Assembly (NCBI GenBank): GCA_947624745.1
Contig: CANQLR010000002.1
Span: 62,001 to 126,000, forward strand
DNA: 64,000 nucleotides
Direction: 5' to 3'
Source: an uncultured Clostridia bacterium
GTDB lineage: Bacteria > Bacillota > Clostridia > Oscillospirales > Ruminococcaceae
Position numbers and translations under genes: made by a program. Of this stretch, positions 1 to 64,000 are shown one piece after another. Positions within the stretch are counted from its first letter, which is position 1, and every line of letters begins with the position of its first letter. The notes under the pieces are model-generated. The model was not told the DNA's origin. It was given only the letters and a program-made list of their open reading frames with translations, and ran no database searches.

Positions 1-1497
1 TCACCCGATCCCGAGCATTTCATATACCGCAGACAGCATCTCCTGCTTCTCAACGGATTTAGTGAACCTCGGGGTCTTTGCCTTAAGCTCCGAAAGCGCC
101 TTGGGTATATCGAGCCCCGAGATCTTGTTGAGCGCCTCCGCCATTTCAAACTCGTCGGCGTAGGCGTTTTTCTCGCCCAGCGACTCCAGCACCGCCGCCG
201 GGAATTTATACGGGCTCGCGGTGGAGGCTATGACGCAGGGGGTTCTGTCCCCCGTCTCGGCGGCAAACTTGTCGTATACCCCTATCGCCACTGCGGTATG
301 CGGGTCGACCGTGTAGCCGAACTTCTTAAACGTCTCGGAAATGGCGGCCTCTGTCTCCTCCTCGGTGCAAAATCCCGCGTAGAAGAGCCTGTTCAGCTCG
401 GCCTTTATCTCCGGCGTGACCTCGAATCTTCCGCTCTCTGAAAGCGAGCCGTAGATCTTGCGGATATATCCGTCGTCCCCGCCGCTCAGGCGGAACAGCA
501 GCCTCTCAAGGTTCGAGGAGATGAGAATATCCATCGACGGCGAGATGGTCGTGTAAAATTTCCTGTTTCTGTCATAAACGCCTGTGCGGAGAAAATCGGT
601 GAGCACGTTATTCGAGTTCGACGCGCATATGAGCTTTTTGATTGGCAGCCCCATGAGCTTCGCATAATACGCGGCCAGAATGTTTCCGAAGTTTCCCGTC
701 GGCACGCAGACGTTTATCTCGTCTCCCACCGCTATCTTTCCGTCGGCAACAAACTGCGCATAAGCCGAGATATAATAAACTATCTGCGGCGCCAGACGCC
801 CCCAGTTTATCGAGTTAGCGCTTGAAAACATTATTCCGTTGTCCGAAAGCACCTTTTTGACCTCGGGGTCGGTAAATATCTTTTTGACCCCGGTCTGCGC
901 GTCGTCAAAGTTGCCCTTTATCGCGCAAACCCCGACGTTTCCGCCCTCCTGGGTTATCATCTGGAGCTTCTGCATCGCGCTCACGCCGTTTTCGGGATAG
1001 AACACGAGTATGCAGGCGCCCTCCGCGTCCTTAAATCCCTCGAGCGCGGCCTTGCCGGTGTCTCCCGAAGTCGCGACCAGAATGCAGACCTTTTTCCGCT
1101 CGCCGGTCTTTTTAACTGATGTCGTCAGCAAATGCGGGAGTATCTGCAAAGCCATGTCCTTGAACGCACAGGTCGGCCCGTGCCCGAGCTCCAGTATATG
1201 CTCGCTTTCGGTGAGCGTTTTAAGCTCCATGACGTTTTTCGTCTCGAAGCTTCCCGAGGCATACGCCGCGTTCACGCAGGCCTTGATCTCGTCCTCCGAA
1301 AAATCGGTCAGGAATTTTTTAAAGACCGCCGCCGCCCTTTCGGGATAGCTCATCTTCCCCATGGCGGTGATTTCGCCGTAAGAAAGCGAGGGTATCTCAC
1401 TCGGAACGTAAAGACCGCCGTCGCGGCTGATGCCTGAAACGATGGCCTCGGCGGAGGAAATTTTAAGAGCTTTGTCTCTTGTCGACTGATAATACAT
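1..1497 (-). CDS. thrC: Threonine synthase
   Basis: PLP-dependent enzyme that converts O-phospho-L-homoserine to L-threonine, the last step of threonine biosynthesis in the cytoplasm. The 498-aa product has the family start (MYYQSTRD, then SRDGGLYVP), the PLP-lysine region GPTCAFKDMALQ near residue 113 and the phosphate-binding ATSGDTGKAA. The length fits the longer bacterial ThrC class. The stop codon lies exactly at the window edge, so the gene is complete. GAGGTG stands 5 nt before the ATG. It is the last visible gene of the minus-strand run rplS-lepB-lepB2-rbgA-rnhB-yraN-thrC and starts 18 nt after yraN. Confidence 0.96.
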   Translation of the reverse strand: MYYQSTRDKALKISSAEAIVSGISRDGGLYVPSEIPSLSYGEITAMGKMSYPERAAAVFKKFLTDFSEDEIKACVNAAYASGSFETKNVMELKTLTESEHILELGHGPTCAFKDMALQILPHLLTTSVKKTGERKKVCILVATSGDTGKAALEGFKDAEGACILVFYPENGVSAMQKLQMITQEGGNVGVCAIKGNFDDAQTGVKKIFTDPEVKKVLSDNGIMFSSANSINWGRLAPQIVYYISAYAQFVADGKIAVGDEINVCVPTGNFGNILAAYYAKLMGLPIKKLICASNSNNVLTDFLRTGVYDRNRKFYTTISPSMDILISSNLERLLFRLSGGDDGYIRKIYGSLSESGRFEVTPEIKAELNRLFYAGFCTEEETEAAISETFKKFGYTVDPHTAVAIGVYDKFAAETGDRTPCVIASTASPYKFPAAVLESLGEKNAYADEFEMAEALNKISGLDIPKALSELKAKTPRFTKSVEKQEMLSAVYEMLGIG

Positions 1498-1515
1498 ATA
1501 AACACCTCATATTTT

Positions 1516-1872
1516 TTAAGCGGTAAATGCCCGCTGGATATACTTGAAATTAGTGACCTTACCTTCCGACAGCTCGACCACCGCCGCGTCAAAAACGCCG
1601 GAGGCCTCCAAACCGTTCCTGAGAAGATACTCCCCCGCCGCGCGAACGATAAGCTCCCGCTTTCGCCTGTTTATGGCCTCCTCTCCGCTGGTGAGAGGGT
1701 CGGGCTTTCGCGTTTTCACCTCGACGAAATGTATCACCCCGCCAATCTCGGCGATAATGTCTATCTCCCCGCCTCTGACGGTGAAGTTTCGCTCCAAAAT
1801 CCTGCAGCCCTTTCGCAGAAGATATTCGGCGGTATAGTCCTCGCCTATCTTTCCTATCTCTTTTTTCGTCAT
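1516..1872 (-). CDS. yraN: YraN/UPF0102 endonuclease-like protein
   Basis: A 118-aa protein of the YraN (UPF0102) family, a small PD-(D/E)XK nuclease-fold family of uncertain cellular role. The sequence shows the family core: GEDYTAEYLLRKGCRILERNF, GGEIDIIAEIGG (acidic metal-site motif) and FVEVKTRK (E-x-K). Length is typical. It lies 5 nt after rnhB in the same orientation, the common rnhB-yraN arrangement of Firmicutes. No strong Shine-Dalgarno is visible, so translation may be coupled to rnhB. The nuclease role is a fold-based inference. Confidence 0.9.
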   Translation of the reverse strand: MTKKEIGKIGEDYTAEYLLRKGCRILERNFTVRGGEIDIIAEIGGVIHFVEVKTRKPDPLTSGEEAINRRKRELIVRAAGEYLLRNGLEASGVFDAAVVELSEGKVTNFKYIQRAFTA

Positions 1873-1877
1873 AATTT

Positions 1878-2468
1878 TCAGTGCAGCTTTTTAAGAAAGC
1901 TTGGACGGTGCGCGGGGCATGGCCCGTACTTTTTTATCATCTCATAGTGCAGCTTCGTGCCGTATCCCTTGTGCTTTGAAAACCCGTACTCGGGATAAGC
2001 CCTGTCAAGCCCGTTCATATATCTGTCACGCTCGACCTTTGCAAGGATCGAAGCCGCGGCTATCGACTGCGACAGCGCGTCCCCGTGAACGACCGCCCTT
2101 GCCTTCGGGATATCAGGCACGCGGTTCCCGTCGATGAGCGCGATGTCATATTCTCTTTTCAGCCCCTCGGCGGCGCGCTTCATCGCGAGCATTGCGGCGT
2201 TTAAAATATTCAGCCGCTCTATCTCCTCGACCGAAGCCGTCGCAACAAAATAAGCCTCCGCCTTTTCGGTGATTAGCTCATAAAGCTCCTCCCGCCTTTT
2301 TTCGGTCAGCTTTTTCGAGTCGTTCACGCCCCCCAGAACGATTCCCCTCGGGAGTATCACCGCCGCAGCGTAAACGTCCCCGGCAAGGGGCCCGCGCCCC
2401 GCCTCGTCAAGCCCCGCGATCACGGGGTATTCCCCGCGCAGAGCCTCGTCAAATGCAAAAAGCGTCAT
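1878..2468 (-). CDS. rnhB: Ribonuclease HII
   Basis: Cleaves the RNA strand of RNA-DNA hybrids and removes single ribonucleotides misincorporated in DNA. The 196-aa protein has the catalytic motif GLDEAGRGPLAGD near residue 19, ALIDGNRVPD and the DALSQSIAAASILAKVERD block that contributes the remaining acidic residue, then the C-terminal YPEYGFSKHKGYGTKLH. Its ATG overlaps the rbgA stop as ATGA and is preceded by GGAGGAAAG. It is part of the rplS-to-thrC run, where rbgA-rnhB adjacency is conserved in Firmicutes. Confidence 0.96.
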   Translation of the reverse strand: MTLFAFDEALRGEYPVIAGLDEAGRGPLAGDVYAAAVILPRGIVLGGVNDSKKLTEKRREELYELITEKAEAYFVATASVEEIERLNILNAAMLAMKRAAEGLKREYDIALIDGNRVPDIPKARAVVHGDALSQSIAAASILAKVERDRYMNGLDRAYPEYGFSKHKGYGTKLHYEMIKKYGPCPAHRPSFLKKLH

Positions 2469-3340
2469 CTTTCCTCCGGCGTTTCAAGGCTTATCCTCCC
2501 GAGCTTTCCCGAGCGGAATTCGTCAAGTATCACCGCCGCCGTTCTCTCATAGTTTATCTCCCCTCCCGAGACCAAAAACCCCCTCTTTCTGCCGATCCGC
2601 TCCATCAGCTCAAGATCGCTCTCTTCCTCCCCGGGCGTGATCGAGTATCTCGCGTATATTGCCCCGGGTTCTGTCAGCCTCAGCCTTCCTAAAAATCTCA
2701 TCGCGAGCGTTTCGATGTCGAGTATGTCGTCGCGTATCGCCCCCGTCCACGCAAGCGCCATTCCGACCGACTCGTCCTCGAACTTCGGCGCCAAAACTCC
2801 CGGAGTGTCCAAAAGCTCGAAATCGCTTTCCAGCTTTATCCACTGCTCGGCGCGGGTAACGCCCGGCCTGTCCTCGACCTTGGCGCGCTTCGAGCCGCTC
2901 AAGCGGTTAATAAGCGCCGATTTCCCGACGTTCGGCACCCCGACTGCCATTATCCTTATCGAGCGCCCGACCATGCCCTTCGCCGCCCATTTTTCCGTCT
3001 CGTCCTTTAAAATCGCCCTCGTCTTTTCAAGTACCGCCCTGCAGCCCTTGCCGCTCTTACAGTCTGTCGCGAGCGCGGGAATACCCTTTTCCCGGTAATA
3101 TTCGAGCCATCTGCGGGTGATCTCCTCGTCCGCCATGTCCGACTTATTCAAAAGAAGTATCCTCGGCTTGCTCCCGAGGAGCGTTTCTATGTCCGGGTTC
3201 TGCGACGAGCGCGGTATCCTCGCGTCCAAAAGCACCAGCACCGCGTCCACGAGTCCTAAATGCTCGCGAATCAGCCTCTTGGTCTTCTGCATATGCCCCG
3301 GGAACCACTGAATGTTATACTGATTATCTATTTTTATCAA
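2465..3340 (-). CDS. rbgA: Ribosome biogenesis GTPase RbgA (YlqF)
   Basis: Circularly permuted GTPase that acts late in 50S subunit assembly. Visible features are the N-terminal IQWFPGHMQKTKR block, LLLNKSDMAD (G4) before GVPNVGKSALINRL (G1) and LLDTPGVLAP (G3), the permuted G4-G1-G3 order of the YlqF/YawG family. The open frame extends upstream into the signal peptidase gene, but family alignment places the start near IQWFPGHM. No ATG is available there. TTG at 3340 directly abuts an AAAAGGA that overlaps the upstream stop, which is unusually close, so the start codon is uncertain by a few codons (an in-frame ATA sits 9 nt from that Shine-Dalgarno). Confidence 0.93.
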   Translation of the reverse strand: MIKIDNQYNIQWFPGHMQKTKRLIREHLGLVDAVLVLLDARIPRSSQNPDIETLLGSKPRILLLNKSDMADEEITRRWLEYYREKGIPALATDCKSGKGCRAVLEKTRAILKDETEKWAAKGMVGRSIRIMAVGVPNVGKSALINRLSGSKRAKVEDRPGVTRAEQWIKLESDFELLDTPGVLAPKFEDESVGMALAWTGAIRDDILDIETLAMRFLGRLRLTEPGAIYARYSITPGEEESDLELMERIGRKRGFLVSGGEINYERTAAVILDEFRSGKLGRISLETPEER

Positions 3341-3345
3341 TCCTT

Positions 3346-3900
3346 TTAAAGTTTTCGGGCCTTGGCGATCGGAAACAGCCGGAACACCGCTCTCCCGTAA
3401 ATATCCTCCCGGTCGATGAGCCCTATCGAATAATTCCTTGAATCTTCGGTGTCCGCCCTGTTGTCGCAGAGAACGAAATAATACCCCTGCGGAACCGTCA
3501 TCGGATAATCGCACCCGTTATCGGAGTCAAACGTTCGGTTATCTATCCCCGCGACGTTAAAAATCGACCCGTCTACATACACCGTCCCGGTCACAAAGTC
3601 GATATTGACCGTCTGCCCCGGGACAGCCGCTATCCGCCGAAGGCAAACGCCGTCAAGTCCGTAGCCCTCGCATGCAACGATATCTCCCAGCTTCGGCTCA
3701 TATCCGAGGCTTTCGATGATTACGAGATCACTTTTGGAAAGAGTCGGCGACATCGACCCGTCGCGAACTATCGCCGGGAGGGCAATATATGTAAGCGCCA
3801 ATGCCAAAATAGCGAAAACGCAGCATACCGCCCCCAAGACGGAAAGGATCCCGTCATAGAGCCTGTCGTGGTTCTTTCTGATCCGAAAATCCGAAAACAT
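3346..3900 (-). CDS. Signal peptidase I paralogue lacking the catalytic Lys
   Basis: A 184-aa S26-family protein, the same length as its upstream neighbour. One N-terminal membrane segment (about residues 17-44) is followed by the nucleophile box GSMSPTL (Ser49), but the general-base box reads CLRRIAAVPG where active type I peptidases have V-K-R; the codon at residue 88 is CGG (Arg). The C-terminal box is CDNRADTEDSR instead of GDNR. The adjacent paralogue keeps Ser49 and Lys88 at identical positions. I chose ATG 3900, with GGAGGGG 3-5 nt upstream, over a TTG at 3918 overlapping the lepB stop. It may be inactive or a partner or modifier of LepB; this is inference. Confidence 0.88.
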   Translation of the reverse strand: MFSDFRIRKNHDRLYDGILSVLGAVCCVFAILALALTYIALPAIVRDGSMSPTLSKSDLVIIESLGYEPKLGDIVACEGYGLDGVCLRRIAAVPGQTVNIDFVTGTVYVDGSIFNVAGIDNRTFDSDNGCDYPMTVPQGYYFVLCDNRADTEDSRNYSIGLIDREDIYGRAVFRLFPIAKARKL

Positions 3901-3914
3901 CTGCCCCTCCGAGG

Positions 3915-4469
3915 TCAAAAGGTGGAAATTCTGTTAAACGGAAAAAGCCGCAGTACCGCCTTTCCGAGTATATCCTCCCGGTCTACGAAGCCCACCTCCG
4001 TGCTCCGCGAATCGTTCGAGTTCTGGCGGTTGTCCCCGAGTACGAAATATTTCCCCTCCGGCACCGTCAGATCGGTAATGTCCCTGCCCTCGCGCAAAAG
4101 GGTGATATTGTCTATCCCGTCGACCAAAAACTCCTCGCCGTCGACATAGACCTTTCCCTTTTCAAAGTCTACGGTAACGGTCTGGCCTCCGACGGCGGCT
4201 ATCCGCTTCACGATGACCTTTCCGAGCCCCGGCGAGTTGCAGGCGATTATATCCCCCTGCTCGGGAGTGTAAAGCAGCGAGCGGAGTATCAGAAAGTCCT
4301 TGTCCAAAAGCGTCGGCTCCATCGACTCCCCGCTGACCCAAGCCTGTCTGCCGATAAAGGTGTAAACGAGTATCACGATGATGCCGGTTACGCACATGAC
4401 CTTGGCGAAGTCCAAGATCTCGTCTATAAGAGGCTGCTTTTCCGCCTTCTTGTCCTTCTTCTTTTTCAT
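3915..4469 (-). CDS. lepB: Signal peptidase I
   Basis: Membrane-anchored serine-lysine protease that removes signal peptides from exported proteins. The 184-aa product has a Lys-rich N-terminus (MKKKKDKKAEK), one transmembrane segment at about 21-40, then GESMEPTL (Ser49), VIVKRIAAVGG (Lys88) and FVLGDNRQNSNDSR, the complete active-site set. The annotated ATG follows AGAAGTGATCTC. Upstream in-frame codons up to 4529 would add a non-family extension across the intergenic region and were rejected. The gene follows the rplS terminator, so it depends on read-through or an unseen promoter. Confidence 0.95.
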   Translation of the reverse strand: MKKKKDKKAEKQPLIDEILDFAKVMCVTGIIVILVYTFIGRQAWVSGESMEPTLLDKDFLILRSLLYTPEQGDIIACNSPGLGKVIVKRIAAVGGQTVTVDFEKGKVYVDGEEFLVDGIDNITLLREGRDITDLTVPEGKYFVLGDNRQNSNDSRSTEVGFVDREDILGKAVLRLFPFNRISTF

Positions 4470-4550
4470 GAGATCACTTCTTTGCAAAAAATTTGGATAT
4501 ATTATATCACACCGCGCCGCAAAAATCAAGGGAAAATCGCAGCTAAACGA

Positions 4551-4576
4551 AAAAACTCCCGCGTGGGGAGTTTTTT
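4551..4576 (-). terminator. Intrinsic terminator after rplS
   Basis: On the minus strand the sequence just past the rplS stop forms an ACTCC-(cacgcgg)-GGAGT type hairpin preceded by A-run and followed by TTTTTT. It lies between rplS and lepB, so it probably attenuates read-through into the downstream genes. Confidence 0.75.
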
Positions 4577-4579
4577 GGT

Positions 4580-4924
4580 TTAGCGAAGGGCGTCCTTGGT
4601 CTTGGCTGCCTTGCCGACGCGGTCGCGCAGATAGTAGAGCTTTGCTCTTCTTACCTTACCGCGCCTTACGACGTCGACCTTCTCGACAACGGGAGAATGA
4701 AGCGGGAATACTCTTTCGCAGCCGCAGCCGTGAGCCACTCTGCGGACGGTGAAGGTCTCGCTCACGCCGCCGTGCTTGCGGGCGATAACGGTGCCCTCGA
4801 AGGCCTGTATTCTCGACTTGTCGCCTTCCTGGATCCTTACGGAGACCCTGACGGTATCTCCGACCTCAAATTCGGGAACGTTCTCTTTCATCGACGAACC
4901 GGAAATAAGCTTTAAAGCGTCCAT
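4580..4924 (-). CDS. rplS: 50S ribosomal protein L19
   Basis: L19 binds 23S rRNA at the 30S-50S interface. The 114-aa product shows the family core: [69 protein letters not shown] with a short A-rich spacer precedes the ATG. It is preceded by a promoter and a structured leader (4925-5076) and followed by a terminator, so it is probably transcribed abundantly on its own, with partial read-through into lepB. Confidence 0.98.
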
Positions 4925-5076
4925 TCTGTCTTTTCCTCCTTTTTTCTTTCAGACATTCATACGCCCCAGCCGACCGCAAAGGGGTCGCTTTATAAGAGGG
5001 CCAGCGGACTGCCAGCTTTAGTATTGCAACTAAACCCTGCCGTAAATCAAAGGAAATTTATCGGCAGACCAAATGC
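4925..5076 (-). ncRNA. Structured 5' leader of rplS (candidate L19 autoregulatory leader)
   Basis: About 150 nt lie between the predicted transcription start and the rplS ATG. On the minus strand a CTGCCG...CGGCAG stem (5037-5067) and a TTTAGT...ACTAAA stem can form, leaving the Shine-Dalgarno just before the gene. L19 leaders are known in Firmicutes, but I cannot confirm a match to that family without a covariance search. The span and function are inference. Confidence 0.5.
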
Positions 5077-5082
5077 TTAAAT

Positions 5083-5111
5083 ATTATAACACATTGCGAA
5101 AATTTAATCAA
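5083..5111 (-). promoter_or_regulatory. Sigma-A-type promoter for rplS
   Basis: On the minus strand TTGATT and TATAAT are separated by exactly 17 nt, about 160 nt before the rplS start. The position and near-consensus match support a vegetative promoter. Confidence 0.75.
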
Positions 5112-5170
5112 TAGTATGACCTGTCGAAAATTCGCCTGCCCACCGCCCAATTTTTGTTGATCTTGACCAA

Positions 5171-5719
5171 TTACGCGTCCAGAAAAAGCGAAATAAGAAT
5201 AAATCCCATGCTCATGACCGCCGAAGCCGACGCGCGAGCAGGCGCGGCATACAAAAACCCCGCAAATCCCGCGAGCAAAGCCGCCCCCGATATCACCGAA
5301 AGCGCCCTCGCGGCTCTCTCGCTCAAAAACAGCGCAGCGAACCTCCCGCCGTCGAAATATCCTATCGGCAAAAGATTGAACGCCCCAAGCGCGAGATTTA
5401 TCCCTCTGAACTCCCCTTTCAGCACCGCCCCGAGCATAAGATTCATCGCCGCTCCCGAAAGATACACCGCCGCGGCCTTTCCCCTCGATAGCCCGTCTAT
5501 CCCGGAGGAGGATATCTTTATCCCCCCTCCGTAAAATCTCACCGAGCTTATCTTCACCCCGAATATCCGCATAAAAAACAGGTGCGAAAGCTCGTGCAGA
5601 ACGCAGAACAAAAGCGCCGCCCCGCCGAGGGAATTGTCCCTAAGAACCGACAGCCCCAAGATAAAGAAGAACCCGAAGCAAAGGTCGATCTCGACGCCGA
5701 AAATTTTAAATGTAAGCAT
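5171..5719 (-). CDS. M50-family site-2 protease-like membrane protein
   Basis: A 182-aa polytopic membrane protein with a zinc metalloprotease motif HELSH near residue 43 and the second site NLLPIGYFDGGR near residue 115, as in compact SpoIVFB-like M50 intramembrane proteases. Membrane segments flank both motifs. It sits just past the terminator of the spoVM operon and upstream of the rplS promoter, with no clear promoter of its own. A role in sporulation (pro-sigma processing) is possible given spoVM next door, but short M50 proteins are diverse and the substrate is unknown. Confidence 0.8.
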   Translation of the reverse strand: MLTFKIFGVEIDLCFGFFFILGLSVLRDNSLGGAALLFCVLHELSHLFFMRIFGVKISSVRFYGGGIKISSSGIDGLSRGKAAAVYLSGAAMNLMLGAVLKGEFRGINLALGAFNLLPIGYFDGGRFAALFLSERAARALSVISGAALLAGFAGFLYAAPARASASAVMSMGFILISLFLDA

Positions 5720-5742
5720 GATAAAGTATATTCGCTGCCCGC

Positions 5743-5771
5743 AAAAAAATTCGGGGGAGATGTCTCCCCCG
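5743..5771 (-). terminator. Intrinsic terminator after spoVM
   Basis: On the minus strand a GGGGGAGA...TCTCCCCC hairpin starts right at the spoVM stop and is followed by AATTTTTTT. It closes the long yicC-to-spoVM operon. Confidence 0.85.
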
Positions 5772-5775
5772 CGCT

Positions 5776-5862
5776 TTACTGCTTTTGCTCCCTGCTGACT
5801 CCGAAGAAAAGCCGAAGTATCCCGGCGACGAGCTTGCAGGGCTTTTTAACAATGACCTTCAT
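5776..5862 (-). CDS. spoVM: Stage V sporulation protein M (SpoVM)
   Basis: A 28-codon gene whose product starts MKVIVKKPCKLVAGILRLFF and ends GVSREQKQ. SpoVM is an amphipathic helix of about 26 residues that recognises the curved forespore surface and anchors SpoIVA to start coat assembly. The length, Lys-Pro-x-Lys segment, central GI(L/V)R helix and charged tail match that family. AGGAGG stands 7 nt before the ATG, and a terminator follows the stop. It lies directly downstream of prpC-prkC-rsgA, as in Bacillus subtilis. Short length makes similarity statistics weak, but the context is strong. Confidence 0.88.
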   Translation of the reverse strand: MKVIVKKPCKLVAGILRLFFGVSREQKQ

Positions 5863-5928
5863 CAAAACGCCTCCTATATGTATTGCGTGACCGCTTTTAC
5901 ATATTATTCCGAGGCGGCGCTTTGTGTT

Positions 5929-6807
5929 CTACCTCTTTTTCAGCTCCCACGGCTTGATCCTCTCCGCCTCGGCGTACATCTTTACATACGAAGCGTGCCG
6001 CGACGGCGATATCTTCCCGTCCCGAAGAGCCTCCAGCACCGCGCACCCCTGCTCCGTCCTGTGCGAGCAGCCGGTGTATCGGCAGTGCCCCAAAAAGTCT
6101 GAAAACTCGGGGAAGCAGTCGGCAAGATACTCCTTGAAGATAATATCGTACCTGTCGGTCGAAAACGCCGCAAACCCCGGCGTGTCGGCGAGATATCCTC
6201 CCCCCGGCAGCCTTAGAATGTCGGTGCGTCGGGTGGTGTTTTTCCCCCTACCGAGCTTCTCGCTTATCTCTCCGACCTCCGCCTCCGCCCCGGGAATGAG
6301 ATTGTTTAAAAGCGACGATTTCCCCACGCCCGAGTTCCCGCACAGCGCCGAAAAGCTCCCCCTGATCTCCGCCAAAAGCTCCTCCGCGCCCTCGCCGGTG
6401 ATGTTGTCAATGAGAAACGTCGGGAATATAGGCCTGTAAATTTTCGCGTACTCCTCCGGGTCGTAAAGGTCGGTCTTTGTGATGGCAATGACCGGCTTTA
6501 TCCCCTTAAATACCGACACCGCCGTGAATTTATCAAGGTTTAAAAGGTTCGGCGACGGGCTCACCGCCGAGCATACAAAGACAATGCTGTCCAGATTTGC
6601 GAGCGGCGGGCGGACTATCTCGTTTCTTCGCGGGTAAATTTTCGTGATGACGTACTCCCCCGCGTGTTCCTCGACCTCCGCCTCGTCCCCGCAGAGAGGG
6701 GCAAGCTCGCGCGAGCGAAAGCTCCCCCTCGCGGTGCAAATTATCTCCCTGCCCTCGGCGCCGACCTTAAACCCGGTGCCGAAGGCGCTTATTATCATCC
6801 CGCGCAT
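5929..6807 (-). CDS. rsgA: Ribosome small subunit GTPase RsgA (CpgA/YloQ)
   Basis: Circularly permuted GTPase that checks maturation of the 30S subunit. The 292-aa product has an N-terminal OB-fold (about 1-65), ITKTDL (G4), CGNSGVGKSSLLNNL (G1) near residue 155, GRGKNTTRRTDI (G2), LADTPGF (G3), and a C-terminal zinc site with C-x-H spacing (CRYTGCSHRTEQGCAV). Its ATG overlaps the prkC stop by one base. The prpC-prkC-rsgA order is conserved; in B. subtilis PrkC phosphorylates this protein. Confidence 0.96.
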   Translation of the reverse strand: MRGMIISAFGTGFKVGAEGREIICTARGSFRSRELAPLCGDEAEVEEHAGEYVITKIYPRRNEIVRPPLANLDSIVFVCSAVSPSPNLLNLDKFTAVSVFKGIKPVIAITKTDLYDPEEYAKIYRPIFPTFLIDNITGEGAEELLAEIRGSFSALCGNSGVGKSSLLNNLIPGAEAEVGEISEKLGRGKNTTRRTDILRLPGGGYLADTPGFAAFSTDRYDIIFKEYLADCFPEFSDFLGHCRYTGCSHRTEQGCAVLEALRDGKISPSRHASYVKMYAEAERIKPWELKKR

Positions 6808-9035
6808 CAGAACAGCGAGAAGGTGTCGAGGCTGCGGAACGCCGACGTCGAGTAGTCGTCGGTGTCAAACGTACCGTCGTCAAAGTTGAGGGTATATGTC
6901 GCGAATCTGATCTGCAAGGCGTTGCAGCGCGCGATGGCGTCTATCTGCATGGTGCCGGTGCCCTCTATCTCTACGGGATAGCTCCTGCCCGCCCACTCGG
7001 ATGCCTTGATCGTGAACTGCGGTATTATCGGGTTTGATGTTGTCCCCGTCATGCAGAGCGTAACGTAGTAGGTGTTGGTCGCCGAGCTCGGAATGTCGAT
7101 AAGAAGGGTAAGCTTTTTAAGCTGATTTTCGTCCTCGCCCTCAAACGGGTCGGTGTTATCCGGCTCGTTCGGGTTTCCGGGATACCCCTGCCCGAACGGG
7201 TCGAACGGGTCATAAAAGTCGGGAACGTTCGGGTTCGGCTCGGGAAGCTCCTCGACCTCGCCGGAACCGTCCGAAACAAATATGGTTATGACCGTGTCTC
7301 TCGGGACGCTCGATCCGCCCTCGATGTTCTGGCTGATGACGGTGTCCCTCTCCTCGTCCGAGGCCTGATACTGAATCTTATACTCCAAATACGCGTCGGT
7401 TATCTCGTTTCTTGCCGTCACAACGTCCTTTCCGACCACGAGCGGCACAACGGTGTCCTCCGTCGTCGGCCCCAAGGAGACAAACAGCCTTACCGTAGTC
7501 CCCTCCTCGACCTCGGTGCCCTCGGCGGGGTCTGTTCCGATGACAAAGTCCGCCGCGACGTCGTCGCTGTCCATCTGTACGGTGATGAAGTTGAGGTTCT
7601 GCTGCTCAAGCGCTACCGTCGCCGAGGAAATATGGTAATTCTTGAGCCCCGGTATCGTCACCATTCTCACGCCCTTTGAAACGGTAACCTTGATGGCGTC
7701 GCCAATCTTGACGATCCTTCCCGCGGCCTTTTCCTGATAGATTATCTCTCCTGCCTCGTATTCGTTGTTGTATTCCTCCGTCGCAACGAGCTGTATATCG
7801 GGATACTTCGCCCTCGCGTCGTAAAAGTTCATTCCCAAAAGGTTCGGCAGCTCATAGTCGTTGTCCGACGAAGCGGTGGTCTTGAAAGCTCCCAAAATAA
7901 CGTTCGCGACAAACATCGTGGCGACTATAATTACCGTGACCGTTACCCCGGCGAGGATCGGCAAAGCATAGTTGTGCCTCACCTCGACATAATCGTCGTC
8001 ATCGTCGTCCTCCTCATAGTATACCTCCTCGCGGACGGGCTGCCTTTTCGGCTCGCGCTTCGGCTTTTCGGGCTTTTCCTCCCTCGGCTTCGGCTTAAGC
8101 GCGGATATCGCCGCCGCAAGCTTTTCCTTGGCGGCGTTTCCGCCCTCCTGCTGGCGGCTCCCGCCCTCGGTCATCTCGGAATACCCGAAGGTTATGCTCT
8201 GATCCTGCTTAAACGCCTCAATGTCTCTGATCATTCCCGACGCCGACTGATACCTCTTTGCGGGGTCCTTTTCCATCGCGTGAAGGATTATCTCCTCAAG
8301 CCCGGGATAGATCGAGCTGATTATCTTCGTCGGCGGCACCGGCTTGTCGTGCATATGCTTCAGCGCCACCGATACCGGCGTATCTCCGTTAAACGGCTTT
8401 CTCCCGGTCAGCATCTCATACATCATAACTCCGACCGAGTAGATGTCGCTTCTCTCGTCGGTCCTCTCGCCGGCGGCCTGCTCGGGAGAAACATAGTGCA
8501 CCGAGCCCATCGTCTTTTCGGAGGCGTTCTGCTCGACCTCGCGGGAAAATCTCGCGATGCCGAAGTCCATGACCTTTATCGAGCCGTCCGACAGAAGCAT
8601 AACGTTCTGCGGCTTGATGTCGCGGTGAACAATCCCCCTGTCGTGCGCAAGCTGCAGGGCTCTCAAGATCTGTATCGTGAAGTGCACGCAGTCCCGCCAT
8701 TTAAGCATTCCCTGCTGCTCGATATACTCCTTAAGGGTGATCCCGTCGATATACTCCATGACGATATACTGCATGCTGTTTTCGTATCCTACGTCGTATA
8801 TCTTGACTATATTCGGGTGGGAAAGCACCGCTATCGCCTTGGATTCGTTACGGAAGCGGCGGACAAATTCCTCGTTCTCGGAAAATTCGCTCTTAAGGAT
8901 CTTGACGGCGACGGTACGGTTTTCCATAATGTCCCTGCCCTTATAGACGTCGGCCATTCCGCCCACACCGATAAGCTCGGTGAGCTCGTATCTGCCGTCG
9001 ATCTTAAGCCCGATGAAACGGTCAAACTTTTCCAT
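6807..9035 (-). CDS. prkC: PASTA-domain Ser/Thr protein kinase (PrkC)
   Basis: Transmembrane kinase that senses muropeptides or lipid II and controls cell-wall growth, dormancy exit and spore germination. The 742-aa protein has a Hanks-type kinase domain (about 1-275: GVGGMADVYKG, AVKIL, IVHRDIKPQNVML, MDFGIARF), an acidic juxtamembrane stretch (EEDDDDDDYVE), one membrane helix (about 363-388) and three PASTA repeats (about 395-600). It then has a Pro/Asn/Asp-rich linker and a 90-residue beta-rich C-terminal domain not recognised from PrkC of B. subtilis. AAGGAGG precedes the ATG. It is co-transcribed with its phosphatase prpC, 13 nt upstream. Confidence 0.95.
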   Translation of the reverse strand: MEKFDRFIGLKIDGRYELTELIGVGGMADVYKGRDIMENRTVAVKILKSEFSENEEFVRRFRNESKAIAVLSHPNIVKIYDVGYENSMQYIVMEYIDGITLKEYIEQQGMLKWRDCVHFTIQILRALQLAHDRGIVHRDIKPQNVMLLSDGSIKVMDFGIARFSREVEQNASEKTMGSVHYVSPEQAAGERTDERSDIYSVGVMMYEMLTGRKPFNGDTPVSVALKHMHDKPVPPTKIISSIYPGLEEIILHAMEKDPAKRYQSASGMIRDIEAFKQDQSITFGYSEMTEGGSRQQEGGNAAKEKLAAAISALKPKPREEKPEKPKREPKRQPVREEVYYEEDDDDDDYVEVRHNYALPILAGVTVTVIIVATMFVANVILGAFKTTASSDNDYELPNLLGMNFYDARAKYPDIQLVATEEYNNEYEAGEIIYQEKAAGRIVKIGDAIKVTVSKGVRMVTIPGLKNYHISSATVALEQQNLNFITVQMDSDDVAADFVIGTDPAEGTEVEEGTTVRLFVSLGPTTEDTVVPLVVGKDVVTARNEITDAYLEYKIQYQASDEERDTVISQNIEGGSSVPRDTVITIFVSDGSGEVEELPEPNPNVPDFYDPFDPFGQGYPGNPNEPDNTDPFEGEDENQLKKLTLLIDIPSSATNTYYVTLCMTGTTSNPIIPQFTIKASEWAGRSYPVEIEGTGTMQIDAIARCNALQIRFATYTLNFDDGTFDTDDYSTSAFRSLDTFSLF

Positions 9036-9048
9036 TCTGTTTCCTCCT

Positions 9049-9786
9049 TTATACGGTTATGAGCGCGGCCGTGATGTTGTCCTTGCCGCCGCTCACGTTG
9101 GCGTGATTTATAAGCTCTGCCGCCGCCGTTTCGGGGTCCTGCCTATAGGCGGTGCGGTATATAAGCTCGTCGGAGCAATAGTTTGACAGCCCGTCGGAGC
9201 ATATAAGAAGCGTCGAGCCCTTTTCCGCGCTAAGCTCGAAATAGTCCACGTCCACCGTCTCCTCGACGCCCACGGCGCGGGTGATGACGTTTTTCATGCT
9301 CTGCGCGGCGGCGTCGCTTTCGCCTAATATCCCCCGCGAGCGCAGAAGCTCGACCACCGTGTGATCGCTCGTTATCTGCCTGATACCGCCCGAGTCGATG
9401 ATATAAGCCCTCGAATCGCCCACGCTCGCTATGTAAATATCGAGCCCGTGAACGATCGCCGCGACGCAGGTCGTTCCCATACCGCGGTTTTCGGGTTCCT
9501 CACGGCTCTTCTGATATACGATGGAGTTAGCCGCCGTCACCGCCGAGACCAAAAGGTTTCTCACCGAGCGCGGCTCCATATCCTCGCGATAGCTTATGAC
9601 AAGCCTGTCGTACACAGCGTTTATGGCGACCTCGCTCGCGACTCCTCCGCCGTGAGTGCCGCCCATTCCGTCGCATACGACCGCAAGGGCAGTCCGCTCG
9701 TTGAGCTCCTTCACCCTGTACCTGTCCTGATTTTCAGTTCTTTGCTTGCCGATATCGGACTTTGCGGCAATTATCAAACCGACCAC
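9049..9786 (-). CDS. prpC: PP2C-type protein phosphatase (PrpC/Stp)
   Basis: Metal-dependent Ser/Thr phosphatase that reverses PrkC phosphorylation. The 245-aa product shows the PPM motifs: KSDIGKQRTENQDRY, VVCDGMGGTHGGGVAS near residue 37, ASVGDSRAYI, LLICSDGLSNYCSD and GGKDNITA. The open frame starts with GTG at 9786; an in-frame TTG at 9777, 8 nt after AAGAAGG, gives the more family-like N-terminus, so the true start may be three codons later. It lies between rlmN and prkC in the long operon. Confidence 0.94.
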   Translation of the reverse strand: MVGLIIAAKSDIGKQRTENQDRYRVKELNERTALAVVCDGMGGTHGGGVASEVAINAVYDRLVISYREDMEPRSVRNLLVSAVTAANSIVYQKSREEPENRGMGTTCVAAIVHGLDIYIASVGDSRAYIIDSGGIRQITSDHTVVELLRSRGILGESDAAAQSMKNVITRAVGVEETVDVDYFELSAEKGSTLLICSDGLSNYCSDELIYRTAYRQDPETAAAELINHANVSGGKDNITAALITV

Positions 9787-9794
9787 CTTCTTTT

Positions 9795-10835
9795 TTATTC
9801 ATTCAAAGCGCCTTCGTATTCCCGCCTAAGCTGACCGCAGGCGGCGTTTATATCGCTTCCGAGCGTTCTTCTGACCGTAGCGTTCGCGCCGAGGCTGCCG
9901 AGCAGCCTGCAAAACGCCGCGGCGGCCGCCCTGTCTGAGCGGTAAGACCTCTCGGCAATTTTATTCACCGGGATAACGTTTATGTGCGCGGGCATTCCCT
10001 TAATCAGCTCCACCAGCGCCTTTGCGTCCTCCCTGCTGTCGTTTTCGCCCTCTATGAGCGCGTACTCGAAGGATATCCTCCGCCCCGTTTTCTCGAAATA
10101 ATCGCGGCAGGCCTTCATCAGATCATCTATGTGATACCTGTTGTTTATCGGCATCAGCTCGCTTCGCTTTTCATCATACGGGCTGTGCAGCGATATCGAA
10201 AGCGTAAGGCCGAGATCCATCTCCATCAGGTCGTATATCCTGTCCACGAGCCCGCAGGTCGAAAGGCTGACGTGCCGAAGGCTCATGTTCGTGCCCTCCG
10301 GCGAGCTCAATATCCTAAGGAATTTTATCACGTTGTCGAAATTGTCGAGCGGCTCGCCTATCCCCATTAAAACTATGCTTGAGACCTTTCTTGAAGTCAC
10401 TCTTTCCGTCTCGTAAAGCTGCCCCAAAATTTCGTTCGGCTCAAGATTTCTCTTAAACCCCGCAATGGTCGACGCGCAGAATTTGCAGCCCATCTTACAG
10501 CCCGCCTGGGTCGATACGCAGAGCGAATCGCCGTGCTCATAGCTCATTAAGACCGTCTCGATGTGGTTTCCGTCGCTAAGCCCGTAAAGTATCTTCACAG
10601 TGCCGTCCTTTTCCGACTTCAAGACCCTTTTCGGGACTATCCTCGAAAAGCTGTAGGTCTCCGCTAACCTTTCGCGGAGCGCTTTCGGAAGGTCGCTCAT
10701 CTCATCAAAGCTCTCCGCGCGCTTTTCGTGCAGCCAAGAGTATATCTGCTTCGCCCGAAAAGGCTTCTCGCCCATTGCCTCGACTGCCGCCTTAACCTCG
10801 GAAAATTCAAGGGATAAAATGTCTATATCCGTCAC
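9795..10835 (-). CDS. rlmN: 23S rRNA (adenine2503-C2)/tRNA methyltransferase RlmN
   Basis: Radical-SAM methyltransferase that methylates A2503 of 23S rRNA and A37 of some tRNAs. The 346-aa product has the cluster motif CKMGCKFCAS near residue 110, SIVLMGIGEPLDN and the C-terminal RRTLGSDINAACGQL with the catalytic Cys. The GTG start overlaps the rsmB stop (GTGA) and gives the usual family length; the longer open frame to 10907 would run inside rsmB. The rsmB-rlmN-prpC order is conserved in Firmicutes. Confidence 0.95.
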   Translation of the reverse strand: MTDIDILSLEFSEVKAAVEAMGEKPFRAKQIYSWLHEKRAESFDEMSDLPKALRERLAETYSFSRIVPKRVLKSEKDGTVKILYGLSDGNHIETVLMSYEHGDSLCVSTQAGCKMGCKFCASTIAGFKRNLEPNEILGQLYETERVTSRKVSSIVLMGIGEPLDNFDNVIKFLRILSSPEGTNMSLRHVSLSTCGLVDRIYDLMEMDLGLTLSISLHSPYDEKRSELMPINNRYHIDDLMKACRDYFEKTGRRISFEYALIEGENDSREDAKALVELIKGMPAHINVIPVNKIAERSYRSDRAAAAAFCRLLGSLGANATVRRTLGSDINAACGQLRREYEGALNE

Positions 10836-12130
10836 GCCCTTCTTGTGAGCGCGGCGATGAAAAATCCGTCGCCGCAAAATTCTCCCGGAAAAACCGTGTG
10901 CATACACCCCGGGAAGTTTTTGAGCTCCTTCGGCTCAAAATCGCTATGCTCTCTCAAAAATCTCTCCACGACCCGCTCGTTTTCTTCTTTTCTTAATGTG
11001 CAGGTCGAATATATAAGTATCCCGCCCGGCTTCAGATAACCCGCCGAGGTCGAAAGGATAGCGTACTGGGTTGCCGAAAGCCCCGTCGGGTCCGGATCGG
11101 CGCGGTATTTTATCTCCGGCTTTCGCCTTATTACCCCGAGCCCCGAGCATGGAACGTCGCACAGTATCCTGTCCGCCGCCGGCATACCGGGATCAAACCT
11201 TTTCCCGTCATTTACCCTTGCCTCAATGCTTTTCAGCCCGAGCCGCCGCGCCCCGCTCTCGATAAGCCCGACCCTGTTTTTGTGAAGATCGAACGCCATC
11301 ACCCTGCCCTTGTCCCCCATAAGCTCGGCGACCGTGAAGGCCTTCCCTCCCGGCGCGGAGCAAATGTCCAAGACTACGTCGCCGGGCCGCGCCCTGACCT
11401 CGTCGGCGCAGAGCTGACAGGAAGCGTCCTGAATATGAAGCATTCCCTTTCTGTAAGCGCCGAGCTCCTCGACCGCACCTGCGTTTTCAAGTATATACGC
11501 GTCTGTCAAGTGATCAAGCTTTACAGCCGTAACGCCGTCCGATCTGAGCTCATCTATAATATCCTCTTTCGAGTGATATACCGTGTTGAATTTTGCCGTA
11601 TTAGGGGCTTTTTTAAGGCTTTCCTCCAATATCCGAAGCGTTCTATCCTCGCCGTATTCCTCCTGCCAGAGCTTTATTATCCACTCCGGCGCCGAGTACT
11701 CTATCGACAAGTCTTTCAGCTTTACACCCGTTTTCGGGAGCTTTTTCCCGCCCCGTAAAAAGCTTCGGAGCAAAGCGTTCACGAATCCCTTCGCGGCCGG
11801 GTTTTTAAGCTTGCCCGCAAGCTTCACGCTCTCGTCCACTGCCGCATGGTCCGGCACCGAGTCCATATAAAGTATCTGATAAAGCCCCATGCGGAGTATC
11901 TCGCGAAGCTCCAAAGACAGCCCGTCCCCGGGCTTATTTGAAAGCGAGGAAATTATCGCGTCAAGGGTGATCTTTCTCTCCAAAACGCCGTAGTAAAGAG
12001 CCGCTGCGAACCGCTTGTCCGCGCCGTCGAGCCCCGAGCCCTTAAGCGCAAGGTCGAGCGCGATGTTTGAATATCCCGCGTCCCTCTCGGTCCTGCACAA
12101 AAGCTTAAGGCAGAGCTCTCTTGCGCTCAT
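10832..12130 (-). CDS. rsmB: 16S rRNA (cytosine967-C5)-methyltransferase RsmB
   Basis: SAM-dependent m5C methyltransferase with an N-terminal NusB-like RNA-binding domain (about 1-135: CRTERDAGYSNIALDLAL, VNALLRSFLRGG) and a Rossmann catalytic domain. Visible motifs are VLDICSAPGGKAFTVAELM, the first catalytic-region Cys in DVPCSGLGVIRRKPEI and YSTCTLRKEENE. The ATG at 12130 overlaps the upstream metallopeptidase stop as ATGA; a much longer upstream frame to 12520 is antisense-like sequence inside that gene and was rejected. The start gives 432 aa, typical for RsmB. Confidence 0.95.
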   Translation of the reverse strand: MSARELCLKLLCRTERDAGYSNIALDLALKGSGLDGADKRFAAALYYGVLERKITLDAIISSLSNKPGDGLSLELREILRMGLYQILYMDSVPDHAAVDESVKLAGKLKNPAAKGFVNALLRSFLRGGKKLPKTGVKLKDLSIEYSAPEWIIKLWQEEYGEDRTLRILEESLKKAPNTAKFNTVYHSKEDIIDELRSDGVTAVKLDHLTDAYILENAGAVEELGAYRKGMLHIQDASCQLCADEVRARPGDVVLDICSAPGGKAFTVAELMGDKGRVMAFDLHKNRVGLIESGARRLGLKSIEARVNDGKRFDPGMPAADRILCDVPCSGLGVIRRKPEIKYRADPDPTGLSATQYAILSTSAGYLKPGGILIYSTCTLRKEENERVVERFLREHSDFEPKELKNFPGCMHTVFPGEFCGDGFFIAALTRRA

Positions 12131-12822
12131 TTCCGCCGCCTCGTGCCGGAGCCGACGATGAGAAGAAGCCTGAACACCTGCGCGAGCGAGCTGACAAGCG
12201 CCGCCACATAGGTAAGCGCCGCCGCGGTCAGAACCTTTCTTGCGTAGGGTATCTCGTCCCCCTCCAAAATGAAGTCCTGCTCCAATGTCTTTAACGCCCT
12301 TGCCGAGGCGTTGAACTCCACCGGCAGCGTCACCGCCTGAAATACCGCAGTCGCCGAGAACAAAAGAACTCCTATCATCGCGAGATTGTAGCTTCCGAAA
12401 ATAAGTCCCACAAGAATAATTATCCACCCGAGGCTCGAACCGATCCCCGTCACCGGCACCAAAGCCGAGCGTATCGTTATCGGGAAATACCCCGTCGCGT
12501 GCTGAACGGCGTGCCCGCATTCGTGCGCCGCGACTCCCACCGCCGCCACCGACGTGCTGTTATAGGTCGAATCGCTCAGCGAAATGACGTTCGTCTTGGG
12601 GTTATAGTTGTCGGTCAGGTTCCCCTTGATGTGCACTATTTGCGTGTCGTAAAGCCCGTTCGAGTCGAGAATTCTTCTTGCTACCATCGCGCCTGTCAGG
12701 TGCCTCGAATTTTCAATCTGCGAGTATTTTTTATAGGTCGAATTTACCTTCCACTGGGCGTAAAGCCCCAAAAGAAGCGCCGGGATAAGGACGATATACG
12801 TCCAGTCAAAATAGTAAGGCAT
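12127..12822 (-). CDS. Zinc metallopeptidase, YugP family
   Basis: A 231-aa membrane protein of the YugP (Zn_peptidase_2) family, function poorly known. It has an N-terminal membrane segment (FDWTYIVLIPALLLGL), the zinc motif AAHECGHAVQHATGY near residue 98 and two or three C-terminal membrane helices. AAGGAGAAGC precedes the ATG. It is inserted between fmt and rsmB, a position often seen in Clostridia, and overlaps rsmB by four bases, so it is translated with the ribosome/translation operon. Confidence 0.9.
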   Translation of the reverse strand: MPYYFDWTYIVLIPALLLGLYAQWKVNSTYKKYSQIENSRHLTGAMVARRILDSNGLYDTQIVHIKGNLTDNYNPKTNVISLSDSTYNSTSVAAVGVAAHECGHAVQHATGYFPITIRSALVPVTGIGSSLGWIIILVGLIFGSYNLAMIGVLLFSATAVFQAVTLPVEFNASARALKTLEQDFILEGDEIPYARKVLTAAALTYVAALVSSLAQVFRLLLIVGSGTRRRK

Positions 12823-12834
12823 AGCTTCTCCTTT

Positions 12835-13767
12835 CTATATAAGCAGGGAGCCTTTTTTCACCGGGCGACCGGGAAGAAAATCCTCCGCGCTCATTCTCTT
12901 TGAGCCCTCCGCCTGAAGCTCCAATATACGAATGCTTCCCTCTCCGCAGGCGACGGTCAGCTTTTTTTCGTCGATCAACTCCCCGGGTCTTCCGAGGTTT
13001 CCGTCCTCCGAAGCCACCGCCGCTCGGTAAAGCTTCAGCGCCTTTCCGTCAAGGCTCAGCTTCGCGCATGGCCAATCCGAAAGCCCGTTTATCATGCTGC
13101 AAACCTTTTTCGCCGGCTCCGAAAGATCTATCTTCGACATCTCCTTAGTGAGCATCGGCGCATATGTCGCGGCGCTCTCGTCCTGCGGCTCGGGTGTAAT
13201 CTCCCCTTTTTCGAGCTTTTCAAGAGTCTCGCCCAAAAGCTTAGCGCCGACCTCCGAAAGCCTGTCATAGTATTCCGCCGCGGTCTCGTTTTCATCCACC
13301 CTGACGGCTTTTTTCAGGAGCATATCCCCTGTGTCCATCCCCTCCGCCATCATCATTGTCGTGACCCCGCCGTACTCGTCGCCGTTTATGACCGTCCACT
13401 GAATCGGCGCGGCACCGCGGTATTTCGGCAAAAGCGACCCGTGAACATTCACGCAGCCGAACCTCGGTATCTCAAGTATCTCCGGCGGAAGAATCTTTCC
13501 GTAAGCCACAACCGCGATGCAGTCCGGCTTCATCTCCCGGATAAGCGGCGTTACCGTCCCGCTCTCCTTTTTTAGCGACTGCGGCTGATATACGGGAATA
13601 TTTTTTTCGACCGCATATGCTTTAACCGGCGGCGGAGTAAGCTTCATTCCGCGTCCCTTCGGCTTGTCGGGCTGGGTGAACACCGCCAAAACCTCGTGCG
13701 AGCGTTCTATCAGCTCCTTAAGGCAGGGCACCGCGAAATCCGGCGTTCCCATGAAAACTATCCTCAT
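12835..13767 (-). CDS. fmt: Methionyl-tRNA formyltransferase
   Basis: Formylates initiator Met-tRNA using 10-formyl-THF. The 310-aa product begins MRIVFMGTPDFAVPCLKEL and has GCVNVHGSLLPKYRGAAPIQWTVINGD with the catalytic Asn/His region, MAEGMDTGDML, and a C-terminal tRNA-binding domain. Its ATG shares one base with the def stop (TAATG). The def-fmt pair carries out complementary steps, formylation and later deformylation. Confidence 0.97.
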   Translation of the reverse strand: MRIVFMGTPDFAVPCLKELIERSHEVLAVFTQPDKPKGRGMKLTPPPVKAYAVEKNIPVYQPQSLKKESGTVTPLIREMKPDCIAVVAYGKILPPEILEIPRFGCVNVHGSLLPKYRGAAPIQWTVINGDEYGGVTTMMMAEGMDTGDMLLKKAVRVDENETAAEYYDRLSEVGAKLLGETLEKLEKGEITPEPQDESAATYAPMLTKEMSKIDLSEPAKKVCSMINGLSDWPCAKLSLDGKALKLYRAAVASEDGNLGRPGELIDEKKLTVACGEGSIRILELQAEGSKRMSAEDFLPGRPVKKGSLLI

Positions 13768-14246
13768 TATTCCTTTTCCTCTTCCTGTTCAAGCGGCGCC
13801 TCAATGTTCATCGGCAGCACCCTCCCGTCAAGATGATCGAGCTCGTGGCATACCGCCCTCGCAAAAAGATCGCTCACGGTAAGCTCAAACTCGTTTCCGT
13901 ATCTGTCCTGCGCCTTCACGGTGACCGTTTTCGGGCGGGTGACATATCCGTACAGCTCGGGGAAGCTTAAGCACCCCTCGGTGCCGTACTGCGTCTCCTC
14001 GCTTCTGTAAGTTATCTCTGGGTTCACAAGCTCTACGAGCCCGGTCTTGTCGTTCGACACGTCGATAACGACCGCCCGTCTTATGATCCCGACCTGCGGG
14101 GCCGCCAGCCCGAGCCCCTCGGCGTGATACATCGTCTGGGCCATATCCGCCAAAAGCTCCTCCAAGCGCCCGTCAAACTTTTCTACCGGCTTGCACTTTT
14201 TTAAAAGCACCGGGTCGCCGTCCTTTACGATAATTCTCAATGCCAT
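13767..14246 (-). CDS. def: Peptide deformylase
   Basis: Metalloenzyme that removes the N-formyl group from nascent proteins. The 159-aa product has the three motifs GLAAPQVGI, EGCLSFPELYG and CHELDHLDG, supplying the Cys and two His metal ligands and the catalytic Glu. AAAGGACAG precedes the ATG. It is followed immediately by fmt and preceded by priA in the long operon. Confidence 0.97.
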   Translation of the reverse strand: MALRIIVKDGDPVLLKKCKPVEKFDGRLEELLADMAQTMYHAEGLGLAAPQVGIIRRAVVIDVSNDKTGLVELVNPEITYRSEETQYGTEGCLSFPELYGYVTRPKTVTVKAQDRYGNEFELTVSDLFARAVCHELDHLDGRVLPMNIEAPLEQEEEKE

Positions 14247-14261
14247 TTTCTACTGTCCTTT

Positions 14262-16697
14262 CTATATATCGGGATCCATATCGGGTATGATCCTGACGTT
14301 TTTTATCCTCTTGTCGCCGTATGCCGCTATCATGCAGCCCGAGATATAATCCCGAAAAGCCTTGGTGTTCCGGCACTTTACGGTGAGAACATATTTATAC
14401 CTTCCGTTCGCCCTGCCGTTTCCCGCCCTCACCGGGCCCAAGACCCTCATCGGAAACTGCTGATCAACCTTTTCGAGCCCCTCCCGCATTATCTCTACAA
14501 ACGCCTGCGACGCCTTGACCGCGTCCGACTCCATCGGCGAGCTGAACCCCACCGTCATGATGTTGCAAAACGGCGGGTAAATAAGCTCCCTGCGAAGCGC
14601 TATCTCCTGCTCGTAAAATCCGACGTAGTCCTGCTCCGATGCCAGCCCGATAACGTGATGATCCGGCAGATACGTCTGTATGAACGCGAGCCCTCTTTCG
14701 GTCCCGCGTCCTCCCCTGCCCACGACCTGGGTCAGCAGGGAAAACGTCCTCTCATAGCTCTTGTAGCTCCCCGAAAACAGGCTGCTGTCAAGGCTTATCA
14801 CCCCGACGAGCGTGACCTTCGGAAAATCGAGCCCCTTCGCAATCATCTGCGTGCCTATCATTATATCGTACTCGCCGTCCGAAAACGCCTTGAATTTCTC
14901 CTCGTATGCAAACCTTGACGAAGCGGTGTCCGCGTCCATGCGAAGTATCCTCGCCCCCGGAAAAAGTTCCGTCAGCTCCTCCTCGATGAGCTGTGTACCG
15001 GTTCCCGACGTTCTCACCTTATTTCCGCCGCAGACCGGGCAGCTGCCCTCGAAATGCACCGAATACCCGCAGTAATGGCACATCAGCCGCGAATTTGTCT
15101 TGTGCATCGTCAGCGGCAGAAGGCAGTTCGGGCACCTTATCGCCTCGCGGCAGTCCGCGCATACGGCAAACGTGCGGTACCCCCTGCGGTTCAGAAGCAG
15201 GATCGACTGATTACCCTTTTTTATGTTCTCGTTCACCGCTCTTATCAGGTCCTCGCAGAACGGCGAGCCGTTTCCCTGCTCCGCCTCGGCGGACATATCC
15301 GCCACGACTACCTGAGGAAGCGGCGATCGGTTATATCTGTTTTTAAGCTCAAACAGGCTGTATCTGCCCTTTTTCGCGTAATAATATGTTTCGAGCGACG
15401 GCGTGGCCGAAGCCATCAGAAGCACGCAGTTATGCGTACCGCAGCGCTGTACCGCCACGTCTCTTGCATGGTATCTCGGCGAGGAATCCGACTTATAGCT
15501 CCCCTCGCCCTCCTCGTCCATGATGATAATTCCAATATTTTCAAGCGGAGCAAACACCGCGCTTCGCGTTCCGATGACGATCTTCGCCTTCCCGCGCTTC
15601 GCCCGCTTGAACTCGTCCATTCTCTGCCCAAGCGACAGCGCCGAGTGTATCACCGCGACAGTGTCCCCAAATGCGGCGCGAAATCTCGAAACGAGCTGCG
15701 GCGTCAGCGATATCTCGGGAACGAGCATCAGCGCCGTTTTACCCCTTTTCGTGAGCGTTTCGATGAGCTTTATAAACACCGCGGTCTTTCCGCTCCCGGT
15801 AACTCCGTGCAAAAGCGCGCCCGCGGGCTTTCCCTCGTCGATGAGCTTCATTATGCCGTCGTAAGCGGCCTGCTGCTCCTCCGAAAGGCTTATCTCCTCG
15901 GCTCTCGGGCCGTCCGCCGATGATATGGGGGTCCTGAACGTCTCGTATTTATACCTCGTCAGTATTCCCTTTTTCACCATGTTCGACAGCACGGTGTGCG
16001 TCGCCCCGACGGCGTACATTACTTCCTTGACGGAGGCCGCGCCGTTTTCCTCCAAAAACTGCTCGACAAGCTTCTGCCTCGCGGTCTTTGAATGTTCGAC
16101 GGTGTTGTCAAAATACCCTTCCGAAAGCCTGAGCATCGTCACCGTCTCGTCCCCGACGCGGCGTTTCAGCTCGTCCTCGCGCTCCAAAAGCCCCTTGTCG
16201 CATAACGAACGCAATATCCCGCCGTCGGCGTTTGCAATCAGAGAGTCGAATGTCTTCGGCTCGACCGCTCCCAAAAGCGAAGAATAAAGCTCCTCCTCGG
16301 CCTTTGTCAGCTGATCCGCCGCCTCGGGTCTTTGCGCCGAGAGCGAATACCTCTCCCCCAGCGATACCGAATACCCCGACGGCACCATGGTGCGAAAAGC
16401 CTCGAAATAGGTGCAGAAGGTGTTATCCTTCAGCCAGTAGATGAGATTTAATAGCTCTTTGTTCAGAAGCGGCTCGCGGTCGATAAGCGAGATGATGGGC
16501 TTAATGCCCTCCTCGTCCTCTCTCTCGTAAAGCCTCGTGACGACTCCGACGTGCCTGCGGTTTCCCTTTCCGAACGGCACCAAAACGCGCTGTCCCTCGG
16601 TGATCATCGGCCTAAGGACTGCCGGCACCCTGTAGGTGTATTCGCGGTCAAAGCCGTATGCCGTCCCCGAGACGATAAGCTTCGCGCAGAGTATCAT
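14262..16697 (-). CDS. priA: Primosomal protein N' (PriA helicase)
   Basis: 3'-5' DNA helicase that restarts stalled replication forks. The 811-aa product has an N-terminal DNA-binding domain (about 1-110), Walker A in LLHGVTGSGKTAVFIKL near residue 300, the DEEG box (IIMDEEGEGSYKSD), and a zinc-binding region with paired cysteines (CADCREAIRCPNC, CHYCGYSVHFEGSCPVCGG). A C-terminal helicase block follows (QMIAKGLDFPKVTLVGV, QVVGRGGR). Its ATG overlaps the rpoZ stop (ATGA). Unlike B. subtilis, no coaBC gene stands between rpoZ and priA. Confidence 0.97.
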   Translation of the reverse strand: MILCAKLIVSGTAYGFDREYTYRVPAVLRPMITEGQRVLVPFGKGNRRHVGVVTRLYEREDEEGIKPIISLIDREPLLNKELLNLIYWLKDNTFCTYFEAFRTMVPSGYSVSLGERYSLSAQRPEAADQLTKAEEELYSSLLGAVEPKTFDSLIANADGGILRSLCDKGLLEREDELKRRVGDETVTMLRLSEGYFDNTVEHSKTARQKLVEQFLEENGAASVKEVMYAVGATHTVLSNMVKKGILTRYKYETFRTPISSADGPRAEEISLSEEQQAAYDGIMKLIDEGKPAGALLHGVTGSGKTAVFIKLIETLTKRGKTALMLVPEISLTPQLVSRFRAAFGDTVAVIHSALSLGQRMDEFKRAKRGKAKIVIGTRSAVFAPLENIGIIIMDEEGEGSYKSDSSPRYHARDVAVQRCGTHNCVLLMASATPSLETYYYAKKGRYSLFELKNRYNRSPLPQVVVADMSAEAEQGNGSPFCEDLIRAVNENIKKGNQSILLLNRRGYRTFAVCADCREAIRCPNCLLPLTMHKTNSRLMCHYCGYSVHFEGSCPVCGGNKVRTSGTGTQLIEEELTELFPGARILRMDADTASSRFAYEEKFKAFSDGEYDIMIGTQMIAKGLDFPKVTLVGVISLDSSLFSGSYKSYERTFSLLTQVVGRGGRGTERGLAFIQTYLPDHHVIGLASEQDYVGFYEQEIALRRELIYPPFCNIMTVGFSSPMESDAVKASQAFVEIMREGLEKVDQQFPMRVLGPVRAGNGRANGRYKYVLTVKCRNTKAFRDYISGCMIAAYGDKRIKNVRIIPDMDPDI

Positions 16698-16903
16698 TTT
16701 TTCTTGACTGCGGGGTCTTCAACAAGGCGGTATTCGTTTCTCGCGAACTGCTCCACCGCAAGCTTCACCGGGTTTTCCTCGGTGGGGGCCTTTTCCTCAA
16801 AGGATTCGTCCATTATCTCCCTTGCCCTGCGGGAGACGGCAATAACGAGGGAATAAATGCTCTCCCCGTTTTTGAGAATCTGCGAGCTCGATGGTCTTAA
16901 CAT
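16694..16903 (-). CDS. rpoZ: DNA-directed RNA polymerase omega subunit
   Basis: Small RNA polymerase subunit that helps assembly through the beta' C-terminus. The 69-aa product starts MLRPSSSQIL and has the omega signature YSLVIAVSRRAREI and NPVKLAVEQFARNEY. It overlaps the gmk 3' end by 7 nt and priA by 4 nt, the standard gmk-rpoZ-priA order. Confidence 0.93.
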   Translation of the reverse strand: MLRPSSSQILKNGESIYSLVIAVSRRAREIMDESFEEKAPTEENPVKLAVEQFARNEYRLVEDPAVKKK

Positions 16904-17505
16904 TTTTCAAGCACTCCTTTTATCGTATCGTTATTGAGCTTTGTCATTTTCTTAGCGGCCTTCATCACCGCTTTAACGTCCTCAATGGCCTCCTCGAGGC
17001 CGTCGTTGACGACGGTGTAGTCATATCTCACCGATTTTTTGATCTCACCCTCCGCCTCCGCTATCCTTCTTTTGATAACGTCCTCGGGGTCGGTGCCTCT
17101 TTTTTCAAGCCGGTGCCTAAGCGTCGCGAGCGACGGCGGAAGAATAAATATCGACACCGCCTCGGGGCAGGAATCCATGACCTTATAAGCGCCCACGGTC
17201 TCTATCTCCAATATTACGTCGCGGCCGGCGTCTAAAAGGTCGAAAACAGCCTTTTTCGGCGTTCCGTAGCAGTTTCCGCAGAATTCCGCGTGCTCGAGCA
17301 TTCCGCCGTTTCTGACAAGGTCATCAAATTCGGTCCGCGAGATGAAGAAGTAGTCCTTCCCGTTCACCTCGCCCTCCCTCGGCGCGCGTGTCGTCGCCGA
17401 AACCGAGAAGCTTATATTCGGGTCGGCTTTCAATATCTCCCCGACAATAGTGCTTTTCCCCGTCCCCGACGGCGCGGAGATTATATACAGCGTGCCTCTA
17501 TTCAT
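16897..17505 (-). CDS. gmk: Guanylate kinase
   Basis: Phosphorylates GMP to GDP. The 202-aa product has the P-loop IISAPSGTGKSTIVGEIL near residue 8, the GMP-binding SVSATTRAPREGEVNGKDYFFIS, GNCYGTPKKAV, and LRHRLEKRGTDPEDVIKRR (lid). It overlaps remA by 8 nt upstream and rpoZ downstream, which suggests translational coupling. Confidence 0.97.
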   Translation of the reverse strand: MNRGTLYIISAPSGTGKSTIVGEILKADPNISFSVSATTRAPREGEVNGKDYFFISRTEFDDLVRNGGMLEHAEFCGNCYGTPKKAVFDLLDAGRDVILEIETVGAYKVMDSCPEAVSIFILPPSLATLRHRLEKRGTDPEDVIKRRIAEAEGEIKKSVRYDYTVVNDGLEEAIEDVKAVMKAAKKMTKLNNDTIKGVLEKC

Positions 17506-17740
17506 TATCGCTCACCTCGCTTGAAAGTATATATTCGGGACTGCGCGAAGAAAGAATGACGTGGTCGCTGTCCATAACTATCACCGATTTTGTCTTTTTT
17601 CCGTAGGTCGCGTCGATAAGCGTTCCCTTGTCGCGCGAATCCTGTATCAGCCGCTTTATCGGCGAGCTCGACGGCTCGACCACCGCGACTATCCTGTTTC
17701 TCATAATATAGCAGGAATACCCGATATTTACAGTTTCCAT
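17498..17740 (-). CDS. remA: DUF370/RemA-family DNA-binding regulator
   Basis: An 80-aa protein of the RemA (YlzA) family, DNA-binding activators of biofilm matrix and osmoprotection genes in B. subtilis. The core VEPSSSPIKRLIQDSRDKGTLIDATYGKKTKSVIVMDSDHVILSS is strongly conserved. The N-terminus is shorter than in B. subtilis. GGCGGCGG stands just before the ATG. It has the usual yicC-remA-gmk placement. Target genes here are unknown. Confidence 0.92.
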   Translation of the reverse strand: METVNIGYSCYIMRNRIVAVVEPSSSPIKRLIQDSRDKGTLIDATYGKKTKSVIVMDSDHVILSSRSPEYILSSEVSDNE

Positions 17741-17749
17741 ATCCGCCGC

Positions 17750-18628
17750 CTACTCTATGTTCTGTATCTGCTCGCGAATTTTTTCGACCGAGTTTTTCAT
17801 CTCAAGAACTTTTTTTGTGATCTCAAGGTCGCTGCACTTCGAGCCTATGGTGTTCACCTCGCGGTTGAACTCCTGTATCAAAAAGTCGAGGCGTTTTCCG
17901 ACCGGTCCCTGCTCCTCAAGAATCGAGCGGTACTGCGAGATGTGGCTTTTGAGCCTCACCGTCTCCTCGTCCACCGCCGTCTTGTCGGCAAAAAGCGCGG
18001 CCTCGGTCAGAACTCTCTGGTCGTCTATCTGCCGGTCCCCCAAAACCTCTTTGAGCTTCGCATACAGCCTGTTCCGGTACTGCTCGTTCACCTGCGGCGA
18101 GCGCTTCTCTACAAAATCGACGTCAGCCTCAATCTCGCAAAGCTTTTCAAGAATGTCGCTCTTAAGCTTTTCGCCCTCCGCCGAGCGCATCTCGCCGAAC
18201 ATGTCGAGCGCCAAGGTCGCGGTCTTAGATACCTTCTCCCACAGCGCCTCCTCGTCGGTCTCCTGCTTCGTGAGAACGAACGCGTCGGGAATTTTCATCA
18301 CGGAACTGAGCGTAATGTCGTCCGGCAGCCCGAACCGCTCGTTCACGCCCCTAAGCGCGGAGATATACCCGTCTATGACCTCGGCGTTTGCGGTGACCTT
18401 CTGCTCGCTCACGCCAATAGGCGTCACCGAGACGTAAATTTCGGTCTTTCCCCGGGATATTCTCTCGGACAAAAGCTTTTTCAGGCGCTCCTCCAAGAAG
18501 GAATACTGTCTTGAAATGCGTGAAGAAAATTCAAAGTAGCGGTGGTTCACGGACTTTATCTCAACGGTTATCTCAAAGTCCTCGAAATTTTCGGACGCCC
18601 GTCCGAAGCCGGTCATGCTTTTCGGCAT
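17750..18628 (-). CDS. yicC: YicC/YloC family endoribonuclease
   Basis: A 292-aa member of the YicC family; the E. coli and B. subtilis (YloC) members have endoribonuclease activity linked to small-RNA or mRNA turnover. The N-terminus MPKSMTGFGRASENF matches the family's M-x-x-SMTGFGR start, so I chose the second ATG (18628), 8 nt after AAAGGA, rather than the ATG at 18637. The C-terminal domain shows RLDFLIQEFNREVNTIGSKCSDLEITKKVLEMKNSVEKIREQIQNIE, typical of the family. It is the first gene of the long minus-strand operon. Confidence 0.93.
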   Translation of the reverse strand: MPKSMTGFGRASENFEDFEITVEIKSVNHRYFEFSSRISRQYSFLEERLKKLLSERISRGKTEIYVSVTPIGVSEQKVTANAEVIDGYISALRGVNERFGLPDDITLSSVMKIPDAFVLTKQETDEEALWEKVSKTATLALDMFGEMRSAEGEKLKSDILEKLCEIEADVDFVEKRSPQVNEQYRNRLYAKLKEVLGDRQIDDQRVLTEAALFADKTAVDEETVRLKSHISQYRSILEEQGPVGKRLDFLIQEFNREVNTIGSKCSDLEITKKVLEMKNSVEKIREQIQNIE

Positions 18629-18679
18629 TTTTTTCATCCTTTCGCTTCATTTGCACATAGTAATCCATAATCGTATTTT

Positions 18680-18708
18680 ATTATAGCACACTTTAAAAAA
18701 TAAAGCAA
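18680..18708 (-). promoter_or_regulatory. Sigma-A-type promoter for the yicC-to-spoVM operon
   Basis: Minus-strand TTGCTT and TATAAT with a 17-nt spacer, about 50 nt before yicC. The -10 is preceded by TGTGC, a context shared by several promoters in this window. Confidence 0.7.
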
Positions 18709-18928
18709 GGTTTTTTATAAATTTAATATTCGGGGGCAGGTTTTCGGGAAGTCTGTGCGGGACCGGGGGCGAAGCCCCAACGCCCACGAAGCGGGCGTTG
18801 TCAGCCGCGCGTGGGTTTCGTGCTATCTTTATTATAAAGGAAAATGTTTGACATACTGCAAATCTTATAGATTCATCACGCGGCCGGAATTGCGCCGAAC
18901 GGCGCAATTAGGGCTTCGCCCCGCGCAA

Positions 18929-19000
18929 AAGGTATTCGCTCGCGAGCTCGCTCATGCTATTTTCAGCCCTCACCCCTGCCCCTCCCCGGCGGGGAGGGGG
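18929..19000 (+). repeat. Repeat module M2, copy 1
   Basis: A module of about 70 bp that reads AAGGTATTCGCT...CTCATGCTATTTT then CACCCCTGCCCCTCCCCGG and GGGGAGGGGGC; the last part forms a CCCCTCCCC/GGGGAGGGG hairpin. A second copy lies at 27760-27825. This copy has about 9 extra bases after the first CGCT and differs at a few positions. Confidence 0.8.
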
Positions 19001-19063
19001 CGCAACGGCCATACCGACTGCTGACTCACACCTTAGTTCCCGTTGCGCAGCGAACCCGCCGGA
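19000..19063 (+). repeat. Repeat module M3, copy 1
   Basis: A 64-bp module bounded by GCGCAACGG and CCCGTTGCGCAGCG, so its ends can pair (GCGCAACG/CGTTGCGC), with CTGACTC...ACCTTAGT inside and CGAACCCGCCGGA at the end. A direct repeat of it lies about 270 bp downstream. Confidence 0.8.
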
Positions 19064-19094
19064 AATGTGCAGACCCCGCGCGGCGAAGCCCCGG

Positions 19095-19115
19095 GGCGGC
19101 AGCTCCGCTGCCGCC
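19095..19115. repeat. 21-bp perfect palindrome shared with region B
   Basis: A GGCGGCAGC-TCC-GCTGCCGCC hairpin in the GC-rich array. The identical 21 bases occur at 27934-27954, also flanked by GGGGCTTCGCCCC-like hairpins. Confidence 0.8.
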
Positions 19116-19224
19116 CACCGGCCACGCTCCGCGTGGCCGGCTCGGCGCCCTTCGGGCGCCTCGGGGCTTCGCCCCTCCCCCTGCCCCTCCCCAGCCAAAC
19201 ATCTAACCGTACTTTTTCTCAAAG

Positions 19225-19484
19225 TTTGCCTCGCTCGTCGCTCGGCAAATAGGGGACCCCTTCCGAGAGCGCAACGCCTAATCGACTTCTGACTCGTACC
19301 TTAGTGCCCGTTGCGCAGCGAACCCGCCGGAGCGGCGGCTTCGCCCGGGGACGGACTGTTTTCGCTACCCTCCTGCGGTTTTTTGAAATGGGGATTTCGC
19401 GCTCTGCGGAGTGCGACCAGAGGCTCCTCGCCTCTGGACTCTCGCCCGCTTTTTGAGGAAAAGCGGGGTAAAACCTTTTCAGTT
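19225..19484 (+). repeat. Structured repeat M1, copy A (rearranged)
   Basis: Shares with the other M1 copies the opening TTTGCC...GGCAAA arm and the 3' part GGGGATTTCGC, hairpins P5 (GCGCTC-tgcg-GAGTGC), P6 (CCAGAGGC-tcct-GCCTCTGG) and P7 (CCCGCTTTT-tgagg-AAAAGCGGG), then AAAACCTTTT. Its centre is replaced by module M3 (19269-19331) and flanking bases, making it about 55 bp longer than the other copies. Confidence 0.8.
19269..19331 (+). repeat. Repeat module M3, copy 2
   Basis: Direct repeat of 19000-19063, again with GCGCAACG at the left, TCTGACTC and ACCTTAGT inside and CGTTGCGCAGCGAACCCGCC at the right. It lies inside M1 copy A, so the modules recombine or insert into each other. Confidence 0.8.
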
Positions 19485-19505
19485 ATGCTGCCCCCCATTT
19501 CCCTC

Positions 19506-19534
19506 TTTACTTTCCCCAATTTCTGTGCTATAAT
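19506..19534 (+). promoter_or_regulatory. Promoter for the HD hydrolase operon
   Basis: TTTACT and TATAAT with a 17-nt spacer, 31 nt before the HD gene and 22 bp after the end of M1 copy A. Confidence 0.75.
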
Positions 19535-19564
19535 ATCCCCGACACCACTTTAAGGAGAATCTCT

Positions 19565-20161
19565 ATGTCCGAAGAAATAAGATCCCGCTTTATCGAAATA
19601 TACAAGTCTAACATCACCCGCCCCGGCGCCGACAGGCTCCTCGATTACCTCGAAACCAAGTGCGATTTCTTTACCGCGCCCGCTTCGACAAGGTTCCACT
19701 GCGCCTATGAGGGCGGCCTCTGTGAGCATTCCCTGAACGTCTACGACTGCCTCAAAAGCTATCTCGCGACCGACCGCGCCAAGGAGACCTTCGGCCTCGA
19801 ATATTCCGACGAAACCGTGGCCATCGTCTCCCTTCTTCACGACGTCTGCAAGATAAACACCTACAAGGTCTCGATGCGAAACACCAAGGACGAGTCGGGC
19901 AAGTGGGTCCAAGTCCCCTATTACGAGTATAACGACGTCCTCCCCTACGGCCACGGCGAAAAATCGGTCTACATAATTTCGGGATTCATGCGCCTCACCC
20001 GCGAGGAAGCCATGGCGATACGCTGGCACATGGGCTTTTCCGGCACCGAGGATCAGAAGCTCGTCGGCAATGCGCTTCATATGTACCCTCTTGCGCTCGC
20101 GACGATGATCGCCGACTGCGAGGCTTCAAGCTTCGTCGAGGAGAGAAAGGACAAAAAATGA
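19565..20161 (+). CDS. HD-domain phosphohydrolase
   Basis: A 198-aa protein with an HD metal-dependent phosphohydrolase domain: FHCAYEGGLCEHSLNVYDCL, VSLLHDVCKINTY (HD motif, about residue 92) and a later His in IRWHMGF followed by MIADCEAS, giving an H-HD-H-D ligand set. AAGGAGAATCTCT precedes the ATG. It overlaps the next gene by ATGA, forming an HD hydrolase-histidine phosphatase-GNAT operon. The substrate is unknown; nucleotides or cyclic nucleotides are common for the fold. Confidence 0.85.
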   Translation: MSEEIRSRFIEIYKSNITRPGADRLLDYLETKCDFFTAPASTRFHCAYEGGLCEHSLNVYDCLKSYLATDRAKETFGLEYSDETVAIVSLLHDVCKINTYKVSMRNTKDESGKWVQVPYYEYNDVLPYGHGEKSVYIISGFMRLTREEAMAIRWHMGFSGTEDQKLVGNALHMYPLALATMIADCEASSFVEERKDKK

Positions 20162-20763
20162 CTCTTTTGCTTATCCGCCACGGCGAATCCGAAGCCGACC
20201 TTCTGAATGTTCACGAAGGCCGAGCCGATTTCGAGCTTACCGAGCGCGGCCGCAAACAGGCAAAGGCCATGGCCGAGTATGTCTCGAAAAGCTACGCCGT
20301 TTCAAGAATATACGCCTCCACCCTTAAGCGCGCCATGCAGACCGCCGAGTATCTCCGCGCCGCCTGTAAAGCGCCTCTTTTGCCGGACGAAATGCTCATG
20401 GAGTTCCAAAACGGCCTAATCGCGGGTCTCACGCGAAAGGAAGCCGCCGAAAAATATCCCTTTGTTGAGGTCCCGCTCCACGCTTCCGTCTACGAACAGG
20501 AATCGAAGCTCGAATTTCGTTTCCGCGCCGATTTCATGCTCTCAAAGCTCTTAAGCGAGACCGATCCCGGCGAGACGGTAGCCGTCGTCTCCCACGGCGG
20601 CATGATAAACCAGCTCTTCCGCTCGTTTTTGCGCCTTCCCGTCGACAGCGACGTCTTTTTCGCGACCGGGGACGCCTGCGTTCACGAGTGGCGGATAGAA
20701 AACGGCCGCCGCACCGTCGTCCGCTCGAACATGAGCTGCCAAAAGCTTCTCCCGAAGGGGTGA
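20158..20763 (+). CDS. Histidine phosphatase family protein
   Basis: A 201-aa protein of the phosphoglycerate mutase-like histidine phosphatase superfamily. It has the catalytic LLIRHGESEAD at residues 3-13 (phospho-His in RHG), ERGRKQAKAMAEYV, YASTLKRAMQTAEYL and the second His in VVSHGGMINQLFR. Substrate cannot be told from sequence; small phosphomonoesters are usual. Its ATG overlaps the upstream HD gene stop. Confidence 0.88.
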   Translation: MTLLLIRHGESEADLLNVHEGRADFELTERGRKQAKAMAEYVSKSYAVSRIYASTLKRAMQTAEYLRAACKAPLLPDEMLMEFQNGLIAGLTRKEAAEKYPFVEVPLHASVYEQESKLEFRFRADFMLSKLLSETDPGETVAVVSHGGMINQLFRSFLRLPVDSDVFFATGDACVHEWRIENGRRTVVRSNMSCQKLLPKG

Positions 20764-20767
20764 TACC

Positions 20768-21271
20768 TTGAACATCTCCGCGCTGTCAACTCTCTTTTCG
20801 GTGAGGCGGCTCACATCAGCCGACCTTCCCGAAGCGCTCTTGCTTTGCGAGGGCAACCCGCAGTATTACCTCCACTGCCCGCCTCCCGTCACGAAGGAAA
20901 GCATCCTCCACGACATGACCGTCCTCCCGCCGAGAACAGCCCCGAAGGACAAATACTACCTCGGCTTTTTTGATGATAACGAGCTCATCGCGATAATGGA
21001 CCTGATCCTCAACTACCCGAACGCCAAGACCGCCTTTGTCGGCTTTTTCATGCTTAAGCGCGAGAAGCAGGGCGCCGGCCTCGGCAGCAAAATAGTATCT
21101 GAGTGTTTTTCCGAGCTTTCCCGCCTCGGCTACGAATATATCCGCCTCGGCTACTCCGAGAACAACCCTCAAAGCAAAGCCTTCTGGCGAAAAAACGGCT
21201 TTTCCCCCACCGGTGTGGAATATGACGGAGGCGGCTATACGGTCGTAGTGATGGAAAGAAAAATAATCTGA
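20768..21271 (+). CDS. GNAT-family N-acetyltransferase
   Basis: A 167-aa acetyltransferase-fold protein. The CoA-binding region is FMLKREKQGAGLGSKIVSECFSEL (about 96-119), with the R/Q-x-x-G-x-G/A loop as QGAGLG, followed by RLGYSENNPQSKAFWRKNGFSPTG. The start is TTG, 7 nt after AAGGGG that overlaps the end of the preceding gene. It closes the three-gene plus-strand operon. Acceptor unknown. Confidence 0.85.
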   Translation: MNISALSTLFSVRRLTSADLPEALLLCEGNPQYYLHCPPPVTKESILHDMTVLPPRTAPKDKYYLGFFDDNELIAIMDLILNYPNAKTAFVGFFMLKREKQGAGLGSKIVSECFSELSRLGYEYIRLGYSENNPQSKAFWRKNGFSPTGVEYDGGGYTVVVMERKII

Positions 21272-21282
21272 CCAAAAAATGC

Positions 21283-21319
21283 AAAAAAAGCCTGTACCGC
21301 CGCTTCTGACGGTACAGGC
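21283..21319 (-). terminator. Intrinsic terminator of the asnS transcript
   Basis: Perfect 10-bp stem GCCTGTACCG/CGGTACAGGC with a 10-nt loop. On the minus strand it is followed by a run of seven T, so it serves asnS and the small membrane gene; on the plus strand the downstream tract is weak but it may also stop the GNAT transcript. Confidence 0.85.
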
Positions 21320-21386
21320 AAAAATTTATTTGAGAGCTTATTTTGATCTTACCAAACCGCCGTACTACCACTCCCAAGTCATATCT

Positions 21387-21572
21387 TTACGACCTTAAGA
21401 AGAAGAACACAGCTATCGCAGCGCTTATCACGGCGGATATGCACAGAAGGATAAATATCCATGTTGATTCGGGATTGCCTATCATGCCGGAGAACTTGAA
21501 AAATAACCCGAACGCGAACTGTATTATTGCGGATATGAACACGAGCACCGCCAACACACGATAATTTTTCAT
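21387..21572 (-). CDS. Small two-helix membrane protein, unknown function
   Basis: A 61-aa product with two predicted membrane helices (about 6-28 and 38-58) separated by KFSGMIGNPESTW. The Shine-Dalgarno GAGGTGA overlaps the asnS stop, and the ATG follows 9 nt after that stop, so it is probably translated from the asnS mRNA. No family recognised. The terminator at 21283-21319 lies about 70 nt downstream. Confidence 0.65.
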   Translation of the reverse strand: MKNYRVLAVLVFISAIIQFAFGLFFKFSGMIGNPESTWIFILLCISAVISAAIAVFFFLRS

Positions 21573-21581
21573 TCCGTCACC

Positions 21582-22964
21582 TCAGAACTTCAGATTCTTC
21601 GGCGTTCTCGAATACGCCTGAACGTCCCTTATGTTCGCCACCCCGGTGACATACATCAAAAGCCTTTCAAGCCCGAGTCCGAAGCCGGAGTGCACCACCC
21701 CGCCGTACTTACGAAGGTCAAGATACCATTCCAAGGTCTCCCTCTCCATCTTAAGCTCGTCCATTCGCGCCGAAAGCTTTTCATAGCTCTCCTCGCGCTG
21801 CGACCCGCCGATGAGCTCGCCCACGCCCGGCACCAAAAGGTCGCACGCCGCGACGGTCTTTCCGTCGGGGTTAAGCTTCATATAAAACGCCTTGATGTCC
21901 TTCGGGAAATCTATCAGGAAAACGGGGCCTTTCGCTATCTTTTCGCAGATATACACCTCGTGCTCCTTGTTGAAGTCCATTCCCCAGCTTACCGGGTTTT
22001 CAAACTTCTCTCCGCTCTTAATGAGCTCCTCCACCGCCTCGGTGTAGGTAATCGTCTTGAAGTCTGAGCTCACGACTCTTTCGAGCTTTGCGATAAGGTC
22101 CTTCTTCTCGGCGACGAAGTTATTGAGGAACTCCAGCTCGTCCCGGCAGTTTTCGAGTATATCCGAAATAACGTACTTGAGCATCGCCTCCATGACCTTC
22201 ATATCGCCCTTAAGGTCGCAGAAAGCCATCTCCGGCTCTATCATCCAGAACTCCGAGGCATGATACGGAGTGTTCGAGTTTTCCGCCCTGAACGTCGGCC
22301 CGAAGGTATAAACTTTGCCGAACGAAAGCGCGAACGGCTCGACGTGCAGCTGTCCCGAAACGGTCAGGCAGGCGTGCTTGCCGAAGAAGTCCTCCTGATA
22401 ATTCCCGTCCTCTCTGGTGGTAACGGTGAAGCACTCCCCCGCGCCCTCGGCGTCGTTTCCGGTGATAATCGGCGTGTGGATATAAACGAACCCGTTTTTG
22501 CGGAAGAATTCGTGCAGACTCTGCGACACCACCGAGCGGATCTTAAACACCGCCATAAAGGTGTTCGTCCTCGGCCTTAAGTGGGGAATCTCGCGCAAAA
22601 ATTCAAGGCTGTGGCGCTTTTTCTGCATGGGATAGCTCGAATCGCAGTCCCCCAAAAGCGTTACCTCGGCGGCGTTGACCTCAAAGGGCTGCTTCGCCCC
22701 CTCGGTGATAACGAGCGCCCCGGTGACCTTCACCGAGCACCCGGTCAGAAGCTTCGCCACGTCGGCGTAGTTTTTGATCTTATCCTCCTCATAAACTATC
22801 TGGCAGTTATTGAAGCTCGTGCCGTCGTTTAAGGCGATAAACCCGAATTTATTTGATGAGCGGTTAGTCCTGACCCACCCTTCAAGGGTCACCTCCGTCC
22901 CGGCGGGGATGACCTCCCCCTCGCCGCGAACGCTTTTATAAAGCCCGTCAATTGTTACCTTCAT
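21582..22964 (-). CDS. asnS: Asparaginyl-tRNA synthetase
   Basis: Class IIb aminoacyl-tRNA synthetase that charges tRNA-Asn. The 460-aa product has an N-terminal OB-fold anticodon-binding domain (about 15-110: VTLEGWVRTNRSSNKFGFIALNDG), motif 2 FGPTFRAENSNTPYHASEFWMIEPEMAF and motif 3 GFGLGLERLLMYVTG near the C-terminus. Asn rather than Asp specificity is suggested by the overall AsnS-like sequence and length. It has its own consensus promoter and carries a small membrane gene downstream. Confidence 0.96.
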   Translation of the reverse strand: MKVTIDGLYKSVRGEGEVIPAGTEVTLEGWVRTNRSSNKFGFIALNDGTSFNNCQIVYEEDKIKNYADVAKLLTGCSVKVTGALVITEGAKQPFEVNAAEVTLLGDCDSSYPMQKKRHSLEFLREIPHLRPRTNTFMAVFKIRSVVSQSLHEFFRKNGFVYIHTPIITGNDAEGAGECFTVTTREDGNYQEDFFGKHACLTVSGQLHVEPFALSFGKVYTFGPTFRAENSNTPYHASEFWMIEPEMAFCDLKGDMKVMEAMLKYVISDILENCRDELEFLNNFVAEKKDLIAKLERVVSSDFKTITYTEAVEELIKSGEKFENPVSWGMDFNKEHEVYICEKIAKGPVFLIDFPKDIKAFYMKLNPDGKTVAACDLLVPGVGELIGGSQREESYEKLSARMDELKMERETLEWYLDLRKYGGVVHSGFGLGLERLLMYVTGVANIRDVQAYSRTPKNLKF

Positions 22965-22998
22965 GATAATACACTCCGTTTCCTGAAAAACTTATACC

Positions 22999-23027
22999 AT
23001 TATAGTCTTATTCTCCGAAATTGTCAA
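22999..23027 (-). promoter_or_regulatory. Consensus promoter for asnS
   Basis: Minus-strand TTGACA and TATAAT separated by 17 nt, 35 nt before the asnS start. Confidence 0.85.
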
Positions 23028-23181
23028 GAGAAATTTCCCGCGCGTTCTTTCCGCCCTCGCTCATTATTCTATATCTTTAATTCCGTCACCGAAGGTGACA
23101 CCTTGTAATTCTGATTTCTGACCTCCGACCTCTGTCTTCTGTCCGCAACCGCGCGTTGCGCAAATTGTCAGCAGAAGTTTA

Positions 23182-23210
23182 TTTACATTTCCGCCCGCCG
23201 GTGCTATAAT
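23182..23210 (+). promoter_or_regulatory. Promoter for the XRE regulator gene
   Basis: TTTACA and TATAAT with 17-nt spacing, 30 nt before the gene. Upstream (about 23085-23160) small palindromes such as GTCACC-gaag-GTGAC resemble pieces of the region A repeats. Confidence 0.75.
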
Positions 23211-23240
23211 ATTCCCATAAAAAGCAAAGGAGTCCTGAAA

Positions 23241-24152
23241 ATGACCCTATCCGAAAAGCTCTACGAACTAAGAAAGTCCAAGGACCTGACCCAGGACGAG
23301 GTCGCCGAGGCTCTCGGCGTTTCCCGCCAGGCGGTCTCGAAGTGGGAGATGGGAACCGGCACCCCCACCGTTGAAAACCTCGTCTCCATAAGTAAATTCT
23401 ACGGCGTAACTCTCGACAGCCTTGTCAAAAACGGCCCCGACGGCTCTCCCGTTCCCCCTGTTTCCCCGGCCGAGACTGTTTCCTATACCCCTCCCCCGCC
23501 GCAGTCCTTCGCCCGCGTTAAACCGGAACTCAACGCTGCCGTCTGCTCGGCAGTACTCATCGTTGCCGGGCTTTTCACCTCGCTTCTTGACTATCTTCTT
23601 CGCCTTCTTATGGCAAAAGCCGGGATAAACGATACCGGCTCCGCCCCGTTTCTTATTCACTTCATCGGCGTGATATCCTCAATTCCCCTTTTCATCGCCT
23701 ACAGCCTCCTGTTCCGCAGCAGCTCCCACGGTGCGCTGCAGTCCTTTATCGGCATTTTGGGGCTTAGCGTTCTCTTTCACGCCGTCACCTTCGAGATGAA
23801 TTTTCTTCTCAACATCGACTTTATCCCCGCCGTCTTGGACGGTATCCTCTCGGTCGCTTCGGTCCTCCTGTACTACCTTGCCGCCGCGGGTCTTAAGGGC
23901 TTTGAAAACCGCAAAAAATCCGCAAAAACGGTCCTGATTATTTTCCTGACCGTGTACTTTTTGTATCTCATAACGAGCCGGTTTGCGGCCACCGTCCTCC
24001 TCGGAAATTACATCGAAAATTCCCCCGAGATGAGCTACGGCAGGCTTCTTTTCACGCTCAGCACCGTCAGCAGCGCCGCAAGCTTTTTGCTTGATATGAT
24101 CTTAAAGCCCGTCGCGCTGTCGGTCTTCTACTGCGGCATCAAGCCGCAGTAA
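23241..24152 (+). CDS. XRE-family transcriptional regulator with membrane domain
   Basis: A 303-aa protein. Residues 1-63 are a Cro/C1-type HTH (LSEKLYELRKSKDLTQDEVAEALGVSRQAVSKWEMG). A Pro-rich linker (about 68-95) follows, then about five hydrophobic segments (about 98-120, 130-155, 165-185, 205-235, 255-300). Such membrane-tethered XRE regulators are common in Clostridia, but their signals are mostly unknown. AAAGGAG precedes the ATG. Its 3' end overlaps the convergent rsmA gene by 25 bp. Confidence 0.85.
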   Translation: MTLSEKLYELRKSKDLTQDEVAEALGVSRQAVSKWEMGTGTPTVENLVSISKFYGVTLDSLVKNGPDGSPVPPVSPAETVSYTPPPPQSFARVKPELNAAVCSAVLIVAGLFTSLLDYLLRLLMAKAGINDTGSAPFLIHFIGVISSIPLFIAYSLLFRSSSHGALQSFIGILGLSVLFHAVTFEMNFLLNIDFIPAVLDGILSVASVLLYYLAAAGLKGFENRKKSAKTVLIIFLTVYFLYLITSRFAATVLLGNYIENSPEMSYGRLLFTLSTVSSAASFLLDMILKPVALSVFYCGIKPQ

Positions 24153-25000
24153 GCCTCGCATATCGCCGCGAACTGCTCCATCTTAAGCCTCTCCGGCCTT
24201 ATCTGCGGGCTTATCCCCGCCCTTTCAAGGATCTCCTCCGCCGCCTTTTTTTCGAGCCCCATTCCGCCCGAAAGCGCGTTCAGCACCGTCTTTCTCCTCA
24301 TCGTAAACAGCGACTTGACTATCCTGAAGAACAGCCCTTCGTCCGCAACCTCGGGGGTCTTTTCCCTCATATTGAGCTTAATTACCGCGCTGTCAACCTC
24401 CGGCGAGGGCATAAAGCTCCCCCGCGACACATTAAAGAGCTTTTCCGGCTCGCTGTAAAAATTCACCGCGACCGTCACCGCCCCCGCCTCGCGCGTTCCG
24501 AGCGGCGCGCAGAGCCTGTCCGCGGCCTCCCTCTGCACCATCGTCGTGACCGAGCTTATCGGCAGCCTCTCCCCCAAAAGCTTCATGATGACCGGGCTCG
24601 TGATGTAATACGGCAGGTTCGCGCAGACAACCACCTCAAGCCCCGAAAACTCCTCCTCAATGAGCTTTCCAAGGTCGGTTTCCATCACGTCCGCATTTAT
24701 AATTCTGAGATTTTTATGCTCCCCCAGCGTCTCGGCAAGAATCGGAAGCAGCCTTCCGTCCAGCTCCACCGCGACGACTTTTTCTGCCCGAAGGCAAAGC
24801 TCGTGTGTCAGCACTCCTATCCCCGGGCCGATCTCCAGGACCCCGACTCCTTCCCCCGCGCCGCCCATCTCGGCGATTTTGGGGCACACCGACGGGTTTA
24901 TCAGAAAATTCTGCCCCAGCTTTTTCGAGAACGTAAACCCGTGCCTCGAAAGTATATCCTTAATGACCCCCGGGTCGCTTAAATTCTGCACTTTTTTCAC
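24128..25000 (-). CDS. rsmA: 16S rRNA dimethyladenosine transferase RsmA (KsgA)
   Basis: SAM-dependent enzyme that dimethylates A1518 and A1519 of 16S rRNA. The 290-aa product has FSKKLGQNFLINPSVCPKI, motif I VLEIGPGIGVLT near residue 53, motif IV CANLPYYITSPVI and FMPSPEVDSAVIKL. The start is GTG (GTG AAA AAA GTG), overlapping the stop of a 17-codon ORF (GTGA). The 3' end overlaps the convergent XRE gene by 25 bp. Confidence 0.95.
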   Translation of the reverse strand: MKKVQNLSDPGVIKDILSRHGFTFSKKLGQNFLINPSVCPKIAEMGGAGEGVGVLEIGPGIGVLTHELCLRAEKVVAVELDGRLLPILAETLGEHKNLRIINADVMETDLGKLIEEEFSGLEVVVCANLPYYITSPVIMKLLGERLPISSVTTMVQREAADRLCAPLGTREAGAVTVAVNFYSEPEKLFNVSRGSFMPSPEVDSAVIKLNMREKTPEVADEGLFFRIVKSLFTMRRKTVLNALSGGMGLEKKAAEEILERAGISPQIRPERLKMEQFAAICEAYCGLMPQ

Positions 25001-25050
25001 TCCATGTCCTTGAGAATTTCCGGGAACTTTGCCTTGCGGTAAAAATTCAT
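24997..25050 (-). CDS. 17-codon ORF bridging the methyltransferase gene and rsmA
   Basis: The ORF encodes MNFYRKAKFPEILKDME. Its ATG overlaps the upstream methyltransferase stop (ATGA), with GGAGGAAAT just before it inside that gene's last codons, and its own stop overlaps the rsmA GTG start (GTGA). The strong Shine-Dalgarno and both 4-base overlaps argue that it is translated and couples rsmA translation to the upstream gene. No family recognised; it may be only a coupling device. Confidence 0.55.
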   Translation of the reverse strand: MNFYRKAKFPEILKDME

Positions 25051-25805
25051 ATTTCCTCCGGCTTTACCGAAAGCGTCGCCAAAAAGCTCGGTATATTGTG
25101 CTCGTGAAGATACCCTTCTCCGTTCGTGTCCTCATAAATATCCTTCAAAACAAACCCCGCCCTCAGCTGCCCGCCGATCTGCTCGTCGAGCGTGTGCGAA
25201 AACTGCACGCCGCTGTCGTCGGCCTGAAGGCTTTTCATCTGCTCGGGGTTTTTCAGAGGGTCAAACGGCAGCGTGTTGACTATCCTTTTTTCGTCCTCGC
25301 TCACGATAAAGTTCACCCCGTTGTCAAGCCCCGAAAGAAGCCTTCCCCCGGGCTTTAAAACGCGATAGCATTCCCGAAACACCGGCTCGACCTCCTCGAT
25401 ATAGCAGTTCGACACCGGATGAAAAATCAAGTCAAACTCTCCGTCCGAAAACGGAAGAGGCTTCGACATATCCGCCTTCACGATCCGTATTTTATACCCC
25501 TCCCGCTTTGACACGAGCCTCTCCGACTCAAGCTGCCGGTCGGAATAATCAAGCACCGTGCAATCCGCCCCGAGGGCCGCAAATATCGGCATCTGCTGCC
25601 CTCCGCCCGAGGCAAGCCCCAACACCTTTTTTCCGCGAATATCTCCGAACCACCCGTGCGGGACGGGCTTCGTCGGCGTCAAAAGAACGTCCCAATCGCC
25701 GCCGAGCGCCTTAAGATAGGTCTCATGGCTTATCGGTATCCCCCACTCCCAGCCCTCGTCTATCCAGCGGTCTATCGTCTCGGAATTTATGTTCTGATAA
25801 TTCAT
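25047..25805 (-). CDS. Class I SAM-dependent methyltransferase
   Basis: A 252-aa methyltransferase. Motif I is VLGLASGGGQQMPIFAALGA near residue 60, followed by TVLDYSDRQLESE (acidic residue for the SAM ribose), KADMSKPLPFSDGEFDLIFHPVS and YRVLKPGGRLLSGLDN. The N-terminal region (IDRWIDEGWEWGIPI) is typical of a common Firmicutes methyltransferase family of unknown substrate. It lies between tsf and rsmA after a weak terminator-like hairpin. Confidence 0.85.
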   Translation of the reverse strand: MNYQNINSETIDRWIDEGWEWGIPISHETYLKALGGDWDVLLTPTKPVPHGWFGDIRGKKVLGLASGGGQQMPIFAALGADCTVLDYSDRQLESERLVSKREGYKIRIVKADMSKPLPFSDGEFDLIFHPVSNCYIEEVEPVFRECYRVLKPGGRLLSGLDNGVNFIVSEDEKRIVNTLPFDPLKNPEQMKSLQADDSGVQFSHTLDEQIGGQLRAGFVLKDIYEDTNGEGYLHEHNIPSFLATLSVKPEEI

Positions 25806-25817
25806 CTCTCCACCTAT

Positions 25818-25854
25818 TCAAAACGGCGAACAGGCTTTCACCTATCCGCCGTTT
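25818..25854 (-). terminator. Possible terminator or attenuator after tsf
   Basis: Minus-strand hairpin AAACGGCG/CGCCGTTTT with a long loop and a short T run, between tsf and the methyltransferase gene. Weak; it may only reduce read-through. Confidence 0.45.
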
Positions 25855-25872
25855 CTTATGCCTGAAATAACC

Positions 25873-26778
25873 TTACTTGATCATCGAGGCAACTTCGTCC
25901 GCGAAGTTATCCTCTTTCTTCTGGATGCCCTCGCCGCGCTCATAGCGAACGTAGTCGGCGATCTTGATCGAGCCGCCAAGCTCCTTGGCGCACTTGTCGA
26001 CATACTTGCCGACGGTGAGGTCTCCGTCCTTGATGAATTCCTGATCGACAAGGCAGTTCTCGGTGTAGTATTTGCCGATCTTGCCCTCGACGATCTTCGC
26101 GAGCACCTGCTCGGGCTTGTTCTTCATCTTGGGATCCTCCGCCATCTGCGCGAGCATGATCTTCTTCTCGCCCTCGAGAACTTCGGCGGGAACATGGTCT
26201 CTGTCGAGGTAGCTCGCGTTCATCGAGGCCACCTGCATCGCAACGTCCTTGCCGCAGGCGTTTGCTTTGTCGCCGAGGTCGGTGTCAAGCTTAACAAGAA
26301 CGCCTATCCTGCCGCCGCCGTGAACATAGCTGACGACATTGCCCTCGATCCTGACGAATCTGCGTATCTGAATGTTTTCTCTGATCTTAAGGAACAGCTC
26401 CTGAAGCTCCTCCTCGACGGTCCTGCCGCTCGCGGTCTTAACGGCCTTGAGGGCGTCTACGTCGGCGGGGTTAGCGTCTGCAACAGCCTTGCAAACGGTG
26501 TTTACGAAGTTCTTGAAATCGTCGGTGTTGGCGACGAAGTCGGTCTCGGAGTTCACCTCGACCATAGCGGCCACGCCGTTTTCTACAACAGCGGCAACCA
26601 AGCCCTCCGCGGCCACTCTGCCGGCCTTCTTGGCCTGGGTCGCAAGGCCCTTCTCGCGCAAAATGATTATAGCCTTTTCAAAGTCGCCGTCGGCCTCGAC
26701 GAGCGCCTTCTTGCAGTCCATCATGCCTACGCCCGTTCTCTCACGGAGCGAAGCAACGTCCTTAGCAGTAATTGCCAT
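25873..26778 (-). CDS. tsf: Elongation factor Ts
   Basis: Guanine nucleotide exchange factor for EF-Tu. The 301-aa product starts MAITAKDVASLRERTGVGMMDCKKALVEADGD, the conserved N-terminal UBA-like domain, followed by the core signature VNSETDFVANTDDFKNFV and HVAMQ-like KDVAMQVASMNASYL. It lies 29 nt after rpsB, the universal rpsB-tsf pair. In this genome the pair is separated from pyrH-frr, which lies 13 kb away. Confidence 0.98.
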   Translation of the reverse strand: MAITAKDVASLRERTGVGMMDCKKALVEADGDFEKAIIILREKGLATQAKKAGRVAAEGLVAAVVENGVAAMVEVNSETDFVANTDDFKNFVNTVCKAVADANPADVDALKAVKTASGRTVEEELQELFLKIRENIQIRRFVRIEGNVVSYVHGGGRIGVLVKLDTDLGDKANACGKDVAMQVASMNASYLDRDHVPAEVLEGEKKIMLAQMAEDPKMKNKPEQVLAKIVEGKIGKYYTENCLVDQEFIKDGDLTVGKYVDKCAKELGGSIKIADYVRYERGEGIQKKEDNFADEVASMIK

Positions 26779-26807
26779 TATTTATCTATCCTTTCCTGAA
26801 TCAGTGT

Positions 26808-27542
26808 TTATTCGGCGGCTTCTTCGGCGACCTCAACGGTCTCGCCCTCTGCCGCAGTCTCGCCTGCTCTGCCCTCGATGACGGCGTCGGCGATAGCGCC
26901 GGAGATGAGCTTAATTGCTCTGATGGCGTCGTCGTTGCCGGGGATAACGTAATCCACCTCGTCGGGGTCGCAGTTGGTATCAACTATAGCGACGACAGGG
27001 ATACCGAGCTTTCTTGCCTCGCTGACGGCGATCTTCTCGCGCTTCGGGTCAACGATGAACAGCGCGGCGGGGAGTTTGCGCATATTCTTTATACCGCCGA
27101 GATACTTTTCGAGCTTTTCGATCTCAAGCTGGAGCTTAACGACCTCTTTCTTCGGAAGAAGATCGAAGGTGCCGTCGGTCTCCATCTTGTGGAGCTGTTC
27201 AAGTCTGCGGATACGGGTCTGAATGGTCTTGAAGTTGGTCATCATACCGCCGAGCCAGCGTGCGTTGACATAGTGAGCATTGGCGCGAAGAGCCTCCTCG
27301 CGGATAGAGTCGCTCGCCTGCTTCTTTGTGCCGACGAAGATTATCTCGCCGCCCTCTGCGGAAAGGTCGCGCACGAACATATAAGCCTCTTCGAGCTTGC
27401 GCACGGTCTTCTGCAGGTCGATGATATAGATGCCGTTTCTTTCGGTGAAGATGTACGGAGCCATCTTCGGGTTCCATCTTCTCGAGGGGTGACCGAAGTG
27501 CACGCCCGCTTCGAGAAGCTGCTTCATTGATACTACTGCCAT
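26808..27542 (-). CDS. rpsB: 30S ribosomal protein S2
   Basis: S2 is a late-assembling 30S protein. The product (244 aa) starts [32 protein letters not shown] and has [24 protein letters not shown] and [29 protein letters not shown] stands 9 nt before the ATG. The open frame continues upstream to 27635 through the leader, but the family N-terminus fixes the start at 27542. Confidence 0.98.
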
Positions 27543-27662
27543 AAGTAGTAACCTCCTTGTGTGGTTTAAAAATTTTTGTGTACTTCCCCGGGCTACGCTT
27601 ACCCGCTTACACCCCGAGGTTTTTCGGGGAACCATTCGCGGAATAGCCCGAGTGTGAATTAC
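27543..27662 (-). ncRNA. Structured 5' leader of rpsB
   Basis: About 120 nt between the predicted start site and rpsB. On the minus strand a closing stem GGGCTA...TAGCCC (27644-27649 with 27590-27595) encloses a CCCCGA-aaaa-CTCGGGG hairpin, leaving the Shine-Dalgarno downstream. This is consistent with an S2-type ribosomal protein leader that allows feedback by S2, as inferred for several phyla. Family membership is not verified. Confidence 0.55.
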
Positions 27663-27668
27663 CGAAAG

Positions 27669-27697
27669 ATTATAACATATATTTTTTCAAATTGCAA
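27669..27697 (-). promoter_or_regulatory. Promoter for rpsB-tsf
   Basis: Minus-strand TTGCAA and TATAAT with a 17-nt spacer, at the upstream edge of the structured leader. Confidence 0.8.
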
Positions 27698-27759
27698 GGG
27701 GTTTATGAAAATTTTTTGGGTTTTTTCGGGGCAAGTACGAAAGGAGGGTCGGTCGGCAC

Positions 27760-27825
27760 AAGGTATTCGCTTCGCTCATGCTATTTTAAGCCCCCACCCC
27801 TGCCCCTCCCCGGTGGGGAGGGGGC
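27760..27825 (+). repeat. Repeat module M2, copy 2
   Basis: Second copy of the module at 18929-19000: AAGGTATTCGCTTCGCTCATG, then CTATTTTAAGC and CACCCCTGCCCCTCCCCGG with GGGGAGGGGGC. Loop and linker bases differ but the CCCCTCCCC/GGGGAGGGG pairing is kept. Confidence 0.8.
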
Positions 27826-28236
27826 TGTTGCAACACTTTGTCTTCTCACCGCAGCAAAGCGTATCCCCCACGCGGCGAAGCCCAGTGAGCCTGCTTCGCA
27901 GTCTCACCCGCCGCACTTCGTGTGCGGCGGCGAGGCGGCAGCTCCGCTGCCGCCTCGGGGCTTCGCCCCCGCCCTGCCTCACCGCAGCAAAGTACAGACC
28001 CATACTGGGCGAAGCCCCTGCGCGGAGCTTCGCTCCGCGCGGCCGTGGACCTGAGGTCCACGGCCCACCGGCCACTCCGTGGCCGGTGGGGGCTTCGCCC
28101 CACCTCCAGCGCACCCCACCCCGAGTTATTTCCATCACTCTGTGCAGAGTTTTCCCTCGCTCCCCACTCGGCAAAAGAGGAGCTGACCCCCGCTTTGTGC
28201 GCAACTGTTTACTTATGATATAATCCCAACCTTTCC
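27826..28236. repeat. GC-rich hairpin array, region B
   Basis: About 410 bp without a supported gene, packed with palindromes: CCGCCGCA-cttcg-TGTGCGGCGG, the 21-bp palindrome at 27934-27954 shared with region A, GCGCGGAGC-tt-GCTCCGCGC, GCCGTGGACC-tga-GGTCCACGGC and CCACCGGCCA-ctccg-TGGCCGGTGG, joined by GGGGCTTCGCCCC-like units. The long frames through it are translations of palindromes with no ribosome binding site. Confidence 0.7.
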
Positions 28237-28438
28237 TTTGCCTCGCTCATCGCTCGGCAAACGGGGAGACCCCTTACGGTGGTCTCCCCACGTCGCAACA
28301 GCCCACCGGGCTGATTGCTCCTCCCCGTCCTGCGCTTGCTAACGCATGGGGGATTTCGCGACTGCGGTCGCGACCAAAGGGCTCTGCCCTTTGGAATCCC
28401 GCGGCCTTTTGAGGAAAGGCCGGCGAAACCTTTTTAGT
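28237..28438 (+). repeat. Structured repeat M1, copy B
   Basis: A 202-bp element with successive hairpins: P1 TTTGCC...GGCAAA, P2 GGGGAGACC...GGTCTCCCC, P3 GCAACAGCCC-ac-CGGGCTGATTGC, P4 GCG...CGC, P5 CGCGAC-tgcg-GTCGCG, P6 CCAAAGGGC-tct-GCCCTTTGG, P7 CGGCCTTT-tgag-GAAAGGCCG, then AAACCTTTTTAGT. The same order is seen at 57562-57764 and, inverted, at 57250-57452. Confidence 0.85.
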
Positions 28439-28479
28439 ATTTTCGCCCCCACCTGTCCAAATCTTTGTACTCCTCCCTC

Positions 28480-28508
28480 TTGACATTCCCGAACGTATGT
28501 GCTATACT
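28480..28508 (+). promoter_or_regulatory. Strong orphan promoter pointing into ymxH antisense
   Basis: TTGACA and TATACT with a 17-nt spacer on the plus strand, followed at 28514 by AAGGAG but no start codon or plausible reading frame. All genes for the next 19 kb are on the minus strand. It may make an antisense or small RNA across the ymxH 3' end, or be left over from a lost gene. Confidence 0.65.
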
Positions 28509-28551
28509 ATACTAAGGAGCCCACCTCTTTCGACGGTCTCCTGCCCATCCC

Positions 28552-28836
28552 TCACTCCTCCCCCTTCTCCTCCTTCCGCGGCCGCAAAGGAGGCAAGGCC
28601 TCGGCGGCAGTGACCAAAATGGCGTCCTTCCCGATAAGGCTGATGTTTTCAAACTTCACCGAGAGGTCCCCCTCCCTCCCTAAAAGCCCGAAAAGCTTCG
28701 GCCTGCCGAAAATGGTCAGCGAGCGTATCCGCGCCGTCTCCGCCTCAAAGCTAAGATCGTCCGCCCGGCCCAAAATCGTGCCGGTATTCGTGTCAACTAT
28801 CTCCTTCTGCCTGATTTCCGAAAGCGTGTAAAGCAT
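28552..28836 (-). CDS. ymxH: YlmC/YmxH-family sporulation PRC-barrel protein
   Basis: A 94-aa protein of the YlmC/YmxH family: MLYTLSEIRQKEIVDTNTGTILGRADDLSFEAETARIRSLTIFGR, then LLGREGDLSVKFENISLIGKDAILV. The family has a PRC-barrel fold and is found in endospore formers, with sporulation-linked expression; its molecular role is unclear. I chose ATG 28836, preceded by GAGGTGACAGAT, over an ATG 10 codons upstream with no Shine-Dalgarno. Confidence 0.85.
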   Translation of the reverse strand: MLYTLSEIRQKEIVDTNTGTILGRADDLSFEAETARIRSLTIFGRPKLFGLLGREGDLSVKFENISLIGKDAILVTAAEALPPLRPRKEEKGEE

Positions 28837-28914
28837 ATCTGTCACCTCGTTTAAGGATATGCTCATTTTCCGCGGATAATAACAAAGACGGCGGGGCGTG
28901 CCGCCGTCCGATGT

Positions 28915-29697
28915 TTACTTTTCGCAGGAGCAGCCCGCGCCGCCGCTTCCGATATCCTCAAGTCCCTTGGGATAAAACTCGCTCGCCGGGAAGCTGATCT
29001 TGTCGAACAGCTCGCATGGGCTCTCGGTGTTCGATGTGCACTCCTTCGACGGCACCTCATAGTCGAACGCGGGCACCATCACCGGCACGTTTCTCGAAAG
29101 CGACACCACCGAGAACAGTCCGAGTGTGCAGCATATAACCTTTCTTGAGGGCACCGTGACCGCGCTTTCGCAGGTCGCGTCTGTGCAGGCCGAGTATGCG
29201 GGGATAGTCACGAGCCTGAGTCCCAAAACAATGGGGTCCGCGACTGCGACGGTCGCCCTCGGCGGGTTGTTGTAACAGCAGCCGTTCTGGCTTACCGCTC
29301 CGTTTTCTGCCGAGCTGAAAAGCTTGGTCCCGCCCTCCGAGCCGTAAAGTATCACCTTTTTCGTGAACGAAGCCGTGCCGTTCACGATATTGGTCGGCAC
29401 CGTCTGCGAAGCGCTCGATGAAAGCTCGACCTCGATACCGAAGGTGTAAGTAATGTCCACCGAATAGAACCCCTTGTTGAACTGTATGGGCTCGATTGAG
29501 AAGTAAGCGCTCGTCACCTCGCAGCAGCGCGCTTTAGCGTATGCGGCCTCATTCACAAGGCGGTTCGACTCGAAATCGGGAAAAACTACCTCTAAGTCCT
29601 CGAGGCAGTCTCTGTCGGAGCAGCTGTCGAAGATCCGCTCCGCTTGGATCGTTACCGCTTCCTTGAAACCGTAAGGGTTGGTAGCAAATTCTGCCAT
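28915..29697 (-). CDS. Conserved clostridial Cys-rich protein, unknown function
   Basis: A 260-aa product starting MAEFATNPYGFKEAVTIQAERIFDSCSDRDCLEDL, with FNKGFYSVDITYTFGIEVEL, KKVILYGSEGGTKLF, ICCTLGLFSVVSLSRNVPVMVPAFDYEVP and a GCSCEK C-terminus. About 15 cysteines, several paired (CC, CSC). I recognise the pattern as a conserved family of spore-forming Clostridia with no assigned function; I do not know a name. No signal peptide or membrane helix. AGGAGG stands 6 nt before the chosen ATG. The Cys-rich composition and the ymxH neighbour make a spore-coat-like role conceivable, but this is inference. Confidence 0.8.
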   Translation of the reverse strand: MAEFATNPYGFKEAVTIQAERIFDSCSDRDCLEDLEVVFPDFESNRLVNEAAYAKARCCEVTSAYFSIEPIQFNKGFYSVDITYTFGIEVELSSSASQTVPTNIVNGTASFTKKVILYGSEGGTKLFSSAENGAVSQNGCCYNNPPRATVAVADPIVLGLRLVTIPAYSACTDATCESAVTVPSRKVICCTLGLFSVVSLSRNVPVMVPAFDYEVPSKECTSNTESPCELFDKISFPASEFYPKGLEDIGSGGAGCSCEK

Positions 29698-29805
29698 ATG
29701 AATCCTCCTGAACATGTATTAAAGCATGAATTTTTGTCCATGACTTCTATACATAGTATTCAGGCAGGGCGAAATTAGTGCAGGCCGCGAAAAAACCTTT
29801 TCCGA

Positions 29806-32800
29806 TCACCAAAGCGTCATCTGCGCCGTCTCGGGCATATCCCCGAACGCCCCGCTCGCCGAAAGCTGATCAATGACCGTCTTCGATACTCCCGCCGAAT
29901 CGGCAAATTCCTCCACGGAAATATAATCGTTCGCCTGCGCCGCGTCATAAAGCGCCTGCGCGGCCTTCGCGCCTACGCCCGACATCGCGATAAACGGCAG
30001 CCTCAGCTTCCCGTCCTCGATCTGATAGATATACGCGTGCGACTTGTGAATATCTATCGGCAAAAACTCGAACCCTCTGCAAAGCATCTCGTTTATAATG
30101 AGCAGCGTTTCCATGGTGCCCGTGTCCTTCGCCGAGCGCTCCTTTCCCATCTGCTGAAGCTCCGCGATCTTATACTTCGCCGCCTCCTTGCCGCGTATCG
30201 CCGTCACCGCGTCGAAGTCCTCGCCACGCACCGTAAATATCGCCGCGTAAAATTCGAGCGGTCTGTATACCTTGAACCACGCGAGCCTTATCGCCGCCGT
30301 AACATACGCCGCCGCGTGCGCCTTCGGGAACATATACTCTATCTTCATGCAGCTGTCGATATACCACTCCGGCACGTTGTGCTCCCTCATGGTCTGCTTC
30401 ATCTCATCTGTCAGGAGCTTCGGCGCGTTTCCCTTTCTGACGATCTCCATTATCTTGAAGCTTAAGCTCTCCTCCACCCCGTGATAAATAAGGTAGGTCA
30501 TTATCGAGTCTCTCGTACCTATGACCTGATCAATGGTGCAGGTCCCGTTGTTGATGAGGTCTCTCGCGTTTCCCTGCCAAACGCCTGTTCCGTGCGAAAG
30601 CCCCGAAATCTGTAAAAGATCCGCAAACGTCTTGGGCTTGGTCTCGCGGAGCATGTCGCGGGTGTTCGGCGTTCCCATCTCGGGTATCGCGAGCGTTCCG
30701 TTCGACCACCCAAGCTCCTCCTCGGTTACTCCCAAGGCCTCGGGTGATGTGAACAGCGAATACACCTTCTCGTCCGACATCGGCGTCTCGGTTATCTTAA
30801 GCCCGGTCAGGTCCTCAAGATACTTGTATATCGTCGGAACATCGTGCCCCAGCTCGTCAAGCTTTAAAATGGTGTCGTGCAGCGAGTTGAAGTCGAAGTG
30901 TGTCGTAACGATGTCCGAATCTGTCTTTTCCGCAGGGTGCTGAATGGGCGTAAAGTCGTAAACGTCGTGATCCGCCGGTATAACGACCATTCCCCCGGGG
31001 TGCTGACCGGTCGTTCTCTTAATTCCGGTGCAGCCCTTGGAGAGCCTCGCTATCTCCGCCTGATTCGCGGTCTTTCCCCGCTCCTCAAGGTATTTCATGA
31101 CATATCCGTAAGCCGTCTTGTCCGCGACGGTAGAGATCGTTCCCGCCTTGAAAACGTTCTCCGCGCCGAAAAGCACCTCGGTGAACTTATGCGCGCTCGA
31201 CTGATAATCGCCCGAGAAGTTAAGATCAATATCCGGCGATTTGTCGCCGTGGAAACCCAAGAATGTCTCGAACGGGATATCGTGCCCGTCCCGTTTAAGA
31301 GGCTCGCCGCAGTTAGGGCAGTTTTTCGGCGGAAGGTCGAACCCCGAGCCGTACTCTCCCTTGGTGAAGAATTCGGTGTAGTGGCACTTTTTGCAGACAT
31401 AGTGCGGTATCAGCGGGTTTACCTCCGAAATGCCGCACATCGACGCCACGAAGCTCGATCCGACCGATCCACGCGAGCCAACCTGATACCCGTGCTCCAC
31501 CGAGTCGGCAACAAGTCTTTTCGCGATAACATAAAGTACCGCGAACCCGTGCTCGATAATGGAGGTAAGCTCCTTGTCGAGCCGCTTATAGACGATCTCC
31601 GGGAGCGGATCGCCGTATATGCTCTTTGCCGTTTTCCAGCAAATGTCAGAAAGCTCCTCCTCCGCCCCGTCGATATGGGGCGTGAACGTACCCTTCGGGA
31701 AGGCCCGAAGCTCGGGGTCGGTCATGTCGGCTATCAGCCGCGAGTTAGTGACCACGACCTCGTAAGCCTTTTCTTCCCCGAGGTATGAAAACTCCTCCAG
31801 CATTTCGTTGGTGGTCTTAAGATACAACGGCGCCTGTGTATCGCTGTCTGTATACATTACCGACGTGAGGATAGAGCGGAATATCCCGTCCTCCCTGTCC
31901 ATAAAGTGCACGTCGCCCGTAGCCACGACGGGTATCCCAAGCTCGTCGCCGAGGCTTACGATGGTTTTGTTGAACTCCTTGAGCTCCTCGACCGAGGAAA
32001 CGCTGCCGTTTCTAACCATAAACGCGTTGTTTCCGAGCGGCTGTATCTCAAGGTAGTCGTAAAATCTCGCGATCTCCAAAAGCTCCTCCCGGGGCCTGCC
32101 CTGAAACACTGCTCTGAAAAGCTCCCCCGCCTCGCATGCCGAGCCGACGATAAGCCCCTCTCTGTGCTTTATGAGCTCCGACTTCGGTATCCTCGGGACC
32201 TTATGGAAATAGTTGAGATTAGAATAAGATACAAGCTTGTATAAATTTTTCAGCCCCACCTTGTCCTTGGCGATAATTATCTGGTGGAAGGACGGCAGGT
32301 GGTTGATGTCCTGATGGCTCAAAAGCGCGTTGAGATTTCCGACGTTCGCCTCGGGACTTCTCTCCAAAAGCCTTCGCGAAAGAACGATAAATATGTTCGC
32401 GTTCATCTCGGCGTCGTCGCAGGCTCTGTGGTGGTTGAACCCGCCGAGATTCAAGGCTTTTGCGACCGAATCGAGGGTGTGCTTGGAAATATCCGGCAGC
32501 ATCGAGCGCGCAAACGGCACGGTATCAATATATGTAAAGTCAAACTCCTTGCCGCACCTTTTTGCGGCGGCGCGGATAAACGAGGTGTCAAACCCTGCGT
32601 TGTGGGCGACAAGCACGGGGTCGTCCCCGCAGAACTCAATAAATTTTTCCAACGCTTCCTCCTCCTTGGGAGCGCCTTTTACCATGTCGTCGCGAATCCC
32701 GGTGAGCTCGATTATCCTCCCGGGTATCGGCTTTTCCGGGTCGACGAAGATGTTCATTCTATCGACCACAGTCAAGTCTTTGACCTTTACGGCGCCGATC

Positions 32801-34140
32801 TCGATCATCTTCTCGTTCGACGCCGAAAGCCCAGTGGTCTCAAGGTCGAAAACGATGAAGTCCCCTGTCAGATCCCTGCTGTCCGGCCCCGTAGTCACTG
32901 CCGATTCGTCGTTCACCTGATACGCCTCGATGCCGTAGATTATCTTGAAATCCCCGCCCGATTTTCTTATTGAGTCGCACTCATACATCGCGTCCGGGAA
33001 CGACTGCACCACGCCGTGATCGGTAATAGCCACCGCCGGCCAGCCCCAATCATAGGCCCTTCTGACGATGTCCTTCGCCGGTGTTATCCCGTCCATGACC
33101 GACATATTTGTGTGCAGGTGCAGCTCGACCCGCTTCACCTCGGCGTTGTCGGTGGTCTTTAACCGCTTTACTATGCTTATATCCCGCGGCTTAAGGTTAA
33201 TGTCCTTATCGAAGCTGTCGTAAACCACCTCGCCGGAGCAAAGTATGGTCGTCCCCTCGGTAAGGCTGTTTTTGATGGCCTCTCCCTTTTTGAGAAGCTC
33301 GATGATCTTGACCGTCATTGAGCCCTTGCGGTCGGTTATCATAAGGGTGATGATGATCCTCTTGCCGTCCCTTGTGGTTCTGCTGTCGACCGAGAAAATG
33401 TCGCCGCAAAGGGTCACCTTGCCGCTCTGCTCGGTAAGCCCCTCCATCGAATCCACCGGCCCCTGCGGGTGAATCTCCCTGCCCATGACGAGTTTTGCAG
33501 TCGGTTCTATCGCCAGCCCCTCGATATAAACGCTGTATTCGTCCTGCTCTGGAGGCATGCTCTCACCTCCGCGGTAGCCCTGATCGTACTCTCTCGGCGG
33601 GGGCGGCGGCGGAGGCGGCGGGGTTATGTTGTTTAAAATATCCTCCTGCGCCTTTACCCTCTCGGCGGGGTCTAAAGTGAGGTTCCCCGAAAGCTCGATG
33701 GAAACGTTCAGCCCGAAATGGCTATAAATCAGCTTCGATAAAATCGTCTCGAAGCCGGAGCTCTTCAAAAGCGACTCTCCGCCGTTTTTAAGGCTTATTT
33801 TAAGGGTATTTCCGTCAAATTCGCAGTCCGCATTATCCAAAAACCCGTTCACGGGAATGCGGGTCTTGAGCTCCTCAAAAATGTCCGGCAGCGCGCCCGT
33901 CCCGAAAAGCGCAGAGGGATACTTCGGCACGGCATAGAGCTCCTTAAGCCCGAGCGGCCTTTTCATCACGTTTGCAAACGCCCGAAGGTCAAAAAACGGC
34001 ACCAGGCTGTCGAAGTCTATTTCAAGCGCGAGAGCCGTTCTGTCGCGCGAAAAGCCGAGCCGCCGTATTTTTCCGTCGTGCAGCGTCTCGGGTATCGAAT
34101 CTATGTAAGCGGCAAAAAATTCCGCAATAGTCTTGTCCAT
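29806..34140 (-). CDS. polC: DNA polymerase III alpha subunit, Gram-positive PolC type
   Basis: Replicative DNA polymerase of low-GC Gram-positives. The 1444-aa protein has an N-terminal region and OB-fold (about 200-310), a split PHP domain starting [14 protein letters not shown] near residue 335, and an inserted DnaQ-like 3'-5' exonuclease ([13 protein letters not shown] near residue 430, [21 protein letters not shown]). The polymerase core has [11 protein letters not shown] near residue 970, and a helix-hairpin-helix region lies near the C-terminus. A tract of nine prolines precedes REYDQGY near residue 175. AAGAGG precedes the ATG. It is the last gene of the pyrH-to-polC operon; no proS gene stands before it. 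Confidence 0.98.
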
Positions 34141-34158
34141 TTTGCTTCCTCTTTTCGG

Positions 34159-35205
34159 TCAGAGCTTTGCGATCTCCGCCAAAAGCGCGGTCAAAGCGTC
34201 CTCCTCGCTGAATTTTCCGATAATTTCGTCCTTTTTGAATATCACCGCGCACCTGTCTCCCCCGGCAAGCCCGATATCCGCCTCTTTGGCCTCACCCGGG
34301 CCGTTCACCACGCAGCCCATCACCGCTACGGTAATATTTTTCTTTATGTCCTTCGTCGCCTCCTCGACCCGCTTTGCAAGGCCGATGAGATCTATCCTTG
34401 TCCTGCCGCAGGTCGGGCAGGAGATTATCTTCACCCCTCCCGTCAGTCCGAGCGCCTTAAGTATCTCATACCCCGCCTCGACCTCCTTAACCGGGTCGTC
34501 AGTCAGCGAGACCCTGATCGTCTCCCCTATCCCGTCGGCCAAAAGCGAGCCGATACCGATGGCGGACTTGACGAGCCCTGTCTTATACGTCCCGGCCTCG
34601 GTAACCCCGAGGTGCAGCGGGTGCGAGGTCATCTCTCTTATAAGCCGGTAGGCCTCTATCGTCCTTCTCACGTCGGAGGATTTTAGCGAAATGACTATGT
34701 CCCCGAAGTCGAACCGTTCGAGCGCCGCAATTTCCCTCATTGCGCTCTCGCAAAGCGCCTCCGCGGTCGGCGAGCCGTGCTTTTTTAAGATGTCCTTTTC
34801 GAGAGATCCCGAGTTCACGCCTATTCTTATCGGGATATTTCTTCGCCGGCACTCGTCGGCAACCGCCTTTACCTTCTCCTCCGAGCCGATGTTTCCGGGG
34901 TTTATCCTTATCTTGTCGATCCCTCTCTCGCATGCTCCGATGGCGAGCCGATAGTCAAAATGAATGTCGGCTACCAAGGGAACGGAGACCCTCTTTTTTA
35001 TCGCGGGAATAAGCCCGAGCGCGCTCTCGTCGGGTATCGCGAGCCTTATGATGTCGCAGCCGGCCTTTTCAAGCGATACAGCCTGCGAAACGCTGCCCTC
35101 AACGTCGGTCGAGGGGACGTTAAGCATCGACTGGACGTAGATTTTTTTGCCGTCAAGCGTAAGGTCTTTTAACTTTACAGGCGTTACGGTACGCAAATTC
35201 ATCAC
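34159..35205 (-). CDS. ispG: 4-hydroxy-3-methylbut-2-en-1-yl diphosphate synthase
   Basis: Iron-sulfur enzyme of the MEP isoprenoid pathway, converting MEcPP to HMBPP. The 348-aa product has VQSMLNVPSTDVEGSVSQ, RINPGNIGSEEKV, and the [4Fe-4S] cysteines in ISCPTCGRTRIDL and MGCVVNGPGEAKEADIG. The start is ambiguous: GTG 35205 overlaps the rseP stop (GTGA), ATG 35202 follows directly, and a TTG at 35196 is best spaced from AAGGGG. It acts with dxr, two genes upstream, in the same pathway. Confidence 0.96.
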   Translation of the reverse strand: MMNLRTVTPVKLKDLTLDGKKIYVQSMLNVPSTDVEGSVSQAVSLEKAGCDIIRLAIPDESALGLIPAIKKRVSVPLVADIHFDYRLAIGACERGIDKIRINPGNIGSEEKVKAVADECRRRNIPIRIGVNSGSLEKDILKKHGSPTAEALCESAMREIAALERFDFGDIVISLKSSDVRRTIEAYRLIREMTSHPLHLGVTEAGTYKTGLVKSAIGIGSLLADGIGETIRVSLTDDPVKEVEAGYEILKALGLTGGVKIISCPTCGRTRIDLIGLAKRVEEATKDIKKNITVAVMGCVVNGPGEAKEADIGLAGGDRCAVIFKKDEIIGKFSEEDALTALLAEIAKL

Positions 35206-36263
35206 CCCTTAAACAGCTTCATGATGTCAAACACCGTGACCACGAGCATCAGCCCCATGAGGAGCACGAACCCGACAAAATGCACCATTCCCTCGTGCTC
35301 CGGCGCAATAGGCTTTCGGCGTATAGCCTCGATGATGAGGAAAAACGCCCTCGCGCCGTCGAGCGCGGGTATCGGCAAAAGGTTGAATATACCGACGTTT
35401 ACGGTGATGAACACCACAAAATTCATCAGGTCCATTAACATTTCGCCGAACGCGACCCCCTGCGAGGTCTCCCCCACAACGTCGCCTATCGCGTTGACGA
35501 TCCCGACCGGCCCGGAGAGGTCGTTTATAGAGTATCTCCCCCGTATCAGGTCAAACAGCGTCAGCCAGATCATTCTTGCGACCGACACGAGCTTTCGCGA
35601 GGAGTAGCTTATGACTGTCAAGGGATTTACCTTTTCGCCCTTTACCATGAAGTCGATGACCAGCCCCTGCGTGCCGTCCTCGTAGGTCTCGCCGTCGAAC
35701 CTGACCGCCGGGAGAGTCACCTTCTCGCCGCCGCGTATCACGACAAACTCGAACGTCCTGTCCTCGTCGAGCTGGAACTGATAGGAAATATCGGTGTCGC
35801 AGAAGACCCGCAGGCCGTTCACCCTGATTATCCTGTCGCCGACTTCGAGCCCCGAAAGGTGGGACGGCGCGTCGTCGCTGTAAAACTTCGCGACCTCGGT
35901 GGAGGTTATCCCCTTGGAAAAAGATGTCACCAAAATGAGGATCACAAAGCCTAAAACAAGGTTCATGAACGCCCCGGCGCAGACGATTATAAGCCTCTGC
36001 CAGACGGGTTTTCGGTTGAACGCGCGCGGATCGTTTGAGTTGTCGTCCTCCCCCTCCATCGAGACGTAGCCGCCTATAGGCAGCAGCCCAACGCAGTAGT
36101 CGGTGTCGCCGCGGCGCTTGCGAAGTATTTTAGGCCCCATGCCGATGGAAAACTCGTTGACCCGAACCCCGCAGGCCTTTGCCGCCGCAAAATGCCCGCA
36201 CTCGTGAATCATAATGATGATCCCGAACACCAAAATAGCGACAAGAATGTAAACTATTACCAA
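35202..36263 (-). CDS. rseP: RIP metalloprotease RseP/RasP
   Basis: Site-2 intramembrane protease that cleaves anti-sigma factors and remnant signal peptides. The 353-aa product has the zinc motif IMIHECGHFAAAKACGV near residue 18, a PDZ domain (about 120-205: GLEVGDRIIRVNG), NLLPIPALDGARAFF near residue 297 and four membrane helices. The start is TTG, 7 nt after AAAGGAG. Placed between dxr and ispG as usual for Firmicutes. Confidence 0.95.
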   Translation of the reverse strand: MVIVYILVAILVFGIIIMIHECGHFAAAKACGVRVNEFSIGMGPKILRKRRGDTDYCVGLLPIGGYVSMEGEDDNSNDPRAFNRKPVWQRLIIVCAGAFMNLVLGFVILILVTSFSKGITSTEVAKFYSDDAPSHLSGLEVGDRIIRVNGLRVFCDTDISYQFQLDEDRTFEFVVIRGGEKVTLPAVRFDGETYEDGTQGLVIDFMVKGEKVNPLTVISYSSRKLVSVARMIWLTLFDLIRGRYSINDLSGPVGIVNAIGDVVGETSQGVAFGEMLMDLMNFVVFITVNVGIFNLLPIPALDGARAFFLIIEAIRRKPIAPEHEGMVHFVGFVLLMGLMLVVTVFDIMKLFKG

Positions 36264-36275
36264 GCCTATTCTCCT

Positions 36276-37427
36276 TTACAGACCTTTTTTATACCGCTCG
36301 CGGACATACTCCGCAGCCGCCTCAACGGCGCTTATTACGTCGTCTGCGGTATGTATCGGCGATACTTCTACCGCCTCAAGAGCGCCGCTCACGAGCTCGC
36401 CGATGTCGGTAAAACCGATTTTTCCGTCCAAAAACAGCCCGACCGCGACCTCGTCCGCCCCAGAAACTATCGCGGGCGCGGTGCCGCCCAAAGACGCCGC
36501 CTTAAGCGCCGCCTTGATGCACTCAAACGCCTCAAAATCGGGCTTATAAAAGCTCAAGGTGCCGTAGTCCCAAAGGCTCAAACGCTTCGACGGGCTTTCG
36601 AGCCGCGCGGGGTAGGTCAGCGCGTACTGGATCGGTATTCGCATATCGGGAACGCCGAGCTGCGCTATGACCGCGCCGTCGCTGAACTCTACCGCCGAGT
36701 GTATCACGCTCTCGCGGTGGATAACTATCTCTATTTCGTCCGCCGAAACGCCGAAAAGCCGCATGGCCTCGATAAATTCGAGCCCCTTGTTCATCAGCGT
36801 GGCCGAATCGACGGTGATCTTCTTCCCCATTTTCCAGGTCGGGTGAGCGAGCGCCGCCTCGACCGAAACGTTTTTCATTTCCTGTTTTTTCCTGCCGAAG
36901 AACGGCCCGCCCGAGGCTGTGAGAAGGATCTTTCTTAAGTCCTCCCGCCGCGAGCCCTGTAAGCACTGGAATATCGCGGAGTGCTCGCTGTCAACAGGGT
37001 AAAGGCTTATGCCTTTACGCTTGACCGCGTCCATGACAAGCTCCCCGCCCGAAACGAGCGCCTCCTTGTTGGCGAGCGCAAGGTCCTTTCCGGCCTCTAT
37101 CGCCGCTAACGTGGGCTTTAAACCGATAGTCCCGACAACGCCGTTCAGAACGAGGTCGGTACTGTCAAGTGAAGCGGCTTTACAGAGCCCGTCCATGCCG
37201 GTGAGTATCTCTATCCCCTCGCCGCGCAGCAGCTCATACAGCCTATCCGCCTTGTCCTCATCGTATATGCAGACCGCCTCGGGGCGAAACTCCTTCGCCT
37301 GCTCGGCAAGCTTGTCAACGTTTGATTTTGCGGCGAGGCAGACCGCCCTCATACTGTGCATTTTTATGACGTCGAGCGCCTGAACGCCGATGGCCCCCGT
37401 GGAGCCCAGAACCGAAATTCTCTTCAT
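36276..37427 (-). CDS. dxr: 1-deoxy-D-xylulose 5-phosphate reductoisomerase
   Basis: Second enzyme of the MEP pathway, NADPH-dependent. The 383-aa product starts MKRISVLGSTGAIGVQALDVI (Rossmann NADP site), has LANKEALVSGGELV, PVDSEHSAIFQCLQG (metal and substrate site) and HPTWKMGKKITVDSATLMNKGLE. The ATG at 37427 lies 4 nt after the cdsA stop; an upstream in-frame start at 37445 lies inside cdsA and was not chosen. Confidence 0.97.
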   Translation of the reverse strand: MKRISVLGSTGAIGVQALDVIKMHSMRAVCLAAKSNVDKLAEQAKEFRPEAVCIYDEDKADRLYELLRGEGIEILTGMDGLCKAASLDSTDLVLNGVVGTIGLKPTLAAIEAGKDLALANKEALVSGGELVMDAVKRKGISLYPVDSEHSAIFQCLQGSRREDLRKILLTASGGPFFGRKKQEMKNVSVEAALAHPTWKMGKKITVDSATLMNKGLEFIEAMRLFGVSADEIEIVIHRESVIHSAVEFSDGAVIAQLGVPDMRIPIQYALTYPARLESPSKRLSLWDYGTLSFYKPDFEAFECIKAALKAASLGGTAPAIVSGADEVAVGLFLDGKIGFTDIGELVSGALEAVEVSPIHTADDVISAVEAAAEYVRERYKKGL

Positions 37428-37431
37428 AATA

Positions 37432-38283
37432 TCACCGCCCCGCAAGCCCCGAAAACACGACCATCATGAATGGGGCGACATAGATAACGCTGTCGAAGCG
37501 GTCCAAAGCTCCGCCGTGGCCGGGCATGATGTTTCCGTAGTCCTTTATCCCGCACTCGCGCTTAATAAGCGAGGCTGTCAGGTCTCCTATCAGCCCCAAA
37601 AAGCAGCATACAACGCCTATGACAGCGTAGATTACGGGGTTAAAAACGCTCTCTCCCGCAATTTTATTTGCAAAAAACGCAAATATGCCGAACGCCAGCG
37701 CGTTCACCAAAACGCCGCCCGCAAGCCCCTCCACCGTCTTTTTCGGGGAGATCTCGGGGCAGAGCTTGTGCTTGCCGAAAAACGTGCCGGCAAAGTAGGC
37801 CCCGCTGTCGGCGACCCACGAGCCCATATAGGTGAAAACGAGGCAGAGTACGGCCAGATCCCCCGCGATGCGCGATATGCCGCCGAGGCTGCTCATGCAA
37901 AGGGTTATCAGAACGGTGTAGCCGGTCACGGTGTAAAACTTCCCGGCAGGGATCGTTTTGTGTCTGAAAAGTAAAATAGCGGTAGCAATTACAATATATG
38001 CAAAAGCAGAAAGAATATACTGCGTCAAAAGGGTCATCAGAAGCTCGCCGCCGTCCGCCTCGGGGGCAAAATAGACGGAGATCGGGCATTTTATCGCGAA
38101 AAGCTCGCTCGCCGCCAAAAGAAGATACTCGCTTTTTTCAAGCTTTTCGGCCCGAAAAAGCTCATAGACCGCCAAAGCGCCGACCAGCGCGAAGCCGATG
38201 TTGAATATCACGGTGGAGTGAAGCGCGGTCAGTCCGACAAGAAGGACAACGGCCACGGCTCCCGAAATTATTCTTGTTTTCAT
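37432..38283 (-). CDS. cdsA: Phosphatidate cytidylyltransferase
   Basis: Membrane enzyme making CDP-diacylglycerol from phosphatidate and CTP. The 283-aa product has seven or eight hydrophobic segments and the C-terminal signature GLIGDLTASLIKRECGIKDYGNIMPGHGGALDRFDSV. It overlaps uppS by 4 nt (ATGA). Placed between uppS and dxr, as in most Firmicutes. Confidence 0.96.
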   Translation of the reverse strand: MKTRIISGAVAVVLLVGLTALHSTVIFNIGFALVGALAVYELFRAEKLEKSEYLLLAASELFAIKCPISVYFAPEADGGELLMTLLTQYILSAFAYIVIATAILLFRHKTIPAGKFYTVTGYTVLITLCMSSLGGISRIAGDLAVLCLVFTYMGSWVADSGAYFAGTFFGKHKLCPEISPKKTVEGLAGGVLVNALAFGIFAFFANKIAGESVFNPVIYAVIGVVCCFLGLIGDLTASLIKRECGIKDYGNIMPGHGGALDRFDSVIYVAPFMMVVFSGLAGR

Positions 38284-39005
38284 TTCGCGTCGCCGTACCT
38301 CCTCTCGCGGGAATTAAAGTCGTCGATCGCCTTCATGAGCTCATTTTTATCGAAGTCGCACCAGAGCGTGTCGGTAAAATAGAGCTCGGAATAGCTTATC
38401 TGCCAATTGAGATAGTTGGATATCCGAAGCTCGCCGCCGGTTCTTATCAGCAGGTCGACGTCGGGGATATCCTCGGTCTGCAAAAGCGGCGTGAACATTT
38501 CCTCGGTAATATCTTCGGGGGAGATCTCCCCATTTAAGCACATCTGCGCGGCCTTTTTCGCGGCTCTTACGATGTCGTCACGGCCGCCGTAGTTTATCGC
38601 GAGGGTCACGGTGAGGCCGGTGTGGCTGAGGGAATTTCTTTCCGAATCCTCCATTTTTTTGTTGAGAACGTCCGAGAGCCTCTCCCTGCCGCCGATAAAG
38701 CGCAGGCGGATATTTTCGTCCTTATAGTTCACGAGGTCGTCAAGGTTATCCTCCAAGAGCTTCATCAAGGAGCTGACCTCCTCGTCGGAGCGTTTCCAGT
38801 TTTCGGTAGAAAAGCAGTAGAAGGTCGCGTATTCCACACCGATGTCGCTTAAATCTCTTATGAGCCGGCGGAGGGTCCTTGCGCCCTCGCGGTGTCCGGC
38901 TGTCCTCGGAAGGCCGCGTTTTTTAGCCCAGCGGCCGTTTCCGTCCATGATAAAGGCGATGTGGCGGGGCACGGCGGCAAGGCCGTTTCTTTTATCTGAC
39001 GGCAT
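38280..39005 (-). CDS. uppS: Isoprenyl (undecaprenyl) diphosphate synthase
   Basis: Cis-prenyltransferase making the undecaprenyl carrier for cell-wall synthesis. The 241-aa product has HIAFIMDGNGRWAKKRGLPRTAGHREGARTL near residue 15, FYCFSTENWKRSDEEV and the C-terminal DLLIRTGGELRISNYLNWQISYSELYF. GAGGTG precedes the ATG. It uses the isoprenoid units that dxr and ispG in this operon help to make. Confidence 0.97.
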   Translation of the reverse strand: MPSDKRNGLAAVPRHIAFIMDGNGRWAKKRGLPRTAGHREGARTLRRLIRDLSDIGVEYATFYCFSTENWKRSDEEVSSLMKLLEDNLDDLVNYKDENIRLRFIGGRERLSDVLNKKMEDSERNSLSHTGLTVTLAINYGGRDDIVRAAKKAAQMCLNGEISPEDITEEMFTPLLQTEDIPDVDLLIRTGGELRISNYLNWQISYSELYFTDTLWCDFDKNELMKAIDDFNSRERRYGDAK

Positions 39006-39067
39006 TTTTTCACCTCAAAGCATAAAATAGGTTTTCAGCCCCGCTTTTTCGGCGGGGCCTACAAAAA

Positions 39068-39622
39068 TCAAACCGTCATTATTTCCTTTTCCTTGACCCC
39101 GACGGCGGAGTCGATATTCTCGATATACTTGTCGGTAAGCTTCTGGATATCCTTGTCGAACTGCTTTACGTCGTCCTCGGTCAGGTCGCCGTTTTTCTTC
39201 ATCGCCTTGACCTTGTCGTTGGCGTCGCGGCGGATAGAGCGTATCGCGACCTTGGATTCCTCGCCGAGCTTTTTGATCTCCTTTGAGAGCTCCTTGCGGC
39301 GCTCCTCGGTGAGCTGGGGGAAGGTGAGGCGTATCACCGAGCCGTCGTTTGCGGGGTTGATGCCGAGATCTGACGCCTGTATCGCCTTTTCGATGGACTT
39401 AAGCGAGGACTTGTCCCACGGCTGGATAACGAGCACCCTCGCGTCGGATACCGAGACGGCTGCCATCTGCTGAATGGGGGTCGGGGTGCCGTAGTAATCG
39501 ACCATGATGCGGTCGAGGACGGCGGGGTTTGCGCGCCCCGCTCTGATGGCGGCAAAATCGGAGCCGAGGACCTTAAGGGTCTTTTCCATTTTTTCCTTTG
39601 CGGTGTCAAGAACTTCTTTCAT
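39068..39622 (-). CDS. frr: Ribosome recycling factor
   Basis: Releases ribosomes from mRNA after termination, with EF-G. The 184-aa product shows DFAAIRAGRANPAVLDRIMVDYYGTPTPIQQMA, VIQPWDKSSLKSIEKAIQASDLGINPANDG and the IRSIRRDANDKVK block. AAAGGAG precedes the ATG. Standard pyrH-frr-uppS order. Confidence 0.98.
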   Translation of the reverse strand: MKEVLDTAKEKMEKTLKVLGSDFAAIRAGRANPAVLDRIMVDYYGTPTPIQQMAAVSVSDARVLVIQPWDKSSLKSIEKAIQASDLGINPANDGSVIRLTFPQLTEERRKELSKEIKKLGEESKVAIRSIRRDANDKVKAMKKNGDLTEDDVKQFDKDIQKLTDKYIENIDSAVGVKEKEIMTV

Positions 39623-39648
39623 GTTGGATCTCCTTTCGGGATAAAATT

Positions 39649-40353
39649 TTACTCAACGATGGTGCCTATATTCTCGCCCATGCAGGCGCGGTAGATGTTA
39701 TCGGGGTCGTCGATGGAAAATACGATTATCGGTATCTCGTTGTCCTCGCACATAGCGGCGGCGGTCGAGTCCATGACCCCGAGGTGCTGCGCCAGAACGT
39801 CCGAGAGCTTCAGCGATTCGTATTTGACCGCGTCGTCGAACTTGTGGGGGTCCTTGTCGTAAACGCCGTCGACCATCGTGGCCTTGAGCATTACGTCCGC
39901 CTCTATCTCGGCGGCGCGAAGGCTCGAAGCGGTATCGGTCGAGAAGAACGGGCTGCCCGTTCCGCAGCCGAAGATGACTACCCTGCCCTTTTCAAGATGG
40001 CGTATCGCTCTGTTTCTGATATACGGCTCGGCGATCTGCTGCATGGAGATGGCGGTCATGACCCTGACCTCGACGTTCATCGCCTCGAGCGCGTCGGCGA
40101 CGGCAAGAGCGTTCATCGCGGTCGCGAGCATGCCGATGTGGTCGGCTCTCGTGCGGTCCATTTTTCCGGACGAGCGGCCTCTCCAGAAGTTTCCTCCGCC
40201 GACGACGATCCCTATCTCGACCCCGGCGTCGTAGCATTTTTTGATGCCCCGGCAGATGTTCTCTATTTCGTCAAAATCAAGTCCCGAGCCCTTTTTGCCG
40301 GCAAGGGATTCTCCGCTGAGCTTTAAAAGCACGCGCTTATAGGCAGGTTTCAT
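39649..40353 (-). CDS. pyrH: UMP kinase
   Basis: Phosphorylates UMP to UDP; amino-acid kinase fold. The 234-aa product has [59 protein letters not shown] and [20 protein letters not shown]. Starts with a GGAGG-preceded ATG. First gene of the pyrH-to-polC operon, about 60 nt after its promoter. Confidence 0.97.
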
Positions 40354-40411
40354 AAGCTTCCTCCGTAATTTTTTACATATTTTGGCGAGGTATACATCTC
40401 CCTCTTATACT

Positions 40412-40440
40412 ATTCTACACTAATCCGAGCCAAAAGTAAA
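40412..40440 (-). promoter_or_regulatory. Promoter for the pyrH-frr-uppS-cdsA-dxr-rseP-ispG-polC operon
   Basis: Minus-strand TTTACT and TAGAAT with a 17-nt spacer; a second possible -10 (TATAAG) lies just downstream. Confidence 0.6.
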
Positions 40441-40475
40441 GACAAATTTTAAATTTTTGGACAAAATTTTTATAG

Positions 40476-40500
40476 AAAAAAAGAGGGAGCGGCGCTCCCC
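40476..40500 (-). terminator. Intrinsic terminator after gpsA
   Basis: Minus-strand GGGAGC-gcc-GCTCCC-type hairpin followed by CTTTTTTT, 12 nt past the gpsA stop. Ends the der-plsY-gpsA transcript. Confidence 0.85.
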
Positions 40501-40512
40501 CGAAAATACAGC

Positions 40513-41508
40513 TTATTCCATGCCGATGGGCCGGCTCATCAGGTCGTTTATGCCCTGCCTTACAGGCTGACCCTCGAAGAGTATCTCGTTCAGCTCCTCG
40601 GTGATAGGCATTTCGACCCCGAGCTTTTTTGCGAGCTTTCTTGTCACCCTCGCGCAGCCGTAGCCCTCGACGGTTCCGGTGCGGCGGACGGCTTCCTCCG
40701 GCTCGACCCCCTGACCGATGAGCATTCCCGCGCGGTAATTGCGCGAGTGAAGGCTCGTGCAGGTCACGACAAGGTCGCCGAGCCCGGCAAGACCCGAGAA
40801 TGTCTCCCGCTTTCCTCCGAGAGCGACCCCGAGGCGGGTTATCTCGCTTAAGCCCCTTGTTATCAGCGCGGCCTTAGAGTTGTCCCCGAGGCCGAGGCCG
40901 TCGAGCACCCCGCAGCAGAGCGCGATGACGTTTTTGACCGCACCGCCTATCTCGCAGCCGATGACGTCGCTGTTGACGTAGAGCCGCAGGACGTTGTCCG
41001 AAAAGGCCTTCTGGACAAATTCGGCGGCGGAAATATCGGATGAGGCGACCGCCACCGCCGTCGGGATATCCCGACCAAGCTCCTCGGCGTGTGAGGGGCC
41101 CGACATGACGACTATCCTGTTTTCGGGGTAAACCTCGCCGATGATCTCGCTCATACGCTTCAGGGTGACGTCCTCAAGCCCCTTGGCAGTGCTTAATAGA
41201 ACCGAGGTCTTGTCCATATAAGGCTTTGCCTGCTCGCAGACGCTGCGAACATATGGCGAGGGTATTCCTATCATGACTATATCCGCGCCGGAAACGCAGG
41301 AGATGTCGGTAGTCAGCTTCACCGAGCGGGGTATCATCACCCCCGGGAGCTTCGCCTTAAGCTCGCCGGTGCGCTTTATGGCCTCGATCTCGTCCGAAAA
41401 CGCGCTCCAGACCGTGACCTCGTGCCCGAGGCGGGAGGAGGTGCAGGCAAGCGCGAGCCCCCAGCCTCCCGAGCCTAAAATCGTTATTTTCAATGGTCTC
41501 TCGCTCAT
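40513..41508 (-). CDS. gpsA: Glycerol-3-phosphate dehydrogenase [NAD(P)+]
   Basis: Makes sn-glycerol-3-phosphate from DHAP for phospholipid synthesis. The 331-aa product has the Rossmann GSGGWGLALACTSSRLGHEVTVW, VLLSTAKGLED, VMSGPSHAEELG, GCEIGGAVKNVIALCCGV (catalytic Lys) and GLAGLGDLVVTCTSLHSRNYRAG. Overlaps plsY by 4 nt. It provides the acceptor that PlsY acylates. Confidence 0.97.
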   Translation of the reverse strand: MSERPLKITILGSGGWGLALACTSSRLGHEVTVWSAFSDEIEAIKRTGELKAKLPGVMIPRSVKLTTDISCVSGADIVMIGIPSPYVRSVCEQAKPYMDKTSVLLSTAKGLEDVTLKRMSEIIGEVYPENRIVVMSGPSHAEELGRDIPTAVAVASSDISAAEFVQKAFSDNVLRLYVNSDVIGCEIGGAVKNVIALCCGVLDGLGLGDNSKAALITRGLSEITRLGVALGGKRETFSGLAGLGDLVVTCTSLHSRNYRAGMLIGQGVEPEEAVRRTGTVEGYGCARVTRKLAKKLGVEMPITEELNEILFEGQPVRQGINDLMSRPIGME

Positions 41509-42194
41509 TCGTCCTCACCTTTCTTATGCAGATAGAATTTTTTCTCCTCGCCCGAAAACAGGTGCCGTATATTCGGCAGGTGCCTGAAATAGCAGAGGAA
41601 GAACATGGGAAGTATTATAACGCCGTGGAGCCAGATGTTTTGATAATCTGCCGAGAAGCAGGCGTTCGCAAGATACTGCCAAGCCATCGTGAAGATCGGG
41701 TATCCCACGCAGGCGGCGAGCGAGCCTACCGATATGTAGCCTGTCGAGGCGACGAGTATCACGAACATTACAAGCTCCATAAGAAACACCGCGGGGTCCG
41801 AAAGAAGCATACAGATCGCCGCAAGAAGTATCCCCTTTCCGCCCTTGAAGCCGTAAAACACAGGGTAGCAGTGCCCTATGACCGCAAAGAGGGTCGATAT
41901 AAGGCAGACAGAAAATCGGTCAAGCGTCAGCCCGCCGAGGCTCGGCAGGTTTATCAGCGAATAAACGAGCCTTGTGCCGAAGATGACTGTAACGCCCTTA
42001 AGAAGGTCCATTACTATTGTGCAGACGGCGCTCGGTATCCCGAAGCAGCGGTAGACGTTTGTGAGTCCCGCGTTGAAGCTTCCGTATTTTCGGATATCGC
42101 GGTGCTTTATGAGATATGTAGCTATAATCGCGGAGTTAAGGCTTCCGACGATATAGCAAAGGGCGAATGTTGCGGTCAATATCAAATACTTCAT
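41505..42194 (-). CDS. plsY: Glycerol-3-phosphate acyltransferase PlsY
   Basis: Membrane acyltransferase that uses acyl-phosphate to acylate glycerol-3-phosphate. The 229-aa product has CYIVGSLNSAIIATYLIKHRDIRKYGSFNAGLTNVYR, GHCYPVFYGFKGGKGI and the five-helix pattern. The family motif usually reads GSGNxGATN; here it is GSFNAGLTN, slightly divergent. The ATG at 42194 follows GAGAGGG; the longer frame to 42296 is inside der. The der-plsY-gpsA order is conserved. Confidence 0.93.
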   Translation of the reverse strand: MKYLILTATFALCYIVGSLNSAIIATYLIKHRDIRKYGSFNAGLTNVYRCFGIPSAVCTIVMDLLKGVTVIFGTRLVYSLINLPSLGGLTLDRFSVCLISTLFAVIGHCYPVFYGFKGGKGILLAAICMLLSDPAVFLMELVMFVILVASTGYISVGSLAACVGYPIFTMAWQYLANACFSADYQNIWLHGVIILPMFFLCYFRHLPNIRHLFSGEEKKFYLHKKGEDE

Positions 42195-42219
42195 AGCTAA
42201 GACCCTCTCAGGTGCCGTG

Positions 42220-43551
42220 TTATTTTGTGTCGGTGCTGTCCCTCTCCCGGACGATGAACCGAACGGGAGTGCCCTCGAGACCGCCGAAAACCTCACGTAT
42301 GCGGTTTTCGAGGTATCTCTTATAGGAGAAGTGGAACAGGTCGGCGGAGTTTACAAAGGTGACAAAGGTCGGCGGCTTCGAGCTTGCCTGAGTCATGTAA
42401 TATATCTTCAGCCTCTTGCCCTTGTCGGAGGGCGGCTGGACCCTCTCGGTGGCGTAGGAAAGTATCTCGTTGAGCCTGCCTGTGGATATCCTCACCGAGT
42501 TGTTTTCAAAGGCGAGCTTTATCAGCTCGAAAAGCTTCGGGAGCCTCTGCCCCGTCTTTGCCGAGATGAACACCGACGGCACATAGTCCATGAAGCCGAG
42601 CTCCTTTTTGAGCTTTTCGGTGAACTCCTTCATAGTGTCGCTGTCCTTTTCGACGGCGTCCCACTTGTTTACCGCGACTACGCAGGCCTTGCCCTGCTCG
42701 TGAGCGTATCCCGCGACCTTCGAGTCCTGCTCGGTGAAGCCCTGAGTGGCGTCGATGACAATTACGGCGACGTCGGCGCGGTCCACCGCCATATAGGAGC
42801 GCAGAACGCTGTAGTGCTCGATGTTTTCATACACCTTCGACTTTCTTCTTATGCCGGCGGTATCTATAAAGGTGAAGCGGCCGTGCTCGTTCTCGACGAG
42901 GGTATCGGTGCTGTCGCGGGTGGTGCCGGCGATGTCGGTGACTATCGCGCGCTCCTCGCCCGAAACGGCGTTTATGAGGGACGATTTTCCGACGTTCGGC
43001 TTTCCAATAACGGCAACCTTTATGGTGTCGTCGTCCTCCGCAGTTTCGTCAGCGGGGGGAAGCTCGCTCACAACTCGGTCCAAAAGATCTCCCGTGCCGT
43101 AGCCGTGGACCGAGCTGAGCTCGACCGGGTCGCCGAGGCCGAGGTTATAAAACTCGTAAAAATCGGGGTCGGTAGCGCCGACACGGTCGCACTTATTTAC
43201 GCATAAAACTATCGGCTTTCCGCACTTCTGGAGCATCTGCGCGACGTCGTAGTCGTTTGCGGTAACGCCGCAGCGAAGGTCGGTGACGAAGATTATCACG
43301 CTCGCCGAATCTATCGCCACCTGCGCCTGCCTGCGCATCTGCAAGAGTATGCGGTCGTCGGTCTTGGGTTCTATGCCGCCTGTGTCGACGAGCATGAACT
43401 CCCGCCCCGCCCATTCGCACTTCGAGTATATCCTGTCGCGGGTGACGCCCGGGGTATCGTCGACTATCGAGAGCCGCTGACCAATAAGGCGGTTGAAAAG
43501 CGTCGATTTCCCGACATTCGGCCGCCCGACTATCGCGATTATGGGTAACAT
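42220..43551 (-). CDS. der: Ribosome biogenesis GTPase Der (EngA)
   Basis: Tandem GTPase needed for 50S maturation. The 443-aa product has G1 sites IVGRPNVGKSTLFNRL (residue about 6) and VIGKPNVGKSSLINAV (about 182), DTPGVTRD and AGTTRDSTDT, NKCD and NKWD, and a C-terminal KH-like domain (PSDKGKRLKIYYMTQ). AAGGAGG precedes the ATG. It starts just past the rpmF terminator. Confidence 0.97.
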   Translation of the reverse strand: MLPIIAIVGRPNVGKSTLFNRLIGQRLSIVDDTPGVTRDRIYSKCEWAGREFMLVDTGGIEPKTDDRILLQMRRQAQVAIDSASVIIFVTDLRCGVTANDYDVAQMLQKCGKPIVLCVNKCDRVGATDPDFYEFYNLGLGDPVELSSVHGYGTGDLLDRVVSELPPADETAEDDDTIKVAVIGKPNVGKSSLINAVSGEERAIVTDIAGTTRDSTDTLVENEHGRFTFIDTAGIRRKSKVYENIEHYSVLRSYMAVDRADVAVIVIDATQGFTEQDSKVAGYAHEQGKACVVAVNKWDAVEKDSDTMKEFTEKLKKELGFMDYVPSVFISAKTGQRLPKLFELIKLAFENNSVRISTGRLNEILSYATERVQPPSDKGKRLKIYYMTQASSKPPTFVTFVNSADLFHFSYKRYLENRIREVFGGLEGTPVRFIVRERDSTDTK

Positions 43552-43574
43552 GGTATCCTCCTTATAAGACGCTC

Positions 43575-43612
43575 AAAAAAACAGGGGAAGGATCCCGCTC
43601 CTTCCCTTGTTT
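43575..43612 (-). terminator. Intrinsic terminator after rpmF
   Basis: Minus-strand AACAAGGGAAGG...CCTTCCCCTGTTTTTTT hairpin with a T run, immediately after rpmF. Confidence 0.85.
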
Positions 43613-43619
43613 AAGAAGT

Positions 43620-43802
43620 TCAAGCTTCTTTGTGAATAACCTCTTTGCCCTTATAGTATCCGCAGTTGGAGCACACTTTATGAGGAGAAGTAAGCGCGCC
43701 GCAGTTGGAGCATCTCGAAAGCGCGGGGGCTTCGAGCTTCCAGACGGCCGAACGTCTCTTGTCTCTTCTTGCTTTTGATACCTTTCTCTTCGGTACTGCC
43801 AT
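43620..43802 (-). CDS. rpmF: 50S ribosomal protein L32
   Basis: A 60-aa L32 starting MAVPKRKVSKARRDKRRS with two CxxC pairs (CSNCGAL, CSNCGYY), the zinc-binding C+ form. GGAGGTGCTGAA precedes the ATG. It follows the DUF177 gene, the near-universal yceD-rpmF arrangement, and is followed by a terminator. Confidence 0.97.
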   Translation of the reverse strand: MAVPKRKVSKARRDKRRSAVWKLEAPALSRCSNCGALTSPHKVCSNCGYYKGKEVIHKEA

Positions 43803-43820
43803 TTCAGCACCTCCTGTCTA

Positions 43821-44279
43821 TTATTCTTCTTTATTGCATCCGCAGTCTCCGTCGTTTAAATCCTTGCCGCAGACGGGGCACAGCCCCTTGCAATCCTCGC
43901 GGCAGAGGATCTTCGTCGGAAGAGCTATCAGCAGATCGGAAACGGCAAGCTCACTCATGTCAAGATCTCCGTCCTCGCATAAAACGTCGTCCTCTCCGGT
44001 TAAGGAGGCTTCGTCTCTCACTATGATGTGCGAAGCGGTTATCTTATAATCCTTTGTAAACTCGCGCAGACATCTGTCGCAGACGTGGAGCACCTTCGCC
44101 TCAAGGGTATAGTCGAGTGTAACCATTCCCGCAAGGTTTTTAACGCTTCCGTCGAGCGATAACGGCGCGGCAAATTCACAGCTTGTCCCGAGGTCTCCCA
44201 ATTCCTCCAAGGAGACCGACGAGTGAATGTCCAAACGGTCTTCCGGCCTTTCAAACAGCCTTCTTAGCTGTAAAATCAC
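43821..44279 (-). CDS. DUF177/YceD-family protein
   Basis: A 152-aa protein of the YceD (DUF177) family, linked to 23S rRNA accumulation. It has HVCDRCLREFTKDY and the C-terminal CREDCKGLCPVCGKDLNDGDCGCNKEE, typical of Firmicutes members. The start is GTG at 44279 after GAGGTGAGGAC. Its neighbour rpmF is the usual partner. Confidence 0.92.
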   Translation of the reverse strand: MILQLRRLFERPEDRLDIHSSVSLEELGDLGTSCEFAAPLSLDGSVKNLAGMVTLDYTLEAKVLHVCDRCLREFTKDYKITASHIIVRDEASLTGEDDVLCEDGDLDMSELAVSDLLIALPTKILCREDCKGLCPVCGKDLNDGDCGCNKEE

Positions 44280-44304
44280 GTCCTCACCTCAAATATCATC
44301 CTAT

Positions 44305-44333
44305 ATTATAGCGTTTCGCCGGGAATTTGTCAA
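44305..44333 (-). promoter_or_regulatory. Consensus promoter for DUF177-rpmF
   Basis: Minus-strand TTGACA and TATAAT with exactly 17 nt between them, about 25 nt before the GTG start. Confidence 0.88.
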
Positions 44334-44349
44334 GAACTTTTTTAATTTT

Positions 44350-44757
44350 TTATTCTGCGGCATATTTCAGTACGGTCTCGGGAAGATTTTCCGAATCCTC
44401 GGAGACGGTGAACACTACCTCTATCTCGGAGGTTATCTTTTCGACCGCGTCGAAGAACCTGCCGAGCGCTTCGTAATCCCTGCCGCCGATCTTGAGTATG
44501 CCGTCGACAAAGACCTCGGAAATGTCGTAGTTGCCGGCAATCATGCCGCTGATAAAGCCGTAGAGCTTGTCATAGCTGTCGATCGAATAGCTGTCGACGT
44601 CGACAAGACGGACGCTGTAGGGGATATCATAGGTGAGCTGCATAGCCTTTTCGATGCACACAACGTTGCCCTTGGTGCTCTGTGCGGCGTCCTTGATGAG
44701 GTTGATGAGGACCTTGGTCTTGCCGGAACCTCTTTTTCCTGTGATCAGTTTAATCAT
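44350..44757 (-). CDS. Small P-loop NTPase-like protein
   Basis: A 135-aa protein with Walker A LITGKRGSGKTKVLINL at residues 4-20 and a Walker B-like EVFVDGILKIGG near residue 84. It is too short for a full motor or kinase domain but the P-loop is intact. Similar small proteins occur in many Clostridia without a known function. ACGGAG precedes the ATG. It follows pgi by about 80 nt and is probably co-transcribed. Confidence 0.75.
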   Translation of the reverse strand: MIKLITGKRGSGKTKVLINLIKDAAQSTKGNVVCIEKAMQLTYDIPYSVRLVDVDSYSIDSYDKLYGFISGMIAGNYDISEVFVDGILKIGGRDYEALGRFFDAVEKITSEIEVVFTVSEDSENLPETVLKYAAE

Positions 44758-44837
44758 GCTTTACTCCGTTTCCGTCCCTTTCGGGACTTGTGTTTTTTTA
44801 TCCTTAACGGCGCGCGGCCGTTGGAGCCGTTTTCGGC

Positions 44838-46172
44838 TTATTTGCCGAGCTTCGCCTCGAGCTCTGCCTTCTGTCCCTCATAGCCGGGCTTGCCCAAAAG
44901 CGCGAACATGTTCTTCTTGTAGCTCTCTACGCCGGGCTGGTTGAACGGGTTGACCCCGAGCATATAGCCGGAAAGCGCGCAGGCCTTCTCGAAGAAATAT
45001 ACCATCTCGCCGAAGTTGAACTCGTCGAGCTTTTCGACCTCTATAATAAGGTTGGGTACTCCGCCCTCGGTGTGGGCGAGGACCGTGCCCTCCATGGCCT
45101 TGCGGTTGACGACCGACATATTCTGGTTGGTTAAGAAGTTGAGCCCGTCGAGGTTTTCGGGGTCGGACTCGAGATAGAAGTCCTTCTTCGGGGTCTTGAT
45201 GTCGACCACCGTCTCGAACATTATGCGGGAGCCGTCCTGGACGAACTGTCCCAAGGAGTGAAGGTCGGTCGAGAAGGTCGCGCTCGAGGGGTAGATGCCC
45301 TTCTGATCCTTGCCTTCGGATTCGCCGTAGAGCTGCTTGAACCACTCTGCCATCATGTTGAAGCAGGGCTCGTAGCTGACGAGCATTTCAACGCTCTTGC
45401 CCTTGCGGTAGAGAATGTTTCTCATCGCGGCGTACTTCTCGCAGTCGTTCATATCGTCGTTCATATAGGCTTCCCTCGCGCTCGCGGCGCCCGCCATCAT
45501 GGCGTCGATGTCGCAGCCGGCGGCAGCAATCGGCAGAAGTCCCACGGCGGTAAGGACGGAATATCTTCCTCCGACGTCGTCGGGGACAACGAAGGTCTCG
45601 TACCCTTCGGCGTCCGAAAGCTCCTTAAGGGTGCCCTTGGCCTTGTCGGTGGTGGCAAAGATCCTGGTCTTGGCGCCCTCCTTGCCGTATTTGTCTTCAA
45701 GGAGCTTCTTGAAGATCCTGAAAGCAAGAGCCGGCTCGGTGGTGGTGCCGGATTTCGAGATGACGTTCACGCAGACGTCCTTACCCTCGCAGATCGAGAG
45801 AATCTCGTTTAAGTAGGTGGGGCTGATGGAGTTGCCGACGAAGTAGATGTCGGGAGTGTCCTTTTTAAGGGCGTTGTAGTTGTTGCTCTTAAGGGCCTCG
45901 ATAGCGGCGCGCGCTCCGAGATACGATCCGCCGATACCAATCACGACCAGAACGTCGCAGGTCTTTTTGATCCTCTCGGCGGCGGCTTTAATGCGGGCGA
46001 ATTCCTCCTTGTCGTAGTCGACGGGAAGGTCGACCCAGCCGAGGAAGTCGTTGCCGGGGCCGTTGCGCTTTTTAAGAGTTTCGTAGGCGCAGGAAAGCTG
46101 CGCGCGGCAGACTTCGAGCTCGTGAGGAGCAACAAATTTGTCGCAGTACTTTGTTATAAGCTTAATGCTCAT
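44838..46172 (-). CDS. pgi: Glucose-6-phosphate isomerase
   Basis: Interconverts glucose-6-phosphate and fructose-6-phosphate in glycolysis. The 444-aa product is of the shorter Firmicutes type: [39 protein letters not shown] (phosphate site), [16 protein letters not shown] and the catalytic-region [10 protein letters not shown]. It has its own promoter. Confidence 0.97.
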
Positions 46173-46208
46173 CTGAAAATCCCTCTTTCGTGTTTTATGG
46201 TTATATCT

Positions 46209-46237
46209 ATTGTATCACGAAACAAATAATTTTGCAA
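46209..46237 (-). promoter_or_regulatory. Promoter for pgi
   Basis: Minus-strand TTGCAA and TACAAT separated by 17 nt, about 37 nt before the pgi start. Confidence 0.7.
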
Positions 46238-46277
46238 GGAATTTTTATGAAAAAATAGTGACATTTCAAAAAAATTT

Positions 46278-47402
46278 TCAGATGTCCCCCAAAAAGGCGA
46301 AAATTCTTTTTAAAGCGATGAAAAAATTTATCCGCTTAACGCTTTGCTTCGCTGTGATCCTTAAGGAGCATATCTCCTCGCCGTCTATGCGGTAAATAAG
46401 CCTTCCGACCTCCTGCCCCGCCTCCACGGGGGCTTCTATATCATCAAAATATACCGTCTCGGAGGTCAGTTTATCCTGCTGCGACTTTCTTATGATGAAG
46501 CCGCTGCGGTCGGCGATCTCGGTGTCGGCAAAGGAAAGCTCCCCTCCCGAGATCTTCACCGGCTCGGAAAAAAGCTCCGAGGGGCCCGGCTTATATAAAG
46601 TATAGGCCGAAAAGCCCGCGTTCAGCTTTTCCTTTGCCTTGGTAAATCGGCCGAACTCGTCCTCCTCGCCGAAGAGAACACAGACCATTTTGAGGTCTCC
46701 CCTCTCGGCGGTCGCGATAACGCAGTATCCGAGGGCCTCGGTGTAATAAGCTTTCATGCCGGTTATGCCGCTGTAGGTCAGTATCAGGCGGTTCTGCGAG
46801 GCGACCTCGGTCCTTCCGCTGCGGACAGCGTCGACCCACGTCGTGAAGTAGGGGGTGAGAATATTGTCGTAGGCAAGCAGCGCGGAGGCGAGTATAGCGC
46901 AGTCGGAGGCGGTGGTGACGCTCTCGGGGGAAAGGCCTGTGCAGTCGGCGTACTTGGTGCCGGACATGCCGAGATCGAGCGCCTTTTTGTTCATGAGAGC
47001 GACGAAGTCGGGCTCCGATCCTCCCACGGCTTCGGCAAGGGCGGTGCATGCATCGTTGGCGTTGCCGACGGTTATAGCTTTGATAAGGTCGGTGATGGGC
47101 ACCTCCTCCCCCGCAGATAGCCATATCTGCGGCGAGGGCATGGAGTTGGCGTGGGCGGAGACCTTGACTGTGCCGTCCATTGAAAGTCCTCCCGAGGATA
47201 TTTTTTCCATGGCAAGGAGCAGGGTCATCAGCTTGGCGGAGTGGTGCGCGGGAACGACCGCGTTTCCGTTTTCGGCGTATAAAAGGGTTGAGGTCCTGCC
47301 CTCCATCAGAACATATGACTTCGCGGGCTCGGCGCGAACGGTAAGGCGGAGTGGGTATAAAAATATCGAAAGCGCAAGGGCGGCAAAAAGAATGCGTTTC
47401 AT
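46278..47402 (-). CDS. DacF-like D,D-carboxypeptidase homologue with degraded active site
   Basis: A 374-aa exported protein with signal peptide MKRILFAALALSIFLYPLRL...VRA, a peptidase S11 domain (about 28-260) and the C-terminal PBP5-type beta domain (about 270-360). Active members need SxxK, SxN and KTG. Here the first motif aligns as HSAK (His54 where Ser is expected, Lys57 kept), the second as NAN (114-116) and the third as KAY (217-219). All are clean codons in an intact frame. It probably binds or senses peptidoglycan rather than cleaving it; inference. ATG 47402 follows AAAGGAG. It is divergent from lon. Confidence 0.88.
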   Translation of the reverse strand: MKRILFAALALSIFLYPLRLTVRAEPAKSYVLMEGRTSTLLYAENGNAVVPAHHSAKLMTLLLAMEKISSGGLSMDGTVKVSAHANSMPSPQIWLSAGEEVPITDLIKAITVGNANDACTALAEAVGGSEPDFVALMNKKALDLGMSGTKYADCTGLSPESVTTASDCAILASALLAYDNILTPYFTTWVDAVRSGRTEVASQNRLILTYSGITGMKAYYTEALGYCVIATAERGDLKMVCVLFGEEDEFGRFTKAKEKLNAGFSAYTLYKPGPSELFSEPVKISGGELSFADTEIADRSGFIIRKSQQDKLTSETVYFDDIEAPVEAGQEVGRLIYRIDGEEICSLRITAKQSVKRINFFIALKRIFAFLGDI

Positions 47403-47508
47403 GTTTTCTCCTTTCAAAATTCGGGTTTTTACAGTCTATGAGGCGGCGGGGCGAAATTATCACCAAACGGCGACGGGACTTCGGGGGGATTATCCATAAT
47501 TTTAGCTA

Positions 47509-47537
47509 TTGCAAAACGGCGGGGTTTCTGCTATAAT
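47509..47537 (+). promoter_or_regulatory. Promoter for lon-engB
   Basis: TTGCAA and TATAAT with 17-nt spacing, about 50 nt before lon. No CIRCE or CtsR-like operator is evident near it. Confidence 0.75.
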
Positions 47538-47589
47538 ATAAAAACAAACCATGCGGCAATAACGAAATTATTATAAAATGAGGTATATT

Positions 47590-49989
47590 ATGTCAGAGAT
47601 CAGATATTTGAGCGTCCCCTGCGTCGCTACAAGAGACGTCGTGGTGCTGCCGGGTATGCAGATACGGTTCGATGTGAGCCGGGAAAAATCGGTAAACTCC
47701 CTAAGAGCCGCCCTCGAGACTGACAGGGTCGTCTTTTTGGTCGCACAGAAGGACGTCACCGTCGACGACCCGAAGCAGGCTGACCTGCGAAAAATAGGCA
47801 CCCTCTGCGAGATAAAGCAGATAGTCAAGGGCGCCGACGGCATCTCGCGGGTTCGGGTCGAGGGCATCTCGAAGGCGAAGGTAGTCCTCATAAAGTCGGA
47901 GGGGGATATGCTCACGGCCGAGGTGCGCGAGATAAAGCCCCCCGCAAGGGAAAGGGCGACCAAGGAGGAACTCGACGCGGTGATGAGGGCGATCAAGGCC
48001 GCGTTCATCGCCTATTCGCAGGCGGTGCCGAGGCTCCCCGAGGAGATAAAAAGGGCTGTCGCGGGAGCAAACGACCCGATGGAGCTCTATAAGGTCATCG
48101 CGTTCAACATGAGCCTGCCGTCGGACGGAAGACAGGACCTTTTGGAGGCTAACACCATTTCCGACAAGCTCTCGGTGCTGTTTGCGCTAATCACGAACGA
48201 AACGCAGATAATCTCGCTCGAAAAGGACATTCACACAAAGGTGAACGAGGCCATAAACCGCGAGCAGAGGGATTATTATCTTCGCGAGGAGCTTAAAATT
48301 ATCCGGGACGAGCTCGGCGACGACGAGGAGACGCGGGCCGGCGAGGAGAGCTTTGAATACTTTGAAAAGATCGCCGCCCTCGGGCTTTCGGAGGAAAATG
48401 TCGAAAAGCTCGTCGGCGAGGTCAAGAGGCTCGAAAAAATGCCCTACGGCTCGCAGGAGGCGGCTGTCGTGAGAGGGTATCTCGACACCGTTTTAGAGCT
48501 TCCGTGGAACACCAAAACGGTAGATAGGACGAACATTCACAAGGTCGCGGAGCAGCTCGACAAGGACCACTACGGGCTCAAGAAAGTCAAGGACAGGATA
48601 CTCGAGCTCATCGCAGTGAGAAACCTTATTCCCGACGTCAAGGGGCAGATAATCTGCCTCGTGGGGCCTCCGGGCGTGGGAAAGACCTCGATAGGAAAGT
48701 CTATCGCCAAGGCCCTCGGGAGGAAGTACGCAAGGGTGTCCCTCGGCGGCGTTAGGGACGAAAGCGACATCAGGGGACACAGAAAGACCTACATAGGCTC
48801 GATGCCGGGGCGGATAATCACCGCCGTCAAGCAGGCCGGGACGAAAAACCCGCTGATACTTCTTGACGAGATAGACAAGATGTCTAACGACTTTAGGGGC
48901 GACCCGTCGAGCGCGCTGCTCGAAGTCCTTGACAGTGAGCAAAACAAGGAGTTCAGGGACCACTTTATCGAGGTGCCTTTCGACCTTTCGGACGTTTTGT
49001 TCGTGACGACGGCCAACAACCTCGACACCGTGGCGCCTCCCCTGCTCGACAGAATGGACATCATCGAGCTTTCGAGCTATACCCGCGAGGAAAAATTCGA
49101 GATAGCGAAGCGCCACCTTGTCCCGAAGCAGCTCAAGGCGAACGGATTGAACGGAAACATGCTCAGGTTCACCGACGGCGGGATATACGAGCTCATCGAC
49201 TTTTACACCCGCGAGGCGGGGGTCAGAAGCCTTGAGAGGTGCATAGCCTCGATTTGCAGAAAGGCCGCGAAGGACATCGTCTCGGAAAGCGCCGCGAGGG
49301 TCACGGTAACGCCGGAGATAGTCGAAAAATATCTCGGAGTGAGAAAATTCACCGACGATCTTAAGTCGGAAAAGCCGCAGGTCGGCGAGGTCAACGGCCT
49401 TGCGTGGACGGCTGTCGGCGGAACGCTGATGCCGCTCGAGGTGCTCTCGGTCGAGGGCAAGGGCGCGGTGGAGCTCACTGGTTCTTTAGGAAATGTTATG
49501 AAGGAATCGGCAAAGATAGCCGTGACATACACCCGGAGCGTCGCCGAGAAATACGGCATAGACAAGGAGTTTTACCAGAAGCGGGACATTCACGTCCACG
49601 CGCCGGAGGGGGCTGTGCCGAAGGACGGACCCTCGGCGGGAGTCACCCTTGCCACCGCGATGATATCGGAGCTTTCGGGGATACCCGTCAGATCTGACGT
49701 TGCGATGACCGGCGAGATAACCCTTCGCGGGCGGGTTCTGGCCATCGGCGGGCTTCGGGAAAAGACCATGGCCGCTTACAAGGCGGGGATCAAGACGGTG
49801 ATCATACCCGCGGCGAACAGGCCGGATCTTGAAGAGGTCGACGAAAAGGTGAAGAAAAACCTCGAATTTGTCTTTGCAGAGACCATCGAGGACGTTCTGA
49901 ACGTCGCGCTTTTAACTCCGAAGGAGGAGCCGGCGGTGCTCAAAAAGAACGTCAGGAAAAAATCGGAACGGGTCGGAGTGAGAAGCTGA
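47590..49989 (+). CDS. lon: ATP-dependent protease Lon
   Basis: Cytoplasmic AAA+ serine protease for misfolded and regulatory proteins. The 799-aa product has the N-terminal substrate domain (about 5-200: VATRDVVVLPGM), Walker A LVGPPGVGKTSIGKSIA near residue 356, LLDEIDKM and the protease site PKDGPSAGVTLATAM (catalytic Ser about 680). I chose the ATG at 47590, 6 nt after GAGG, over the ATG at 47578. Its stop shares a base with the engB ATG; the lon-engB (ysxC) pair is conserved. Confidence 0.97.
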   Translation: MSEIRYLSVPCVATRDVVVLPGMQIRFDVSREKSVNSLRAALETDRVVFLVAQKDVTVDDPKQADLRKIGTLCEIKQIVKGADGISRVRVEGISKAKVVLIKSEGDMLTAEVREIKPPARERATKEELDAVMRAIKAAFIAYSQAVPRLPEEIKRAVAGANDPMELYKVIAFNMSLPSDGRQDLLEANTISDKLSVLFALITNETQIISLEKDIHTKVNEAINREQRDYYLREELKIIRDELGDDEETRAGEESFEYFEKIAALGLSEENVEKLVGEVKRLEKMPYGSQEAAVVRGYLDTVLELPWNTKTVDRTNIHKVAEQLDKDHYGLKKVKDRILELIAVRNLIPDVKGQIICLVGPPGVGKTSIGKSIAKALGRKYARVSLGGVRDESDIRGHRKTYIGSMPGRIITAVKQAGTKNPLILLDEIDKMSNDFRGDPSSALLEVLDSEQNKEFRDHFIEVPFDLSDVLFVTTANNLDTVAPPLLDRMDIIELSSYTREEKFEIAKRHLVPKQLKANGLNGNMLRFTDGGIYELIDFYTREAGVRSLERCIASICRKAAKDIVSESAARVTVTPEIVEKYLGVRKFTDDLKSEKPQVGEVNGLAWTAVGGTLMPLEVLSVEGKGAVELTGSLGNVMKESAKIAVTYTRSVAEKYGIDKEFYQKRDIHVHAPEGAVPKDGPSAGVTLATAMISELSGIPVRSDVAMTGEITLRGRVLAIGGLREKTMAAYKAGIKTVIIPAANRPDLEEVDEKVKKNLEFVFAETIEDVLNVALLTPKEEPAVLKKNVRKKSERVGVRS

Positions 49990-50579
49990 TGAATTTTTCG
50001 CAGGCGCAGTTTAAGGCCGCATACGGCACGTTTGAGCAGCTCCCGCCCTCAAAAGGGGTGGAGATAGCCTTTTCGGGGCGCTCGAACGTCGGGAAATCCT
50101 CGCTGATAAACAGGCTTTTCGGGAGGCGTTCCTTGGCGAGGGTTAGCGCTACCCCCGGAAAGACCGCGACTATAAACTTCTACGGGCTTGAAAACGTCGA
50201 TTTTGTAGACCTGCCGGGCTACGGCTACGCGAAGGTGTCAAAAAGCGACAAGAGCAGATGGCGTGAACTGATCGGCGGGTATCTTTCAGACCCAGAGAGG
50301 AACATCGGGCTGATCTTTCAGCTTGTGGACTTTAGGCACCCCCCGACGAAGGACGATCTTAACATGATAGATTTCCTGATAGATTCGGAGCTGCCGTTCG
50401 TCGTCGTTCTGACCAAGGCGGACAAGCTCGGAAAAAGAGAGCGGGAGGAGCGGGAAAAGGCTCTTGAGAACGAATTCCCCTCCTGCGACGGGCTGACGGT
50501 GGTGCCGTTTTCGGCGGTCACGGGAGAGGGAATCGAGCGGCTTCGGGAGATAGTTTCGGAGGTCGCGGCGGAGGAATGA
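49989..50579 (+). CDS. engB: Ribosome biogenesis GTP-binding protein EngB (YsxC)
   Basis: GTPase for 50S assembly. The 196-aa product has EIAFSGRSNVGKSSLINRLF-type G1 near residue 27, SATPGKTATINF (G2), FVDLPGYGYAKVSK (G3) and VVLTKADKLGK (G4). One-base overlap with lon (TGATG). Confidence 0.96.
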   Translation: MNFSQAQFKAAYGTFEQLPPSKGVEIAFSGRSNVGKSSLINRLFGRRSLARVSATPGKTATINFYGLENVDFVDLPGYGYAKVSKSDKSRWRELIGGYLSDPERNIGLIFQLVDFRHPPTKDDLNMIDFLIDSELPFVVVLTKADKLGKREREEREKALENEFPSCDGLTVVPFSAVTGEGIERLREIVSEVAAEE

Positions 50580-50643
50580 GAGGAAAAATCCCGACTATTA
50601 AGGAAAAAATTAAAAATTCTTGCGATTTTTTGGAAAAAAGGGG

Positions 50644-50672
50644 TTTACAAATCGAAATTAGTGTGATATAAT
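50644..50672 (+). promoter_or_regulatory. Promoter for yerC-methyltransferase-hslO
   Basis: TTTACA and TATAAT separated by 17 nt, about 97 nt before the YerC-like ATG. Confidence 0.75.
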
Positions 50673-50768
50673 GTCAGTAGTGTCAATAGGTGTAACCGTC
50701 TGTTGGCACAGCCGTATTCCCCGTGCGGCGAAGGTGTAAAAAAATTTTTTCAGAAACGGAGCCCTACG

Positions 50769-51077
50769 ATGAGAAATCTTGCGAGAGACCCGCAGCTCGA
50801 CGATCTGTTCAGCGCCATCCTACAGCTCAAGACCGTTGACGAGTGCTACGACCTCTTTGAGGATCTCTGCACCATTTTGGAGATCAAGAGTCTTGCGCAG
50901 CGCTTCCAGGTCGCGCGTATGCTGGCCTCGAAGCACGTTTACAGCGATATCGTCGCCGAGACCGGCGCTTCTACGGCAACAATCAGCCGTGTGAACCGCA
51001 GCATAAACTACGGCGCGGGCGGATATTCGCTCATCTTCAAGCGCATGAAAGAGCTTGAAAACAGCAAAGAGAAGTAA
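50769..51077 (+). CDS. YerC/YecD family TrpR-like DNA-binding protein
   Basis: A 102-aa protein starting MRNLARDPQLDDLFSAILQLKTVDECYDLFEDLCTILEIKSLAQRF, with a helix-turn-helix YSDIVAETGASTATISRVNRSINYGAGGY. This is the YerC/YecD branch of the Trp repressor fold; its ligand is not established. The open frame upstream to 50703 lacks family similarity; GGAG stands 7 nt before the chosen ATG. It is first in an operon with a methyltransferase and hslO. Confidence 0.92.
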   Translation: MRNLARDPQLDDLFSAILQLKTVDECYDLFEDLCTILEIKSLAQRFQVARMLASKHVYSDIVAETGASTATISRVNRSINYGAGGYSLIFKRMKELENSKEK

Positions 51078-51079
51078 CA

Positions 51080-51823
51080 TTGAGCTACCAGCGGTTTGCC
51101 GAGTTTTACGACAGACTGACCGGCAATGTCAACTATGCCGGCTATGCCGGGAGGATAGCGGCTATTATCAAAAAACTTCGTCTCGAAAGTTTGAGCATAG
51201 TTGAACTTGCCTGCGGTACATTTTCAGTCGGCCTTTTTTTGATCGAAAAAGGCTTTTCGGTCTGTGGTCTCGATACAAGTGAAGAAATGCTTCAACGCGC
51301 CGCGAAAAAAGCTTTCGAGCGCGGTTTTTCTGTTGATCTTTTTAACGCGGACATGCGGGATTTTACACTCCCCCGCCCCGCGGACGTTTTTATCTGCACC
51401 CTCGACGGGCTTAACCACCTCGACGGCTTTTACGACGTGATGAGGACCTTTTACGCCGTCGGAAGGAATATCAAAAAAGGCGGGCTGTTCATATTCGACA
51501 TGAACACGCCTTATAAGCATGAGAAAATTCTGGGGAATAATTCCTTTATATACGACCTCGGGGACGTCTACTGCGGCTGGCAGAACCGATATGATCCGCG
51601 GGACTGCTCGGTCGGGATCACCCTCGACATCTTCGCAAAAAGCGGCGGGGCGGGGTTTGAGAGGATCACCGAGAGCTTTAGGGAGACGGCATACCCCGAA
51701 AAACAGGTGATAAACGGCCTTAAGGCCGCGGGGTTCGAGGTTTTGGGGAGCTTTGACGGGATAAGCTCGGCGAGGCCGAACCCGCACACCGAGAGAATTT
51801 TATATGTTGCAAGGAGCATTTGA
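51080..51823 (+). CDS. Class I SAM-dependent methyltransferase
   Basis: A 247-aa methyltransferase: FAEFYDRLTGNVNYAGYAGRI, motif I IVELACGTFSVGLFLIEKG (about 41-59), VCGLDTSEEMLQRA, and CTLDGLNHL. Similar to YqeM-like proteins of Firmicutes, whose substrates are unknown. The start is TTG, just after the yerC stop with AGAAG upstream. The next gene, hslO, starts at the base after its stop. Confidence 0.87.
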   Translation: MSYQRFAEFYDRLTGNVNYAGYAGRIAAIIKKLRLESLSIVELACGTFSVGLFLIEKGFSVCGLDTSEEMLQRAAKKAFERGFSVDLFNADMRDFTLPRPADVFICTLDGLNHLDGFYDVMRTFYAVGRNIKKGGLFIFDMNTPYKHEKILGNNSFIYDLGDVYCGWQNRYDPRDCSVGITLDIFAKSGGAGFERITESFRETAYPEKQVINGLKAAGFEVLGSFDGISSARPNPHTERILYVARSI

Positions 51824-52696
51824 ATGGGAAGAATTGTCAGGGCAATTTCAAAGGACGCGTCGGCGGTCTGCTCGGCCATCGACGGGACGGACATCGTCGC
51901 AGAGATTGAAAGGATACACAAGCCGAGCGCAGTCGTGACGGCAGCGCTCGGGAGGCTGACCCTCGGGACGTCGCTTATAGGCTTCGGGCTTAAGGACAAG
52001 GACGACAGCGTTACCGTAAAAATAAAGGGCTCGGGGCCGATAGGGAGCATGACTGCCGTGTCGGACAGCTTCGGGAACGTGAAATCCTACGCGGACGAGT
52101 ATATCGTCGAGCTGCCGCTTCGGCAGGACGGAAAGCTGAACGTCGGGACGGCGGTCGGCAAAAACGGGACGGTGACCGTCATAAAGGATCTCGGGCTCAA
52201 AGAGCCGTACATCGGGCAGGTCGAGCTTAAAAGCGGCGAGATCGCGGAGGACCTGACCGAGTATTTTGCCGTGAGCGAGCAGATACCGACGGTTTGCGCG
52301 CTCGGGGTGCTCGTGAACCCCGATCTGACGGTGAAGCGCGCGGGAGGGTTCATCTTGCAGCTTCTGCCGTTTGCGCCGGAGGACTGCATTTCGGTCATCG
52401 AAAAGAACATCGCCGCAATGCCGAGCGTGACTACCATGCTCGATCTTGGGCTGAGCGCCGAGAACATCGCGATGAACGCGCTCAAGGGGCTTGAGCCGAA
52501 CGTGCTCGACGACTTTGAGGTGAATTATCGGTGCGACTGCTCGCGGGAGAGGACGGAGAGGATACTCGCGAGCCTCTCGAAGGAGGACATAAAGAGCCTT
52601 GCCGAGGACGAGATCACCGAGGTGAAGTGCCACTTCTGCGACAAGGTGTATCACTTTACAAAGGACGAGATAATCGCGATCCAAAACCGCAAATAG
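51824..52696 (+). CDS. hslO: Redox-regulated chaperone Hsp33
   Basis: Holdase chaperone activated by oxidation with zinc release. The 290-aa product has the substrate-binding N-terminal domain and the four zinc cysteines in the C-terminal YRCDCSRERTE (CxC) and VKCHFCDKVYHF (CxxC), so the redox switch is intact. It is the last gene before a bidirectional-looking terminator. Confidence 0.96.
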   Translation: MGRIVRAISKDASAVCSAIDGTDIVAEIERIHKPSAVVTAALGRLTLGTSLIGFGLKDKDDSVTVKIKGSGPIGSMTAVSDSFGNVKSYADEYIVELPLRQDGKLNVGTAVGKNGTVTVIKDLGLKEPYIGQVELKSGEIAEDLTEYFAVSEQIPTVCALGVLVNPDLTVKRAGGFILQLLPFAPEDCISVIEKNIAAMPSVTTMLDLGLSAENIAMNALKGLEPNVLDDFEVNYRCDCSRERTERILASLSKEDIKSLAEDEITEVKCHFCDKVYHFTKDEIIAIQNRK

Positions 52697-52725
52697 CTGA
52701 TAACAGGGCTTTTGGACAAAATAAC

Positions 52726-52758
52726 AGCAGCGCGGCTTTTTGGGCTGCGCTGCTTTTT
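52726..52758. terminator. Terminator between convergent hslO and ilvE
   Basis: AGCAGCGC...GCGCTGCT hairpin followed by TTTTT on the plus strand. It serves hslO and may also act on the ilvE transcript from the other side. Confidence 0.75.
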
Positions 52759-52783
52759 GTGTAAAGATATTTTGCTTTACAGA

Positions 52784-53851
52784 TCAGACGGTGACTCTCC
52801 AGCCGTAGGGGTCGTTTTTCTTGCCCCACTGAATGCCGGTAAGCTCGTCGTAGAGCTTCCGGGTCAGCTCGCCTATTTTTCCGCCGCCGATCTCTATGAC
52901 CTCGTCCTTATAGCGGAGCTTTCCGACCGGCGAAACGACCGCCGCGGTGCCGGTTCCGAAGACTTCCTCAAGAGCGCCGGTTCTTGCGGCCTCGATCAGT
53001 TCATCTACGGAAATCCTTCTCTCCTCGACCTCATAGCCCCAGTCGCGGCAGAGATGGAGTATCGAATCGCGGGTGATGCCCGGGAGGATTGAGCCGTTGA
53101 GCATCGGGGTCACGACCTTGCCGGAGATCTTGAACATTATGTTCATCGAGCCGACCTCTTCGATGTACTTTCTCTCGACGCCGTCGAGCCAGAGAGCCTG
53201 GGAATAGCCGCTGTCGTGAGCCTTGACCTGCGCCGCAAGAGAGGCCGCGTAGTTGCCGCCCGTCTTGGCAAAGCCCATGCCGCCGCGGACCGCTCTGACA
53301 TACTCGTCCTCAATCCAGATGCCGACGGGGGCAAGGCCGCTCTCGTAATATGCGCCGGATGGCGAGAGGATTATGATGAACATATAGGTCTTGGAGGGCG
53401 CGACGCCGAGGTGCGGGTCGGTCGAAATCACGAACGGGCGGATATAGAGGGAAGTCCCCTCCTCGTAAGGCACCCAGTCGCGGTCGACGTCGACGACGGC
53501 CTTGACGGCCTGAACGAAGTCCTCCTCGGGGATATGGGGAATGCAGAGGCGGTCATTCGAGTTGTTCGCGCGCTTTGCGTTCATGTCGGGGCGGAAGAGG
53601 TAAACGTCGCCGCTCGCGCCTCTGTAGGCCTTCAGGCCCTCAAACATCTCCTGGCCGTAGTGCAGGACCATTGCGGCGGGGCTTAAGGTGATGTCGCCGA
53701 ACGGGACTATGCGCGGGTCGTGCCAGCCCTTGCCCTCGGTGTAGTTCATGATGAACATGTGGTCGGTGAAGATGTGGCCGAAGCCCAAAGGCTCGCCTTT
53801 TTTCGGTATCGGCTTGGGTGAAGCCGTTTTTTGGATTCTGATGTCAAGCAT
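52784..53851 (-). CDS. ilvE: Branched-chain amino acid aminotransferase
   Basis: PLP enzyme that interconverts branched-chain 2-oxoacids and Leu/Ile/Val. The 355-aa product belongs to the longer bacterial/eukaryotic IlvE type: GFGHIFTDHMFIMNY, LHYGQEMFEGLKAYRG, SLYIRPFVISTDPHLGVAPS, FAKTGGNYAASLAAQVKA (PLP Lys not in this segment) and VFGTGTAAVVSPVG. ATG 53851 follows AGGAGC; upstream codons lie before the likely ribosome binding site. It follows the oxidoreductase genes but has its own promoter. It would aminate the 2-oxoacids made by Vor. Confidence 0.94.
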   Translation of the reverse strand: MLDIRIQKTASPKPIPKKGEPLGFGHIFTDHMFIMNYTEGKGWHDPRIVPFGDITLSPAAMVLHYGQEMFEGLKAYRGASGDVYLFRPDMNAKRANNSNDRLCIPHIPEEDFVQAVKAVVDVDRDWVPYEEGTSLYIRPFVISTDPHLGVAPSKTYMFIIILSPSGAYYESGLAPVGIWIEDEYVRAVRGGMGFAKTGGNYAASLAAQVKAHDSGYSQALWLDGVERKYIEEVGSMNIMFKISGKVVTPMLNGSILPGITRDSILHLCRDWGYEVEERRISVDELIEAARTGALEEVFGTGTAAVVSPVGKLRYKDEVIEIGGGKIGELTRKLYDELTGIQWGKKNDPYGWRVTV

Positions 53852-53890
53852 TTTGATCTTGCTCCTTCTGAAAAAATTCATATCAAGCAT

Positions 53891-53919
53891 ATTATACTAC
53901 GCTAAATCGCAAAATTCAA
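53891..53919 (-). promoter_or_regulatory. Promoter for ilvE
   Basis: Minus-strand TTGAAT and TATAAT with 17-nt spacing, between the vorC stop and the ilvE start. Confidence 0.75.
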
Positions 53920-53935
53920 GTATTTTCGCGAACTT

Positions 53936-54472
53936 TTATTCGGCGTAATTGTAGCCCGCCTCTATAGCCTTGAGGTTCGCGTCGATAAGGTCGGCGTGCT
54001 TTGCCGAAACGGTCTTCGAGAGCGCTTCCTTAAGGCCGTCCATCGAGACTACGCCGGTCTCCTTTATCACCTTGCCGAGGATTATCATGTTCGCAAGTGT
54101 GGGAAGGCCGAGGTCGCGCGCTATCTTGGTCGCGGGGATATAATGCGCTTTTACGTCGGTGCGGGCGACCTTTCTTTCGATGAGAAACGAGTCGATGAAA
54201 AGCTGTGCGCCCGGGACGGCGGCGTCCTCGTATTTGTCGAGGGAGGGCAGGTTCATCGCGATCAGAATGTCGGGGTTAGAGACTATCGGGGAGCCTACCG
54301 GGGTGTCCGAGATGATGACCGAGCAGTTCGCGGTGCCGCCGCGCATTTCGGGGCCGTAGGACGGGAGCCAGCTTATCTGCCTGTCCTCCTCGAGGCCCTT
54401 ATAGGCGAGCACCTTGCCCGCAAAGAGTATCCCCTGCCCGCCGAAGCCGGCAATAAGTATCTGTGTATACAT
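53936..54472 (-). CDS. vorC: 2-oxoacid:ferredoxin oxidoreductase gamma subunit
   Basis: A 178-aa gamma subunit: [23 protein letters not shown] near the start, [22 protein letters not shown] and [13 protein letters not shown]. It is part of the four-subunit enzyme (delta, alpha, beta, gamma order) that uses TPP, CoA and ferredoxin. AAGGAGG stands 7 nt before ATG 54472, which shares a base with the beta stop; a GTG one codon upstream is less well placed. Confidence 0.93.
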
Positions 54473-55221
54473 CACTCCGCCTCCTTAGACTTGTCGCGGT
54501 AGACCCCGAGCGGATAGTAGGGTATCATGTCGGTGTCTATCCATTTGAGGGCGTTGTCGGGGGTCATGCCCCAGTTTGTCGGGCAGCTCGAAATAACCTC
54601 GATGAGAGAAAAGCCCTTTCCCTCTATCTGGTTTCTAAAAGCGCGGTTTATCGCCTTTTTCGCGGCCAGAACGTTCTTGACGTTGTTGACGGCGACCCTC
54701 TCGATATAATAGGGAGCGTCGAGCGCGGAAAGAAGCTCGCAGACCTTGATGGGGTATCCCACCGTCTTTACGTCGCGGCCGTAGGGAGAGGTCTGGGTGA
54801 CCTGACCCGGCAGCGAGGTCGGGGCCATCTGTCCGCCGGTCATGCCGTAGATGGCGTTGTTGACAAATATCACCGTGATGTTTTCGTTTCGGGTGGCGGC
54901 GTGAACGGTCTCGGCCATGCCTATCGAGGCAAGGTCGCCGTCGCCCTGATATGTGAAGATTATGCGGTCGGGCATGGCGCGCTTAAGGCCGGTGGCGACA
55001 GCGGGAGCGCGGCCGTGGGCGGCCTCGACCATGTCGCAGGAGAAATAATCGTAGCTCATGACAGCGCAGCCTACGGGAGCGACGCCGACGGTTCGGCCTA
55101 AAATACCGAGGTCGTCTATCGCTTCGGCGACAAGGCGGTGAATTATTCCGTGGGTGCAGCCCGGGCAGTAGTGAAGCGGCGCGTCGGTCAAAGCCTCAGG
55201 CTTTTTGAATACTACGGCCAT
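54472..55221 (-). CDS. vorA: 2-oxoacid:ferredoxin oxidoreductase beta subunit (TPP-binding)
   Basis: A 249-aa TPP-binding subunit: [14 protein letters not shown] with the Cxx[38 protein letters not shown], and the TPP-Mg motif [43 protein letters not shown]. The start shares a base with the alpha stop (TGATG). Substrate (2-oxoglutarate or branched-chain 2-oxoacid) is not fixed by sequence alone; the cluster favours branched-chain. Confidence 0.94.
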
Positions 55222-56279
55222 CAGTTTTCTCCCCCTTCCATCTTGATTATGGCATTCAGAACTTCCTCCGGCGAGGGGATCATTCCCCCGACGCGGGAGC
55301 AAAGAGTTACGGGTTTTTTACATTCCTCGGCGAGGCGGATATCCTCGATCATCTGGCCCATGGAGAGCTCGACCGAGATGAAGCCCTTGACCTTATCGGC
55401 GGTCTTTCTTATGACCCCGGACGGGAACGGCCAGAGGGTTATCGGGCGGATGAGACCCGCCTTTATGCCGCGCTTTCTTGCCTCGGTTATGGCGTTTTTT
55501 GAGACCCTTGCGGCGATGCCGAACGCGACTACGCAGATATCGGCGTCGTCGGTCATGTACTCCTCATACATCACTTCATTTTTCTCGACAGAGGCGTACT
55601 TTTCGTATCTTTCGAGATTTTTCTGCTCTAACTGCTCGGGAACGAGATAGAGGGAGTTTACGATGTTGTGCTCGCGCCTGTTCTCGGTGCCTGTGACCGT
55701 CCAAGGCTTGTCGGGCTTATATTCCGCGGGCTCGGGAAGCTCGACCGGCTCCATCATCTGTCCCATCGTGCCGTCCGCAAGAAGCATCGCGGGCATGCGG
55801 TATTTATCGGCAAGATCGAACGCTTTTACGGTAAGATCCGCCATTTCCTGCACCGAGGCGGGGGCCAAGACTATCAGGTGATAGTCGCCGTGGCCGCCGC
55901 CCTTAGTGGCCTGGAAATAGTCCGACTGCGAGGGCTGGATCCCCCCGAGGCCCGGGCCGCCGCGCTGTACGTTGACGATGAGCGCGGGAAGATCGCACCC
56001 GGCAAGGTAGGAGATGCCCTCCTGCTTTAAGGAAACTCCGGGGCTTGAGGAGCTCGTCATGGCCCTTAAGCCGGCGGAAGCTACGCCGTAGACCATGTTT
56101 ACCGCGGAAATTTCACTCTCGGCCTGTAAAAACGTGCCGCCGATCTTGGGCATACGCTTCGACATATACGCCGCGACCTCCGTCTGGGGGGTTATCGGGT
56201 AGCCGAAATAGTGGCGGCACCCTGCGCGTATCGCGGCCTCGGCGATTGCCTCGTTGCCCTTCATAAGTACTTTTGCCAT
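55221..56279 (-). CDS. vorB: 2-oxoacid:ferredoxin oxidoreductase alpha subunit (VorB-like)
   Basis: A 352-aa alpha subunit starting [48 protein letters not shown], a start I associate with subunits called VorB (3-methyl-2-oxobutanoate:ferredoxin oxidoreductase). It also has [59 protein letters not shown] precedes the ATG. It sits between the ferredoxin and beta genes. Confidence 0.93.
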
Positions 56280-56289
56280 GTTTTCCTCC

Positions 56290-56496
56290 TTACTTCTCCA
56301 CCGTGATGACGCAGTCGGGGCACATGGTGGCGCAGAAGGCGCAGCCTATGCACTTTGACTGGTCGGTCATTTCGGCGGGAGAGTGACCCTTTTTGTTGAT
56401 CTTGTCCTTGGCGATGACTATGAGCTTTTTCGGGCAGGCCGAAACGCAAAGCCCGCAGCCTTTGCAAACGTCGGTCTCAAACGTGACCTTTGGCAT
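56290..56496 (-). CDS. vorD: 2[4Fe-4S] ferredoxin subunit of the oxidoreductase
   Basis: A 68-aa ferredoxin-like delta subunit with two cluster motifs: CKGCGLCVSACP and CIGCAFCATMCP. It transfers electrons between the TPP site and external ferredoxin. AAGGAGG precedes the ATG. First of the four subunit genes. Confidence 0.94.
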   Translation of the reverse strand: MPKVTFETDVCKGCGLCVSACPKKLIVIAKDKINKKGHSPAEMTDQSKCIGCAFCATMCPDCVITVEK

Positions 56497-56539
56497 ATAA
56501 AAATTACCTCCTTTTATTTGTCGGAAATTATAGTCTTTA

Positions 56540-57205
56540 TCAGTAAAGCTCGTAATATTTTTTCTGAATATCTATAGGGTAAACGTTTTTCAGATCTACC
56601 AAGCCCGCAAGGGAGCGCTCGACCGAATTAAAAAGGATCGGCAGACCGCTTAGGCGGGAGAGCTCCTCGGCCTTTTCACTGCCCTCCAGAACCGTTTCGG
56701 GGACGGTAAGGCGGCTGAGGTTAGTGTTATTGACTATCCCGGTGAAGGGTATTCCCCCGGCGTGCTCTATCTCGCGCATGACCTCGTATGCGTCGGCGGC
56801 GTTTTGGGTAAGCGGGCGGCAGAAGTTCGCGACGAAGATCATCTCGAAGTCGTTTTCCTCCAAGATATAGGGTGCAAACCTGCCGAGGGCGTAGGCCCCG
56901 CGGTCGTCTCCGCCGATGTCTAAAACTGCGTATCGGAGGCGGTTTTGCACCACGCCGTACATCTCTGACGGAAGGGCGGGGAGGTCGACGTTTGAGTTAG
57001 CGTACTCGGAGGAGACGGTCTCGATGCCGTGAGCCTTAAGTAGCGCGGCGGAGTCCTTGGTGCGGAAATAGGGGTTTACGATATCGAGGTCGGCGATAAC
57101 GACGCGGTCGAAGCGTTTTTTTAGGTCTATCGCCCAATTCACGGCGAGATTTGTCTTGCCCGAGCCGTAGTGCCCGGCGAAGAGGGTAACGCGTTTGAAG
57201 TTCAT
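56540..57205 (-). CDS. P-loop ATPase upstream of the oxidoreductase genes
   Basis: A 221-aa MinD/ParA-like (SIMIBI-type) ATPase: VTLFAGHYGSGKTNLAVNWA (Walker A, residues about 7-26), VVIADLDIVNPYFRTKD, and VLDIGGDDRGAYALGRFAP (Walker B region). Such proteins sit beside ferredoxin-oxidoreductase genes in other Clostridia, in my recollection; a role in metallocluster or cofactor supply is possible but unproved. It is 44 nt upstream of vorD. Upstream lies the inverted repeat pair, with no convincing promoter. Confidence 0.8.
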   Translation of the reverse strand: MNFKRVTLFAGHYGSGKTNLAVNWAIDLKKRFDRVVIADLDIVNPYFRTKDSAALLKAHGIETVSSEYANSNVDLPALPSEMYGVVQNRLRYAVLDIGGDDRGAYALGRFAPYILEENDFEMIFVANFCRPLTQNAADAYEVMREIEHAGGIPFTGIVNNTNLSRLTVPETVLEGSEKAEELSRLSGLPILFNSVERSLAGLVDLKNVYPIDIQKKYYELY

Positions 57206-57249
57206 AGTGTGCTCCAGGGTGGGATAAATCTAAAGTAATGGTAAAGCAA

Positions 57250-57452
57250 AACCGAAAAGGTTTCGCCGGCCTTTCCTCAAAAGGCCGCAGGATCCAAGGG
57301 CAGAGCCCTTGGTCGCGCTCCGCAGAGCGCGAAATCCCCTACGCGCAAGCGAGCGCAGGAGGATAGCCAAAATCAGTCCGGTGGACTGTTTTGGCGTAGG
57401 GAACCCTCGCCGGGGGTTCCCTCTTTATTTGCCGAACGATGAGTGAGGCAAA
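57250..57452 (-). repeat. Structured repeat M1, copy C1 (inverted)
   Basis: Read on the minus strand, this 203-bp copy keeps the hairpin order: TTTGCC...GGCAAA; AGGGAACCC...GGGTTCCCT; GCCAAAACAGTCC-ac-CGGACTGATTTTGGC; P5 CGCGCTC-tgcg-GAGCGCG; P6 CCAAGGGC-tct-GCCCTTGG; P7 CGGCCTTT-tgagg-AAAGGCCG. P2, P3 and P5 differ from copy B with pairing preserved. Confidence 0.85.
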
Positions 57453-57561
57453 CTCTGCACAAAACTTTGATTCAGCAGCCGGCTTAAGAGGGCGCAGAGT
57501 TAATTTCCGAGCCTTTACCTACAGCGCAACCATTTAATTAACTGCTTAGCCCCGGCTTTTC

Positions 57562-57764
57562 TTTGCCTCGCTCGTCGCTCGGCAAACGGGGAGACCCCCG
57601 GCGAGGGTCTCCCCACGTCGCAACAGCCCACAGGGCTGATTGCTCCTCCCTGTCCTGCGCTGGCTTACGCCGTGGGGATTTCGCCCGTTGTGACGGGCGA
57701 CGAGGGCTGCTCGCCCTCGACCTCGCCCGCTTTTTGAGGAAAAGCGGGGTAAAACCTTTTTAGT
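57562..57764 (+). repeat. Structured repeat M1, copy C2
   Basis: A 203-bp copy in plus orientation, inverted relative to C1. P1 to P3 match copy B closely; P5 is CGCCCGT-tgtg-ACGGGCG, P6 CGAGGGC-tgct-GCCCTCG and P7 CCCGCTTTT-tgagg-AAAAGCGGG, all with changes on both sides of the stem. Confidence 0.85.
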
Positions 57765-57792
57765 TTGTCTCAATCAATGGTTGGGTGCTAAA

Positions 57793-60066
57793 TCAGAGTT
57801 TATTTCTCTGTATCTTCCCGCTTATCGTCTTCGGGAGCTCGTCCCGGAACGCTATCACGCGCGGATACTTATACGGCGCAGTATGGCTCTTGACGTAGTT
57901 CTGGATCTCCTTCTTGAGCTCCTCCGAGGCGACTGTGCCCTTCGTGAGAACGATGCTCGCCTTGACTATCTGTCCCCTTATCTCGTCAGGAACGGCCGAA
58001 ACGCCGCACTCTAAAACGTATGGGAGTTCCATGATCACGCTCTCGATCTCGAACGGACCAATCCTGTATCCCGAGGACTTGATGACGTCGTCGATCCTCG
58101 AAACATACCAGAAATAGCCGTCCTCGTCACGCCACGCGGTGTCGCCGGTGTGGTAGTAGCCGTCGTGCCATGCCTCGCGGGTGAGCTTTTCGTCAAGATA
58201 ATACTCCTTGTAAAGCCCTATCGGGATCTCCTCGGAGGTCTTTATGCAGATCTCGCCGACTTCGCCGTTCTGGACGGGGTTGCCGTCGGGGTCTAAAATG
58301 TCGATGTCATACTGCGGGGACGCCTTGCCCATCGAGCCGTACTTCGGTACGTCGCCGTAGAGGTTGCCGATGACGAGCGTCGTCTCGGTCTGGCCGAAGC
58401 CCTCCATGATTTCGAGCCCCGTCGCCTGCTTGAACTGCTTCGCGACCTCGGGGTTCAAAGCCTCCCCGGCGGTGGTCATGTGGTGGATAGAGCTCAGGTC
58501 GAATATCGAGAGGTCTTCCTTGATCATCATGCGGAGCATCGTCGGAGGCGCGCAGAATGTTGTGATATTATATTTTGCAAACATCGGCAGGATATCCGCC
58601 GCGTCGAACTTGTCGAAGTCGTAGACGAACACCGCGCCCTCGCAGAGCCACTGGCCGTAGAGCTTGCCCCAGAGCGACTTGCCCCAGCCGGTGTCGGATA
58701 TCGTCAGGTGAAGGCCGTCCCGCTCGCAACAGTGCCAGTATTTCGCGGTGACGAAGTGACCGAGGGCGTAGGTGTGCGCGTGGGCGGCCATCTTCGGGTT
58801 GCCGGTGGTGCCGGAGGTGAAGAACATCAGCGCCATGTCGCTGCCCGCGGAGCAGTCCTCTGGGCGCTCGAATTTGCCGGTGTAGAGCTGGTATTCGTTG
58901 TCGAAGTCGCGCCAGCCCTCCTTCGCCCCGCCTACAAGTATCTTCGTCTTGACGGTCGGGCAGTTTTCGGCGGCCTTCTCGGCAATGTCGGCGACGTCGC
59001 CGTCGGCGGTGCAGAGTATCGCCGAAACGCCTGCGCGGTCGAATCTGTATTCAAAATCGTGCTGCTTGAGCTGATTTGTCGCGGGGATAGCGACTGCCCC
59101 AAGCTTGTGAAGGGCTACCATCGCGAACCAGAACTGGTAGTGGCGCTTTAAAACGAGCATGACCTTGTCGCCGCGCTTTATCCCGAGCGAGCGAAGGTAG
59201 TTTGCGGTCTGATTAGACGCGCGCTTGATGTCCTTGAAGGTAAATCTGCGCTCGACCTTGTGCTTGTCGACATGGATCATAGCTAACTTGTCGGGGTATT
59301 TGTCGGCGATGGCGTCCACGCAGTCGAAGCCGAAGTTGAAGGTCTCGGTGTCGTGGAATTTCATGTCTACGAGCTTTCCGCTCTCGTCCTCGATGAAATC
59401 GACGAAGCGCTCGACCAGAAGCTTTTCCTTCTTCGGGCGGTTGGCCTGAATGAGGGAGGTGCGGGCGGTCTCCTCGGTCTCGTTTTCGCCGGGGAGGACT
59501 ACCGCCACGAAGGTGCAGTCCTTGCCGTTCACGGCTATCATGCCGTGAGGGGTGGCGGAGTTATAATAGATAGAATCGCCCTCGTTTAAAATTTCGGTGT
59601 GATTTCCGACCTGCACCTTGAGGCTGCCGGAGATTATGAGGTCGAACTCCTGCCCGTCGTGAGTCGTAAGATGTATCGGCATATTCTGCTGGGCCTCGCT
59701 GTATTCGTACTTGACCCAGTAGGGCTCGGCTATCTTGTCGCGGAATTTGGGCGCTAAGTTTGCGATGTCGATGCCCTTTTCGTGGGCGGTGACCTGGCCC
59801 TGTCCCCTTCTTGTCAGGGTATAGCTTGAAAGCCTCGCGGCGGTGCGGCCCTCCAAAAGGTCGGTGAGGTCGATATCGAAGGCGAGCGCGCACTTATGGA
59901 TAAAGGTGAACGGCAGGTCCGCGGTGCCGGATTCGTAGCTTATGTACTCCTCCTCGGTGACCTCCGTCTTTTCCGCTGTCTCAGCGGTGCTCCAGCCCAT
60001 TATCTCGCGCATTTCGCGAATTCTCTCCGCGACCTCTACAAGCTGCGTTTCGGTTTTTTTGGACAT
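57793..60066 (-). CDS. HTH-cupin-acyl-CoA synthetase fusion protein
   Basis: A 757-aa fusion. Residues about 8-72 form an XRE-type HTH (IREMREIMGWSTAETAEKTEVTEEEYISYESG). Residues about 115-195 form a cupin (HLTTHDGQEFDLIISGSLKVQVGNHTEILNEGDSIYYNSATPHGM). From about 220 it is an AMP-forming ligase: MFFTSGTTGNPKMAAHAHT near 415, GFGQTETT, YHTGDTAWRDEDGYFWYVSRIDDVIKSSGYRIGPFEIES and C-terminal PKTISGKIQRNKL with the catalytic Lys. The ligase resembles medium-chain (MACS) enzymes, which accept short branched acids. Controlled by the T-box. HTH-cupin may give autoregulation or sense acyl groups. Confidence 0.93.
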   Translation of the reverse strand: MSKKTETQLVEVAERIREMREIMGWSTAETAEKTEVTEEEYISYESGTADLPFTFIHKCALAFDIDLTDLLEGRTAARLSSYTLTRRGQGQVTAHEKGIDIANLAPKFRDKIAEPYWVKYEYSEAQQNMPIHLTTHDGQEFDLIISGSLKVQVGNHTEILNEGDSIYYNSATPHGMIAVNGKDCTFVAVVLPGENETEETARTSLIQANRPKKEKLLVERFVDFIEDESGKLVDMKFHDTETFNFGFDCVDAIADKYPDKLAMIHVDKHKVERRFTFKDIKRASNQTANYLRSLGIKRGDKVMLVLKRHYQFWFAMVALHKLGAVAIPATNQLKQHDFEYRFDRAGVSAILCTADGDVADIAEKAAENCPTVKTKILVGGAKEGWRDFDNEYQLYTGKFERPEDCSAGSDMALMFFTSGTTGNPKMAAHAHTYALGHFVTAKYWHCCERDGLHLTISDTGWGKSLWGKLYGQWLCEGAVFVYDFDKFDAADILPMFAKYNITTFCAPPTMLRMMIKEDLSIFDLSSIHHMTTAGEALNPEVAKQFKQATGLEIMEGFGQTETTLVIGNLYGDVPKYGSMGKASPQYDIDILDPDGNPVQNGEVGEICIKTSEEIPIGLYKEYYLDEKLTREAWHDGYYHTGDTAWRDEDGYFWYVSRIDDVIKSSGYRIGPFEIESVIMELPYVLECGVSAVPDEIRGQIVKASIVLTKGTVASEELKKEIQNYVKSHTAPYKYPRVIAFRDELPKTISGKIQRNKL

Positions 60067-60112
60067 GTTTTTCTCTCCTTGTCGTAAAAAGTGATCCGGG
60101 ACGGAGCATACA

Positions 60113-60373
60113 AAAAGCCCGCCCCAAAGAAACTTTGAGACGGGTCATAATACCCGCGGTACCACTCAAATTGCGGAAAGATCCGCCGCTCAACGGCTCG
60201 AAAAAGCCTTCCGCTATAACGCGCGGACGCGTACAGCTCTAAACATAAAATGCGTTAAGCTGTCGGCTCAAAAGTGATCCGAGACCGCGCGTTGTCTGTC
60301 GGTTTTCAGCTGCCCCGACTCTCTGAAAGACAGGTGAGCACGGCTCCGTCTTTGTCATCGCCTTTTAATATTA
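60113..60373 (-). promoter_or_regulatory. T-box riboswitch upstream of the acyl-CoA synthetase fusion
   Basis: On the minus strand the leader has stem I elements (CAGAGAGTCGGGGCAGCTG), the T-box core GAGTGGTACCGCGG (core bulge at 60155-60164) and a terminator GACCCG...CGGGC followed by TTTTT before the gene. In the stem I 3' side the sequence GGATCACTTTTGAGC places AUC, followed by a purine, as the likely specifier (60276-60278), pointing to tRNA-Ile. The T-box identity is secure; the specifier is a by-eye assignment. The class is read-through on uncharged tRNA. Confidence 0.93.
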
Positions 60374-60379
60374 AACTTG

Positions 60380-60408
60380 ATTATATCACTACCTCGGCCG
60401 GGTGTCAA
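60380..60408 (-). promoter_or_regulatory. Perfect-consensus promoter for the T-box transcript
   Basis: Minus-strand TTGACA and TATAAT with 17 nt between them; the predicted start is at about 60373. Confidence 0.92.
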
Positions 60409-60615
60409 TCGTTATTTTCAATAAAAAATTTATTTCTGCCGGCGAAATATCCGGCGCATTTTATAATGATCGCGGCGACAATATAGGGATATATCAGCGA
60501 AATCGGAATAAAAGTCAAAATATTGAAGTTTTGGCAGCGCTAAAGAACAATTAAATCGCAGGATATATCAATTATGAAAAGTAAATGAAAAGATGAAAAA
60601 TAACGGAAAAAGGTG

Positions 60616-60644
60616 TTGACTTATTGCCGCAAACATTGTATTAT
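60616..60644 (+). promoter_or_regulatory. Promoter for the GH51 gene
   Basis: TTGACT and TATTAT with a 17-nt spacer, 30 nt before the GH51 ATG. The 200 bp between this and the T-box promoter is AT-rich and holds no gene that I can see. Confidence 0.75.
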
Positions 60645-60674
60645 AAGGGTATACCGAATATAAGGAGGAAAATT

Positions 60675-62147
60675 ATGAGCACTTTGAAAATGACGGTCGA
60701 TCTTAACAACAGAATATCAAAAATCAATAAAGAGATCTACGGGCACTTCGCCGAGCACCTCGGCAGGTGCGTGTACGGCGGTATCTACGTCGGCAAGGAC
60801 TCCCCTATCCCGAACATCAACGGATACAGAAAGGACGTCGTCGAGGCTCTTAAGGAGCTTAGAATACCCGTTCTTCGCTGGCCGGGCGGCTGCTTTGCCG
60901 ATACATACCACTGGCGGGACGGCATCGGCCCGAAGGAGAACCGCAAGAAGATAGTCAATATCCACTGGGGCGGAGTTACCGAGGACAACTCCTTCGGCAC
61001 GCATGAATTTCTTGATTTCTGCGAGCTCATCGGCTGCGAGGCGTATGTCGCCGTAAACGTAGGAAGCGGCACCGTTCAGGAGGCCGCGGAGTGGATGGAA
61101 TACATGACGAGCGGCAACGAGTCGCCTATGACCGAGCTTCGGAAGAAAAACGGCCGCGAGAAGCCCTGGAAGGTCAAGTACGTCGGTATCGGAAACGAAA
61201 ACTGGGGCTGCGGCGGAGAGATGAACGCCGACTACTATTCGAGCCTTTACAAGCAGTTCCACTGCTTCGTTCGGGGCGCCGAGCAGCAGGTCGCCTGCGG
61301 GCCGAACGGAAACGATGTAAACTGGACCGAGGCCATGATGAAAAACGTAGGCCCGTGGCAGATGCAGGGGCTGTCGCTCCACAACTACACCGTGCCGACA
61401 AATCAGTGGCAGCACAAGGGCGATTCGGTCAACTTCGACGAGGCGGAGTACTATAACACCCTCCAGCACACCTGGTTCATGGAGCGGATCCTTAAGGACC
61501 AGGAAGGCATCATGCAGCGGTATGACAACGACCATAAGATCGGGCTCATCGTCGACGAGTGGGGAATCTGGACCGACGTCTTGGAAGGCACCAACCCCGG
61601 GTTCTTATATCAGCAGAACACCATGCGCGACGCGGTGCTGGCGTCTATTAACCTCAACATCTTCAACGAGCACTCCGCAAGGGTGAAGATGGCTAACATC
61701 GCGCAGATGATAAACGTTTTGCAGTCGGTACTTCTCACCGAGGGCGAAAAGATGGTCAAGACCCCGACATACCATGTCTTTGATATGTATAAGGACCACA
61801 TGGACGCGACGCTCGTCTACTCGAACTGCGATAACAAGGAGCTGGAGGCCAAGGACGGCAAGTTCCCGGCGGTGTCGCAGTCGGTATCGGTCGACGAAAA
61901 CGGAAAGATGCACATCACCGTCTCGAACGCTTCGCTTGATGAGGACTTCGACATCGACTGCGCAATGCCGAGGGCAGAATATAAGAGCGTTTCCGCGAAG
62001 ATTCTCACCGGCAAGTACAACGCCTTAAACGACTTCGAGCACCCCGACGCGGTCGCTCCGAAGGCATATGACGGCGTTAAGCTTGACGGCGAAAAGCTTG
62101 AGATAAAGCTCCCCGCCTGCTCGGTGATCGCTATTGAGCTGTGCTGA
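60675..62147 (+). CDS. Alpha-L-arabinofuranosidase, GH51
   Basis: Releases arabinofuranose from arabinoxylan or arabinan oligosaccharides. The 490-aa product starts MSTLKMTVDLNNRISKINKEIYGHFAEHLGRCVYGGIYVG and has RWPGGCFADTYHWRDGIGP, acid/base VGIGNENWGCGG (Glu about 174) and nucleophile GLIVDEWGIWTD (Glu about 295). No signal peptide, so intracellular, as for most GH51 enzymes. AAGGAGGAAAATT precedes the ATG. No transporter or other sugar gene is adjacent. Confidence 0.96.
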   Translation: MSTLKMTVDLNNRISKINKEIYGHFAEHLGRCVYGGIYVGKDSPIPNINGYRKDVVEALKELRIPVLRWPGGCFADTYHWRDGIGPKENRKKIVNIHWGGVTEDNSFGTHEFLDFCELIGCEAYVAVNVGSGTVQEAAEWMEYMTSGNESPMTELRKKNGREKPWKVKYVGIGNENWGCGGEMNADYYSSLYKQFHCFVRGAEQQVACGPNGNDVNWTEAMMKNVGPWQMQGLSLHNYTVPTNQWQHKGDSVNFDEAEYYNTLQHTWFMERILKDQEGIMQRYDNDHKIGLIVDEWGIWTDVLEGTNPGFLYQQNTMRDAVLASINLNIFNEHSARVKMANIAQMINVLQSVLLTEGEKMVKTPTYHVFDMYKDHMDATLVYSNCDNKELEAKDGKFPAVSQSVSVDENGKMHITVSNASLDEDFDIDCAMPRAEYKSVSAKILTGKYNALNDFEHPDAVAPKAYDGVKLDGEKLEIKLPACSVIAIELC

Positions 62148-62404
62148 TAGACGGAAAACCGGTCTGCAAGCGGTGTCTGCTGCTTGAGACCGACCCCGAG
62201 GGGCTCTTCAAAAAGGTGAGCGAGCTTATTTCGCTTATCCCGGAGGACATTAAGACCCCAGAGGAGGAATACGGGCGGAGGCTCGAAATCTGCAAAAGCT
62301 GCGACGGGCTGCAAAACGGCATCTGCAAAGAGTGCGGCTGCTTTGTCGAGCTTCGGGCCGCGACACGAAAAAACTACTGCCCGAGCGCATATCACAAATG
62401 GTAA
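62141..62404 (+). CDS. DUF6171-like Cys-rich small protein
   Basis: An 87-aa product with paired cysteines: VCKRCLLLE at the start, then ICKSCDGLQNGICKECGCFVELRAATRKNYCPSAYHKW, a zinc-ribbon-like pattern of a Firmicutes family I recall as DUF6171. The open frame begins with GTG at 62141, overlapping the GH51 stop by 7 nt; no good ribosome binding site, so the start is uncertain and translation may be coupled. Function unknown. Confidence 0.7.
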   Translation: MLIDGKPVCKRCLLLETDPEGLFKKVSELISLIPEDIKTPEEEYGRRLEICKSCDGLQNGICKECGCFVELRAATRKNYCPSAYHKW

Positions 62405-62450
62405 AAATTTAGACCCGGCAAGCGAAAGCCTGTCGGGTCGGATTTTATTT
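62404..62450. terminator. Bidirectional terminator between DUF6171 and pspC genes
   Basis: GACCCGGCA...TGTCGGGTC hairpin with T-rich tracts on both strands, between convergent genes. Confidence 0.7.
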
Positions 62451-62455
62451 ACGGC

Positions 62456-62677
62456 TTAAACGTCGTCCCTGTCCTCGACGATGACGGTGCCGTCCGGCAT
62501 TTCGGGGATTATCAGCGCGCAGATGACGTAGGCAAGTATCCCGGTGCCGAAGCAAAGGGCAAGTATCGCCCAGATAACGCGGATTATCGTCGGGTCGATG
62601 TTGAAAAATTCGGCAATCCCGGCGCAGACTCCCGAGACCATCTTGTTTTTGGACTTATAAAGCTTCTTGGTTGCCAT
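62456..62677 (-). CDS. PspC-domain membrane protein
   Basis: A 73-aa PspC-family protein: KKLYKSKNKMVSGVCAGIAEFFNIDPTIIRVIWAILALCFGTGILAYVICALIIPEMP, with one or two membrane helices and an acidic C-terminal tail (VEDRDDV). PspC domains are linked to membrane-stress responses; small single-domain versions are common in Clostridia and mostly uncharacterised. AAAGGAAGG precedes the ATG. It has its own promoter. Confidence 0.9.
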   Translation of the reverse strand: MATKKLYKSKNKMVSGVCAGIAEFFNIDPTIIRVIWAILALCFGTGILAYVICALIIPEMPDGTVIVEDRDDV

Positions 62678-62711
62678 AATATGCCTTCCTTTCGCAGCAG
62701 CTCTTTTTTAT

Positions 62712-62740
62712 ATTATAGCATGGCGTGAAGTAAAATGCAA
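62712..62740 (-). promoter_or_regulatory. Promoter for the pspC-like gene
   Basis: Minus-strand TTGCAT and TATAAT with 17-nt spacing, about 34 nt before the start. Confidence 0.7.
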
Positions 62741-62758
62741 GATAAATTGTAAGAAAAG

Positions 62759-63397
62759 TCACTTTTTGGGCGCGGGCTCTTTTAGGCGCCACATCAGGGC
62801 GAGAGCTATGGCTCCGACCGAGTTTCCGAGTATCACAAAGAGTATAAAGGCGAGGCCCTTTACATTCATCATGCCGGCGAGCGCGAAATAAAACATATCC
62901 GCGACCGAGTGCTCGAAGCCGGAAAGTATGAAAACGGGAATGCAGAATATAACTCCGAGCGGGGTCCCGAGGCGGTAGATCTTCACGGCGGCGTACATTA
63001 AAATTCCGCAGAAGCAGCCTAAAAGAAATCCGCGCAAAAGGCCGTTTTCAAGGCGGGTATTGCAGGCCGAGACCGCTTTTTCGACAATCTCGGGGCGGCA
63101 TATGTGAACGAGGAGCCCCGTAAGGGACGCGCCGACGAAGTTCGACAAAAGGCCGATGAGGAGCTGAGGTATCATCTCGGGCTCGAGCTTTTCGCCCACG
63201 AAGCCGATCTTGCCGGTGTAAAGGTAAAAGCCCATACAGCATATCGCCAAGAGCGCCACCGAAAAGAGCACCGCTCCGACGTAGCGGTTATCGACGCTCA
63301 AAAGCACCGTGCCGCCGATCCCGACCAAAAGCCCAGAGGCTATGCCTCCGAAAATTTCGGGGAAGAATTTTTTCAAAATAATCTCTCCTTCGCTCAT
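62759..63397 (-). CDS. Formate/nitrite transporter (FNT) family protein
   Basis: A 212-aa membrane protein with six hydrophobic segments. FNT features include the half-helix loop [32 protein letters not shown], with the family's GFEHS-x-A-x-MF signature including the central-pore His. FNT channels carry formate, nitrite or hydrosulfide; which one is not clear here. The ATG at 63397 overlaps the dapL stop (ATGA), so it is co-translated with dapL. Confidence 0.88.
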
Positions 63398-64000
63398 TTT
63401 CCGAGCATTTTGCATATCCTTTCGGCGGCCTCGCGGGTGTTTTCGTGGGTCGAGAAGGAGGTCAGGCGGAAGTAGCCCTTGCCGTTTTCGCCGAAGCCCT
63501 CGCCGGGGGTGCCGACGACGTTCGCCTCGGACAAAAGCTTGTCAAAGAACTCCCACGAGCCCATGTTATCGGGACATTTCAGCCATATGTAGGGGGAGTT
63601 TTTGCCTCCGAAGTATTTTATGCCGCAGCGGTCGAGCCCCGCCATAAGGATCTTCGCGTTTTCCTGATAATAGGCGATGTTTTCGCGGATCTGCTTCTGA
63701 CCCTCGGGGGTGAATACCGCCTCGGCGGCGCGCTGGATAACATACGCAACGCCGTTGAACTTGGTGGTCTGGCGGCGCATCCACATGGCGTTGAGGTCGC
63801 CGTCGGCCTTTAAAGCCTTCGGAACGACGGTATAGCCGCACCTTGTGCCGGTGAAGCCGGCGGTCTTTGAAAGCGAGCAGAACTCGATCACGCACTCCTT
63901 CGCGCCCTCGATCTCGTAGGCCGAGTGGGGAACGTCGGGGTCGGTGATAAATGCCTCGTAGGCGGAATCAAGAAGAATTACCGCGCCGTTTGCTTTCGCG
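63394..64000 (-). CDS. dapL: LL-diaminopimelate aminotransferase (3' part, cut by window edge)
   Basis: C-terminal 201 codons of DapL, which makes LL-2,6-diaminopimelate from tetrahydrodipicolinate in one step for lysine and peptidoglycan. The visible part begins [53 protein letters not shown] (PLP Lys in [10 protein letters not shown]) and continues to the stop. A GTG within it is not the start; the frame is open to the window end, so the N-terminal half lies beyond 64000. Confidence 0.93.

Follow-up and report, generated by a model that had tools for sequence, protein, structure and literature searches.

A T-box-led gene cluster predicted to make isoleucine from 2-methylbutyrate, and its predicted valine and possible leucine counterparts in relatives

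Ruminococcus albus and R. flavefaciens are known for their need of branched acids. Studies cited in PMC7356843 and PMC2812497 showed from the 1960s on that rumen anaerobes can form branched-chain amino acids out of isobutyrate, 2-methylbutyrate and isovalerate; the route from 2-methylbutyrate to isoleucine is among those cited, with Robinson, Allison and Peel named for reductive carboxylation of such acids. The genome of M. ruminantium has also led to the inference that 2-methylbutyrate is reductively carboxylated to isoleucine (PMC2812497, in part). Among the enzymes that activate such acids, the synthetase MacsMa of Methanosarcina acetivorans prefers 2-methylbutyrate (PMC10455477, in part). 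In the open-licence literature we found no account of the operon described here and no bacterial gene set for the branched-acid route; PMC7382037 (in part) treats syntrophic breakdown and has no part in the argument. We analysed a stretch of 64,000 nucleotides (the window) from a bacterium akin to gut and rumen species, in which a T-box precedes an acyl-CoA synthetase fusion (AL), followed by the genes of a 2-oxoacid:ferredoxin oxidoreductase (Vor) and an aminotransferase. It is very probable that this cluster makes isoleucine from exogenous 2-methylbutyrate, that the valine-type AL of relatives leads in the same way from isobutyrate to valine, and that the specifier codon of the leader names the acid.

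The T-box leader RNA (60133-60367, minus strand) matches RF00230 over the full model (1-219) with 95 bits (E 1.4e-19), above the curated gathering score of 93 bits, and is the single RNA element in the 64-kb window at that threshold. Just upstream of it lies a sigma-70 type promoter, TTGACA-17-TATAAT, with 12/12 consensus bases (60380-60408, minus strand). By sequence and model alignment the leader carries the T-box core GUGGUACCGCG (60155-60165, minus strand), the side of the antiterminator that binds the acceptor end of the tRNA, and its end is overlapped by an intrinsic terminator with a 12-pair stem and then a T-rich tail (60118-60144, minus strand), which competes with the antiterminator. 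The specifier codon is AUC for Ile (60276-60278, minus strand), and the same column reads AUC in the Ile-type relatives. The T-box and consensus promoter which the first-pass annotation had placed before the fusion gene are thus both there, and the AUC specifier which it had raised is borne out by the covariance-model alignment.

A misread register was ruled out by the other T-boxes of the same genome. This genome has ten T-boxes, four of them over the cut-off, and in the register used here 7/8 of the others read the amino acid of their own gene when genes are named by the best NCBIfam hit (tyrS UAC, leuA CUC, trpE UGG, cysE UGC, valS GUC, pheS UUC and alaS GCU). The eighth, before hisS, reads GAC, which is known from hisS-aspS operons, and the tenth T-box, before thrS, is a short match that cannot be read. 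An Ile codon is found in one of the nine readable T-boxes, the one before AL. The Val-type leaders of relatives also speak against a misreading, as their codon is exchanged but the sequence that follows it is similar. The AUC codon suits the downstream AL, Vor and ilvE genes as an isoleucine pathway.

The first gene behind the leader (57793-60066, minus strand) encodes the HTH-cupin-acyl-CoA synthetase fusion, an Ile-type AL and predicted 2-methylbutyryl-CoA synthetase according to its Pfam, NCBIfam and 3ETC matches, with HTH_19, Cupin_2, AMP-binding and AMP-binding_C all over the Pfam cut-off. The P-loop ATPase, Vor subunits and ilvE that had been listed downstream of it on the same strand were all confirmed. 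The P-loop protein (56540-57205, minus strand) is a SIMIBI-type NTPase by its predicted fold: CbiA is matched with 20.8 bits, under the cut-off, the structure model (pLDDT 87) is nearest to SRP GTPases and HypB, and the fold search gave general SIMIBI-class folds only, with no match in NCBIfam. This NTPase adjoins Vor genes in 16/16 operon loci and in 14/16 loci of another set. Then come a ferredoxin-like delta subunit of 68 aa with Fer4 domains (56290-56496, minus strand), the alpha subunit VorB (55221-56279, minus strand), a TPP-binding beta subunit with PF02775 (54472-55221, minus strand, with an inferred start at 55221) and a gamma subunit with PF01558 (53936-54475, minus strand). The 68-aa ferredoxin is absent from the list of open reading frames, as it is shorter than the length limit of that list. 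VorB passes the cut-off of the subfamily model NF005507 (560 vs 399 bits), and may act on branched-chain 2-oxoacids, which the name of the model suggests but does not prove. The last gene, ilvE (52784-53851, minus strand), passes the equivalog cut-off of the branched-chain aminotransferase model ilvE_II (TIGR01123; 417 vs 250 bits); its open reading frame runs to 53890, and the ATG at 53851, which has the better ribosome site, is the inferred start.

Since T-boxes turn genes on at amino acid shortage, a biosynthetic direction of these enzymes is favoured. At low charging of Ile-tRNA, uncharged tRNA-Ile would bind to the AUC T-box, the terminator would not form and the operon would be read. AL would then convert 2-methylbutyrate, ATP and CoA to 2-methylbutyryl-CoA, which Vor would carboxylate with CO2 and electrons of reduced ferredoxin to 3-methyl-2-oxopentanoate, and transamination of the latter by IlvE would yield isoleucine. 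The duplicate AL of relatives, which stands behind a Val T-box, would lead from isobutyrate to valine by the same steps. That the cluster is biosynthetic rather than catabolic had been suggested before, and with the AUC specifier and the matches to the VorB and ilvE_II models this is the best supported reading.

The relatives that we compared come from related genomes and from 80 named contigs, the best 80 of at least 587 relatives, many of which are from ruminant guts by their titles. Erysipelotrichaceae bacterium NK3D112 (L147), apparently an isolate to judge from its title, carries an AL behind an AUC T-box. A fuller operon is common among them, with the order T-box, AL1, T-box, AL2, NTPase, ferredoxin, VorB, beta, gamma and ilvE, the last sometimes standing earlier; AL1 has AUC in its leader and AL2 has GUA or GUC. 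The first-pass annotation had proposed a neighbourhood survey, and this went beyond its prediction by revealing that a paralogous synthetase, led by Val specifiers, stands in the operon as well. In the 40 long named loci (at least 9.5 kb downstream; drawn from the best 80 of at least 587 relatives) VorB was found in 35, the NTPase in 35, ilvE in 30 and a second AL in 28, and the AL had no Vor genes within reach in 5/40. In a first set of loci, from which 15 short ones were left out as duplicates and which still includes contigs present in both collections, a T-box core lies within 400 bases of the AL in 157/175 full-length ALs, with AUC in 102 specifier columns, GUA in 50, GUC in 4 and one unread. 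Among 200 distinct AL proteins, which come from more loci than the first set, 118 are Ile-type (AUC), 58 Val-type (GUA/GUC) and 24 unread, some of these starting near a contig end and others lacking a core. Most T-boxes of the relatives score below the Rfam gathering score, which 8 T-boxes in 7/20 loci reach, and their codons were read from the core motif and the alignment. A laxer E-value gave nine T-boxes in three loci, three each for Ile, Val and Leu, of which five pass the gathering score.

The protein tree of the 200 ALs (FastTree) splits the Ile and Val labels by one change with a support of 100; the HTH-cupin part alone also needs 1 change and the ligase part alone 3 changes. This match of paralogue and codon supports the idea that the T-box codon may name the substrate of each synthetase. 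Sixteen positions distinguish the types in at least 85% of the ALs of each (97 Ile-type vs 52 Val-type ALs); 14 of them are in the HTH-cupin part, and the ligase part has only 462 and 477, of which 477 separates the types less cleanly. Residue 462 lies in the motif DTGW[G/A]K; 117/118 Ile-type synthetases have Gly there and 58/58 Val-type synthetases have Ala. The unread ALs follow the tree, with Ala462 in 9/9 on the Val side and Gly462 in 14/15 on the Ile side. The AL of the window has Gly462 (codon at 58681-58683, minus strand).

By sequence the nearest solved structure to AL is 3ETC (MacsMa), with 622 bits over the ligase part, in line with an earlier pointer to a methanogen synthetase for 2-methylbutyrate. 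3ETC carries Gly at the site aligned to 462. Trp259 of MacsMa, four residues further on, has been called critical for substrate binding, and MacsMa has Gly in place of Trp416 of Acs (PMC10455477, in part). With a numbering shift of 23 between the paper and the 3ETC chain, set from the YHTGD and Gly459-Lys461 sites, Trp259 aligns with W466 of AL and the Gly replacing Trp416 with G558. W466 and G558 are present in 200/200 ALs and W444 is likewise invariant. The extra methyl of Ala at 462 would suit an acid smaller by one carbon, that is, isobutyrate vs 2-methylbutyrate.

Some operons continue with a further T-box, reading CUC, and behind it genes for an HMGL/LeuA-dimer protein, for a fusion of a TIM barrel with an AMP-ligase and for an amidohydrolase. 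A T-box core was found for 19 of the 32 distinct HMGL genes; in 17 of these the codon could be read, and it is Leu in 17/17 (CUC 14, CUG 3; in one leader, L138, with two candidate codons, CUC was chosen by its position). This Leu T-box module is complementary to leuC: in the group of 29 AL genomes defined below, true leuC is found in 2/24 genomes with the TIM-barrel fusion vs 5/5 without it (p 1.8e-4, kinship uncorrected; 4/4 without the fusion and p 7e-4 when the genome G242 is left out). All 80 genomes of the panel show the same trend, though 9/38 with the fusion have leuC.

The Val-type AL relates to ilvC in the same way. For the panel we chose 80 of 245 genomes, namely 29 whose AL is of the operon type or 64-78%, 16 of those with a ~60% AL and 35 with none. 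The group of 29 is a selection of such genomes, from which several of low completeness were dropped, and it includes 15 genomes at 84-94% completeness and one (G234) with 6% contamination. In the AL protein search of the 245 genomes, ALs of the operon kind score far above the lowest match listed; the tally of 225/245 from this search includes generic AMP-ligases and was not used. VorB over the cut-off was found in 27/29 genomes of the first group (the other two have fragments), in 16/16 with a ~60% AL and in 1/35 without AL. ilvC is present in 8/29, 5/16 and 31/35 of these groups, respectively, and ilvD over the cut-off occurs in the same genomes as ilvC. Within the 29 genomes ilvC is found in 2/23 with a Val-type AL (G089 and G192) vs 6/6 without (Fisher p 5.9e-5, kinship uncorrected), where the second AL of G059 is Val-type by clade only and that of G113 lies away from the operon. 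Two of the genomes have an AL without a T-box core, G091 and G242, the latter also without Vor neighbours; leaving out G242 gives 2/23 vs 5/5 (p 2.1e-4). In the 14 genomes that are at least 95% complete the numbers are 1/9 vs 5/5 (p 0.003). Both states occur within a single family (f21), in which G178 and G091 have ilvC without a Val-type AL and G198 and G042 the reverse. In 5/6 genomes without the Val-type AL ilvA or cimA is present; G014 has neither.

The 16 genomes with a ~60% AL count against the biosynthetic reading, as do the AL loci with no Vor genes within reach and the two Val-type genomes that keep ilvC. The ~60% AL has an AUC T-box in 11 and no T-box core in 5, and it adjoins Vor genes in 1/16 (G071); in 14 others the Vor operon lies apart, and no T-box core was found beside its Vor genes. 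In 11/16 there is neither ilvC nor, among the matches listed, a fused Val-type AL, and therefore other synthetases must serve there.

The genome of the window itself has the Ile module only. A Val-type AL is not among the matches listed for it and the TIM-barrel fusion was not found. It has a leu operon behind a CUC T-box, leuA-leuC-leuD-leuB-ilvB-ilvN-ilvC-ilvD (of which leuC, leuD, leuB, ilvB and ilvN were named by eye), and ilvA elsewhere. The idea that the cluster exists for want of de novo genes in this organism is thus rejected, as ilvA, ilvBNCD and leuABCD are present. The first-pass annotation had counted against its own reading a complete ilv/leu pathway together with a lack of labelling from branched acids, and half of this is what was found, the pathway being seemingly complete. 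With the full de novo pathway present, the cluster is therefore a second route to isoleucine here and not the sole one: it would add isoleucine when 2-methylbutyrate is available, as a supplement that replaces no missing pathway.

It is also possible, if rather unlikely, that in this genome the T-box governs AL alone. The Vor genes and ilvE would then form units of their own, and the pathway would be in decay or only loosely coupled. About 580 bp of dispersed intergenic repeats (57210-57790, minus strand; 127 matches in the same genome) lie after AL and before the NTPase gene and set AL apart from the other genes. The de novo pathway would agree with such a loosening, and ilvE has upstream of it a promoter-like site of its own (53891-53919, 10/12 consensus bases), in a region with 11 promoter-like sites vs 3.7 expected in shuffles. 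The first-pass annotation mentions neither the repeat gap nor the promoter-like site. However, no minus-strand promoter-like site was found within the gap, its single minus-strand terminator-like stem is weak (6 pairs, 57388-57374), the open reading frames are intact, and the AL and NTPase genes are close together in relatives. The synthetase, Vor and transaminase genes and the T-box are all in the window, interrupted by the repeat between AL and the rest, and we infer that one transcript across the gap is likely.

A different use of the same acyl-CoA is improbable. AL could supply 2-methylbutyryl-CoA as a primer of branched-chain fatty acids, like MbcS of S. aureus, and the Ile T-box would then signal only the lack of a primer source. 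The best NCBIfam match of AL is indeed MbcS (NF047394), an enzyme which acts selectively on 2-methylbutyrate and isobutyrate and supplies FabH with the activated acids (PMC10026030, in part). With 449 bits vs the cut-off of 850, AL is a relative of MbcS and was rejected as a member. The role in lipids is hard to reconcile with the Vor genes beside AL in 35/40 and ilvE in 30/40 of the long named loci (from the best 80 of at least 587 relatives), and it would not explain why ilvC is missing in 21/23 genomes with a Val-type AL. Although oxidation is the direction for which Vor enzymes are best known, a catabolic operon, in which IlvE and Vor degrade branched-chain amino acids to acyl-CoAs and AL acts on the products, is least credible of all, as a T-box responds to scarcity of the amino acid by switching its genes on, no ATP is normally regained by AMP-forming synthetases, and most genomes with the Val and Leu modules lack ilvC and leuC, respectively.

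Isoleucine synthesis from 2-methylbutyrate thus stays the preferred reading of the cluster, and a wider picture can be drawn from the relatives with less assurance. We lean towards the view that in many rumen and gut Clostridia de novo synthesis has been displaced by modules for Ile (AUC), Val (GUA/GUC) and Leu (CUC/CUG) that share one Vor, the first two with paralogous HTH-cupin synthetases and the last with the LeuA-like protein and the TIM-barrel-AMP-ligase fusion, and that the leader codon names the acid of the synthetase. The surprising part of it is that each amino acid would have one synthetase, named by its own T-box codon. The cluster offers candidate genes for bacterial branched-acid assimilation, together with an RNA code that may predict substrates and a single-residue change. 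If this is true, genomes would reveal gut bacteria that rely on their neighbours for branched acids, which has a bearing on isoacid feeding of ruminants, and T-box specifiers could be used as substrate labels for enzymes of unassigned specificity.

Compared with known systems, the leader agrees with the RF00230 T-box in its complete consensus match, specifier, conserved core and terminator, and it differs in controlling an acyl-CoA synthetase. The main texts of two T-box surveys have no mention of CoA, ferredoxin or AMP-binding (PMC2494555) and of CoA ligase, CoA synthetase or ferredoxin (PMC3766115), respectively, and the word T-box is absent from the MbcS paper (PMC10026030, in part). MbcS resembles AL as its best NCBIfam match and in using 2-methylbutyrate and isobutyrate, but its model is limited to residues 256-757 of AL, the ligase part, with a score below the cut-off, and MbcS feeds lipid synthesis. 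MacsMa (3ETC) shares with AL the pocket Trp (W466) and Gly (G558), whereas AL adds an N-terminal HTH-cupin part and sits behind a T-box. The predicted activation, ferredoxin-driven carboxylation and transamination are those of the rumen reductive carboxylation of Robinson, Allison and Peel; while the cited work is biochemical, here we propose the genes, how they are controlled and that each amino acid has a synthetase to itself.

The branched-acid operon is driven by the only readable Ile T-box of its own genome. The leu-ilv operon of the same genome (contig L154, from position 2614 onwards) is controlled by a Leu T-box, and synthesis of both valine and leucine therefore responds to leucine.

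When the HTH-cupin-acyl-CoA synthetase fusions (AL) of Ile-type and Val-type were compared, 14 of the 16 discriminating positions were located within the HTH-cupin part (AL residues 1-215), and because of this placement in the sequence it may be that a different ligand is sensed in each type. In one genome (G059; L168:3335-10010), the first fusion, AL1, is separated by only about 20 bases from a Val-clade AL2 and no second T-box lies between them, thus both would respond to isoleucine. The HTH-cupin and the AMP-ligase were also found unfused, as two separate but adjacent genes, at L068:1559-3811 and, downstream of Vor genes, at L204:8515-10782 and L205:9412-11625.

The P-loop NTPase of the SIMIBI class (window 56540-57205) adjoins the genes of the oxidoreductase Vor, as it does in all 16 operon loci. 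Of 16 additional loci, most of which are Vor operons that lack AL, 14 show the same adjacency. The NTPase is perhaps a maturation factor for the oxidoreductase. Dispersed intergenic repeats, with 127 matches in the genome, on both strands, occupy window 57210-57790. In the nearest named relative (L069) among the best 80 of at least 587 relatives, the contig ends about 600 bases past AL.

Relatives carry a candidate isovalerate-to-leucine module, in which a Leu T-box (CUC) lies upstream of the genes for an HMGL/LeuA-dimer protein and a TIM-barrel-AMP-ligase fusion (L063:10825-15809). The same arrangement is present in L054, L056, L057, L058 and L059. Across these six loci an amidohydrolase is a further gene downstream of the T-box wherever this was checked, and occurrence of the module is complementary to that of leuC.
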